From assembly GCF_030530745.1 (NCBI RefSeq), contig NZ_JAUMUI010000018.1, positions 1 to 43,097 on the forward strand: a stretch of DNA of 43,097 nt, read 5' to 3'. The DNA is from Neisseria sp. GTDB lineage: Bacteria; Pseudomonadota; Gammaproteobacteria; Burkholderiales; Neisseriaceae. Under the pieces are notes generated by a model. It saw nothing but the letters and a program-made list of their open reading frames with translations, had not been told where the DNA came from and did no database searches. The position numbers and the translations under genes are program-made. Below are positions 1 through 43,097 of the stretch, piece after piece; position 1 is the first letter of the stretch; each line of letters starts with the position of its first letter.

Positions 1-32
1 TGTTCGGGTAACCGTTTGGATGGGGTTTTAGG

Positions 33-119
33 TATTTTGCAAAGGTCTCAGGCTTATTTTTCTCAACCTGTTGTGTAAACAACCCGACCATTTCCTACAC
101 CTGAGACCTTCACAAAATA
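33..119. repeat. MITE-like element with 20-bp terminal inverted repeats
   Basis: Positions 33-52 (TATTTTGCAAAGGTCTCAGG) and 100-119 are inverted copies matching at 18 of 20 bases, bounding an 87-bp element with no coding capacity. Related ends occur at 251-268, 30485-30500, 32472-32486, 34202-34267 and 35257-35273, so this is a dispersed family. The ends resemble insertion-sequence termini (possibly IS5 family), but I cannot verify which one. Confidence 0.6.
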
Positions 120-147
120 CGTTTTCATCTTGAATTTATTTATGCTT

Positions 148-222
148 CGTCATACCCGGGCTTGCCCCGGGTATCTGTTATTTTTTTTGAAACAAAAAGA
201 TGTTCGGGTCAAGCCCGAACAT
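148..222. repeat. Paired REP-like palindromes
   Basis: The unit at 148-175 (CATACCCGGG, CTTG, CCCCGGGTATC) and the unit at 200-222 (ATGTTCGGG, TCAAG, CCCGAACAT) are each palindromic. They lie in opposite orientation around a T- and A-rich spacer. The same nested-palindrome family recurs at 24563-24651 and, as a single unit, inside lipA at 22735-22767. Confidence 0.65.
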
Positions 223-250
223 GGCGCAGAGGTTTTAAGACGCTGAAAGA

Positions 251-268
251 GATTTTGCAAAGGCCTCA
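251..268. repeat. Solo TIR-like repeat supplying the coaE stop codon
   Basis: GATTTTGCAAAGGCCTCA is a single copy of the terminal repeat seen at 33-52. On the minus strand its end contains the TGA that terminates coaE (266-268), so the last residues of CoaE are probably set by the repeat. Confidence 0.5.
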
Positions 269-934
269 CCCTAGTAAAGGGGCATCCGGCCTAGTTGTCC
301 AAGCCTGCCTCATTATTAAGTGCGTTCCCGCAAAACAGGAAAAACAAGCCCGGTAATAACGGTGCAGGCGTTGCACCTTAACCGCCAATTCCGCCAATGT
401 GCCTTCGTTAGGCAAAACATCATCGGCTGCGAGCAGGCGCTCCCTGCGGCACGCTTGCGAAGCCATGATACGCCTGATTTCTCCGGTATCAAGCCCGCTG
501 CGGCTTTGCACGCGCTCAATTTGAGTTGCTTCTGAAACATCCACCACCAAAATACGGTCGGCCAACACGGAAAATACTGGCTGCTCGACCAAAAGCGGAA
601 TATCGATTACACCGTAAACCTGATCCGCCGCACTTTGCCGCTGCCGGATTTCCGCCAAAATCAGGGGGTGCATAATACTTTCCAAAACCTGCTTGTCCCG
701 AGGCCGTCTGAACACCCTGTCCCGCAATGCGGCACGGTTCAGACGGCCTTTTGTATCAAATAATTCGTCGCCGAACCTTGCCCTTATTTCAGGCAAAGCC
801 ACCCCGTGATCTGCCGTTAAGCTTCGGCTGACCGCATCGGCATCAATCACCGGCACCCCCAAACGGGCAAATTCGGCAGCAGCCTGTGATTTGCCGCTGC
901 CGATTCCTCCGGTCAGTCCTACCCAGTATGTCAT
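266..934 (-). CDS. coaE: Dephospho-CoA kinase
   Basis: It catalyses the last step of coenzyme A synthesis, ATP-dependent phosphorylation of the 3'-hydroxyl of dephospho-CoA, in the cytoplasm. The 222-residue product opens with the P-loop GLTGGIGSGKS (residues 6-16), followed by the VIDAD substrate segment (about 29-33) and the family motif IPLLVE. The length is slightly above the usual 200-210 residues: the tail after LHRYY is unlike the family and its stop codon lies in a dispersed repeat (251-268). The start at 934 is preceded by an AGGTG Shine-Dalgarno. An inverted DUS pair lies inside the reading frame at 701-749. It follows pilD by about 110 bp on the same strand, the usual Neisseria pilG-pilD-coaE order. 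Confidence 0.95.
   Translation of the reverse strand: MTYWVGLTGGIGSGKSQAAAEFARLGVPVIDADAVSRSLTADHGVALPEIRARFGDELFDTKGRLNRAALRDRVFRRPRDKQVLESIMHPLILAEIRQRQSAADQVYGVIDIPLLVEQPVFSVLADRILVVDVSEATQIERVQSRSGLDTGEIRRIMASQACRRERLLAADDVLPNEGTLAELAVKVQRLHRYYRACFSCFAGTHLIMRQAWTTRPDAPLLG
701..749. repeat. Inverted DUS pair inside coaE
   Basis: AGGCCGTCTGAAC at 701-713 and its inverse at 737-749 can form a 13-bp hairpin within the coaE coding sequence. Inverted DUS pairs usually sit after genes as terminators, so an intragenic pair is less common. Confidence 0.8.
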
Positions 935-1047
935 GTTTCAAGCACCTCCGAGCCGTTCGGGCTTTCTGCCTGCCAGCGTATCCTCTGCTCTTTCGGCGGC
1001 GCGGCTCTTATTTCAAGATCAAGTTTCACACAACGTTGCAAACCGCC

Positions 1048-1911
1048 TTAAAACCCGGAAGCGCCCAACCACCATTTCACCACAGCAGTGATTTTATCGT
1101 TGGCAATAAAAATCAGCCAGCCGGCCACGGCCAAACTCGGGCCGAATGCAAATTGCTGGCCTTTGGCTACCCTCATTACCAGCGCAGCAACCACACCTAT
1201 CAGGGCAGCCATAAATACCAATACGGGCAATACGCCTACTCCCAACCATGCGCCCAGCGCCGCCAACAGCTTGAAGTCTCCGCCCCCCATGCCTATTTTG
1301 CCGGTGAGCAGTTTATAAATATAACACAACAGCCACAGGCTCATATATCCGCACACCGCACCCAGCACAGCTGAAGTAAGCGGCACAAACGCGCCATTCA
1401 AATTAAACAGCAAACCCAACCATACCAACGGCAGGGTTAATTGATCAGGCAGATATTGTGTATCGGCATCGATAAAGGTTAAAGCAATCAGCATGGCGGT
1501 CAGCACCACGCCGCCCAAAGCAACCACAGTCCAGCCGTATTGCCACGCCACTGCGGCAAACAATACGCCGGTTAACAACTCTACCAAAGGATAACGTTTG
1601 CTGATCGGGGTTTTACAGCTTCCGCACTTTCCGCCCAACAACAAATAACTGACCACCGGAATATTTTGCCAAGGCTTGACCGGGGCATGGCACTTCGGGC
1701 AACGTGAATCCGGTTTAATCAGATTGAAAGGCTGCTGTTCTTCGGCCGTAAGCGCCAAACCCAGGTGCTCTTTGGCAAAAGCCGTCCATCCGCGCTCCAT
1801 CATTACCGGCACGCGGTAAATCACCACATTTAAAAAACTGCCTGTCAGCAAGCCGAACAAAGCGGCCAAAGGCACCGCAAAAGGTGCCAGTTCTTGAAGA
1901 AAATCCAGCAT
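1048..1911 (-). CDS. pilD: Type IV prepilin peptidase / N-methyltransferase
   Basis: This inner-membrane aspartyl protease cleaves the leader of type IV prepilins and methylates the new N-terminal phenylalanine. Visible features are an N-terminal hydrophobic segment with GSFLNVVIYRVP, a zinc-binding-type pair CPKC...CGSC, and the two catalytic Asp motifs TFIDADTQYLPD and GMGGGDFK, with several later membrane segments. I chose the start at 1911 (protein MLDFLQELAPFAVPL, 287 residues) because it aligns with the gonococcal N terminus and the ATG follows the pilG stop by one base. An upstream ATG at 1926 would add five residues and overlap pilG. It is probably co-transcribed with pilG. Confidence 0.93.
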   Translation of the reverse strand: MLDFLQELAPFAVPLAALFGLLTGSFLNVVIYRVPVMMERGWTAFAKEHLGLALTAEEQQPFNLIKPDSRCPKCHAPVKPWQNIPVVSYLLLGGKCGSCKTPISKRYPLVELLTGVLFAAVAWQYGWTVVALGGVVLTAMLIALTFIDADTQYLPDQLTLPLVWLGLLFNLNGAFVPLTSAVLGAVCGYMSLWLLCYIYKLLTGKIGMGGGDFKLLAALGAWLGVGVLPVLVFMAALIGVVAALVMRVAKGQQFAFGPSLAVAGWLIFIANDKITAVVKWWLGASGF

Positions 1912-1912
1912 A

Positions 1913-3151
1913 TCAGCCCACCACATTACCCAGGTTAAACAGGGGTAGATACATCGCTACCAAAATCACGCCGATAATCGAACCGAGCACCACCATGATA
2001 ATCGGCTCCATCAACGACGAAAGTTGGGCAACGGCATTATCCACTTCGTCTTCATAGAACTCGGCAGCTTTATTCAGCATATCATCCAGCGAGCCTGATT
2101 CTTCACCTATGGCAGCCATCTGCAACACCATATTGGGGAACATATCGGTGCCCTGCATACTGGAAGTCAGCGACAAGCCCTGAGTAACTTTGGCACGAAT
2201 ATCTTGTGTGGCTTCTTCATAAAGAATATTACCCGCAGCACCGGATACCGAATCCAACACCTCTACCAAAGGCACACCGGCGGTAAACAATGTGGCAGTA
2301 GTGCGTGCCCAGCGTGCAATCGTGGCCTTGCGCACAATATCACCGAAAATCGGCAACTTGAGCAAAGCCGCATCAACCCGTTTTTGCAGCATGGGCGATC
2401 TTTTATACCACTGATACAGACCGAAACCGACCGCAATGGTACCAACCACGATTACCCAAGCATATTTCACCATCAAGTCCGACATATCCATCACAATTTG
2501 GGTCAACCCGGGCAGCTCCGCCCCCATGCCGCTATATACTTTACCGAACTCCGGCAACACGAACACCATCATAATAAACACCAGCACTACGGCCACTACC
2601 ACAATGGCAATCGGATAAGTTAGCGCACTCTTCACTTTCTTTTTGATGGCTTGGGTTTTTTCTTTATACACCGCCAATTTATCCAGCAACAATTCAAGCA
2701 CACCGCCTGCTTCACCGGCGGCAATCAGATTGCAGTAAAAACGGTCGAAATATTTTGGGTGTTTGGAGAATGCCTTACCCAATGCGCTACCCTGCTCCAC
2801 ATCGGCACGCACCTGCATCAGCATCTGCGTCATGGAAGGATTGGAGTGGCCGCGCGCCACAATTTCAAACGCCTGCATTAAAGGCAGGCCGGCTTTCATC
2901 ATGGTGGCAAGCTGGCGGGTGAATACTGTAATGTCTTCTTGGGTAATCCGCTTTTTGCGTACCGCTTTAACCTTGCTCACACGCAACGGCTTAATACCGC
3001 GCCGCTGTAACTTTTTACGTGCTTCCTCTTCGTTTTTAGCCACTACTTCACCGCGCACCATTTGCTCGGTATCTATGTTTCTGCCCTCAAAAGAGAAGCG
3101 CACGCCTTTATCTTTTTTGGCCGGGCGGCCGCCGATATTACTTTTAGTCAT
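1913..3151 (-). CDS. pilG: Type IV pilus inner-membrane platform protein (GspF/PilC family)
   Basis: It forms the inner-membrane platform of the type IV pilus machine and couples the cytoplasmic ATPase to pilin assembly. The 412-residue product has two copies of the T2SSF domain (about 75-200 and 275-400), the conserved stretch FTRQLATMMKAGLPLMQAFEIV, and membrane segments near 175-200, 225-250 and the C terminus (MVVLGSIIGVILVAMYLPLFNL). The length matches meningococcal PilG. The start at 3151 has AAGGGG about six bases upstream. Its stop TGA abuts the pilD start, indicating translational coupling. A 200-bp gap without a credible gene separates it from pilF. Confidence 0.95.
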   Translation of the reverse strand: MTKSNIGGRPAKKDKGVRFSFEGRNIDTEQMVRGEVVAKNEEEARKKLQRRGIKPLRVSKVKAVRKKRITQEDITVFTRQLATMMKAGLPLMQAFEIVARGHSNPSMTQMLMQVRADVEQGSALGKAFSKHPKYFDRFYCNLIAAGEAGGVLELLLDKLAVYKEKTQAIKKKVKSALTYPIAIVVVAVVLVFIMMVFVLPEFGKVYSGMGAELPGLTQIVMDMSDLMVKYAWVIVVGTIAVGFGLYQWYKRSPMLQKRVDAALLKLPIFGDIVRKATIARWARTTATLFTAGVPLVEVLDSVSGAAGNILYEEATQDIRAKVTQGLSLTSSMQGTDMFPNMVLQMAAIGEESGSLDDMLNKAAEFYEDEVDNAVAQLSSLMEPIIMVVLGSIIGVILVAMYLPLFNLGNVVG

Positions 3152-3353
3152 GTTTACCCCTTAAAAAAATAATCAAGCTGTTTCCCGAAAATTGCCGACA
3201 ATCAACTTGCAAAACATTTTTTGACAAAAAAAACAGCATATGCAAGACGAAACACACAGCAAGACAGACACCCTGCCGGTATTTTTTAACACGGCAGACT
3301 TGCAGATTTCGACAAAATGCTGCTGCAATGCCAACTGCCAACCATTCTGATAA

Positions 3354-5033
3354 TTAATCGTTAGTGTGAGCCAAAACTTCTTCTAAAGAAGTAATCCCCT
3401 GCATCACTTTCAACAAACCGGCACGGCGCAAATCCACCATACCTTCTTTATAGGCCATATTCATAATGTCCACTTCGGTGCCGTTATTCATAATCACCCG
3501 TTGCATTTCTTCGGTAATCGGCATCACCTCATACACACCGGCACGGCCTTTATAGCCTTTTCCACGGCAGCTGTCGCACCCGACCGCACGGTACATAGTC
3601 CAATCTTCAGCCAGATCTTCATCCGTGAAACCGGCTTTTTTCAAGGCCGGCACCGGCGGACGCTCCATCGGGGTTTTACATGTCGGACATAAACGGCGCA
3701 GCAGGCGTTGCGCCATAATCAGGCTGACCGAGCTGGCGATATTGAAAGGTGCCACCCCCATATTCAGCATGCGCGACAAAGTGGCCGGAGCGTTATTGGT
3801 ATGCAGGGTGGAAAATACCATGTGCCCCGTTTGCGCAGCCTTAATGGCAATATCCGCGGTTTCCAAATCACGAATCTCACCCACCATGATGATATCCGGG
3901 TCTTGGCGCAGAAACGACTTCAGCGCAGCCGCAAAGGTTAGCCCCTGCTTGTCATTCACGTTCACCTGGTTGATGCCGGGCAGGTTAATCTCTGCAGGGT
4001 CTTCCGCCGTGGCTATATTTACACTTTCGGTATTCAGAATATTCAGGCAGGTATAAAGCGACACGGTTTTACCAGAGCCGGTGGGGCCGGTTACCAACAC
4101 CATGCCGTAAGGGCGGTGGATAGCCTCAAGCAGCATTTCTTTTTGGAACGGCTCGAAACCGAGCTGGTCGATATTAAGCGAGCCGGCATCCGAATTCAAA
4201 ATACGCATCACCACTTTTTCGCCGAACAAGGTAGGCAGCGTGCTGACACGGAAGTCGATCGGGCGGCCGTGTTTGTGAAAGGCAATTTGAATACGGCCGT
4301 CTTGCGGCACGCGCTTTTCCGAAATATCCAAACGTGCCATCACTTTGATGCGCGAAGCCAGCTGGCCGCGCACCGCTACCGGAGGCTGCACCACCTCCCG
4401 AAGCTGGCCGTCCACACGGAAGCGCACCCGCGCCATCTGTTCATAAAATTCAAAATGGATATCTGATGCACCTGCATTCAGCGCATCGGAAAGCGTTTTG
4501 TGGATAAAGCGCGGAATCGGTCCATCTTCCGCCTCTTCATTATCGATATATAGTGCCTGAGCAGGAGCAGAAGCGTCATGCTCCTTGCTCATTTCGTTCA
4601 AAATAGAAGTAGACCGCTGCCCCAACCACTCGAGCAAAGTGCTCAACTGGTCGTCGCACACCACCACCAAGTCAACCGATATGCCCGAAGCAAAAGCGAT
4701 TTTTTGGAAATTTTGAATCTGGGTAGGATCAGACACCGCGAAATAAACTTTCCTGCCCCGCTGAAAAATCGGGATACAGCGGTTTTGCAGCATCTGTTCT
4801 TCTGAAAGTACATCCGAAAGGATATTGCTGCGCGGATAATGACGCAAATCCAGCAACGGATAACTGAACACCCGCGCCAGCAATTCTCCCAGCGCTTTAG
4901 GCGTAACCACCCCCTCCTCAAACAACAAGGGGAGAATGGGCTTATTGCTTTTTAATACATCCTGATACCGCTCGACTTGTGCGGCATCGATAATTTGACT
5001 TTGTACCAATACCCTTAATATACCGACGCTCAT
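3354..5033 (-). CDS. pilF: Type IV pilus assembly ATPase
   Basis: This cytoplasmic hexameric ATPase powers pilus extension and works with PilG. The 559-residue product has an N-terminal MshEN/GspE-N region, then the secretion-ATPase core with Walker A ([10 protein letters not shown]), Asp box, Walker B ([12 protein letters not shown]) and His box ([14 protein letters not shown]), and a C-terminal tetracysteine zinc motif (CPTC...CDSC). I place the start at 5033 ([11 protein letters not shown]) because this matches the meningococcal N terminus and has a CAGGAA Shine-Dalgarno. The longer frame to 5108 would cross a probable promoter -10 at 5097-5102. The core is very strongly conserved with pathogenic Neisseria. 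Confidence 0.95.
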
Positions 5034-5096
5034 TTTTGTTATTCCTGTCCGGCTGTCTGACACGCAGACAATTGTTATCATTTGTTTGAATACGCC

Positions 5097-5102
5097 ATTA
5101 TA
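5097..5102 (-). promoter_or_regulatory. Probable pilF promoter -10
   Basis: A perfect TATAAT on the minus strand lies about 60 bases upstream of the chosen pilF start. The -35 hexamer is weak. It lies inside the longer open frame, which argues against the upstream start at 5108. Confidence 0.5.
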
Positions 5103-5301
5103 CGGCATCTAATATAATTTGCCGTCCGGCATAAAACCCGCAATGCTGTTTCATACCTGAGAAAACTATCTCGGCCAAAACAGTGCCATTATAAGCGAAC
5201 AGGCCGGGTAAACCTACCCGGCCTGCGTTGAAACATATTCTATTTAATATTTATTCAGCGTAAAAACAACAGATAAAAAAATAGCCGCATCATTGCGGAT
5301 A

Positions 5302-5377
<76 letters not shown>

Positions 5378-5734
5378 GTATCTGAAAAGAGATGCGTATT
5401 AAAACAGAATCACCCACGCGGTGCAAGCATTTTGTTAAAAAAGTGCACTGTTCCAATCTAAGCGGCTATTTTTTCTGCAAATAAAACCGATATTGTTGCT
5501 TGCAGCATACTTACTAGACATACCGAAACCGTTTTATCTACTGCAAATATTTTTGCCCGAAATACCGATTATCTGTAATATAGACCGAATATCTATATGG
5601 ATAAGGTTTGATTATCACTCCTTTTTTTATTTATCTAAAATAATCAAATTCTTGAAAGTCAAACCGCCATGATGTCCAAATAATGACAAACACCACGCCG
5701 TGTGTAATTCTCTTTTCGCCAAACAGGGATTTTT
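5378..5734. other. AT-rich intergenic region with a dyad
   Basis: No gene was found in this 357-bp stretch. An inverted repeat TTTGATTAT (5607-5615) / ATAATCAAA (5640-5648) flanks a T-rich loop about 90 bases upstream of the next gene and could be a regulatory site or part of its promoter. No DUS is present. Confidence 0.4.
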
Positions 5735-6355
5735 ATGAGCATTGTTGCCATCGATATACATCCGCAGAAAACGTTTTCAGAACTCTGTCCCGACGAACTG
5801 CCTGTTCCGGACGCACTTTCTATTGTTTCCCACCTAAACCGCCAAGCTTCTTGGGCACACTACCGGGTATTAACCAAAGATGCCCACAGCCCGCACGAAC
5901 CGTGGCGGATAGACAGCCAGAAGCATTATCTGCCGATGGAAATGGCAGGAGACTGGGTCAGCCATGCGGTTTTGGGCACCGAAGGTTATGAAAGCCTGCC
6001 CGGCCTCCCCTTGCCCGACAACTATCATTTTCTGGTACATATCGGGCTGGAAAGCCACACCCACACATTCGGTGCCTGTTTTCACGATATGTCCGAAAAC
6101 ATCAGCACCGGCCTGATAGAATGGCTGGCCAGCCGCGATGCAAAAACCTTGATTGTCGGCGGACTCGCAACCGAATATTGTGTACAGGCTACCGTTCTGC
6201 AGCTTTGCTGGTATGGAAAATGGCGTGTAATTGTCAATTTAGACGCCTGTCGCGGCCTAAATGCGAAAGAAGAACAGCAGGCTATCCGCAATATGGAAAA
6301 GGCCGGAGCCTTAATTGTGAGCCGTACTGACGACATTCCCGCACTGCTGGCTTAA
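5735..6355 (+). CDS. Nicotinamidase-like cysteine hydrolase lacking the catalytic Lys
   Basis: The isochorismatase/nicotinamidase (PncA) fold is recognisable over 206 residues. Nicotinamidases convert nicotinamide to nicotinate for NAD salvage with an Asp-Lys-Cys triad and a metal held by Asp and His residues. Here Asp7 (VAIDIHPQKTF), the metal-type motif KDAHSPH (Asp49, His51), WVSHAV (His77) and the nucleophile motif GGLATEYC (Cys149) are in place. The conserved Val-x-Lys-Gly segment reads VHIGLES, so the Lys position appears to be Ile103. The protein may therefore be inactive, use another Lys, or act on another substrate. The start at 5735 is the first ATG giving the family N terminus. It is monocistronic. 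Annotation as active pncA would be unsafe. Confidence 0.75.
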   Translation: MSIVAIDIHPQKTFSELCPDELPVPDALSIVSHLNRQASWAHYRVLTKDAHSPHEPWRIDSQKHYLPMEMAGDWVSHAVLGTEGYESLPGLPLPDNYHFLVHIGLESHTHTFGACFHDMSENISTGLIEWLASRDAKTLIVGGLATEYCVQATVLQLCWYGKWRVIVNLDACRGLNAKEEQQAIRNMEKAGALIVSRTDDIPALLA

Positions 6356-6549
6356 CTCCCCTGCCCGCCGAAAACTGTTTTACGATAACAAACCGGAGGG
6401 CTTTTCAAAACTGTCGGTGCATTTTTAAGATACTGCTGCAAACACCAGCTTTTCGGGGTTTCAAATCACCTGCATTTTAAACAACCCCCTTCCATTGTTT
6501 TCAGACAGCCTTCCGAAACAATATTTTTAGCAAAATTCACTCACAAGGG

Positions 6550-6577
6550 CTTGAATTTATCTTACCCAGCCTTATTT
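6550..6577 (+). promoter_or_regulatory. Candidate sigma-32 promoter of groESL
   Basis: CTTGAAT (6550-6556), a 13-base spacer and CCTTATTT (6570-6577) resemble the heat-shock pattern CTTGAAA-N11-16-CCCCATNT. It would start transcription near 6585, giving a leader of about 100 nt before groES. The preceding 190 bp after the nicotinamidase-like gene hold nothing else I recognise. Confidence 0.5.
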
Positions 6578-6598
6578 TGCCTCTCGTTCAAAACAAAA

Positions 6599-6625
6599 TA
6601 CTGCACACACGCTTGCCGTGCAGTA
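6599..6625 (+). promoter_or_regulatory. Inverted repeat in the groES leader
   Basis: TACTGCAC (6599-6606) and GTGCAGTA (6618-6625) form a perfect 8-bp stem with an 11-base loop near the predicted 5' end of the groESL transcript. It could be an RNA hairpin or an operator. It resembles the CIRCE element in geometry only, not in sequence. Confidence 0.5.
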
Positions 6626-6688
6626 TTTCCTTTCTTAACAGCCTTATATTCAGGCATTTGTTTTTATTATCTATTTTGGAGCATACAT

Positions 6689-6976
6689 ATGACTATCCGC
6701 CCCCTGCACGACCGTGTAGTCGTTAAACGCTTGGAAGCTGAAGAAAAAACCGCATCAGGCATCGTATTGCCGGGAGCCGCCGCCGAAAAACCCGATATGG
6801 GCGAAGTAATCGCCATAGGTGCGGGCAAAATCGGCCGCGACGGCAACCGCCGCCCGCTCGACGTTAAAGTCGGCGACAAAATCATCTTCGGCAAATACAG
6901 CGGGCAAACCGTAAAAGCCGACGGTGAAGAGCTGTTGGTGATGCGCGAAGAAGATATTTTCGGCATCGTAGAATAA
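6689..6976 (+). CDS. groES: Co-chaperonin GroES
   Basis: The heptameric 10-kDa lid of the GroEL folding chamber, cytoplasmic. The 95-residue product starts [14 protein letters not shown] and carries the mobile-loop region [14 protein letters not shown] (about 17-30) and the C-terminal EEDIFGIVE, all standard for the family. The start at 6689 has TTTTGGAG upstream. The frame stays open upstream to 6551, but that extension crosses the promoter region and has no family similarity. It is followed after 87 bp by groEL in one operon. Confidence 0.98.
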
Positions 6977-7003
6977 AAAGCCCAAGGCCGCCCGGGCAAT
7001 GCC

Positions 7004-7015
7004 TTCAGACGGCCC
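7004..7015. repeat. DUS between groES and groEL
   Basis: TTCAGACGGCCC is the inverse of GGGCCGTCTGAA: the 10-mer core is intact but the AG prefix is replaced by GG. Confidence 0.85.
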
Positions 7016-7060
7016 AATTAAATAACAACCTGTTTTGATTCAATTAACCGGAGTATATAG

Positions 7061-8703
<1,643 letters not shown>

Positions 8704-8704
<1 letters not shown>

Positions 8705-8715
8705 GGCCGTCTGAA
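8704..8715. repeat. AG-DUS after groEL
   Basis: AGGCCGTCTGAA immediately follows the groEL stop codon. It is a single copy and not part of the adjacent terminator hairpin. Confidence 0.9.
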
Positions 8716-8732
8716 AACATTACTATGTTGTG

Positions 8733-8776
8733 AAACACCCGCACGGTTTAAACCGCCGTGCGGGTGTTTTATTTTG
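8733..8776 (+). terminator. Rho-independent terminator of groESL
   Basis: A 14-bp stem (AAACACCCGCACGG / CCGTGCGGGTGTTT) with a 9-base loop is followed by TTTTATTTTG, a strong intrinsic terminator. Confidence 0.93.
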
Positions 8777-8843
8777 TGGCTGTCAATATAGCTTGAAGCA
8801 TTTGCAAAATTCAGAAAACATCACCAAAAGGTTTTTTGCCATC

Positions 8844-8888
8844 ATTCCCGCATAAGCGGGGGTAGGAACAAAACGGACTTGCGAAGCT
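8844..8888. repeat. dRS3-like half repeat plus a dispersed 15-mer
   Basis: ATTCCCGCATAAGCGGGGGT (8844-8863) resembles the Neisseria dRS3 pattern ATTCCC-N8-GGGAAT with a degenerate right side. CGGACTTGCGAAGCT (8874-8888) occurs again inverted at 32572-32586. Together they look like fragments of a dispersed intergenic repeat. Confidence 0.45.
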
Positions 8889-8962
8889 AATGACGATATT
8901 GCGGGGGATTTGTTAAAAATTGCCGCCTTTGCCACCCCGTTTCCTTACTGTATTTAAAATTT

Positions 8963-8983
8963 AAAAACCCCTTACGGGGCTTT
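8963..8983 (-). terminator. Terminator of the small membrane protein gene
   Basis: On the minus strand AGCCCC, loop GTAA and GGGGTTTTT form a short GC stem plus U-run directly after the stop codon of the 56-residue ORF. This supports that ORF being a real transcription unit. Confidence 0.75.
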
Positions 8984-8984
8984 G

Positions 8985-9155
8985 TTATTCTAAAATCTTG
9001 ATAATGGCAATAGCCGCCGCCGCACCTGCACCAAGCAACCCCGCCGCCATGACGACTGGATACCAAAACACTTCTTTCCACATTTTCACCACTTCGGCGC
9101 GGGCTTTATCCAGTTCAGCCTTTTCCATCTCAACCTCCAATATTTTTAAATCCAT
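8985..9155 (-). CDS. 56-residue single-pass membrane protein, unknown function
   Basis: The frame encodes a charged N-terminal helix (MDLKILEVEMEKAELDKARA..., residues 1-27) followed by a hydrophobic segment from Trp31 to about Ile52 (YPVVMAAGLLGAGAAAAIAI). The ATG at 9155 has AAGGA upstream. A second in-frame ATG at 9128 has a stronger GGAGG, so two forms are possible. An intrinsic terminator follows within a few bases. The layout (acidic/basic helix ending in W-Y-P, then one membrane span) resembles small membrane proteins common in phages and mobile elements of Neisseriaceae and other proteobacteria. I do not know a function. It lies in a repeat-rich gap beside the capsule export genes. 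Confidence 0.7.
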   Translation of the reverse strand: MDLKILEVEMEKAELDKARAEVVKMWKEVFWYPVVMAAGLLGAGAAAAIAIIKILE

Positions 9156-9223
9156 TTTTTCCTTCAGTGTTTAACCGGTACCGCTGCTTTTGCCGGACGA
9201 GCGACTTTGTTCCGCATAAGCAT

Positions 9224-9235
9224 TTCAGACGGCCT
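9224..9235. repeat. AG-DUS after ctrD
   Basis: TTCAGACGGCCT, the inverse of AGGCCGTCTGAA, downstream of the capsule export operon. No paired copy is nearby. Confidence 0.9.
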
Positions 9236-9261
9236 TTAGTTCTACATTTGCGCCCTTCAGC

Positions 9262-9912
9262 CTATATTTGCGTATTGTAATATTGATACGCCTCATCCAT
9301 ATTATCAAACCGGTGCAAATGCCCTGCTTCCAACACCATCGCATTATCGCAATACTGCTTCATTGCACTTGGACTGTGCGACACCAGAATAATCGAACGG
9401 TCGCAGCGTTTTTCAAACAATTCGTAACGGCATTTCTCTGAAAAGCGCGAGTCGCCCACGGCAATCACTTCGTCAATCAGATAACAATCGAACTCCACCG
9501 CCAATGAAAGGGCAAAAGCCAGCCGCGCCTTCATGCCAGAAGAATAACGTTTTACCGGCTCGTAAAGATATTGCCCCAGCTCCGAAAACTCTTCGGTAAA
9601 CGCTTTCACATAATCTATATCGACATTATAAATACGGCAGATAAAGCGCAAGTTGTCCATACCCGTGAGGCTGCCCTGAAATGCGCCGGAAAATGCCAGC
9701 GGCCACGATATGCTCATGGTACGCCTGATTTCTCCCTTAGTGGGCGGCTCTACCCCGCTCATCAGGCGGATAAGCGTGGATTTGCCCGCGCCGTTGCGGC
9801 CGAGTATGCCGATTTTTTCACCTTTTTGCAGCGTGAAATTAATGTCGTTCAAAACCGTTCGCATACCGCTGCGGGTTTGATATTGTTTGTAAACATGCTC
9901 GACGGAAATCAT
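9262..9912 (-). CDS. ctrD: Capsule export ABC transporter ATPase
   Basis: The cytoplasmic ATPase that drives capsule polysaccharide export with CtrC (KpsT family). At 216 residues it equals meningococcal CtrD. Visible are Walker [10 protein letters not shown] (about 45-53), the signature [13 protein letters not shown], Walker [13 protein letters not shown] and the switch SHS. The start at 9912 overlaps the ctrC stop by four bases (ATGA coupling). The longer frame to 10248 is an overlap with ctrC and lacks similarity. It is last in the ctrABCD operon. Confidence 0.96.
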
Positions 9913-10706
9913 TGCGGCTCCACCCCTTTGCTGAATTTGGCCACCATCGCCAATCCGACGAACAGCAACACCAAATCGCATAACAGCAGATACCACGGGC
10001 TCTCCAGTGTAACCGCACTGCTGCCGAAATAGCCGTGGCGGAACATTTCTGTGCCGTGCACCATCGGAATCCACAGCGCATATTCCTGCACCTGCTGCGG
10101 CAGCGACGACACAAAAAAGAATGCCCCCGAAAGCGGCAGCATAATAAAGCTTGCCGTGCCCCACAGTTTGCCGAACGCATCGAATTTGAACGCAATCGAG
10201 CAAACTACCAGCCCCAGCCCCAAGGCAAACAGGGCCATCAGAATCCACGCGGCCAGCATATAGAAAATATCGGCGGGCATTTCAACCCAGCGCACAGCAA
10301 CCAACACGGCAACAATAACGATTTGCGCCACCGTTGCCCCCGCCACTTCAAGCAGGACCCGCGAAAAAATCGTGTCCAACACCCGAACGTTGCGGTGGTA
10401 GAGCAGGCTCATATTGGCTGAAATGGCACCGATGGCGCGGTTGGAAGCATTGCGCCACATCATCGCCATCGGATAACCGGTTAACACAAAAGCCACGATA
10501 TTCAGCGATGAAACCTGATCGGCGCGCAGAAACTTCCACATCGCCACGATAAACACCGTCATCATCAGCGGCTCGACAAACAACCATAAAAAGCCGATAT
10601 TGTTGCGCCCGTAGCGGGTAATGATTTCGCGCATCAGCAGCGCGCCGACTACCCGCCCCTGTATGGCCAGCGACTCTTTAAACGAAGTTTCGTGCAAAGC
10701 TTTCAT
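9909..10706 (-). CDS. ctrC: Capsule export ABC transporter permease
   Basis: The inner-membrane ABC-2 type permease (KpsM family) that carries lipid-anchored capsule polysaccharide across the inner membrane with CtrD. The 265-residue protein has an N-terminal amphipathic region, the motif [19 protein letters not shown] before the first span, and about six membrane segments. The length matches the meningococcal protein. It is coupled at both ends: the start overlaps the ctrB stop by one base and the stop overlaps ctrD. Confidence 0.96.
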
Positions 10707-11908
10707 CAGTTTTTATGCTCTCTGACGCTGGCCGTGAGCAGGCTTACAATGCCGTAGAGCATCAGGCCGATAAAAAATGTGGCGATAATGTTGTAGAGCC
10801 GGTGTGGTTTTAAAGCCAGATCAGGCCTGCTCGGCTGCGACACCACCTCAAGATAAAGCTGTTTGCGGTCGGCCTCAACCTTGGCACTTTCCAGCGAAGC
10901 AATCGCGGCGGCCAACTGTTTTTCGGCCAGCTCGTTCTCCAAAAACAGGCGCTGGTATGCAGCCGCCTGAGCGGTAATCGAATTATCCGCACCGCCCGAA
11001 ATCATCTGCATCTGCTGCCTGATTTCACGCTTCAGGCTTTTTTCACGCGCCTGCAAGCCTGAAATCTGAGGGTTTTCGGGCGTAACCGCCTTCACCTGAT
11101 CAAGCTGGGTTTGAATCACAATCAGCTCGTCTTGCAGCTTGGACACCAAGCTCATCTGCGCTTCAGACTGCGCCTTCAAATCGAAAATGCCGTTTTGCGT
11201 GCGGTAAACCGCCATTTCTTCGGCTGCATCTTTCACCCGCTCTTCCGCTGCCGCCACATTCTGCTCGGCCTGAGCCACCGTATCTTTGCGGGCACGGGCG
11301 TTCAGCTTGTTAATCAGCTCTTCGCCCCGGCTCAGCAAAGCCGCATTGATCTGCTGCGACTCACCCGCATCAAACGACTCCACGCTCAGCGTGGAAATGC
11401 CTGAAACCGGATCAAACGCAATATTGACCTTGTCTTTATAATACTGATAGAAAGCCTCACCGGAATCCCACAAACCGAACCCGTTGAAACGGCTGAAAAT
11501 ATCGCCCTTGTCCTCATAAAACGAACGCACCGGCATGGCTTTTTCAAGCGCAGCCAGAGCCGAGCGCGAGCCCATATATTCGCGCACCGTGTACGTATCG
11601 TCCTGCGCGCGCGCAAAGCCCGCATTTTGCAGCAAAGCCCCCAAACCGTCGACCGAGGTCTGGTTGCTGGGCGATCGCACCACAAAGCTCGATTCAGACA
11701 CATAACGGTCGGCCGCCCAACCCGAAAAATACACCAGCGAGCAAGCTGTGGGGATAATCACCGTTACCCAAAACAGCTTGCTGAACCGCTTCAGTTTAAG
11801 CTTCTTCCCTTTCGGCCCGCCTGCCGGAGATGCCGGCACGGCAGCTGCCGCTTTTCCGGCTTTTTCCGAAACCCGGGTGTTTTCCGTATCCACTTTTTGT
11901 TCAGACAT
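10706..11908 (-). CDS. ctrB: Capsule export inner-membrane/periplasmic adaptor
   Basis: The KpsE/PCP-type adaptor that links the inner-membrane ABC transporter to the outer-membrane channel CtrA. The 400-residue protein has a basic Ala/Pro-rich cytoplasmic head (1-42), a membrane span (about 45-65, FWVTVIIPTACSLVYFSG), a long periplasmic coiled-coil region (about 200-345, repeated AEQNVAAAEERVKDAAEE type heptads), the Pro-rich SQPSRPDLALKPHR, and a C-terminal span (about 370-390). It is slightly longer than meningococcal CtrB, mainly in the head. It follows ctrA by 14 bases. Confidence 0.95.
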   Translation of the reverse strand: MSEQKVDTENTRVSEKAGKAAAAVPASPAGGPKGKKLKLKRFSKLFWVTVIIPTACSLVYFSGWAADRYVSESSFVVRSPSNQTSVDGLGALLQNAGFARAQDDTYTVREYMGSRSALAALEKAMPVRSFYEDKGDIFSRFNGFGLWDSGEAFYQYYKDKVNIAFDPVSGISTLSVESFDAGESQQINAALLSRGEELINKLNARARKDTVAQAEQNVAAAEERVKDAAEEMAVYRTQNGIFDLKAQSEAQMSLVSKLQDELIVIQTQLDQVKAVTPENPQISGLQAREKSLKREIRQQMQMISGGADNSITAQAAAYQRLFLENELAEKQLAAAIASLESAKVEADRKQLYLEVVSQPSRPDLALKPHRLYNIIATFFIGLMLYGIVSLLTASVREHKN

Positions 11909-11922
11909 TTTTATTTTCCCGA

Positions 11923-13089
11923 TTAATTGCCCAAATTATTCACACTGTTGGCACCACTCACCACAGGCGAGAACACAAACTGCAAAAACTTCTGAATTTC
12001 AGCCACAGGCGCATTAGCCGCATACACGATGTCTTTATCCCGCATCGGAAAACGCTGCAGCCAAAACAGCGAATTGGCGTTTTTCAGATCCATACGGTAA
12101 ACCGTGGGCACCTCCATCGCCGAACCATAACCCTTGCCCAGCCATTTTTCCTGCTCCGCCCCGGGCAGCGCCGATACCGGCTGGTAACGGAACACAAACA
12201 CCCCCCTCGGATTGGAACGGCGGTCTTGCAGGCCGCCCGCCTCACCGAGCGCCTCGCCCAAATTCATGCCCTTGGCCGAAAACGGCACCTGACGGTTCTG
12301 ACCCAGCGCACCCAGCGCGGTAAAGCTCAGCGGTTTGGTAAGCAGCGTGAGCACATCTCCCGGGCGCAACACCACATTTTGCGCGGTATCGGCCGTAACC
12401 GTTTCCAGAGCCACCGTGCGCACCATGCCGCCGCGCGTAAGCTGCACCGAAATATCCTGCACACCGCTATCCGTGCCGCCCACGGCCGCCACCGCGTCCA
12501 AAACACGCTCCCTGTGGCCCGTTAACGGCATGCGGATGCTTTTTCCGGCGCGGATAACCGTTACATTGCTCGAATTGTTCTGCGCCACCCGCACCACGGC
12601 CTGCGGCTGGTTCGCCATTTTTTTCAGACGGCCTACGATTTCCAAACGGATGCGGTCGGGCGTTTTGCCGCCCACTTTCACATTGCCCAGAAACGGCACC
12701 GAAACCATGCCCCGGGTGTCGACCACCTGCGGCGGCAGATTCACCGTTTGCGCCGAACCCGAACCCACCGAATTCAGCGCACCGCCGAACAGCACTGCCG
12801 GAGCCGCCTCCCACAGCGTGATTTCCAACACATCGCCCGAGCCCACCACATCGGCGAAACCCGAACCGCGCCCGCCGAAATCGGCAAACGACTGCCCGCG
12901 GTCTGCCGCATAAAGCGCAGACACCACCTTGTCGTCAACATCCACCACAGAAACATCAGGCGCAGCCTGCGCCTGATTGTTTTTCAAAGCCATCACATCC
13001 CTCTGCTTCGGCCCCGATGTCGGCAAGCCGCCGCACCCGGCCAAAACCAAAAAAACAACACAACCGTTCAACAGTTTAAAACGAGTCAT
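11923..13089 (-). CDS. ctrA: Capsule export outer-membrane lipoprotein
   Basis: The outer-membrane polysaccharide export (Wza/KpsD-like) channel protein. The start at 13089 gives a clean lipoprotein signal, MTRFKLLNGCVVFLVLAGCGG, with the lipobox Leu-Ala-Gly-Cys; an upstream ATG at 13119 would spoil it. The 388 residues carry the Poly_export motif SGDVLEITLWEA (about 90-102) and SLBB-like regions (VSVPFLGNVKVGGKT and later). AAGGAAG precedes the start. It is first in ctrABCD and diverges from the synthesis genes. An AG-DUS is embedded at 12623-12634. Confidence 0.96.
   Translation of the reverse strand: MTRFKLLNGCVVFLVLAGCGGLPTSGPKQRDVMALKNNQAQAAPDVSVVDVDDKVVSALYAADRGQSFADFGGRGSGFADVVGSGDVLEITLWEAAPAVLFGGALNSVGSGSAQTVNLPPQVVDTRGMVSVPFLGNVKVGGKTPDRIRLEIVGRLKKMANQPQAVVRVAQNNSSNVTVIRAGKSIRMPLTGHRERVLDAVAAVGGTDSGVQDISVQLTRGGMVRTVALETVTADTAQNVVLRPGDVLTLLTKPLSFTALGALGQNRQVPFSAKGMNLGEALGEAGGLQDRRSNPRGVFVFRYQPVSALPGAEQEKWLGKGYGSAMEVPTVYRMDLKNANSLFWLQRFPMRDKDIVYAANAPVAEIQKFLQFVFSPVVSGANSVNNLGN
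12623..12634. repeat. AG-DUS inside ctrA
   Basis: TTCAGACGGCCT within the ctrA coding sequence, the same dialect as most of the window. Confidence 0.9.
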
Positions 13090-13142
13090 CAAACAAACTT
13101 CCTTAGCAAAACCAAACAAATATGGTTATAAACAAGCGGCGC

Positions 13143-13151
13143 ATTTTAGCA
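13143..13151 (-). promoter_or_regulatory. Probable extended -10 promoter of ctrABCD
   Basis: The minus strand reads TGCTAAAAT about 55 bases upstream of the ctrA start, an extended -10 with near-consensus TAAAAT. No good -35 is visible. Confidence 0.45.
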
Positions 13152-13214
13152 CTTCATAGCCATGGCCGACATAATTACCAAAAATATTTTAACAAAACAA
13201 AGGCCGGAAGATGC

Positions 13215-13269
13215 AAAAAAAAAAACAAGCAAACAAAACTTTTCAAAACTATTACAAATATACTATAAT
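13215..13269 (+). promoter_or_regulatory. Capsule synthesis promoter region with an A11 tract
   Basis: A run of eleven A (13215-13225) lies upstream of a perfect TATAAT (13264-13269), with TTTCAA (13241-13246) at 17-bp spacing as a weak -35. Transcription would begin about 40 bases before the first synthesis gene. The A-tract may act as an UP element or vary in length, but it lies outside the -35/-10 spacer. Confidence 0.5.
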
Positions 13270-13315
13270 CTCATAAAATTCAAATATATACACATTTGTC
13301 ATACTTGCTTCTGAA

Positions 13316-14410
13316 ATGAAAAAAATCAAGAAACTCATCAAACATCCCGGGATATTTTTTCGGGATTATTTCAATAAAAAATATCCCGTGGTAAACAACG
13401 AGCAGCTGCTTATCGAGCACCACGAGCCGTTATTGATCGAAAACGATTTAAAACTGATTTCACTGGAAGCCGGCATTGCGAAAGCAAGCCGAACCGTCGA
13501 CGCGGTTTTCACCTGGGTAGACAACCAAGACCCCGCATGGCAGGCAAAGCACCGCTCGGCAGGCAGCGCCCCGCACGGGCTCTACAGCAACGATTCCGCC
13601 CGTTTTACCAACCATAACGAGCTGTATTATTCGGTGCACAGCGTGCAGAAGTTCATGCCCTGGGTGCGCAACATCTATATCGTTACCGACGCGCAAACCC
13701 CGGCCTGGCTGAAAAAAAACAAGCCCGCCAACATTCACATTATCGACCACCGCGACATCATCGAACCGCAATACCTGCCTACATTCAATTCGCACGTAAT
13801 CGAAGCCTACCTGCACAAAATCCCCGGGCTGAGCGAAAACTTCATCTACTTTAATGACGACGTGTTCGTTGCCCGCCCGCTGAAAAAAGAGCACTTTTTC
13901 CGCGCAAACGGCATCGCATCGATTTTCATCGCGGCCAAACAATTAAGCGGCATGCAGAAAAAAGGGGTTATCACCCCCACCCTTTCCGCATCACTCAACA
14001 GCACCCGCCTGCTCCGGCGCGATTACGACACTTTGATCGACATGCCTTTGGTCCATACCTATGTGCCTCTGAAAAAAAGCATATATCAACAGGCATGGGC
14101 ACGATATGAAAATGAAATCAGATCATTTCTGCCCAACCGCCTGCGCACCGACAGCGATTTGAACATGGCCACCTTTCTCGTGCCGTGGCTTGCCTATCTT
14201 GAAGGCAAATCGGTTTTCACGCGCGAAATCTGCTACTACTTCAATATCCGCTCCGCACACGCCCCGACGCAATATGCCAAACTGCTAAGAAAAAACCGGA
14301 CAGGGGAACAGCCGCATTCGTTTTGCGCCAACGATTTCAACAGCATAAAAAATATCCCGAACTATCAGGAACAACTGGTTTCCATGTTGAAAAATTATTA
14401 TCAGATTTAA
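13316..14410 (+). CDS. Stealth-family capsule sugar-phosphate transferase
   Basis: Stealth proteins are hexose(amine)-1-phosphate transferases that make phosphodiester-linked capsules, such as meningococcal serogroup A SacB. The 364 residues contain all four conserved regions: CR1 VDAVFTWVDNQDPAW (61-75), CR2 RFTNHNELYYSVHSVQKFMPW (about 96-131), CR3 LPTFNSHVIEAYLHKIPGLSENFIYFNDDVF (about 154-184) and CR4 RTDSDLNMATFLVPWL (about 277-292). The N terminus (KKIKKLIKHPGIFFRDYF) shares a basic K-K-x-P-x-x-F-F-x-D motif with the next gene and with other capsule polymerases. It is first of the plus-strand synthesis operon, 21 bases before the next gene. The actual sugar cannot be read from sequence. 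Confidence 0.88.
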   Translation: MKKIKKLIKHPGIFFRDYFNKKYPVVNNEQLLIEHHEPLLIENDLKLISLEAGIAKASRTVDAVFTWVDNQDPAWQAKHRSAGSAPHGLYSNDSARFTNHNELYYSVHSVQKFMPWVRNIYIVTDAQTPAWLKKNKPANIHIIDHRDIIEPQYLPTFNSHVIEAYLHKIPGLSENFIYFNDDVFVARPLKKEHFFRANGIASIFIAAKQLSGMQKKGVITPTLSASLNSTRLLRRDYDTLIDMPLVHTYVPLKKSIYQQAWARYENEIRSFLPNRLRTDSDLNMATFLVPWLAYLEGKSVFTREICYYFNIRSAHAPTQYAKLLRKNRTGEQPHSFCANDFNSIKNIPNYQEQLVSMLKNYYQI

Positions 14411-14431
14411 CAGATTAAGATTTTTAGAAAA

Positions 14432-17400
14432 ATGAACCGGAAAATAAGAAAACTCTTGCGGGATCCGAAATTATTCTTTTCGGATATGTATGCCAAGCGC
14501 AGCATGCAGTTGAAAAAACATATCCCTGTCAAACATACCGGAAGCCACCAATTTACAGTGGTGTCCGCCGTATACAATGTCGAAAAATATTTGGATCAGT
14601 ATTTCGATAGCCTGACCACCCAAAGCCTGAATTTTAAAAAACACATCAGCATAATCCTGGTTGACGACGGATCCACCGATTCTTCCGCCCGAATTATCCG
14701 GAAATGGCAGGAAAAATACCCGAAAAATATCCGTTATATCTATAAAGAAAACGGCGGGCAGGCTTCTGCACGCAATTTGGGATTGGAATATGTGGAAACG
14801 GAATGGGTGGTATTTACCGATCCTGATGACTACTTACACCCTGACTATTTCAAATCGGTAAATGCCCAGTTAAACAACCACCCTTCCGCAGCAATGCTGG
14901 CGACCAACATAAAATTTTTCTTTGAAAACCAGAATATTGTTAAAGACAGCCACCCTTTAAAATTCCGTTTCGACAAAACGCATTCTGTTCCCGTTTCCAA
15001 ACTGGACAAATTCATCAATTTATCGGCCGCATCAAGTTTTTTTAAAACATCACACATCAAACAGCAGAATCTGCGCTTTGACGACAAAGTCAAACCCAAT
15101 TTTGAAGACGGTAAATTTATTGCCGACTATCTGCTGAATCTGCAAAATACAGAAGTGGTATTCGATAAAGATGCGGTTTATTTTTACCGCAAACGCGAAA
15201 GCGGTACGTCAACGCTGGATACCTCTTGGCAGAAGGTGGAGAAATTCTCCAACGTGTTTGAATACGGCTTCCTGCCTATGCTGCAAAGCTACAAAAACCG
15301 TCTTGGCAGCGTACCTGCAAGTATCCAAAAAACGGCGTTATACGATATGGCGTGGTATGTACATCAGTTGCTTAACCGCCCGGAACGTACTGATTTTTTA
15401 AGCGAAGAACAGAAAAAACATTTTCACAGCCTGATGAATCAGGTATTTTCATATATCGATACCAAAAGCATTATGGAATTTGGCTTGGCCGGCGTATGGT
15501 TATTTCATAAAGTCGGCATGCTCGGGCATTTTAAAAATGCCGAACCGCCATTTCAAATTGCCTATATCGAAAACATCGACCGAGAAAAAAAGCAATTTCT
15601 TATCAGCTATTTCGATTATTTCGATTTTCCCTACTCTGTGCGTGCAGACGAACAGGAGCTGGTTCCGGTTTATGCCAAAAATGTCGTCAATACTCTAAAC
15701 GGCAAACTATTTACCTACGAAAAACGCCTGTGGGTTCCTTACGAAGGCATCTCTGCCCCCGCCATTTTATCGGTTTTACTCAACAATAAACCAATGCGTA
15801 TTTCTATCAAAGGAAAAATCTTCACTAAAGGGATTTCCATAGAAGAATTGATAGGTTTATTTATGCCGTCTGAAAAATATCATTCAGATGATAGCTGGTT
15901 ATTAATGGATAGAGAAACCAAAGCGGATGACAATGCCGAACATTTTTATCGCTATATGATGCGGAACCACCCTGAACAAACCTGCTATTTTGTGCTGAAT
16001 CAAGATGCACCCGATTGGGCACGCTTGGAAGCAGAAGGCTTCAAATTAGTGGAATTCGGCACCAAAGACTATGAAACACGTTTGCGTCAGGCCGATAAAA
16101 TTATCTCCAGCCATTTGGAAAAACATATCAATAACTATTTTAACGACCTATACGAACACAGCAAAAAATTTGTCTTCCTCCAACATGGAGTAACTAAAGA
16201 CAATCTTTCTGCATGGACAAATACAAAGAAAATCTTAGATTGCTTTGTTACAGCCACCAAACCTGAAACATTATCGATTGCGTCTGATTTCAACACCTAC
16301 AAACTCACCGAAAAGGAAGTTGTCTTAACCGGCTTCCCTCGTTACGACGCTTTACTATTGAAAAATCAACCGGAGAGCAAAAAAATTCTGATTATGCCGA
16401 CTTGGCGCAACAATATTGTCGGTCAAAACATTGGGGCAGGCAGTAATACCCGTACGCTTAATGCGGCGTTTATGGAAACCGAATATGCCCGCCACTGGCA
16501 CAGCTTTCTCCACACCGATCAGCTGCGTCAGCTTGCCGACACGCACGGTTATGAAATTATTTTTGCACCGCACCCGAACATCGAACCCTATTTAGAAGTG
16601 TTGGAAGTACCGCCGTATATGACTCTCTGGAGCGGCTTAAGGGAAACCGAAAGTATCCAAAACTTATTTGGCCGCTGTACGGTGTTAATCACCGACTACT
16701 CCTCGGTTGCGTTTGATATGGCGTATTTAAACAAAGCCGTCATTTATTATCAGTTTGACCAAGAAAGCTTTTTCTCAGGTACGCACACCTATCAAAAAGG
16801 TTATTTTTCCTATGAAAACGATGGCTTTGGCCCGGTAACGCTGACACAAGAAGAGACTTTGTCAGAATTAGAGACTATTTTGCAAAACGGCAAAGCCAAA
16901 CCCGAATACCTTGCCCGCATTCAAGCCACCTTCCCGTTTCAGCAAGGGGGAAACTGCGAACGCGTCTACCAAGCCATTATCAACCTGGACAAACCTGAAA
17001 CGGCAGATAACCGGCCGATTGTTGAAAAAATGATTACCCACGCGGAAAATCATCAGGCTTGGGGACTTGCGGCTGAAAGGATTCTCTATCTGCTGGACAA
17101 TAAAGCCCTGAACGGCGAAGAGCGCAAAGAATACGAGCAGCGTTATCTGAACGCTTTATTTAAAGCCAAACGGTTGAATGTGCTGTCGGATTATCTGGGC
17201 AGCCATACAGTGGAAAATGCAGGATATTGGCGGGCAAAAATCGAGCTGCAAATCGGCAATACGGCGCAGGGGGCGAAATTTTTTGCCGAGCATAATACCG
17301 GCACGTTAGAAGACAAACTGTTTGCCCTTTTGGCCGCGTCGTATTGCAAGGATACGCAGTCGGCAGAAACCTTAAGCCGCAACATAGCCTCCGAACTGCC

Positions 17401-18175
17401 CGAAGGCTACCGCCCGTTTCTACTGCTTGCCGAAAAAATCGGCCGGCAGGAATATTTTGTTGCCCTCAGCCTGATTGAAAACCTGCTGGAAAAACTGTCT
17501 GCCGCAGATAAAAACGTTTTCAAGCTGGAGCTGTTGGCGAGCTACCTCTGCATGCGCCTGAACAATTTGAAACAGGCGCATAAGTATCTGGTGCGTTATG
17601 AAGAGCACCGAAGGGGCGACCCTGCATGCCGTATCGCTATTGCCCGTTTGGCGAAACTGCGCCGCGACGGCGAAAAGCTGTTTACTCAAGTCAACCGTGC
17701 CTTCGGCGCCGATTTACTGATGATGCCGAAAGATTTGGTGCCTGCTTATTTGCAGGAACTCAACCGTTCGGGCAATACGGCCGCCGAAGAAACCCTGCAG
17801 GCCCAGTTTGCGGCAAAATATCCGCAAAGCAAAACCATCGCCTTATACAAAGCTGAAAAGCTGTATCGGGCCCGCGAGTGGCAGGCATTGGCCGATTTGC
17901 TGGAAAACCATATCCAAACCTCCGACCGTGCAATGTATTTGCACGCATTAGCTTTATGCCGTCTGAAAAAGGCAGAAGAAGTCAATCAAATGTTTAAAGA
18001 CATTAACCCAACAGAGAATACTTTTATGTATTGGAAGATAGCTTCTGAAGTTGCACAAATAAACGGTGATAACGAATTGCTGAAAGAGTGTCTAGTCAAA
18101 CAACTCAATATCCTAGAAGCACAAACAACAATAAATTCAGATTGTTTAATAGAAGAATTACACATGGAGCAATGA
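14432..18175 (+). CDS. Multidomain teichoic-acid-like capsule polymerase (GT2 + TagF-like + helical repeats)
   Basis: The domains are: a GT2 glycosyltransferase (about 40-270) with VVSAVYNVEKYLDQ, VDDGSTDSS (77-85) and TDPDD (129-133); an intermediate region; a TagF-like glycerol/ribitol-phosphotransferase (about 475-850) with QHGVTKDN (near 585), FAPHPNIEP and TDYSSVAFDMAY (near 755); and a helical, TPR/Sel1-like C terminus (850-1247). This matches the polymerase family known for glycerol-phosphate-containing capsules of Actinobacillus pleuropneumoniae and meningococcal serogroups H and Z, so alternate transfer of a sugar and a polyol phosphate is inferred. No CDP-glycerol synthase is nearby. 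Two AT-dialect DUS lie within the gene, and base composition drops sharply after about 17985. Confidence 0.88.
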   Translation: MNRKIRKLLRDPKLFFSDMYAKRSMQLKKHIPVKHTGSHQFTVVSAVYNVEKYLDQYFDSLTTQSLNFKKHISIILVDDGSTDSSARIIRKWQEKYPKNIRYIYKENGGQASARNLGLEYVETEWVVFTDPDDYLHPDYFKSVNAQLNNHPSAAMLATNIKFFFENQNIVKDSHPLKFRFDKTHSVPVSKLDKFINLSAASSFFKTSHIKQQNLRFDDKVKPNFEDGKFIADYLLNLQNTEVVFDKDAVYFYRKRESGTSTLDTSWQKVEKFSNVFEYGFLPMLQSYKNRLGSVPASIQKTALYDMAWYVHQLLNRPERTDFLSEEQKKHFHSLMNQVFSYIDTKSIMEFGLAGVWLFHKVGMLGHFKNAEPPFQIAYIENIDREKKQFLISYFDYFDFPYSVRADEQELVPVYAKNVVNTLNGKLFTYEKRLWVPYEGISAPAILSVLLNNKPMRISIKGKIFTKGISIEELIGLFMPSEKYHSDDSWLLMDRETKADDNAEHFYRYMMRNHPEQTCYFVLNQDAPDWARLEAEGFKLVEFGTKDYETRLRQADKIISSHLEKHINNYFNDLYEHSKKFVFLQHGVTKDNLSAWTNTKKILDCFVTATKPETLSIASDFNTYKLTEKEVVLTGFPRYDALLLKNQPESKKILIMPTWRNNIVGQNIGAGSNTRTLNAAFMETEYARHWHSFLHTDQLRQLADTHGYEIIFAPHPNIEPYLEVLEVPPYMTLWSGLRETESIQNLFGRCTVLITDYSSVAFDMAYLNKAVIYYQFDQESFFSGTHTYQKGYFSYENDGFGPVTLTQEETLSELETILQNGKAKPEYLARIQATFPFQQGGNCERVYQAIINLDKPETADNRPIVEKMITHAENHQAWGLAAERILYLLDNKALNGEERKEYEQRYLNALFKAKRLNVLSDYLGSHTVENAGYWRAKIELQIGNTAQGAKFFAEHNTGTLEDKLFALLAASYCKDTQSAETLSRNIASELPEGYRPFLLLAEKIGRQEYFVALSLIENLLEKLSAADKNVFKLELLASYLCMRLNNLKQAHKYLVRYEEHRRGDPACRIAIARLAKLRRDGEKLFTQVNRAFGADLLMMPKDLVPAYLQELNRSGNTAAEETLQAQFAAKYPQSKTIALYKAEKLYRAREWQALADLLENHIQTSDRAMYLHALALCRLKKAEEVNQMFKDINPTENTFMYWKIASEVAQINGDNELLKECLVKQLNILEAQTTINSDCLIEELHMEQ
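15863..15874. repeat. AT-dialect DUS inside the polymerase gene
   Basis: ATGCCGTCTGAA, the dialect of N. meningitidis and N. gonorrhoeae, in contrast to the AG dialect dominating the window. Confidence 0.9.
17956..17967. repeat. AT-dialect DUS near a composition break
   Basis: ATGCCGTCTGAA, lying about 20-30 bases before the onset of the AT-rich block in the polymerase 3' end. Confidence 0.9.
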
Positions 18176-20502
18176 ACATGCGACAAATTTTTTCAAAAGT
18201 TGAACTCTCCCAAAATAATATTTTTGCATTTTGGGAATCACCTAACCCTATTCCAGCTTATTTGGAATTATGCAAAGAATCATGGATTAAAAATATACCA
18301 AACTGCAAAATTCATATTTTGAATCACAGCAATCTACATCAATACATCGGAGATACCTATGATATGGCACAATTGAAATCTATTTCTTTTGCCATGCAAT
18401 CAGATATTATTTCAGCAGCAGTGTTAGAAAAATTTGGCGGTTTATTTTTAGATTTAGATTGTATTGTTACCGACAATATTTTTGATATTTTTAATAAAAT
18501 ATCTGATACTAAATTAATCTCTTTTGGTCGTCCCGACACTAAGGCAATTCATCTGGCGGCTTTATATTGTGCAAAACCTGGCAATCCTATTCTGACAGAA
18601 TGGCGTAAAATTGCTCAAGAACGTTTAAGAAACAAGCCTGATCAATGCCCATGGTACTATTTTGGCAACGGAATCGTTAATCCTTTATTCAAAAAACTCG
18701 AATATAAAGACAGTTTTTATATCATTGATCGCACACAAAGCGGAAATATTTTAGAATCTGTTGCCTTCCCTAATTCACAAGATCCAATTATGGATTACAA
18801 AAAATTTTACTTTGATGAAAATTTTGGATTTGAACCAAATATTTTAGAGAAAGTTGCTTGTGGAATTATTTCTCTGCATAACTCTTGGTCTCCGTCAGAA
18901 TATAAAAACCTTTATGATAAGGAGGCTTTTTTTCAAAAATCCGCACCAATAGTTGAACTCCTATCATATATTTTAAAGCATGACACCACCAAACCCTATA
19001 CAACCTTACCTCTCTTAGAATCACATATTACATTTAAGCTAAACGATCATCATATTTCCTATAAGAAAAAATATTTTAAAAATGTATTGGTTTTAGATTT
19101 TTTCGTAAATAATGTAAGTTTTGCCTTTGACATTGGTATAGAAAAAGAAAAATTTTATGCAGACATTATTTTCCGCAATGCCTCATCAGAAGTATGCAAA
19201 AACCTACCTGGTTTTAGGGGAATTGCTTTCAATTCTAATAAAGGCCGCATTATTGCAAATGCTAAAGAAGATCATGTTTGGATGGAAATCTTTAAATTCT
19301 ACAATCATATCAAAGACAACACCGTCAACAATCAACAATCAAAAATTAAAATTGAAACCGATGCACTCGTTGATTTAAGAACGTTTAAAATCTCAAATAA
19401 TTTACTGATTTTAGAAGGCATTGGTATTCTAACCGGACAAAATGCCAGAGAATACAGAGATATTGATTACAAATTAATCATTAAAAGTGAATCTGAAGAA
19501 TTTGTAAAGAACTTAGCTAAAGCACACCGTCCTCATTTAACCGCTACATATTCATTTCACCCGAGCATATCTTATGATAAATGCTGGTTTGCCACACCAG
19601 GATATAAAGGGGTGGATATATCGGATGTGCCACCTGGAAATTATGAATTATTATTAAAAATCAAAATAAATGGCTTTGATAAAACATTCGTGCTCAAATC
19701 TCAAAAACCAGTTCACTTTGAACATGAAATTATGGACTGTGATTTTTCTGAGCAAGGAAATCGATTGATTATTAAGAAAGACTTAAAAAATGCCAATTGG
19801 GAAACAATAGATGCTTTTTATATCCCTAAAAAATTTAGCTCTGAGAAAGTCAGTATAGACGGCTATTACCGAGACGAATACAACAACATCATCGAAGCCC
19901 CCGCAGGATTAAATAACGTACAGGTGCGGTTTTTCGGAAAAAACAACCGGGTGGTATTGCACAAACAGTCCGGCTTGAAAAATACCCTGATCGAATTCAA
20001 AGGCGATAACGGTATTTTCCAGATTGGCGAAAAGGCCGGCATCTTCGGCACATTCCGTATCGGTTACGACTGCAAAATCAAAATCGGCAGCGGCACAACC
20101 AGCACCAATGCCGTTTATGTTACCTGCGCCGAAAAAACCAGTATAACCATCGGTGATGACTGTATGTTTGCCACCAACAACCAAATCCGCACGGATGATT
20201 CCCATGCGATTTATGATTTGGACACCGGTAAAAGAATCAATCATTCTAAAGATATCTTTATAGGCAACCACGTTTGGATTGCCTATGGCGCAATAGTTTT
20301 GGGAGGGGCGCATATCGGCAACGGCTGCGTGCTCGGAATGCATTCTTTGGCCAAAAAACAATTTCCGGATAACTGCGTTATTGCAGGGATACCGGCCAAG
20401 GTTGTCAGGGAAAACATTTTTTGGAAACGCCCTTTACTGTTGAATCTCCCCTATTCAGAAAATGATATTGCTCCCATTCCTGACGGTTTTATTGGAACAT
20501 GA
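18172..20502 (+). CDS. Capsule glycosyltransferase fused to a hexapeptide-repeat O-acetyltransferase
   Basis: The 776-residue product has an N-terminal DXD-type glycosyltransferase (about 1-260) with the hallmark FGGLFLDLDCIVTDN (near 87-101), a middle region of no recognised family (about 260-560), and a C-terminal left-handed beta-helix acyltransferase (about 600-760). In the last, GNHVWIAYGAIVLGGAHIGNGCVLG and IAGIPAKVVRE are typical of sugar O-acetyltransferases. It likely adds a sugar and an acetyl group to the capsule repeat. The start at 18172 overlaps the previous stop (ATGA) and has GGAG upstream. DNA up to about 19860 is very AT-rich (27% GC in the line 18481-18540), then abruptly near 50%, with the break at the domain junction. 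Confidence 0.8.
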   Translation: MNMRQIFSKVELSQNNIFAFWESPNPIPAYLELCKESWIKNIPNCKIHILNHSNLHQYIGDTYDMAQLKSISFAMQSDIISAAVLEKFGGLFLDLDCIVTDNIFDIFNKISDTKLISFGRPDTKAIHLAALYCAKPGNPILTEWRKIAQERLRNKPDQCPWYYFGNGIVNPLFKKLEYKDSFYIIDRTQSGNILESVAFPNSQDPIMDYKKFYFDENFGFEPNILEKVACGIISLHNSWSPSEYKNLYDKEAFFQKSAPIVELLSYILKHDTTKPYTTLPLLESHITFKLNDHHISYKKKYFKNVLVLDFFVNNVSFAFDIGIEKEKFYADIIFRNASSEVCKNLPGFRGIAFNSNKGRIIANAKEDHVWMEIFKFYNHIKDNTVNNQQSKIKIETDALVDLRTFKISNNLLILEGIGILTGQNAREYRDIDYKLIIKSESEEFVKNLAKAHRPHLTATYSFHPSISYDKCWFATPGYKGVDISDVPPGNYELLLKIKINGFDKTFVLKSQKPVHFEHEIMDCDFSEQGNRLIIKKDLKNANWETIDAFYIPKKFSSEKVSIDGYYRDEYNNIIEAPAGLNNVQVRFFGKNNRVVLHKQSGLKNTLIEFKGDNGIFQIGEKAGIFGTFRIGYDCKIKIGSGTTSTNAVYVTCAEKTSITIGDDCMFATNNQIRTDDSHAIYDLDTGKRINHSKDIFIGNHVWIAYGAIVLGGAHIGNGCVLGMHSLAKKQFPDNCVIAGIPAKVVRENIFWKRPLLLNLPYSENDIAPIPDGFIGT

Positions 20503-20527
20503 CTCTATTAATTAAGGAAACACCGAA

Positions 20528-21532
20528 ATGACAGTATTGGTTTTAGGCGGCGCGGGCTATATCGGTTCGCATATGGTCGACCGCCTGATTGGGCAGGGTA
20601 AAGAAAAAGTGGTTGTGGTCGACAATCTGGTTACCGGCCACCGCGCGGCGGTGCACCACGAAGCCGTTTTCCACGAAGGTGATTTGGCAGACAAACCCTT
20701 TATGCGCCAAGTCTTCGCCAGACACCCCGATATTGATGCCGTTATCCATTTCGCCGCCTATTCCCTAGTGGGCGAGTCAATGGCGGAACCGCTGAAATAT
20801 TTCAGCAACAACACTGCGGGCATGGTCAGCCTGCTCGAGGTGATGAACGAATTTCAAATCAAGCGCATCGTGTTTTCTTCCACCGCCGCCACCTACGGCA
20901 TTCCGGAGCATATGCCCATCCGCGAAAGTGATCCGCAAAAACCGATCAACCCCTACGGCGAGAGCAAGCTGATGATGGAAACCATGATGCGCTGGGCGGA
21001 TCAGGCCTACGGCATCAGGTTTGCCGCCCTGCGCTACTTCAACGTGGCCGGTGCCAAGCCCGACGGCTCCATCGGCGAAGACCACCACCCCGAAACCCAC
21101 CTGGTGCCGATTATCTTGCAGGTTGCGCAGGGCAAACGCGATAAGCTGATGATTTTCGGCAGCGATTACGACACGCCCGACGGCACCAACGTGCGCGACT
21201 ATGTGCACCCGCTCGATTTGGCCGATGCCCATATTTTGGCCATAGACTACCTGCGCCGCGGCGGAAAATCCGACGCATTCAACCTCGGCTCATCAACCGG
21301 CTTTTCCAACCTGCAGATGCTCGAAGCCGCCCGTGCCGTTACCGGCAAAGCCATTCCCGCCGAAACCGCCCCGCGCCGCCCCGGCGACCCCGACACCCTG
21401 ATTGCCGCTTCCGACAAAGCGCGGAAAATTCTGGGCTGGAAGCCTCAATTCGACAATATCGAAAAAATCATCGCTTCGGCATGGGCATGGCACTCCAAAC
21501 ACCCGAACGGTTATCAAGACGACAACCGATGA
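20528..21532 (+). CDS. galE: UDP-glucose 4-epimerase
   Basis: It interconverts UDP-glucose and UDP-galactose with bound NAD. The 334-residue short-chain dehydrogenase-type protein has GGAGYIG at the N terminus, the catalytic Ser-Ser-Thr region (FSSTAATYG) and the YGESK Tyr-Lys pair, the sugar-site RYFNVAGA, and [21 protein letters not shown] lies upstream. galE is a standing member of Neisseria capsule loci and supplies UDP-Gal (or UDP-GalNAc in some homologues) for capsule and lipooligosaccharide. It follows the O-acetyltransferase fusion by 25 bp in the same operon. Confidence 0.95.
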
Positions 21533-21540
21533 TAAAAACA

Positions 21541-21566
21541 GGCCGTCTGAAAACTTTCAGACGGCC
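21541..21566. terminator. Inverted-DUS terminator between galE and yoeB
   Basis: GGCCGTCTGAAA and its inverse form a 12-bp stem with a 2-base loop. A T-run lies on the minus-strand side (TGTTTTTATC), so it fits yoeB transcription best, but it may also stop galE. Confidence 0.75.
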
Positions 21567-21601
21567 ACGGTAACCGGAATCCGTTTTTCCGAAACCGGGG
21601 T

Positions 21602-21856
21602 TTAATAATGATACCTGCACTGAGCGATATATAAGGTGCCGTTTTCCACCCGGAAAACCAAGCGGTGTTCCTTATCGATACGCCTCGACCAGAAACCCGA
21701 CCAATTGTGTTTCAGCGGCTCGGGATCGCCCAAGCCTTCAAAAGGGTTACGCAAGGTATCTTTGATAAGCTGGTTGATTCGCCTGAGTGTTTTTTTATCG
21801 GTTTGCTGCCAGTAGAGATAGTCTTCCCAAGCGTGGGTTGTCCATGCAAGTATCAT
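21602..21856 (-). CDS. yoeB: YoeB-type mRNA interferase toxin
   Basis: A ribosome-dependent endoribonuclease of the RelE superfamily, neutralised by YefM. The 84 residues keep the E. coli YoeB active-site set at the same numbers: Glu46, Arg65, His83 and Tyr84 (ending CRYHY), so the toxin looks intact. Its start overlaps the antitoxin stop by four bases, giving coupled translation. The pair lies in opposite orientation between galE and lipA, interrupting the capsule locus. Confidence 0.93.
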   Translation of the reverse strand: MILAWTTHAWEDYLYWQQTDKKTLRRINQLIKDTLRNPFEGLGDPEPLKHNWSGFWSRRIDKEHRLVFRVENGTLYIAQCRYHY

Positions 21857-22107
21857 TCTTCAATCAGCCTTTTGCTGATGGTTTGATGCTCGCGGATTTG
21901 CGCCACAGACCGGTTCAAACGCTCGGCATTTTTGGGGCTGGCGGCCAAGTAGGCAGTTGCTTCATAAGCTTGGAAGTCTTCCAAACTCATCACAACGGCG
22001 GGGCTGCCTTTTTGCCGGGTAACCAGCACCGGTTTATGGTTGTCGTTCACCCGGTCTAAAGTTTCGGCCAAATTGGCGCGAAAAGCGGTATAAGTAATTA
22101 CGTCCAT
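21853..22107 (-). CDS. yefM: YefM-type antitoxin
   Basis: The Phd/YefM-family antitoxin: DNA-binding N terminus (MDVITYTAFRANLAETLDRV), then VLVTRQKGSPAVVMSLEDFQAYEAT, and a C-terminal region that binds YoeB. 84 residues, usual length. A very strong AAAGGAGG Shine-Dalgarno precedes the ATG. As in E. coli it probably represses its own promoter together with YoeB; two GTACAG sites lie 40-57 bases upstream of the start. Confidence 0.93.
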   Translation of the reverse strand: MDVITYTAFRANLAETLDRVNDNHKPVLVTRQKGSPAVVMSLEDFQAYEATAYLAASPKNAERLNRSVAQIREHQTISKRLIEE

Positions 22108-22146
22108 AATTTCCTCCTTTAAAATTCGGGTGTTATTTTACGATAC

Positions 22147-22164
22147 GTACAGAAATAAGTACAG
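22147..22164 (-). promoter_or_regulatory. Candidate YefM operator
   Basis: GTACAG occurs twice (22147-22152 and 22159-22164) with 12-bp periodicity, about one helical turn. The E. coli YefM-YoeB operator is built around TGTACA cores, so these are plausible binding sites. Confidence 0.5.
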
Positions 22165-22196
22165 ATTCCTTCAATGTATCCGACTATGCATGTTAA

Positions 22197-22219
22197 GCCG
22201 TCTGAAACTTTCAGACGGC
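22197..22219. repeat. Inverted DUS hairpin before lipA
   Basis: GCCGTCTGAAA, a 2-base loop and TTTCAGACGGC lie 16 bases upstream of the lipA ATG, between the divergent yefM and lipA units. There is no strong U-run, so it is unlikely to be an efficient terminator for incoming plus-strand transcription. Confidence 0.8.
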
Positions 22220-22234
22220 CTGAAATAAAACACC

Positions 22235-24400
22235 ATGAAAAAAGCCAGAATATTTTCCAAAGGCATCAGGAAAATCCCGCACTTGGCGGGATTTCTGCCT
22301 GAATATGAATTAGCTTTCCACTGTGCCCGTGCAGACTGCGTGCTGGGCTGGGGCCTGCGCCCCTCCACCCGCAAGGCGCGCGCCTATGCCGAAAAACACC
22401 GCCTGCCTTTTACCGCGCTTGAAGACGGCTTTCTGCGCTCGTCCGGTTTGGGCGTGGCAGGCTGGCCGCCGTTTTCTATGGTGGCGGACGATATGGGCAT
22501 TTATTACGACACCGGCCGCCCTTCGCGTTTGGAAGCATTGGTTTTGGCGGCGGATCAGATGCCGTCTGAAACTTTGGCCGATGCCGGGAAAGCGGCGGAA
22601 CTAATCGTTGCCCACGGTTTGTCGAAATACAACCATGCGCCTGATTTTTCGTGGGATTTGTTTCAGGCCGGGTATTCAAATACCGCGTGCGTGCCTGAAT
22701 CTGCGTATGGCAAATTAGACGAGGAAGATATAAAGCGGGATACTCGGGTCAAGCCCGAGTATGACGGAAATAAATATCTCAGGCCGTCTGAAAAAGAAAT
22801 TGTGCTGGTTATCGACCAAACTTTCGGCGATATGGCGGTGAAATCCGGCGGAGCCGACGAGAAAACGTTTGCGCAAATGTTTCAGACGGCCTCAGCCGAA
22901 AACCCCGATGCCGAAATCTGGGTGAAAACCCACCCCGATGTATTGAGCGGTAAAAAGCGCGGCTACCTCACCGATCTGCCGCAAACGGAAAACGTGCGCC
23001 TGCTGGCGGCCGATGTCAACCCGCTTTCTTTGTTGAAACAAGCAGATAAAGTATATTGCGTTACTTCGCAGATGGGCTTCGAGGCTTTGCTGCTGGGCAA
23101 ACCGGTGGCGGTGTTCGGGCTGCCGTGGTATGCGGGCTGGGGGGTTGCCGACGACCGCCATGCGGGTGTGAAAGCCTTGCAGGAACAGGGCCGCCGCGCG
23201 CCGCGCTCGCTGATGCAGCTTTTTGCTGCGGCTTATCTGCAATACAGCCGCTATATCAACCCCAACACGGGTGAGCCCGGCACGGTGTTTGATGTGATCG
23301 GTTATCTGGCCGCCGGGCGCCGCCGCAACGAAAAACTGCGCGGCAATCTTTACTGCGTGGGCATGTCGCTGTGGAAACGGGCGGTAATGAAGCCGTTTTT
23401 CAATGCTCCTGCCTGCCGCCTGCATTTTGTTTCGTCGCTGAAAAAACTGCGCGCAATGCCGCTGCCCGCCGATGCACGGCTGTTGGTGTGGGGCTGCGGC
23501 AAGGGCGAACTGCTGGACTTTGCCGCCGAACGCGGCCTGAGTGTGCTGCATATGGAAGACGGCTTTATCCGCTCGGTGGGCTTGGGCTCGAATCTGGTGC
23601 CGCCGCTCTCGCTGGTTTGCGACGATATGGGCATTTATTTCAGCGCAGAAAAGCCTTCGCGTTTGGAGCATATCCTGCAAAACCATGTGTTTGCCGAACA
23701 GGATTTTCAGACGGCCTCATGGCTGCAAACCGCGCTCACCGAAGCCGGCATCAGCAAATATAACGTTGGCGGCGGCGCGCTGGCCATTCCGCCCGATGCG
23801 GGCAGGGTGCTGCTGGTGCCCGGCCAGGTTGAAGACGATGCCTCGATACGCCACGGCTCGCCGGAAATCCGCAAGAATCTGGATTTGCTGAAAAAAGTGC
23901 GCGCCCTGAACCCCGATGCCTACATTATCTACAAACCGCACCCCGATGTGGTGAGCGGCAACCGCACCGGCCATATCGCCCCCGAAGAGGCCGCGCGCTA
24001 TGCCGACCAAACCGTTACCGAATGCGACATCACCACCTGCCTGCAACAGGCGCACGAAGTGCACACCCTCACTTCGCTTTCGGGCTTCGAAGCCCTGCTG
24101 CGCGGCAAAACCGTGCATTGCTACGGCCTGCCTTTTTATGCGGGCTGGGGTTTAACGCACGACCACCTGCCGATTCCCCGCCGCACACGCAAACTGGCCT
24201 TGTGGCAGCTGGTGGCGGGCACACTGGTTTATTATCCCGATTATGTCTGCCCTGAAACCCACCGTGCGGTTGATGCACAAACCGCCGTGGAAATCCTGCG
24301 CCGGCAGAAAGCGCAACGGCAGCACGGCGCGCCGCTGAAAAAGAGCTTCGCCGCCAAACAATGGGGCAAACTCAAGCAGCTTCGCGTGTTAATGAAATAA
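22235..24400 (+). CDS. lipA: Capsule Kdo-linker transferase (KpsC/LipA family)
   Basis: KpsC-type proteins add alternating beta-Kdo residues to the lysophosphatidylglycerol started by KpsS, building the anchor of ABC-exported capsules. The 721-residue product shows the expected internal duplication: each half carries ...GLRPSTR/WGCGKGE..., EDGF(L/I)RS(S/V)GLG, DDMGIY, SRLE, VKTHPDV / YKPHPDVVSG, (M/L)GFEALL(L/R)GK and GLPFYAGWG/GLPWYAGWG. In the first half, about residues 160-190 (KRDTRVKPEYDG...LRPSEKE) are encoded by a REP-like palindrome (22735-22767) and an AG-DUS (22781-22792), an in-frame insertion between conserved blocks. No strong Shine-Dalgarno is visible. Confidence 0.93.
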   Translation: MKKARIFSKGIRKIPHLAGFLPEYELAFHCARADCVLGWGLRPSTRKARAYAEKHRLPFTALEDGFLRSSGLGVAGWPPFSMVADDMGIYYDTGRPSRLEALVLAADQMPSETLADAGKAAELIVAHGLSKYNHAPDFSWDLFQAGYSNTACVPESAYGKLDEEDIKRDTRVKPEYDGNKYLRPSEKEIVLVIDQTFGDMAVKSGGADEKTFAQMFQTASAENPDAEIWVKTHPDVLSGKKRGYLTDLPQTENVRLLAADVNPLSLLKQADKVYCVTSQMGFEALLLGKPVAVFGLPWYAGWGVADDRHAGVKALQEQGRRAPRSLMQLFAAAYLQYSRYINPNTGEPGTVFDVIGYLAAGRRRNEKLRGNLYCVGMSLWKRAVMKPFFNAPACRLHFVSSLKKLRAMPLPADARLLVWGCGKGELLDFAAERGLSVLHMEDGFIRSVGLGSNLVPPLSLVCDDMGIYFSAEKPSRLEHILQNHVFAEQDFQTASWLQTALTEAGISKYNVGGGALAIPPDAGRVLLVPGQVEDDASIRHGSPEIRKNLDLLKKVRALNPDAYIIYKPHPDVVSGNRTGHIAPEEAARYADQTVTECDITTCLQQAHEVHTLTSLSGFEALLRGKTVHCYGLPFYAGWGLTHDHLPIPRRTRKLALWQLVAGTLVYYPDYVCPETHRAVDAQTAVEILRRQKAQRQHGAPLKKSFAAKQWGKLKQLRVLMK
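22559..22570. repeat. AT-dialect DUS inside lipA
   Basis: ATGCCGTCTGAA. lipA also holds AG-dialect copies at 22781-22792, 22881-22892 and 23706-23717, so both dialects occur in one gene. Confidence 0.9.
22735..22792. repeat. REP-like palindrome and AG-DUS inserted in the lipA frame
   Basis: GATACTCGGG, TCAAG, CCCGAGTATGACGG is the same unit as at 24623-24651, followed by AGGCCGTCTGAA at 22781-22792. The frame is kept open and translates through the repeat as RDTRVKPEYDG. Confidence 0.85.
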
Positions 24401-24734
24401 AATAGATATTTATAGTTATTTAACAAACAATAAATCAGGTAAAATGGCGCTTTGGGAGATGTGCCGCCTTTGGCCGAAACGGCGGCATAAATGGCAGCAA
24501 ATGTTTTTTCAGACGGCCTGAGATATTTGTAAGTTATTGAAGCCCTTTGAAATATTTATTCTCCGTCATACTCGGGCTTGACCCGAGTATCCCGCCTTGT
24601 TTGAAAAATTATTGAAAAACAAGATACTCGGGTCAAGCCCGAGTATGACGGGATTAAGCATTCAAGCCGTCTGAAAACACCGCATACCAAGCGCGCAAAC
24701 ACCGTTCACGTATCCGCAACAATAAACAAACTGC
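24401..24734. other. lipA-lipB intergenic region
   Basis: A 334-bp gap holding an AG-DUS (24508-24519), the large REP-like inverted pair (24563-24651), a variant DUS AAGCCGTCTGAA (24664-24675) and a possible -10 GTAAAATGG near 24440. In meningococci lipA and lipB are closely linked, so the repeats seem to have expanded the spacer. No gene was found. Confidence 0.6.
24563..24651. repeat. Nested REP-like inverted repeat, 29-bp perfect arms
   Basis: Arms 24563-24591 and 24623-24651 are perfect inverted copies around a 31-base spacer. Each arm is itself palindromic (ATACTCGGG, CTTGA, CCCGAGTAT), so both single hairpins and one long hairpin can form. This is the BIME-like arrangement of a repeat family also found at 148-222 and 22735-22767. 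Confidence 0.85.
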
Positions 24735-25988
24735 ATGGAAAACACGTTTATCCCCGGCTCGCTGGAAGAGCTGGTCGGCAGAAATTCGCGCATCCTGCTG
24801 CTGCAGGGGCCGATCGGGCCGTTTTTCACAAAATTCTCGCAATGGCTTTCCGGGCACCATCACAAAACCGTTTTTAAATTGAATTTTAACTACGGCGACG
24901 AAACGTTTTACCCCCCGCATATCCCCCGCACCTTCGCCTACCGCGACACTTATCAGGCTTTTCCCGCCTTTTTGGCGGCATTCGTGCAGGAAAACCTTAT
25001 CGATGCCGTTGTATGCTTCGGCGATTTCCGCCCCTACCACGTAGCCGCCAGGCAGGTGGCCGAAGACTACGGCCTGGGCTTCTGGGTGTTTGAAGAAGGT
25101 TATTTCCGCCCGTTTTACATCACGCTGGAGCAAAACGGCGTAAATGCTTTTTCAACCCTGCCGCGCGATGCCGCCTTTTTTCAGGCGGCCTTTCCGAAGC
25201 TGCGCAAACAGCAATACTGCGAACCGCCCCCCGTACGCGGCGGCTTCCTGCCGATGGCCGGATGCGCCGTGCGCTACTACGTGTCGGCCCGCCGCCACCG
25301 CAGGCACTACCCGCACTACATCCACCACCGTTCCAAAAGCCTGGCGCACTATACCTGGTCGTGGGTGAAATCCGGTCTCAAGCGCGCCGTTTATATGCTG
25401 CAGGACCGCAAGTTCGGCCGCAAAGTAGAAAACGGAAAATACGGCAGGTTTTTCATTCTGCCGCTGCAAGTGTTCAACGACAGCCAAGTACGCGTACACA
25501 GCGATTTTTCATCGGTGCAGAATTTTTTATTGCACGTGCTCGCCTCGTTTGCCGCCCACGCGCCCGACGGTACCAACCTGATTGTGAAACACCACCCGAT
25601 GGACAGGGGCTTTACCGACTACCGCAAAGACATCAACCGCTTCCTCCGGCAACACCCCAAGCTCAAAGGGCGCATTTTTTATGTGCACGACGCACCGCTG
25701 CCCGCTTTTCTGCGCCACGGCGCCGGCATGGTTACGCTCAACAGCACCAGCGGCCTCTCTGCGCTGATTCACGGCATGCCGGTTAAAACCATAGGCCGGG
25801 CCGCCTACGATATCCCCGGCATCACCTTTCAAGGCAGCCTGGCCGAGTTTTGGAAACGCCCCGTGCCGCCCGACGAAGGTTTGTTTCATGCCTACCGCAT
25901 GTATCACATCAACACCACCCAGATTAACGGCAGTTTTTACAGCGAAGTGCGCTTTCCCGAAACCGGCGGCGGAACACCCGCGCCGTAA
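24735..25988 (+). CDS. lipB: Capsule Kdo-linker initiating transferase (KpsS/LipB family)
   Basis: KpsS-type enzymes add the first beta-Kdo to lyso-phosphatidylglycerol, starting the lipid anchor of group-2-like capsules. At 417 residues it is close to meningococcal LipB. Conserved stretches are LLLQGPIGPFFTKFS, NFNYGDE, DAVVCFGDFRPYH, FEEGYFRPFYITLE, VKHHPMDRGFTDY and TLNSTSGLSALIHGMPVK. The ATG at 24735 matches the family N terminus, although no clear Shine-Dalgarno precedes it. It closes the capsule locus. Confidence 0.94.
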   Translation: MENTFIPGSLEELVGRNSRILLLQGPIGPFFTKFSQWLSGHHHKTVFKLNFNYGDETFYPPHIPRTFAYRDTYQAFPAFLAAFVQENLIDAVVCFGDFRPYHVAARQVAEDYGLGFWVFEEGYFRPFYITLEQNGVNAFSTLPRDAAFFQAAFPKLRKQQYCEPPPVRGGFLPMAGCAVRYYVSARRHRRHYPHYIHHRSKSLAHYTWSWVKSGLKRAVYMLQDRKFGRKVENGKYGRFFILPLQVFNDSQVRVHSDFSSVQNFLLHVLASFAAHAPDGTNLIVKHHPMDRGFTDYRKDINRFLRQHPKLKGRIFYVHDAPLPAFLRHGAGMVTLNSTSGLSALIHGMPVKTIGRAAYDIPGITFQGSLAEFWKRPVPPDEGLFHAYRMYHINTTQINGSFYSEVRFPETGGGTPAP

Positions 25989-26047
25989 GCTGTTTATTCT
26001 TTACAAAACACCGGCAAGCGCCGCACAATCCGCCATCTGTGCGGTTC

Positions 26048-26059
26048 AGGCCGTCTGAA
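26048..26059. repeat. AG-DUS between lipB and the DMT permease
   Basis: AGGCCGTCTGAA, a single copy without an inverted partner. Confidence 0.9.
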
Positions 26060-26099
26060 ATGCCACAGGCTTCTGCCTTAACCTTACCTTTTTTAATAT

Positions 26100-26996
26100 A
26101 TGGTTACCCCCTCCCCTCCCCCCTCGGACAAACTCGGCTCGGGCTGGATGATTATCGCCGCTGTCGGTTTCACCCTGATGAATTTCTGGGTGAAAGCCGC
26201 CGCGCAAACTTTCGGTTTCGGCGCAGGCGAGCTGGTTTTCTGGCGCATGGGCTTTGCCGCACTGTTTCTCGGCATCACCGCCAAAATGCAGGGCAAAACC
26301 TTCGCTACGCCGCATTGGCGCGCACACCTGAACCGCAGCATTTCCGGCACACTGGGCATGTTTTGCATTTTCTATGCCGTGATGCACCTGCCGCTGGCAA
26401 CCGGCGTAACGCTGGGCTATACCTCTTCGATTTTTTTGGCTGTGTTATCGTTTGTGGTGTTGAAAGAACGGGTGTCGGCCTACACGCTGGCGGTGTTGCT
26501 GCTGGGCTTCGGCGGCGTGGTGCTGCTGCTCAACCCTTCTTTTCAAAGCGGGCAGGAGCTGGCCGCTTTAGTGGGTTTGTGCGGCGGCCTGCTCGCCGGT
26601 TGGGCCTATTTGCAGGTGCGCGAACTTTCGCTCCTGGGCGAGCCGGGCTGGCGGGTGGTGTTTTACCTTTCGCTGGTGGGCATGGCCTTGTCGGCGGTGT
26701 GGACCGGCTTCACCGGCTGGCATCCGCTAACCGCCGCCGCCCTGCCCTATCTGCTCGGCATAGGCGCTTCGGCACTGGTGGCCCAACTGTGCCTGACCCG
26801 CGCCTACAAGGTCGGCAACAAATTCACCGTGGCCTCGCTTTCATATTTAACGGTGGTGTTTTCGTCGCTGGCCGGCGTTTGGTTTTTGGGCGACAAAATC
26901 AGTTGGCAGGAAGCGCTGGGAATGGGTATTATTGTGGCAAGCGGTATTTTAAGCAGCATGAAGCCGTCGTGGCGGCGGCGCCGTAAATCCCCATAA
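26100..26996 (+). CDS. EamA-family (DMT) permease
   Basis: An inner-membrane metabolite exporter of the drug/metabolite transporter superfamily. The 298 residues contain about ten membrane segments in two EamA repeats (about 15-145 and 155-290), with family features such as ELVFWRMGFAALFL, GVTLGYTSSIFLAVLSFVVLKERVSAYTLAVLLLGFGGVVLL and SYLTVVFSSLAGVWFLGDKISWQEALGMGIIVASGIL. The C terminus is basic, placing it inside. The substrate cannot be predicted. The start at 26100 lacks a good ribosome site; Met17 (26148) is the alternative. The next gene begins 17 bases downstream, so they may form an operon. Confidence 0.88.
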   Translation: MVTPSPPPSDKLGSGWMIIAAVGFTLMNFWVKAAAQTFGFGAGELVFWRMGFAALFLGITAKMQGKTFATPHWRAHLNRSISGTLGMFCIFYAVMHLPLATGVTLGYTSSIFLAVLSFVVLKERVSAYTLAVLLLGFGGVVLLLNPSFQSGQELAALVGLCGGLLAGWAYLQVRELSLLGEPGWRVVFYLSLVGMALSAVWTGFTGWHPLTAAALPYLLGIGASALVAQLCLTRAYKVGNKFTVASLSYLTVVFSSLAGVWFLGDKISWQEALGMGIIVASGILSSMKPSWRRRRKSP

Positions 26997-27013
26997 CGCT
27001 AAGGAGTGTCATC

Positions 27014-27370
27014 ATGATTTCCATCAGAGAGCAGGCCTACGGTTTGAATGTGGCGCTGTATAACGAATTTACGCTGGAAGATTTCTACGAATTCGAGCGC
27101 GCCGCTTTGGAATGCACGCAGAAAGTACACCGCCCCGATATGCTGCTTGATTTAACCATGCTGAAAGACTTCACCATCGATATGGCGGTGGAACAGCTCA
27201 AATTCATGCGCGAACACGAAAACGATTTCGGCCGCATCGCCATCGTGGTTGACGATGTTTGGATCAAACTCGGCACCCGCCTCTCCAGCCTGATCACCCA
27301 GCAGCACCCGAAATATTTCGATGATGCCGCATCCGCGCAGGCTTGGCTGCAGGAAGCGCAACCGGCATAA
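27014..27370 (+). CDS. SpoIIAA-like (STAS) protein
   Basis: A 118-residue soluble protein with the alternating beta/alpha pattern of the SpoIIAA-like/STAS family. The hallmark LLDLTMLKDFTIDMAVEQLKFMREH...FGRIAIVVDDVWIKL sits in the middle, followed by YFDDAASAQAWLQE at the end. Members are found as small cytoplasmic proteins of unresolved role, some lipid-binding. AAGGAG lies 9 bases before the ATG. It is between the permease and the RpfF-like gene; an inverted-DUS terminator follows. Confidence 0.8.
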   Translation: MISIREQAYGLNVALYNEFTLEDFYEFERAALECTQKVHRPDMLLDLTMLKDFTIDMAVEQLKFMREHENDFGRIAIVVDDVWIKLGTRLSSLITQQHPKYFDDAASAQAWLQEAQPA

Positions 27371-27388
27371 CCCGCCTTGAAAAACAAC

Positions 27389-27437
27389 AGGCCGTCTGAA
27401 ACGCCAACCATGGTTTCAGACGGCCTTAAGTATTTTT
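27389..27437 (+). terminator. Inverted-DUS terminator
   Basis: AGGCCGTCTGAAAC (27389-27402) pairs with GTTTCAGACGGCCT (27413-27426), followed by TATTTTTG. It ends the permease/STAS unit. Confidence 0.85.
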
Positions 27438-27546
27438 GCCAAGGTTTTTGCTTTTCACCTGTGAAACATGCCGGAACTTTTACCGTTATAAAACATCAGT
27501 AACTGTCAGGCAGACCGTTATAGCCGTCAAAAACAAAGGAAAAAAC

Positions 27547-28371
27547 ATGGATAAAACCTACCCGCACATGCAGGTTGAATACGAGCCGCAACACAAAGCC
27601 GCCTGGGTGGCGATGGCGGCGCAACCCGTGCCGTGCTTCACGCAAACGCTGCTGCACAGCCTGCTGGCGTATTTCGGCGACGTGCGTGCCGAAATCGATG
27701 CGGGCGGCCGCGAATACCGCTATATCGTCGGCACTTCCGGTGTGCCGGGGGTGTATAACCTCGGCGGCGATTTGCGGCTGTTCGCGCAGGCGATCGTGCG
27801 CCGCGACCGCGACACCCTGACGGCCTATGCCGCCGACTGCATCAAAGTACTATATGAAGTGATGACCCACCTTAACCGCGAACTGACCACCATCAATCTG
27901 GTGGAAGGCGATGCGCTGGGCGGCGGTTTCGAAGGCGCGCTGGCAGGCAATGTGCTCATAGCCGAAAAAGGTGCGCGCATGGGGCTGCCCGAAGTGCTGT
28001 TCAACCTTTTTCCCGGCATGGGGGCTTATTCCATGCTGTCGCGCAAAGCGGGCGGCAGCGTAGCCGAAAAAATGATGACGGGCGGCGAAATCTATACTGC
28101 CGAGCAACTTTACGAAATGGGCATAGTGGACATTCTGGCCGAAAAAGGCGGAGGGCGGCAGGAAGTGCTGCGCTATATCGAACGCGCCGAAAAATCCCCC
28201 AACAGCTACCGCGCCATGCGAAAAGTAAAAGATTACTGCAACCCCGTTTCCTACCAAGAGCTGTCAGACATCACCACCATCTGGGTCGATGCCGCACTAA
28301 ACCTGACCGAACGCGATTTGCAGGTTATGTCGCACCTGCTGCACAAACAGGGCAACAAATTCGCCGGATAG
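27547..28371 (+). CDS. RpfF-like crotonase (DSF-family signal synthase homologue)
   Basis: Crotonase-fold enzyme, 274 residues, whose sequence follows RpfF, the enzyme that makes cis-2-unsaturated fatty acid (DSF) signals from acyl-ACP. Matching segments are GVYNLGGDLRLFAQAI (69-84), NLVEGDALGGGFEGALAGNVLIAE (about 117-140), MGLPEVLFNLFPGMGAYSMLSRKAG (145-169), YTAEQLYEMGIVD and TTIWVDAALNL. The two glutamates used by RpfF (Glu141 and Glu161 in Xanthomonas) correspond to Glu129 and Glu149 with the same 20-residue spacing. The start at 27547 has AAAGGA; the longer frame to 27436 lacks similarity. No rpfC, rpfG or rpfR receptor gene lies in the window. A terminator follows, so it is a single-gene unit. 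Confidence 0.85.
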   Translation: MDKTYPHMQVEYEPQHKAAWVAMAAQPVPCFTQTLLHSLLAYFGDVRAEIDAGGREYRYIVGTSGVPGVYNLGGDLRLFAQAIVRRDRDTLTAYAADCIKVLYEVMTHLNRELTTINLVEGDALGGGFEGALAGNVLIAEKGARMGLPEVLFNLFPGMGAYSMLSRKAGGSVAEKMMTGGEIYTAEQLYEMGIVDILAEKGGGRQEVLRYIERAEKSPNSYRAMRKVKDYCNPVSYQELSDITTIWVDAALNLTERDLQVMSHLLHKQGNKFAG

Positions 28372-28395
28372 CGCACCGCCCGAAACCTATTATAG

Positions 28396-28434
28396 AGGCC
28401 GTCTGAAAACCGAAATATTTTCAGACGGCCTTTA
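28396..28434 (+). terminator. Inverted-DUS terminator of the RpfF-like gene
   Basis: AGGCCGTCTGAAAA (28396-28409) and TTTTCAGACGGCCT (28418-28431), then TTT: a 14-bp stem with an 8-base loop. Confidence 0.85.
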
Positions 28435-28479
28435 AACGCTTCCGCATCCCAAACATATAGTCAACCAACCCAAGAAAAT

Positions 28480-28633
28480 AAATTAGACAAAAAGTCCTAT
28501 AAAATTACAAAAAAACAGATAAACAAAAAAATTTGCAGAATTTATTGCCGTTTTGTCTGATTTCTGTATAATCACCGCCATATCCTACCCTACCGAAACA
28601 AAATTAGACAAAGGCATCCCATGCAATTAGACA
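28480..28633 (+). promoter_or_regulatory. Promoter of HTH-leuA with repeated operator-like boxes
   Basis: The core promoter is TTGCCG (28545-28550), 16 bases, TATAAT (28567-28572). The 12-mer AAATTAGACAAA occurs at 28480-28491 and 28601-28612 and, inverted with one change (AAATCAGACAAA), at 28552-28563, exactly between -35 and -10. The 9-mer AATTAGACA occurs again at 28625-28633, just inside the reading frame. Such boxes around one promoter suggest repressor binding; the HTH domain encoded immediately downstream is the obvious candidate. No leucine-codon leader peptide was seen. Confidence 0.65.
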
Positions 28634-30408
28634 TCGACCGTTTAATCGCCTATTTCGGCGGCGTAAACGCGCTGGCCGAAGCCCTGAAAGCGCACGACCC
28701 CGAAAATGCGGCAAGCACGGCGGCCATCTACAAATGGCGCACGCGCGGCTCGCTGCCGCTGGCGCAACTGCAAAAACTCACCGCACTGGCCGAAGCACAG
28801 GGCCGCCCTTTGGATTTAAACGCCTTTTTACAGCAACAAACCACGTTGGAGAAACAAACCATGCCGCAAAACAACCGCGTTATCATTTTCGACACCACCC
28901 TGCGCGACGGCGAACAATCGCCCGGCGCCGCCATGACCAAAGAAGAAAAAATCCGCATCGCCCGCCAATTGGAAAAGCTGGGCGTCGATGTAATCGAAGC
29001 CGGCTTCGCCGCCGCCAGCCCCGGCGATTTCGAAGCTGTGAACGAAATCGCCAAAACGCTGACCCGCGCCACCGTCTGCACACTGGCGCGCGCGGTTGAA
29101 AACGATATCCGCAAAGCAGGCGAGGCAATCGCCCCTGCCGCCAACCGCCGCATCCACACCTTTATCGCCACCAGCCCCATCCACATGGAACACAAGCTGA
29201 AAATGAAGCCGGCCAAAGTGGTGGAGGCCGCCGTTAAGGCCGTGAAAATTGCCAAAGAATACACCGACGACGTCGAATTTTCGTGTGAAGACGCGCTGCG
29301 TTCCGAAATCGGCTTTTTGGCCGAAATCTGCGGCGCCGTAATCGAAGCGGGCGCCACCACCATCAATATCCCCGACACCGTCGGCTATTCGATTCCCCAT
29401 AAAACCGAAGAATTCTTCCGCGAGCTGATTGCCAAAACCCCCGGCAGCGGCAAAGTGGTGTGGTCGGCACACTGCCACAACGATTTGGGGCTGGCCGTCG
29501 CCAACTCGCTGGCCGCATTGAAAGGCGGCGCGCGCCAGGTAGAATGCACCGTAAACGGCCTGGGCGAACGCGCCGGCAACGCATCCATCGAAGAAATCGT
29601 GATGGCGCTGAAAACCCGTAACGACGTTTTCGGTTTGGAAACCGGTATCGACACCACCCAAATCGTGCCCTCTTCCAAACTCGTGTCCACCATCACCGGC
29701 TACCCCGTGCAGCCCAACAAAGCCATCGTCGGCGCCAACGCCTTTGCGCACGAATCGGGCATCCACCAAGACGGCGTGCTCAAGCACCGCGAAACCTATG
29801 AAATCATGTCGGCCGAATCGGTGGGCTGGGCCGCCAACCGCCTGAGTTTGGGCAAACTTTCCGGCCGCAACGCCTTTAAAACCAAACTTGCCGATTTGGG
29901 CATCGAACTGGGCAGCGAAGAAGCCTTAAACGCTGCTTTCGCCCGCTTCAAAGAACTGGCCGACAAAAAACGCGAAATTTTCGACGAAGACCTACACGCG
30001 CTGGTTTCCGACGAAATGCACAGCCTCGCCCAAGATGCCTATAAATTCATTTCGCAGCGCATCACCACCGAAACCGGCGAAGAGCCGCGCGCGCAAATCG
30101 TATTCAGCGTGAAAGGCGAAGAAAAACAGGCAGAAGCCACCGGCTCAGGCCCGGTCGATGCCATTTTCAAAGCCATCGAAAGCGTGGTGAACAGCGGCGC
30201 CGCCCTGCAGATTTATTCGGTGAACGCCGTAACCGAAGGCACCGAAAGCCAGGGCGAAACCTCCGTGCGCCTCGCACGCGGCGGCCGTGTGGTGAACGGC
30301 CAGGGTGCCGACACCGACGTGCTGGCCGCTACCGCCAAAGCCTATCTCTCGGCCTTAAGCAAACTGGAATTCAGCGCCGAAAAAGTGAAAGCGCAAGGCG
30401 ATATCTGA
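28621..30408 (+). CDS. leuA: 2-isopropylmalate synthase with an N-terminal HTH domain
   Basis: LeuA condenses acetyl-CoA with 2-oxoisovalerate, the first committed step of leucine synthesis. Residues 81-595 form a full-length enzyme: [13 protein letters not shown] (90-102, with catalytic Arg95 and metal ligand Asp96), HCHND (284-288, metal-binding His284 and His286), [14 protein letters not shown], and the C-terminal leucine-feedback domain (about 470-595). Residues 1-80 are an in-frame extension with a Cro/YdaS-like helix-turn-helix ([13 protein letters not shown] ... [14 protein letters not shown]). Met81 at 28861 is preceded by TTGGAG, so a separate enzyme-only form may also be made. The frame is uninterrupted across the junction. 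Regulation by the upstream boxes is inferred. Confidence 0.92.
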
Positions 30409-30428
30409 GTGTGAAGGTATATTGAAAA

Positions 30429-30458
30429 CAGGCCGTCTGAAACGTTTCAGACGGCCTG
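30429..30458. terminator. Perfect 30-bp DUS palindrome after leuA
   Basis: CAGGCCGTCTGAAAC followed directly by its inverse gives a fully self-complementary 30-mer without a loop, flanked on the minus side by a T-rich run. It probably terminates both leuA and the convergent aminopeptidase gene. Confidence 0.8.
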
Positions 30459-30484
30459 ATACTTTATAAAAAGATAAAAAGCCG

Positions 30485-30576
30485 GAGACCTTGCAAAATT
30501 CAAATTGCTATCTGATAAAGTAATTTCATCAGCCAGTTATTCCCTCTCCCGCTGGAGAGGGTCAGGGAGAGGGCTT
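30485..30576. repeat. Solo TIR-like repeat and a CTCTCC-type palindrome
   Basis: GAGACCTTGCAAAATT (30485-30500) is a copy of the terminal repeat family of 33-119. CCCTCTCC, CGCTGG, AGAGGGTCAGGGAGAGGG (about 30543-30574) is a pyrimidine/purine-rich inverted repeat of the kind dispersed in many proteobacterial genomes. Confidence 0.5.
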
Positions 30577-30622
30577 GGCGGATTTTAACCAACCGTTTTT
30601 CAAGCGGCAGGCGTTCGGCGGC

Positions 30623-32413
30623 TCAAACCGAAGCGGTACGCTCTTCCAACCACGCCCGCGCCGCGCCTTCCACCAGCGGCAGCAGTTTTTCGCGCACTTT
30701 AGCGTGGTAGCGGTTCAACCATTCGGTTTCGGCGGCCGTCATCAATGCCGTGTCTACCAAACGGGTGTCGATCGGGCACAGGGTAACGGTTTCAAAACAC
30801 AAAAAGCTGCCGAACGCGGTTTCGGCGGGGTTTTCCACCGGTTGGTTGACCACCAGGTTTTCAATGCGTATGCCCCATTGCTGCGGGCGGTAGAGGCCGG
30901 GTTCGTTAGAGCTGAGCATGCCTGCCTTCATGGCGTGGTTGGGATTGGGCGCGGCATGGCAGGAAACTGCCTGCGGCCCTTCGTGCACATTGAGGAAGTA
31001 GCCCACACCATGCCCCGTGCCGTGGCCGTAGTCGCACTGCGCCTGCCACAGGGGCATACGGCATACGGCATCAATCATCGGAGAAGGAAGGTTTTCGGGA
31101 AACACCGCCTGCGCCAGCGCAATATGGGCTTTGAGCACTAATGTGAAGTCGCGTTTTTGCGCGGCGGTGGGCGTGCCGACGGGCATCACGCGGGTGATGT
31201 CGGTGGTGCCGCCCTGATATTGGCCGCCCGAATCAATCAGCAAGAGGCCGTTGCCGCTGATGACAGCATTGGCCTCGGGCGTGGCGCTGTAATGCGGCAG
31301 CGCGCCGTTGGCATTGTAGCCGGCGATGGTGTCGAAACTGGGCGAAACAAAATGCGGGCGGCGGCGGCGGTGCGCCAACAGCAAGGCATCAATGTCCAGC
31401 TCGGTAACGGTTTCACCGTTTGCCAGCTTCTGCTCCAATTCGGCGAAAAAACCGCACAAGGCCGCACCGTCTTGGCGCATGGTTTCTCGGATATGGGCGA
31501 TGTCGGCGGCGGATTTGACCGATTTGAACAGGGTTGAAGGGTTGATGCTTTCCACCAGCCGCACGCTGTCGGGCAGTTGCGCCAAGGTGTTGACCGCCGT
31601 TTTGGCAGGATCGAGCAGCAGGCTGCCTCCAATTTGCGACAAGGCCGCCGCCGCTTCATGATAACCGGCAGTGTCTATATCGGCTTCGGCCAACACGGCG
31701 CGGGCGGCAGGCGTTAAGGCTTCGGGCGCGGCAAACAGCGTGGCCTGATTTTGCCCGATCAGCAGGTAAGACAAAAACACGGGATTAAACGGCACGTCGC
31801 TGCCGCGCAGGTTGGTGAGCCAGGCGGTGTCGTCCAACGAAGAAACCAAGTGGTAATCAGCACCTTTTTCTTGCATAGCCGCGCGCACCCGCGCCAGTTT
31901 TGCCGCAGCGCTTTCGCTCACAAAGACGGCATCGTGCGGGTAAACTGGCGATTGCGGCAGGGCGGCGCGGTTTTCCCAAATGGCGGCGAGAATATCGCCG
32001 CTGTGAACCAGACTGATGCTTTTTGCTGCAAACGCGCTTTCCAACCGGCGCTTGGCCGCCAGCGACAGCATATCGGGCGCCACGCCCACACAGGCGTTTT
32101 CATGCAGGCTTTCGGCCAAATCTTCCACATGGGTTTTGCCGAAACCGAGCTTTTGCAGAGTGATGCCGCTGCCGGCAAGCTGCTCTGCAGCCTGTTCCCA
32201 ATAGCGGCTGTCCGTCCACAAATCGGTGCTGTCCTTTTTCACCACCAGCGTACCGGCCGAACCGGTAAAGCCGGAAACATACGCCCGCGCCTGCCAGTGC
32301 TGCGGCAGGTATTCCGACAAATGCGGGTCGGCCGAGGGGATAATCCACGCATCTAACTTTTGCGTGTCCATGGCTTGGCGAAGGGCGGCCAAACGTTGGG
32401 AAGGCTTATTCAT
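30623..32413 (-). CDS. M24-family Xaa-Pro aminopeptidase
   Basis: It removes N-terminal residues preceding proline using two metal ions; cytoplasmic, with no signal peptide. The 596 residues are arranged as in the long aminopeptidase P type: two creatinase-N domains (about 1-310) and the pita-bread catalytic domain (about 320-540). Metal ligands are visible in DSGGQYQGGTTD (two Asp), GHGTGHGVG (His), SSNEPG (Glu) and IRIENL (Glu). The C-terminal segment (DTRLVDTALMTAAETEWLNRYHAKV) is typical of the long form. GGAGGA precedes the start. Convergent with leuA. Confidence 0.93.
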   Translation of the reverse strand: MNKPSQRLAALRQAMDTQKLDAWIIPSADPHLSEYLPQHWQARAYVSGFTGSAGTLVVKKDSTDLWTDSRYWEQAAEQLAGSGITLQKLGFGKTHVEDLAESLHENACVGVAPDMLSLAAKRRLESAFAAKSISLVHSGDILAAIWENRAALPQSPVYPHDAVFVSESAAAKLARVRAAMQEKGADYHLVSSLDDTAWLTNLRGSDVPFNPVFLSYLLIGQNQATLFAAPEALTPAARAVLAEADIDTAGYHEAAAALSQIGGSLLLDPAKTAVNTLAQLPDSVRLVESINPSTLFKSVKSAADIAHIRETMRQDGAALCGFFAELEQKLANGETVTELDIDALLLAHRRRRPHFVSPSFDTIAGYNANGALPHYSATPEANAVISGNGLLLIDSGGQYQGGTTDITRVMPVGTPTAAQKRDFTLVLKAHIALAQAVFPENLPSPMIDAVCRMPLWQAQCDYGHGTGHGVGYFLNVHEGPQAVSCHAAPNPNHAMKAGMLSSNEPGLYRPQQWGIRIENLVVNQPVENPAETAFGSFLCFETVTLCPIDTRLVDTALMTAAETEWLNRYHAKVREKLLPLVEGAARAWLEERTASV

Positions 32414-32675
32414 GTTGTCCTCCGAAAATATTGATATGCTGCATTATTGTATCGTGAAACAAAACCAATTTGAGACCTTTTCAAAACACCTTAGGAGCTG
32501 TCGGCATTTAACTGGCGAAGCGGTTTTTTGAGGCAAAAAGCGCAGCAAGGTTGGACACCTGCGGGCATTTCAGCTTCGCAAGTCCGCTTCGCTGCCTAAC
32601 GCCGCAGACGGGGATTTTTGACCAAAAACACCGCCGTTGCGTTGTGTCAACAGACCCTAAGGCCGTCTAAAAAAC
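32414..32675. other. Intergenic region with repeat fragments
   Basis: It contains a TIR-like copy GAGACCTTTTCAAAA (32472-32486), the inverted 15-mer shared with 8874-8888 (32572-32586) and a decayed DUS (GCCGTCTAAA near 32661). No gene was found. Confidence 0.55.
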
Positions 32676-33995
32676 CTAACCGCTGATGTCTTCCAAGCTG
32701 CGGCCTTTGGTTTCTTCCCCCAGTAATACAATCACCGCCGCCACCGCCACCAGCACGGCGGTAAACATCACAAAAATCTGTCCGAAACCGTTTTCGCCGC
32801 CCATCATCGCCGCCACCGCCATCGGCGCCACTATACCGCCGATGCGCCCCACCGCGCCCGCCCAGCCCGAGCCGAATGCACGGAAACGCACCGGATAAAG
32901 CTCGGGTGTGTAGGTATAAAGCACGCCCCAAGCGCCCAGATTGAAAAACGACATCCAGCAGCCCCAAAAAACCACCGCCGCCGCCGATGTGCTGTGGCCG
33001 AAGAAATAGGCGCACACCGCACAGGCAAACAGAAAGCCCGCCAGCGTGGCTTTGCGGCCGATTTTTTCCACCAGCACGGCGGCGGCGAAATAGCCGGGCA
33101 GCTGCGCCAGAATCATCACCAACACATACTCAAAGGTTTTCACCACCGTATAGCCCTGCTCCACCAGCAACTTGGGCAGCCAAGTAAAAATGCCGTAATA
33201 CGAAAACACGATGCCGAACCAAATCAGCCACAGCATCAGCGTGCGCCGAGCAAACGGCGGCTGCCAAAGCTGTGCGAAACGCACGTTTTCGCGGGTTTCC
33301 ACGCCCGCCACTTCGGCCGTCTGAACCGCCGGCAACCCCGCTTCGCGCTCTAAGGCGCACACGATTTCATGGGCTTCCCGCACCCTGCCTTTATGAATCA
33401 GATAAGGCACCGATTCGGGCAGCTTTTTTCACACATAAAACGCATAAAACACCGGCAGCGCACCGATTAAAAACGCGCTGTGCCAGCCGTATTGCGGAAT
33501 GAAAAAATACGACACCAGCGCCGCCGCCAGCCAGCCCAGCCCCCAAAAACTCTCAAGCAGCACGATAAACCGCCCGCGCACTTTCGGCGGCGCATATTCG
33601 CTCACCAGCGACACCGCCACGGGAAGCTGCCCGCCCAAGCCGAAGCCCACCCAAAAGCGGAAAAACAGCAGGCTGGCCAAATCCCACGACACTGCGCACA
33701 AACCCGTTGCCACGCTATACAGCAGCATGGTGCCGGCAAACACGTTTTTGCGCCCGATGCGGTCGGCCATCCTACCGCTCAACACCGCCCCCGGCGCCAT
33801 GCCGATAAAGCCGGTGCTGACAATCCAGCCCAACCCTGCGGGCGACAGTTGCCACTCTTCGCCCAAAGTGGCCAGCACAAACGACACCATGCCGGTATCC
33901 ATGGCGTCAAACAGCCAGCCCAAACCGATTAACACCAACAATTTATAGTGAAACCTGCCCACCGGCAGGTTTTGCAGGCGCGAGAGAATATCCAT
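32676..33995 (-). pseudogene. MFS transporter interrupted by one in-frame TGA
   Basis: A major-facilitator permease of about 439 residues. The N-terminal part (33995 to 33432; LLVLIGLGWLFDAMDTGMVSF..., RMADRIGRKNVFAG between spans 2 and 3, RFWVGFGLGGQLPVAVSLVSEY) ends at TGA 33431-33429 after FYAFYV. The next codons continue in the same frame as KKLPESVPYLIHKGR into the C-terminal part, which also has intact MFS features (EKIGRKATLAG, YTPELYPVRFRAFGSGWAGAVGRIGG). A single TGG- or CGA-to-TGA change explains the break. The FDAMDTG and PESVPYL motifs suggest the niacin/aromatic-acid group (NiaP-like), tentative. A DUS variant lies inside at 33314-33325. Confidence 0.85.
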
Positions 33996-34201
33996 GATCC
34001 CTTCCCTTAATTTGGCTTGTGTGCGGCAAACATTTTCCCATATCCAAACCGAACCTCAACCGCTTACACAGCCAGATACCTTTGCAAACCCCCAGATGTG
34101 GATGCAGTTTAAGGCGTAGCAGTGCAGCGGGCGCAGACATAACATAGAGTCAGGTAAGCAAGCGAGCAGCGCACAACGCAGAAATGCGCCGCAGATAGGG
34201 G

Positions 34202-34267
34202 TTTTGCAAAAGCCTCAGCCATTCAATTTAAAGAAAAAATACATCCGCTGCTGAGATCTTTGCAAAA
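34202..34267. repeat. Second, shorter MITE-like element
   Basis: TTTTGCAAAAGCCTCAGC (34202-34219) and inverted GCTGAGATCTTTGCAAAA (34250-34267) repeat the terminal-repeat pattern of the 33-119 element around a different internal sequence. Confidence 0.55.
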
Positions 34268-34274
34268 TTTATTT

Positions 34275-34312
34275 AGGCCGTCTGAAAATACGGTTTCAGA
34301 CGGCCTTATTTT
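34275..34312. terminator. Inverted-DUS terminator
   Basis: AGGCCGTCTGAAA (34275-34287) and TTTCAGACGGCCT (34294-34306) followed by TATTTTT on the plus side. On the minus side it lies downstream of the HAD phosphatase gene. Confidence 0.8.
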
Positions 34313-34369
34313 TGCCAAACCCTTAGCGGTTTTTCAAACACCCGCAACGCGCCCGCAGCGGGACAATAA

Positions 34370-35161
34370 TCAGATAATACCCAACGCTTTCAATCCGTTA
34401 TAAACACCGTCTTCCTCTACCGTCGGGCAGATATAGTCCGCCTCGGCTTTCAAATCGGGATGGCCGTTGCCCATCGCCACGCCGAAGCCCACAGCTTTCA
34501 TCATCTCGATATCGTTCAAACCGTCGCCGAAAGCCATCACGTCCTCCATATCAATGCCCAGCTCGGCCACCGCCGTGCGGATACCGCGCGCCTTCGAGCC
34601 TTGTGCATCAAGCATATCCACCGCCAATTCGTGCCAGCGCACGGTTTTGTAGCCGTGTTTCGCCGCTTCGGCCGCCACTTCCGCTTCGCGGTCTGCCGCA
34701 TAAAAACCAAGCATCTGAAACACTTCGTTGCGGCGGTAAAATTCCTTATCCACCGGGTGGTCGGGCAGAATATGCGCCATCGCATCTTCCACCGTAGGCA
34801 CAGGCTCGGAAACGGCGATGGTGTGGTCGGCCACAAACGCATAGGGAATACCCTCGCGGTCGAAATAGGCGCACATTTCATCCACTTTGACGGTTTCCAG
34901 CGGGCGTTTTTGCAGCACTTCGCCGCGGTAGCGGATAAACTGGCCGTTGATGGTGAGCAGCAGATCCATGCCTGCCTCTTCCACCACGGCGCGCACTTTG
35001 GCGGGCATGGCGGCATACGGGCGGCCGGTGGCGATGGCGGTGAGAATGCCGCGCGCTTTCAGCGCCTTCATGGCTTCAAACACCGACGGGCGCAGCGTGT
35101 CGGTGTATTTGCGGTAAAGCGTGTCGTCGATGTCGAAAAAGATAATTTTGGGAGTTTGCAT
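34370..35161 (-). CDS. Cof-type HAD-IIB phosphatase
   Basis: A soluble haloacid-dehalogenase-superfamily phosphatase of the Cof/IIB type, which dephosphorylates small phosphorylated metabolites; the substrate is not predictable. The 263 residues have motif I FFDIDDTLYRK (nucleophile Asp10, acid Asp12), motif II ATGRP, a lysine in the SKARGIRTA region and motif IV FGDGLNDIEM, with a large IIB cap between. The start at 35161 puts motif I near the N terminus and has AGAAAG upstream. The frame extends to 35299 without similarity. Confidence 0.9.
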   Translation of the reverse strand: MQTPKIIFFDIDDTLYRKYTDTLRPSVFEAMKALKARGILTAIATGRPYAAMPAKVRAVVEEAGMDLLLTINGQFIRYRGEVLQKRPLETVKVDEMCAYFDREGIPYAFVADHTIAVSEPVPTVEDAMAHILPDHPVDKEFYRRNEVFQMLGFYAADREAEVAAEAAKHGYKTVRWHELAVDMLDAQGSKARGIRTAVAELGIDMEDVMAFGDGLNDIEMMKAVGFGVAMGNGHPDLKAEADYICPTVEEDGVYNGLKALGII

Positions 35162-35256
35162 AGCGTTTCTTTCTGAATGGGTTCGGCAAACCGCCGGTTT
35201 GCCCCGATGCGCACCGCCCCCGTTTGATATCGGGCAACAATCGTGCGGAAAGGCCT

Positions 35257-35273
35257 GAGCCTTTGCAAAATAA
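35257..35273. repeat. Solo TIR-like repeat
   Basis: GAGCCTTTGCAAAATAA, a copy of the terminal repeat of the 33-119 family, upstream of the HAD gene. Confidence 0.5.
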
Positions 35274-35277
35274 CTGA

Positions 35278-35316
35278 AGGCCGTCTGAAAGCCGGCCAAC
35301 CTTTTTCAGACGGCCT
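35278..35316 (-). terminator. Inverted-DUS hairpin overlapping the nuclease gene end
   Basis: AGGCCGTCTGAAA (35278-35290) and TTTCAGACGGCCT (35304-35316). The second copy forms part of the last codons and stop of the DnaQ-Cho gene. Confidence 0.75.
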
Positions 35317-36706
35317 CCAACACCCTCACCGCCGCCTTACCCTGCTTGAATTTGGCTTTCAGCAGCGGCGGCAGGGTTTCGTCGAAATACCATTGCCCGT
35401 CGGGCAGCGCCAGCGCACCGCCTTCGCAATGCAACACCACCGACCGCCCCGACAGATTATCACTTTCCACGATTTCGATTTTGCGCGCCCTGCCCCAGTC
35501 CGCCACCGGCAGATTGTGCGCCAGCGAAGAGATACGGCGGTTTTGCACTTCGATGCCCTCTGCCGTGGCGCAGCCGCCGTCGCAGCGCCCCACTTCCCGC
35601 ACGGGGCACGGCACGCCTTTGGCATGGGTTTGCGGCAGAATATCGAGCGACGACGGGCACAACCCGTGCGCCTGCGCCCATTCCGCCAGCGCGCGTTTGG
35701 CGGCTTTTTTGTGTATAAACAAACCGTTGGGCGGCTGCCGCCTGCTGCCTTCCGCCAGCGGCACCACCCGCGCCTGCAAACGCGCCTGCTCGTCGGGCGC
35801 AAACTGAACCGTTAAATAACGGTTGGCGCTTTCAGACGGCCTGATGCCGTATTGTTGTGCCAGTTGCGCTTTCAGCCACAGCGCATGAAGCGCCCCCAAC
35901 GCCGGTATAAAACGCAGGCTGCCGGTTTCCAACACAAACGGCTGGTTCTTTTTAAGATGCAGCATCGCCGCCACTTCGGCAAACGCCTTTTCATGCACGC
36001 GGATATCCAGCGCACGCCCCCTGCCGTCAAGCCAAACCGACACGCCCGGCGTATCGGGCAGCGCATAAACCTGCTCCGCCAAATCCGCCCCCAACCAAGC
36101 CGGCGGCAGCTTCGGATTCATCAGCGCGCGGCAGTGGTTTTCCCATTCGCCGCCCTTCTCCGCCAAGCTGGCCTCCAAAAAATCGGCCAACGCCAACACA
36201 TCGGTCATCGCACGGTGGCGGTTTTCCGCCCAAATACCGAAACGCTCGATGATGCTGTCGAGATTATGCTTGTGAAACTGCGGATACAGGCGGCGCGACA
36301 ATTGCACGCTACACAAAGCCGGCGCGGCGAAATCCACGCCCGCGCGCCGGAATTCGTGGCGCAGAAAGGTATAATCGAAACGGCTGTTGTGCGCCACCAG
36401 CAGCGAGCCGCGCAGCAGCGGCAGCAATTCGGCCGCCAAGTCGGCAAACAGCGGCGCACCGGCCACCATCTCATTGCTGATGCCGGTTAAACGGGTAATA
36501 AACGCCGAAAGCGGCTGCTGCGGGTTCACCAGCCATTCGTGCCGCTCTGCCCTGCCGTTTTCAAAACGCAGCAACGCCACCTCGGTAATGCGGTCTTCAA
36601 ACAGGTTGCCGCCCGTCGACTCAATGTCCACCACGGCCACCGGCACGCCCAAACGGCCGAAACACGCCGCCAACAGCGGCCAACGATCAGAGGCTTGCGC
36701 CATCAT
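35306..36706 (-). CDS. DnaQ-like exonuclease fused to a Cho/UvrC-type domain
   Basis: Residues about 20-190 form a DEDDh 3'-5' exonuclease: VVDIESTGG (Asp27, Glu29), HNSRFDYTFL (Asp) and HRAMTDVLAL (His and Asp). The second half looks like the UvrC-homologue Cho: LPDTPGVSVWLDGRGRALDIRV aligns with the GIY-YIG start, but the usual Tyr and the YVGK segment are replaced. Further on, ALHALWLKAQLAQQYGIRPSESANRY and PCPVREVGRCDGGCATAEGIEVQNRR match the Cho C-terminal and Cys-rich regions. The exonuclease site appears intact while the incision site looks degenerate. The start at 36706 (or 36703) follows CGGAAA. Length 466 residues. A role in DNA repair is inferred from domains only. Confidence 0.82.
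   Translation of the reverse strand: MMAQASDRWPLLAACFGRLGVPVAVVDIESTGGNLFEDRITEVALLRFENGRAERHEWLVNPQQPLSAFITRLTGISNEMVAGAPLFADLAAELLPLLRGSLLVAHNSRFDYTFLRHEFRRAGVDFAAPALCSVQLSRRLYPQFHKHNLDSIIERFGIWAENRHRAMTDVLALADFLEASLAEKGGEWENHCRALMNPKLPPAWLGADLAEQVYALPDTPGVSVWLDGRGRALDIRVHEKAFAEVAAMLHLKKNQPFVLETGSLRFIPALGALHALWLKAQLAQQYGIRPSESANRYLTVQFAPDEQARLQARVVPLAEGSRRQPPNGLFIHKKAAKRALAEWAQAHGLCPSSLDILPQTHAKGVPCPVREVGRCDGGCATAEGIEVQNRRISSLAHNLPVADWGRARKIEIVESDNLSGRSVVLHCEGGALALPDGQWYFDETLPPLLKAKFKQGKAAVRVLEAV
35831..35842. repeat. AG-DUS inside the nuclease gene
   Basis: TTCAGACGGCCT within the coding sequence, encoding part of the IRPSES segment on the minus strand. Confidence 0.9.
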
Positions 36707-36806
36707 ATTTCCGATTAAATTCAAATAACAGGCCGCTATTCTACACTTTTTCGCCGGGCAGCGCTTGACAGCATAAACCACGATTCCTATAATACGCATC
36801 TTTCAC

Positions 36807-36883
36807 GCACCCGTAGCTCAGTTGGATAGAGTATCTGGCTACGAACCAGAGGGTCGGGCGTTCGAATCGCTCCGGGTGCGCCA
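36807..36883 (+). tRNA. tRNA-Arg (ACG)
   Basis: A 77-nt cloverleaf with acceptor GCACCCG/CGGGTGC, anticodon loop CTACGAA (ACG), T-loop TTCGAAT and encoded CCA. It reads CGN arginine codons after A34-to-inosine editing. Confidence 0.96.
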
Positions 36884-36900
36884 CACAAATTATTTTATCC

Positions 36901-36975
36901 GCGCCCATCGTCTAGCGGTTAGGACATCGCCCTTTCACGGCGGTAACCGGGGTTCGATTCCCCGTGGGCGTGCCA
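36901..36975 (+). tRNA. tRNA-Glu (TTC)
   Basis: A 75-nt cloverleaf, anticodon loop CTTTCAC (TTC), D-arm TCGTCTAGCGGTTAGGA typical of tRNA-Glu, T-loop TTCGATT and encoded CCA. It lies 17 bases after tRNA-Arg and is likely co-transcribed. Confidence 0.96.
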
Positions 36976-36978
36976 TAC

Positions 36979-37017
36979 AAAACCAAAGCCCTTGAAATTT
37001 TCAAGGGCTTTGGTTTT
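36979..37017 (+). terminator. Terminator of the tRNA-Arg-Glu unit
   Basis: An 18-bp perfect stem (AAAACCAAAGCCCTTGAA and its inverse) with a 3-base loop, ending in GGTTTT. Confidence 0.93.
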
Positions 37018-37037
37018 CATTCACATTCATTACCAAA

Positions 37038-37070
37038 CAGGCCGTCTGAACCCGTTTTTCAGACGGCCTG
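37038..37070 (-). terminator. Inverted-DUS terminator of the thioesterase gene
   Basis: CAGGCCGTCTGAA (37038-37050) and TTCAGACGGCCTG (37058-37070), overlapping the last codons of the thioesterase gene. Confidence 0.8.
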
Positions 37071-37487
37071 CAATATCCTTCCCAACCCTTCCGGCAAACG
37101 GCAGACTTTCTGCGCGGCATAATCGAAACACACCATACCCGTTCGCACTTTGGCAATACTGCGGCCGTCGCTTTCGCGGCTGATATGGTAAAGCAACGCA
37201 AAACTGCTGCGGCCGATGTCGTCTGCGCCCATTTCCACCGCCAGCTCATCGCCGTGATGCACCTGCACCAGATACTGAACCGCCGCATCCGCCATAATCA
37301 AGCCCGCCCCGCCTGCATCCGGTTCGCTGAAACCGTGCCGCGCAAGCCAGCGCATACGGCACTCATGGCACAAACGCAACACCGCATCATTGGCCAGATG
37401 GTTGCCGTAATTGATATCGCCGATTTGCACCGTAATACCGGTGCGGAACAAAACCTTTTCAGGCAAAGGCAGATTGATGCGCGGCAT
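37059..37487 (-). CDS. 4HBT-family acyl-CoA thioesterase
   Basis: A hotdog-fold thioesterase, 142 residues. IGDINYGNHLANDAVLRLCHECRMRWL (about 22-48) is the characteristic helix region with the catalytic-type Asp/His pair. ADAAVQYLVQVHHGDELAVEMG and later strands complete the fold. It hydrolyses acyl-CoA esters of unknown chain length in the cytoplasm. GGAGGG lies five bases before the ATG at 37487. It is a single-gene unit. Confidence 0.88.
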   Translation of the reverse strand: MPRINLPLPEKVLFRTGITVQIGDINYGNHLANDAVLRLCHECRMRWLARHGFSEPDAGGAGLIMADAAVQYLVQVHHGDELAVEMGADDIGRSSFALLYHISRESDGRSIAKVRTGMVCFDYAAQKVCRLPEGLGRILQAV

Positions 37488-37682
37488 AAAAACCCTCCAA
37501 ACAAAAATAACAGCTTGAAACCATTGCCCAACCGATAACAGCCCGAAGCGTTATTGTAACGGATTCTGCACAAAAACCGCCCGTCTGCGCAACATTCCTC
37601 CCCCGCTGTTTCCCGTTTTCGGCGGCAGATTATTCAAACGGCCTATTTTTGTTGTCGCGTGTAGTTTTCAGGGCGAAACTGA

Positions 37683-37688
37683 TATAAT
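37683..37688 (+). promoter_or_regulatory. Probable fba promoter -10
   Basis: A perfect TATAAT about 45 bases upstream of fba. The region at the -35 distance (TGTAGT) is a poor match. Confidence 0.5.
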
Positions 37689-37731
37689 TTGACCGTTATT
37701 CAATATTTCACCCAGATTTGGAGGATTTTCT

Positions 37732-38796
37732 ATGGCACTCGTATCCATGCGCCAGCTGCTCGACCATGCCGCCGAAAACAGCTACGGCCTGCCCGCTTTC
37801 AACGTGAACAACCTCGAACAGATGCGCGCGATTATGGAAGCCGCCGACCAAGTTAACGCCCCCGTTATCGTGCAGGCCAGCGCCGGCGCGCGCAAATATG
37901 CCGGCGCGCCGTTTCTGCGCCACCTGATTCTGGCGGCCATCGAAGAATTCCCGCACATTCCCGTGGTGATGCACCAAGACCACGGCGCCTCGCCCGACGT
38001 ATGCCAACGTTCCATCCAGCTCGGCTTCAGCTCGGTGATGATGGACGGATCGCTGCTCGAAGACGGCAAAACCCCGTCCACCTACGAATACAACGCCGAA
38101 GTTACCCGCAAAGTGGTTGAGTTTTCCCATGCCTGCGGCGTATCGGTAGAAGGCGAAATCGGCGTTTTGGGCAATCTGGAAACCGGCGAAGCAGGCGAAG
38201 AAGACGGCGTGGGCGCGGCCGGCAAACTCTCCCACGACCAAATGCTCACCAGCGTGGAAGACGCCACCCGCTTCGTGCGCGACACCGGCGTGGACGCGCT
38301 GGCGATTGCCATCGGCACCAGCCACGGCGCATACAAATTCACCCGTCCGCCCACCGGCGACGTGCTGCGTATCGACCGCATCAAAGAAATCCACGCCGCC
38401 CTACCCAACACCCACATCGTGATGCACGGCTCCAGCTCCGTGCCGCAGGAATGGCTGAAAATCATCAACGGACACGGCGGCAACATCGGCGAAACCTACG
38501 GCGTGCCGGTGGAAGAAATCGTGGAAGGCATCAAACACGGCGTGCGCAAAGTTAACATCGACACCGACCTGCGCCTGGCCTCCACCGGCGCCATCCGTAA
38601 ATTTATGGCCGAAAACCCCGCCGAATTCGATCCGCGCAAATATCTGGCCAAAACCGTAGAAGCCATGAAACAAATCTGTATAGCCCGCTACATCTCCTTC
38701 GGCTGCGAAGGCCAGGCCGGCAAAATCAAACCGGTTTCGCTGGAAAAAATGGCCGCCCGCTATGCCAAAGGCGAACTCAACCAGATTGTGAAATAA
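37732..38796 (+). CDS. fba: Class II fructose-bisphosphate aldolase, Calvin-cycle subtype
   Basis: A zinc-dependent aldolase cleaving fructose 1,6-bisphosphate to glyceraldehyde 3-phosphate and dihydroxyacetone phosphate. The 354 residues are nearly the same as meningococcal Fba. Visible are [10 protein letters not shown] (metal His region and catalytic Asp), [35 protein letters not shown] (second His region) and [21 protein letters not shown] precedes the ATG. In meningococci the protein is also found on the surface as an adhesin (established for the homologue, not shown here). Single gene followed by terminators. Confidence 0.97.
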
Positions 38797-38823
38797 GCCG
38801 CTCAAACACACACACGTTCTAAC

Positions 38824-38866
38824 AAAACCAAAGGCCGTCTGAAACCGTTCGACAGCCTTTGGTTTT
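38824..38866 (+). terminator. fba terminator with an embedded DUS
   Basis: AAAACCAAAGGC (38824-38835) pairs with GCCTTTGGTTTT (38855-38866). The loop contains an AG-DUS whose inverted partner has decayed (TTCGACAGCC). Confidence 0.85.
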
Positions 38867-38919
38867 ACCAAAGTCTCAATTTATACTTAAAATCTACCTG
38901 ACACCAAACCAAAAATACC

Positions 38920-38944
38920 AAAACCGCCCCAAACGGGCGGTTTT
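38920..38944. terminator. Bidirectional terminator
   Basis: AAAACCGCCC, a 5-base loop and GGGCGGTTTT: symmetric A and T tails serve both fba and the convergent peptidase gene. Confidence 0.92.
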
Positions 38945-38961
38945 ATTCAAGCAAACATATC

Positions 38962-41418
38962 TCAATCCAACTGCGTTACCGTTACCGGCAGATTACGTAC
39001 CGCAGCCATAGTGGCGGTATGCGCCTGTTGCTGCCTGCGGAATTCAGCCATATTGGCAGGCGTGAGTTTCGGTGTCGGTAAAGCGATGGCCGTCGGGTTC
39101 ATATGTTGGCCGTTTTTGCGTACTTCATAGTGCAGGTGCGGGCCGGTCGAACGACCGGTGCTGCCCACATAACCGATTATATCGCCGGCCTTAACCCGGC
39201 CTTTCGCCGGCGAAAACGCACTCATATGGGCATACAGGGTTTCTACACCGTTGCTGTGCTGCAGAATGACGGTATTGCCGTAACCGCCCTGCCAGCCTTT
39301 AAACGTCAGCACACCATCGGCAGTAGCGCGGATAGGGGTTCCCGTGGGTGCGGCATAATCAATACCCGTGTGCATTTTGACGGTACGCAAAACGGGGTGC
39401 ACGCGTACGCCGTAGGGCGAAGAAATACGCACATAATCTACCGGTTTCACGTTGAAACCCTCGTGCAGGCGCAGTGATTTGCCGTGTTGGTCATAATAAC
39501 TGCCGCTCTCTTCATCACCTTTGCCTTGGCTGTAATAATAGGCTTGGTAGGTTTTGCCGTTTTTCACCACTTCGGCAGCTAAGATATCGCCTGTAGCCAT
39601 TTCCTGACCGCGGAAATACATACTGTTATACAGCAGGCGGATAGAATCGCCGCCGGTGAGTTCGTCTACATTAACAACATCGTGGAAAATCTCGTTCAGA
39701 GACTCACGTACTTCAACCGGCACTCCGGCCTGCGCCATTGCCCCGCGTGCGGAAGTCCGTACCTGCACCGATCTGAGCGTGGGCATAGTTTCCATTTCAA
39801 CCGCCGAAGAAGACGCACGCCATTTGCCGTTTACTTTTTCAATGGCAACCAAGTTGCGCTCACCGTTGTCATCATCGTTAAAGAACTGTACGTCGGTGAT
39901 ATTTCCCGAAGCGTCGAAACGCACGTTTACCGATTGGCCTGCACGCAGCTGAATCATGCTGCGGTCAACCGAATTGCGCGCCAGTACTTCGCGGATTTCC
40001 TCATCCGACACGCCCATGCGCTGCAATACGTCGGTGAGCGAATCCCCCGGCTCTACTGCTTCCTGCGCCCAATAACTGCCTTGGAACGTGCCGCTTTCCA
40101 CATAAACGGCAGGCAACTCTTCCATCACCCGCTCCGTACGGTAAATCTCGGGCTGAGGCTGCGGATCGGTTACGGCATAAGCGGCTACCATACCCGAAAC
40201 AGGCAGTAATACACCCACAATCGACCAGCGGACGGGTTTGTTTTGCCAAAAGCGTCCCACCGCCGCCATTGCAGGCACGCTTGAAATAGCAGATACTGCC
40301 ATACGGATGGGTTTGACTGCGGTTTTAAATACCGCCGCCTGGGATTGGGTAACTTTCGGCACCGAAATCTTGGACACGCTGATTTTCGGCATGGAAACTT
40401 TCGGCAGTTTCGGCAAAGACATCTTACCGCGCGGCGCAGCAGCCGCCGCTTTCTGACCTGCCGCATAAGCGGCAGCGGCAACGGCCAGTTTTTCTGCCGC
40501 GCGCTCTGAAACAGAAAGGGCTTCGGATTCGGCAACGGTTTGCTTCACTGCGGCTGCTTCTGCAACAGAGGCAACAGCAGTTTGCTCCCCTTCTGCCGCA
40601 ACAGTCTCAACCGCTTCGGGCAGCACCGCTTCAAACGCGACAGAAGCAGGCCGTTCTTCGGTTTCCATAACAACAGCCTGTACCTCTTCAACTTTCACCA
40701 CTTCAGCAACAGAAGCAGCAGCGGCTTGCTCCTCAACGGTTTCAACAACCTGCACATTTGTTTCCGCAACGGCTTCGGTGCCACCTGCCGTTTCAAAGGC
40801 CGTCTGAACGGTTTGTCCGGCTGCATTACCAGCCTCTGCCGCCGCAACGGCTTCGTGTTCAACGGACGGCTTCTGTTTGACAAACAGTGAAGGCTTCACA
40901 TTGATGGCCGGTTTAAACAAACCCGACAAAGGTTTGTTGGCAGTAATTTTCGCCGTAGCCACCATTTTCTTGGTAACCGCAGCAGCCGCAACAGCAATGG
41001 TTTCAGGCTGTATTTCGGCTACCGTTTCCACCGCAACGGCAACTTCCCGCACTGCTTGCTCAGCGGACTTCTCGGTAATTCCTTCATAACGGCCGCCTGC
41101 AGGTTTTACCAACACGGGTTCCACCGGAACCGACTTCATCGCAAACGGTGTAGTCATCATCGGCTCAGCCGCCAGCAACGCAGGCTCCACCACCGGGTTG
41201 ATAAAATCAGACGAATCCTCAAACAGGGCAACAGCAGCCTCTTCCTGCATATGTTCAGACATAGCAGGAGCTTCAACGGGCACAACGGTGTAATCCGGAT
41301 CGGCATGCCGGACAGGCTCGGATTCGACGGGATGCAGCACCGCAGAAGGGGCAGATTCCACCTCAATTTCACTGCTTTGCGCCGGTGATTTTAAAAACAT
41401 ACTCAAGGGCTTTGTCAT
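38962..41418 (-). CDS. M23 metallopeptidase with a long low-complexity N-terminal extension
   Basis: The C-terminal half corresponds to the Neisseria M23 cell-wall peptidase (NMB0315 type): a single membrane span (398-416, WSIVGVLLPVSGMVAAYAV), LysM/OapA-like and linker domains (about 450-650) with EPGDSLTDVLQRMGVSDEEI, and the LytM catalytic domain (about 660-775). Zinc ligands are in HTGIDYAAP (His683, Asp687) and HLHYE (His763). It trims or cleaves peptidoglycan peptides in the periplasm. Residues 1-390 are extra relative to the about 430-residue homologue: an Ala/Val/Glu-rich stretch without predicted fold (about 100-330), then K-P-S/K-I-S-V repeats (333-357). This part would lie in the cytoplasm. 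GAGG precedes the start. Confidence 0.88.
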   Translation of the reverse strand: MTKPLSMFLKSPAQSSEIEVESAPSAVLHPVESEPVRHADPDYTVVPVEAPAMSEHMQEEAAVALFEDSSDFINPVVEPALLAAEPMMTTPFAMKSVPVEPVLVKPAGGRYEGITEKSAEQAVREVAVAVETVAEIQPETIAVAAAAVTKKMVATAKITANKPLSGLFKPAINVKPSLFVKQKPSVEHEAVAAAEAGNAAGQTVQTAFETAGGTEAVAETNVQVVETVEEQAAAASVAEVVKVEEVQAVVMETEERPASVAFEAVLPEAVETVAAEGEQTAVASVAEAAAVKQTVAESEALSVSERAAEKLAVAAAAYAAGQKAAAAAPRGKMSLPKLPKVSMPKISVSKISVPKVTQSQAAVFKTAVKPIRMAVSAISSVPAMAAVGRFWQNKPVRWSIVGVLLPVSGMVAAYAVTDPQPQPEIYRTERVMEELPAVYVESGTFQGSYWAQEAVEPGDSLTDVLQRMGVSDEEIREVLARNSVDRSMIQLRAGQSVNVRFDASGNITDVQFFNDDDNGERNLVAIEKVNGKWRASSSAVEMETMPTLRSVQVRTSARGAMAQAGVPVEVRESLNEIFHDVVNVDELTGGDSIRLLYNSMYFRGQEMATGDILAAEVVKNGKTYQAYYYSQGKGDEESGSYYDQHGKSLRLHEGFNVKPVDYVRISSPYGVRVHPVLRTVKMHTGIDYAAPTGTPIRATADGVLTFKGWQGGYGNTVILQHSNGVETLYAHMSAFSPAKGRVKAGDIIGYVGSTGRSTGPHLHYEVRKNGQHMNPTAIALPTPKLTPANMAEFRRQQQAHTATMAAVRNLPVTVTQLD
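40797..40808. repeat. AG-DUS in the low-complexity region
   Basis: AGGCCGTCTGAA within the N-terminal extension of the M23 peptidase gene. Confidence 0.9.
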
Positions 41419-41624
41419 ATCAGGCCTCTTATCTTGCTTGTGCGGCGGGATTTTCCGCCATTATTCCGCTACTGCGTTGATTTTCACAAAATTTATACTT
41501 TTCTTTTCTAGGAAAAGTGTACCACAAAACCGCTTCCTCTGCTTTAAGGGGAGGTTTCCCTGCGTGAAAAATCCGCACAATAGCGTAAAATATGCACAGT
41601 TTTTTATACCTGCACATACCTCCC

Positions 41625-42638
41625 ATGCACTTTACTCTAGCCCTCCCTTCCCTGAACCGCAACACTTCCGTTTCCCTACCCGAAACCGTTTTGCCCTCGC
41701 TCAATAAAATGATGCGTTTCGGTGCGTACACCGCAACACCTGCACGGCCGTCTGAATTCTACGGCCGTTTTTTGTGGCGCGGCAGCCTGTTGGAAAACGC
41801 CAAGTCGGCTTTGGATATCGACACCGATCGTGCTGCAGTGTTTGCCAGCCCGGTCTGGCAACAGATGGGCATGCACCACATGGATATGCTCGACGGCAGC
41901 AACATCAAAATTCAGGTACACGAAGCAGAAGCACTCTGCCGCGGCCTAAATGACTTTCTGCAAGAAGACGGTTGGCACTTCAGCCTGCTGCGCCCCGATT
42001 TGTGGCTGGCCACCCTACCCGGGCAGCCCGACTGGCAGATTGCACCGGTTTTAGACGTACTAGGCCGAATCGACGGTTCAATCCGCCCCGAAGGCTGCAG
42101 CAGTCGGACATGGCTGCAAAAGCAAACCGAAATCCAGATGTGGCTGCACGCCCACCCGCTCAATGCCGGACGCACTGCCGTGCAAATGCCTGCCGTTAAC
42201 GGTGTGTGGCTGTGGCAGGATATGGCCGGCAGCCAAACCGGTACGCCGTTTCTAGGCAGCAGCAGCCCGTGGGCGCAGTTTTATCCGGGCAGCCGTACCG
42301 ATGCACCCTATGATTTCAACGCTTGGCTGGAAATGGTGCGCGAACACGGCCGCCCTGTCTCAGACAGCCTGCTGTTTTTAGACGATTTAGCCGTTACCCT
42401 GCACACTGATGATGTGTGGGCATATAAAGATATCTTGGAAAGCTGGGAACAGCGCTGGTTTGCCCCGCTGTGGCAGGCTTTACAGCAAGGCCGTCTGAAC
42501 AGCCTTACTATCGCAACCGACGGAGAAAAAGGCGGCAGCCTTACACTCAACCCAAAATCGATACGGGCTTTTTGGAAAAAAAAGAAAGTGTTCGCAGGAA
42601 GTTTAGACGGTCTGAAATCTAACAGTGATAATCTTTAA
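41625..42638 (+). CDS. Phosphoglycerate-mutase-like protein of betaproteobacteria
   Basis: About 337 residues beginning MHFTLALPSLNRNTSV, resembling betaproteobacterial proteins annotated as cofactor-independent phosphoglycerate-mutase-like (start MHLTLLLPGL). The C-terminal block LLFLDDLAVTLHTDDVWAYKDILESWEQRWFAPLWQALQQGRL with ...SIRAFWKKKK is the most family-like part. Enzymatic activity is unproven for this group. The start at 41625 is chosen by family N terminus; 41592 is an alternative, and neither has a good Shine-Dalgarno. It diverges from the peptidase gene. Two DUS lie inside (41745-41756, 42488-42499). Confidence 0.65.
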   Translation: MHFTLALPSLNRNTSVSLPETVLPSLNKMMRFGAYTATPARPSEFYGRFLWRGSLLENAKSALDIDTDRAAVFASPVWQQMGMHHMDMLDGSNIKIQVHEAEALCRGLNDFLQEDGWHFSLLRPDLWLATLPGQPDWQIAPVLDVLGRIDGSIRPEGCSSRTWLQKQTEIQMWLHAHPLNAGRTAVQMPAVNGVWLWQDMAGSQTGTPFLGSSSPWAQFYPGSRTDAPYDFNAWLEMVREHGRPVSDSLLFLDDLAVTLHTDDVWAYKDILESWEQRWFAPLWQALQQGRLNSLTIATDGEKGGSLTLNPKSIRAFWKKKKVFAGSLDGLKSNSDNL

Positions 42639-42813
42639 AATCAAAGAACTTGGAGAAATGAGAAATAGCCATGAGTTCGGTAAAAACAGCCGCTTCTTCC
42701 TTCCGCCAATATCTGTCTGACTGCTGATTGAACCCAATATAAATTACAAATACAGAAAGATTCAAAGAAACATTGAATCCGGTAAGAAAATTTCTGATTT
42801 TTCAATGACATTA

Positions 42814-42903
42814 TGGTGCCCGGAGCCGGAATCGAACCGGCACGACCTGTTTAGGGTCGACGGATTTTAAGTCCGTTGTGTCTACCTATTTCACCACCCG
42901 GGC
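42814..42903 (-). tRNA. tRNA-Leu (TAA)
   Basis: A 90-nt type II tRNA with long variable arm, acceptor GCCCGGG/CTCCGGGC, anticodon loop CTTAAAA (TAA), T-loop TTCGATT and encoded CCA. Confidence 0.95.
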
Positions 42904-42949
42904 GGCATCCTCGAATCGCAGTTGCACTTAAACCCGAAGACATGGAACT

Positions 42950-43027
42950 TGGAGGCGGGGGCACGGATTTTAACCGGCCTGTATAAGGGTTGCACCCCTT
43001 ATCGCATAAACACTCTGCCACCCCGCC
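42950..43027 (-). tRNA. Aberrant tRNA-Cys-like gene (GCA)
   Basis: Acceptor GGCGGGG/CCCCGCC, discriminator T and CCA fit tRNA-Cys, and GCA sits centrally in the anticodon hairpin. The anticodon arm is abnormal: ATAAGGG, GTGCAA, CCCTTAT gives a perfect 7-bp stem with a 6-base loop (or 6 bp with 8 bases) instead of 5 bp with 7. The T-loop reads TTAAAAT rather than TTCRANY and the T-stem pairs poorly. It lies between tRNA-Leu and a normal tRNA-Cys. It may be a pseudo-tRNA or a specialised RNA. Confidence 0.6.
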
Positions 43028-43042
43028 GTAGAGGGTTTGATA

Positions 43043-43097
43043 TGGAGGCGGAAGTCGGAATCGAACCGGCGTACACGGCTTTGCAGGCCGCTGCATA
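43043..43097 (-). tRNA. tRNA-Cys (GCA), truncated by the window end
   Basis: The 3' 55 nt of a tRNA with anticodon loop CTGCAAA (GCA), T-loop TTCGATT, acceptor 3' half TTCCGCC, discriminator T and CCA. The 5' part lies beyond the window. Confidence 0.9.

What the first reader, a model, noticed from the sequence alone, without database searches (positions are those of the whole stretch)
28480..30408. HTH-LeuA fusion behind a promoter carrying repeated operator-like boxes
The sequence shows an 80-residue Cro/YdaS-like HTH domain continuous with a full-length 2-isopropylmalate synthase. The 12-mer AAATTAGACAAA occurs twice in direct orientation and once inverted with one change. The inverted copy lies exactly between TTGCCG and TATAAT, and a fourth 9-base match overlaps the first codons. 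A good ribosome site before Met81 could yield a separate enzyme-only form. Inference: the biosynthetic enzyme, which has a leucine-binding C-terminal domain, may repress its own promoter, linking feedback sensing directly to transcription without a separate regulator.
Basis: partly seen in the sequence, partly recalled or inferred. Interest (0 to 1): 0.82.

Follow-up and report, generated by a model that had tools for sequence, protein, structure and literature searches.

The report
DNA-binding leucine-synthesis enzyme, likely self-repressing
In Neisseria and its relatives the first enzyme of leucine synthesis carries an extra DNA-binding head, and matching DNA sites sit at its own promoter (and, in the Neisseria family, before the next leucine gene too), so the enzyme very probably switches its own pathway off without a separate regulator.

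Summary
The window's leuA encodes a Cro/YdaS-type HTH, a disordered linker and a complete 2-isopropylmalate synthase in one frame. The HTH belongs to a catalogued domain (NCBIfam carph-isopro). The fusion occurs in 78 of 84 genomes of the family and in other Neisseriales families. The boxes are half-sites of a palindrome, TTRGAC-N5-GTCYAA. At 10 of 12 positions or better it lies upstream of 72/77 Neisseriaceae and 64/69 named HTH-leuA genes, but of 0/50 HTH-less leuA genes of the order. It follows the HTH through a loss inside the family and a presence/absence contrast within one genus. A distal and a promoter copy lie whole helical turns apart. In Neisseriaceae the site also stands before leuC (46 of 49 distinct upstreams). 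One relative has a catalytically dead paralogue that keeps HTH, leucine-binding domain and operator. The start at Met81 has a conserved Shine-Dalgarno match, so an enzyme-only form is plausible. Best reading: a trigger enzyme (BirA/PutA kind) repressing leuA, plus leuC in Neisseriaceae, probably when leucine is bound. Binding, repression and the leucine effect are inferred, not shown.

The parts
28483..28499 (+).
   Evidence: the same place is conserved in relatives
28544..28560 (+). Promoter operator. Strong right half GTCTGA (28555-28560) in the -35/-10 spacer; degenerate left half merges with the -35 box, in the same register as TTTGAC-N5-GTCCAA of other families
   Evidence: 61 bp from the distal operator
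28545..28550 (+). -35 element TTGCCG
28567..28572 (+). -10 element TATAAT
28601..28612 (+). Third box AAATTAGACAAA, a single half-site just before the start codon
28625..28633 (+). Half-site AATTAGACA over codons 2-5 (codon bias supports such a half-site in the mostly non-Neisseriaceae named set only)
28621..28830 (+). Cro/YdaS-type HTH domain, residues 1-70 (NCBIfam carph-isopro)
28834..28869 (+). Disordered linker, residues 72-83 (pLDDT below 50)
28848..28863 (+). Candidate internal translation start: GGAG plus ATG (Met81), giving an enzyme-only LeuA
28876..30405 (+). 2-isopropylmalate synthase catalytic, post-HMGL and C-terminal leucine-binding (LeuA_dimer) domains

Best explanation
leuA of Neisseriales encodes a trigger enzyme: 2-isopropylmalate synthase with an N-terminal Cro/YdaS-type HTH on a flexible linker. 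The LeuA dimer presents two HTHs that read a 17-bp palindrome, TTRGAC-N5-GTCYAA. Copies at a distal site and over the -35/-10 region lie whole helical turns apart on one DNA face. Occupation, probably cooperative or looped, blocks the leuA promoter; in Neisseriaceae the same site also controls leuC. The leucine-binding C-terminal domain probably makes binding leucine-dependent, coupling feedback inhibition to repression. Shown by sequence: fusion, site, co-occurrence, phasing, leuC sites. Inferred: binding, dimeric reading, repression sign, leucine effect, loop.
For: HTH in 78 of 84 genomes of the family; 79 of the best 80 named loci in frame with LeuA. Operator at 10/12 or better in 72/77 and 64/69 HTH-leuA genes against 0/50 HTH-less controls. 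G064, which groups with HTH-bearing Neisseriaceae, has lost the HTH and shows no operator (score 8); in genus g33, G150 has both (score 11) and G104 and G193 have neither (scores 7 and 9). leuC operator in 46 of 49 distinct Neisseriaceae upstreams (39 of 2450 Markov copies), 0/10 in HTH-less genomes; the pattern was fixed before these were read. Distal-promoter spacing of 72 upstream clusters falls only at 41, 52-54, 61-65, 71-75 and 83-84 bp. Dead paralogue L136 keeps HTH (56 bits) and LeuA_dimer (106 bits), loses the catalytic motifs and has an 11/12 operator upstream. HTH model pLDDT 85.5; nearest solved fold N15 Cro.
Against: No binding or expression data. The pattern was read from these relatives and then counted on them, and much of the co-occurrence descends from few events (the tree forces at least 3 label changes). 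leuC sites are absent in other HTH families (0/16). Genome-wide the palindrome is not enriched over its reversed control: 13 perfect sites against 19 in 16 genomes; with one mismatch below control in the own genome (14 against 23) and G022 (32 against 43), above it in G066, G067 and G083 (48/21, 35/30, 34/18). The own genome has no perfect site. Foldseek E-values are weak (0.34-0.70). PMC3032703 (passages) reports gonococcal leu1 induced without oxygen, while leuB and leuD do not occur in its text. The dead paralogue is known from one genome.
Confidence: 0.8

Rival explanations
1. The palindromes are bound by a separate regulator (for example an Lrp/AsnC-type leucine regulator), and the HTH on LeuA is a relic or serves another purpose.
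For: No binding data; PMC3032703 invokes Lrp in discussing gonococcal leu1 (passages). In the window the promoter site and the third box are half-sites only.
Against: The sites are missing where the HTH is missing among close kin (G064; G104 and G193 against G150) and in 50 HTH-less controls. The HTH is under strong protein-level constraint: A34, A35, Y37, K38, W39, R40 and R42 are invariant in 49 aligned sequences. The dead paralogue keeps HTH and operator.
Confidence: 0.12
2. HTH-LeuA binds the sites, but as a substrate- or product-gated trigger enzyme (binding when substrate is scarce or product high) or as an activator, not as a leucine-bound repressor.
For: Trigger enzymes are described as acting as transcription factors in the absence of substrates (PMC8249747, passages). 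The HTH is fused at the catalytic-domain end.
Against: The dead paralogue lost the catalytic motifs but kept the leucine-binding domain at 53% identity, and the promoter operator overlaps the -35/-10 region, a repressor's place.
Confidence: 0.25
3. Only the Met81 form is made; the upstream HTH frame is a vestigial or regulatory leader.
For: The solved chain 3rmj aligns only from residue 78; that it is the N. meningitidis protein and starts at the annotated start is recalled. The inner start has a conserved Shine-Dalgarno match.
Against: The HTH is conserved as protein (15 invariant columns of 80 in 42 sequences), the outer start has its own Shine-Dalgarno match (59/78 and 76/79), and 4 of 78 loci have no inner Met near the LeuA start.
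Confidence: 0.06

Closest known systems
BirA, biotin ligase and repressor (PMC5343134, passages)
   Same: Enzyme with N-terminal DNA-binding domain that represses its pathway; where the domain was lost the regulon apparently does not exist
   Different: Different enzyme and HTH; per that paper BirA is autoregulated only in Desulfovibrionales, while here the leuA promoter is the core target
PutA and NadR trigger enzymes (PMC8249747, passages)
   Different: Other pathways; no leucine-pathway enzyme is among the five E. coli trigger enzymes listed there
NCBIfam NF046037 carph-isopro domain
   Same: The window's HTH is a clear member (77 against cut-off 38 bits)
   Different: The catalogue entry as seen names the domain only; the library search for its name found no paper
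N15 Cro (PDB 2hin, 6on0)
   Same: Closest solved fold, an HTH repressor; 6on0 is with operator DNA
   Different: Stand-alone phage repressor; sequence identity 17-18%, weak Foldseek E-values

Membership tests
Trigger enzymes (BirA/PutA/NadR kind) | Intact enzyme domain | tested here: met
   LeuA equivalog scores above cut-off; [19 protein letters not shown] (but its N) and ESGIHQDG invariant in 49 sequences
Trigger enzymes (BirA/PutA/NadR kind) | DNA-binding domain in the same chain | tested here: met
   One frame; HTH by profile and model
Trigger enzymes (BirA/PutA/NadR kind) | Conserved operator at own-pathway promoters, tied to the domain | tested here: met
Trigger enzymes (BirA/PutA/NadR kind) | Direct DNA binding controlled by a metabolite | not testable with these tools
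   needs purified protein
NF046037 carph-isopro domain | Score over curated cut-off | tested here: met
   77.1 against 38 bits
2-isopropylmalate synthase (TIGR00973, NF002087) | Score over curated cut-off | tested here: met
   694.2 against 598.7 and 900.1 against 729
Pfam P22_Cro (PF14549) | Score over gathering cut-off | tested here: not met
   20.7 against 30.2 bits
BirA family | Biotin ligase domains | tested here: not met
   no such hit among the Pfam rows (all 6 shown) or the 25 of 31 NCBIfam rows shown

The most novel reading that the evidence does not exclude
One gene makes two proteins: a full-length HTH-LeuA repressor-enzyme and, from the conserved inner start, an HTH-less enzyme. 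Leucine-bound full-length LeuA bridges two phased operators and closes a DNA loop over the promoter, and mixed oligomers with the short form tune it. The same design arose independently for a class-V aminotransferase in neighbouring families, so enzymes capturing phage-type Cro/YdaS heads would be a recurrent way to build one-protein feedback circuits.
Probability: 0.35. Interest if true: 0.9.

Novelty: new variant of a known kind. Interest (0 to 1): 0.8.

Why it matters
LeuA is a textbook feedback-inhibited enzyme, and the solved Neisseria chain (3rmj; species recalled) lacks this domain, so a DNA-binding function went unseen behind a start-codon choice. If right, one protein senses leucine, sets flux and sets transcription across Neisseriales, explaining leucine-pathway control there with no separate regulator. 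It also gives a clean case, with a loss, a dead paralogue and an extension to leuC, for how an enzyme becomes a transcription factor.

Tried and rejected
Genome-wide regulon by pattern alone. Perfect sites were found in 8 of 16 genomes searched, 13 distinct sites; the reversed control pattern gave 19. Six sites are at leuA and one at leuC. Of the other six, five lie in coding frames that I read from the translations as rpsE (twice), recJ, fbp and an ABC protein, and one (G283:C1:2400177) was not resolved. With one mismatch the pattern is below control in two and above it in three of five genomes. So I rest the leuC claim on targeted promoters, not on these scans.

A start-codon half-site as part of the operator: Leu3 is TTA/TTG in 45 of 57 named loci against 167 of 711 other HTH leucines, but in Neisseriaceae 40 of 70 against 443 of 773, no bias. 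I keep it as supported in the named set only.

A phage source for the HTH: tblastn against 50,697 phage records gave no match at E up to 1.

Prior description: searches of the held open-licence library listed no paper that I recognised as describing a DNA-binding LeuA of this kind; of most listed papers I saw the listing only, and subscription papers are not held. PMC12345160 (passages) concerns Leptospira LeuA2 and is unrelated.

Rows dropped before counts: of 79 Neisseriaceae loci, L086 (HTH start cut off) and L043 (identical upstream); of 80 named loci, L245 (not in frame) and 10 with identical or short upstream. L406 was dropped as a duplicate and one identical pair merged in the leuC count; leuC upstreams were examined in 50 Neisseriaceae loci although 83 of 84 genomes have the gene. 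Nine of the 50 leuA controls had their start placed from the match position, not found by the script. The phasing count uses 103 of 146 upstream sequences in 72 clusters, with the promoter site located by different rules in the two sets. The named set includes Neisseriaceae records that may be the same genomes as in the unnamed set.

Full report
What is there. The window's leuA is one frame, 28621-30408, of 595 residues. Residues 5-65 match NCBIfam domain NF046037 carph-isopro at 77 bits (cut-off 38) and residues 83-592 match 2-isopropylmalate synthase at 900 bits (cut-off 729). The Pfam P22_Cro score is below its cut-off (20.7 against 30.2). AlphaFold gives a five-helix HTH (mean pLDDT 85.5); in the full-length model (mean pLDDT 75.6) the HTH is confident, residues 72-83 are disordered and LeuA follows. 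The four best Foldseek rows are all N15 Cro, two of them the operator-DNA complex, but with weak E-values of 0.34-0.70.

The fusion is real and old. The HTH was found in 78 of 84 genomes of the window's family, 71 of 72 good ones, and is continuous with LeuA in all 79 loci read (in L086 a contig end cuts the HTH). The family is Neisseriaceae by the names of matching records. Of the six genomes without it, five are incomplete (58-86%) and show no intact LeuA; G064 (99% complete) has LeuA without HTH. Among 399 genomes of the order the domain with a frame of about 600 aa appears in several further families. A named scan confirmed 113 stretches and kept the best 80; most are genera such as Chromobacterium, Aquitalea, Vogesella, Iodobacter, Chitinibacter, Aquaspirillum and Neisseria, and some records bear broad or other names (Xenophilus sp. 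AP218F, a Janthinobacterium MAG, unnamed proteobacteria). Four of these taxa were looked up and are Neisseriales. In 79 of the 80 the HTH is in frame with LeuA; in L245 (Paludibacterium denitrificans) the two lie in different frames.

The boxes are halves of a palindrome. Relatives show full sites such as TTAGACAAAATGTCTAA and TTAGACATTAAGTCTAA, hence TTRGAC-N5-GTCYAA. Best score in -220 to +21: 10 or more of 12 in 72/77 Neisseriaceae and 64/69 named HTH-leuA genes, about 2% in first-order Markov copies, and 0/50 in HTH-less leuA genes of the same order, whose best is 9. The pattern was read from such sequences, so this count is partly circular; the pattern-free 7-mer count (TTAGACA: 69 of 77, 44 of 69, 1 of 41 controls) and the leuC test below are not. 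The 10 weaker genes score 9; several still show half-sites by eye. Typically there is a distal site and a site on the promoter; in families outside Neisseriaceae the left half TTTGAC coincides with the -35, and in the window the right half GTCTGA sits in the spacer in the same register.

The site follows the HTH. G064 groups with HTH-bearing Neisseriaceae in a LeuA tree (starred clade; nearest fork 86/55) and has neither HTH nor operator (score 8). In one genus G150 has HTH and operator (11) while G104 and G193 have neither (7, 9); the G150-G104 pairing has 100/100 support. The tree of 47 LeuA cores (36 with HTH) needs 4 label changes, at least 3 forced. So co-occurrence is not one single event, though not many.

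Phasing. In 72 upstream clusters (103 of 146 sequences) the distance from distal to promoter site is 41 (1), 52-54 (2), 61-65 (27), 71-75 (37) or 83-84 (5) bp, nothing between. Of seven periods tried, 10.5 bp fits best (R 0.84; the p-value is not corrected for kinship). This puts both sites on one DNA face, as for cooperative binding or a loop (inference). Half-sites within an operator are 11 bp apart, about one turn, as for a dimer (inference).

A second target. Upstream of leuC, 47 of 50 Neisseriaceae loci (46 of 49 distinct sequences) carry the site at 10/12 or better against 39 of 2450 Markov copies; 13 of the 50 are perfect, and the window's own genome has CAAGACAAAATGTCTAA, 10/12. None of 16 in other HTH families and none of 10 in HTH-less genomes does. 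In 42 of the 47 a further half-site follows, mostly at 60-61 bp, also at 50, 58, 59, 71 and 73; 31 and 48 are exceptions. So control of leuA looks general and control of leuC looks like an extension in Neisseriaceae.

A dead enzyme that kept its regulator parts. In G283 a second HTH-LeuA (L136, 560 aa) reads SLRPAHLG for TLRDGEQ and CCHDG for HCHND and lacks the ESGIHQDG stretch, yet keeps the HTH (56 bits) and LeuA_dimer (106 bits) domains and has ATGGACACTTTGTCCAA (11/12) upstream; a further LeuA-like gene follows it. It was found in one of 6 genomes of that family. This is what a dedicated leucine-sensing repressor derived from the fusion would look like (inference).

Two products. The methionine near the old LeuA start has an anti-Shine-Dalgarno match of 4 or more in 70/83 (Neisseriaceae) and 74/80 (named) cases, against 134/548 and 91/575 for other in-frame methionines, although 4 of 78 Neisseriaceae loci lack it. 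The solved chain 3rmj aligns only to residues 78-444. An enzyme-only form is therefore plausible beside the full-length one.

What print says. Trigger enzymes are known, five in E. coli (PMC8249747, passages); BirA represses biotin genes where its N-terminal domain is kept and apparently has no regulon where it was lost (PMC5343134, passages). Gonococcal leu1 is induced without oxygen (6.6 and 4.5 in the paper's table) and the authors discuss leucine and Lrp (PMC3032703, passages). PMC5383966 (passages) lists meningococcal leuA and leuB in one subnetwork. No paper with carph-isopro was found, nor one that I recognised as describing this function; the library holds open-licence papers only.

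Verdict. New variant of a known kind: a trigger enzyme in a pathway and with a head not described as such in the papers I could search. Architecture, operator, co-occurrence, phasing and leuC sites are shown by sequence; binding, sign, leucine dependence and loop are inferred.

Noticed in passing
L137-L149 (other families of the order): A YdaS/carph-isopro-like HTH is fused in frame to a class-V aminotransferase (L143: Aminotran_5 64 bits, YdaS_toxin PF15943 34 bits, carph-isopro 34.6 bits, under its cut-off). All 13 loci read carry a palindrome like CTTGTCAA-N6-TTTGACAAG 54-101 bp before the HTH match (13-17 of 17 positions; Markov copies reach 13 in 5 of 650; the pattern was read from these same loci). 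Looks like a second, independent enzyme-repressor.
   Followed up: partly
L136:1474-3153 (G283): Catalytically dead HTH-LeuA paralogue followed by a further LeuA-like gene; apparent dedicated regulator.
   Followed up: partly
L411 (G064): A Neisseriaceae LeuA that lacks the HTH and the operator; it lies behind what I read as the end of a clpB-like gene.
   Followed up: yes
L245: Paludibacterium denitrificans record in which HTH and LeuA lie in different frames; real break or sequencing error not decided.
   Followed up: no
L132 and L135: A related HTH at the N terminus of proteins that I read as RhuM-like (451 and 458 aa frames); name recalled, not tested.
   Followed up: no
window 28395-28435 and 30429-30460: Inverted GCCGTCTGAA-type repeats (Neisseria uptake sequences, recalled) on both sides of leuA, an ordinary terminator arrangement.
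   Followed up: no
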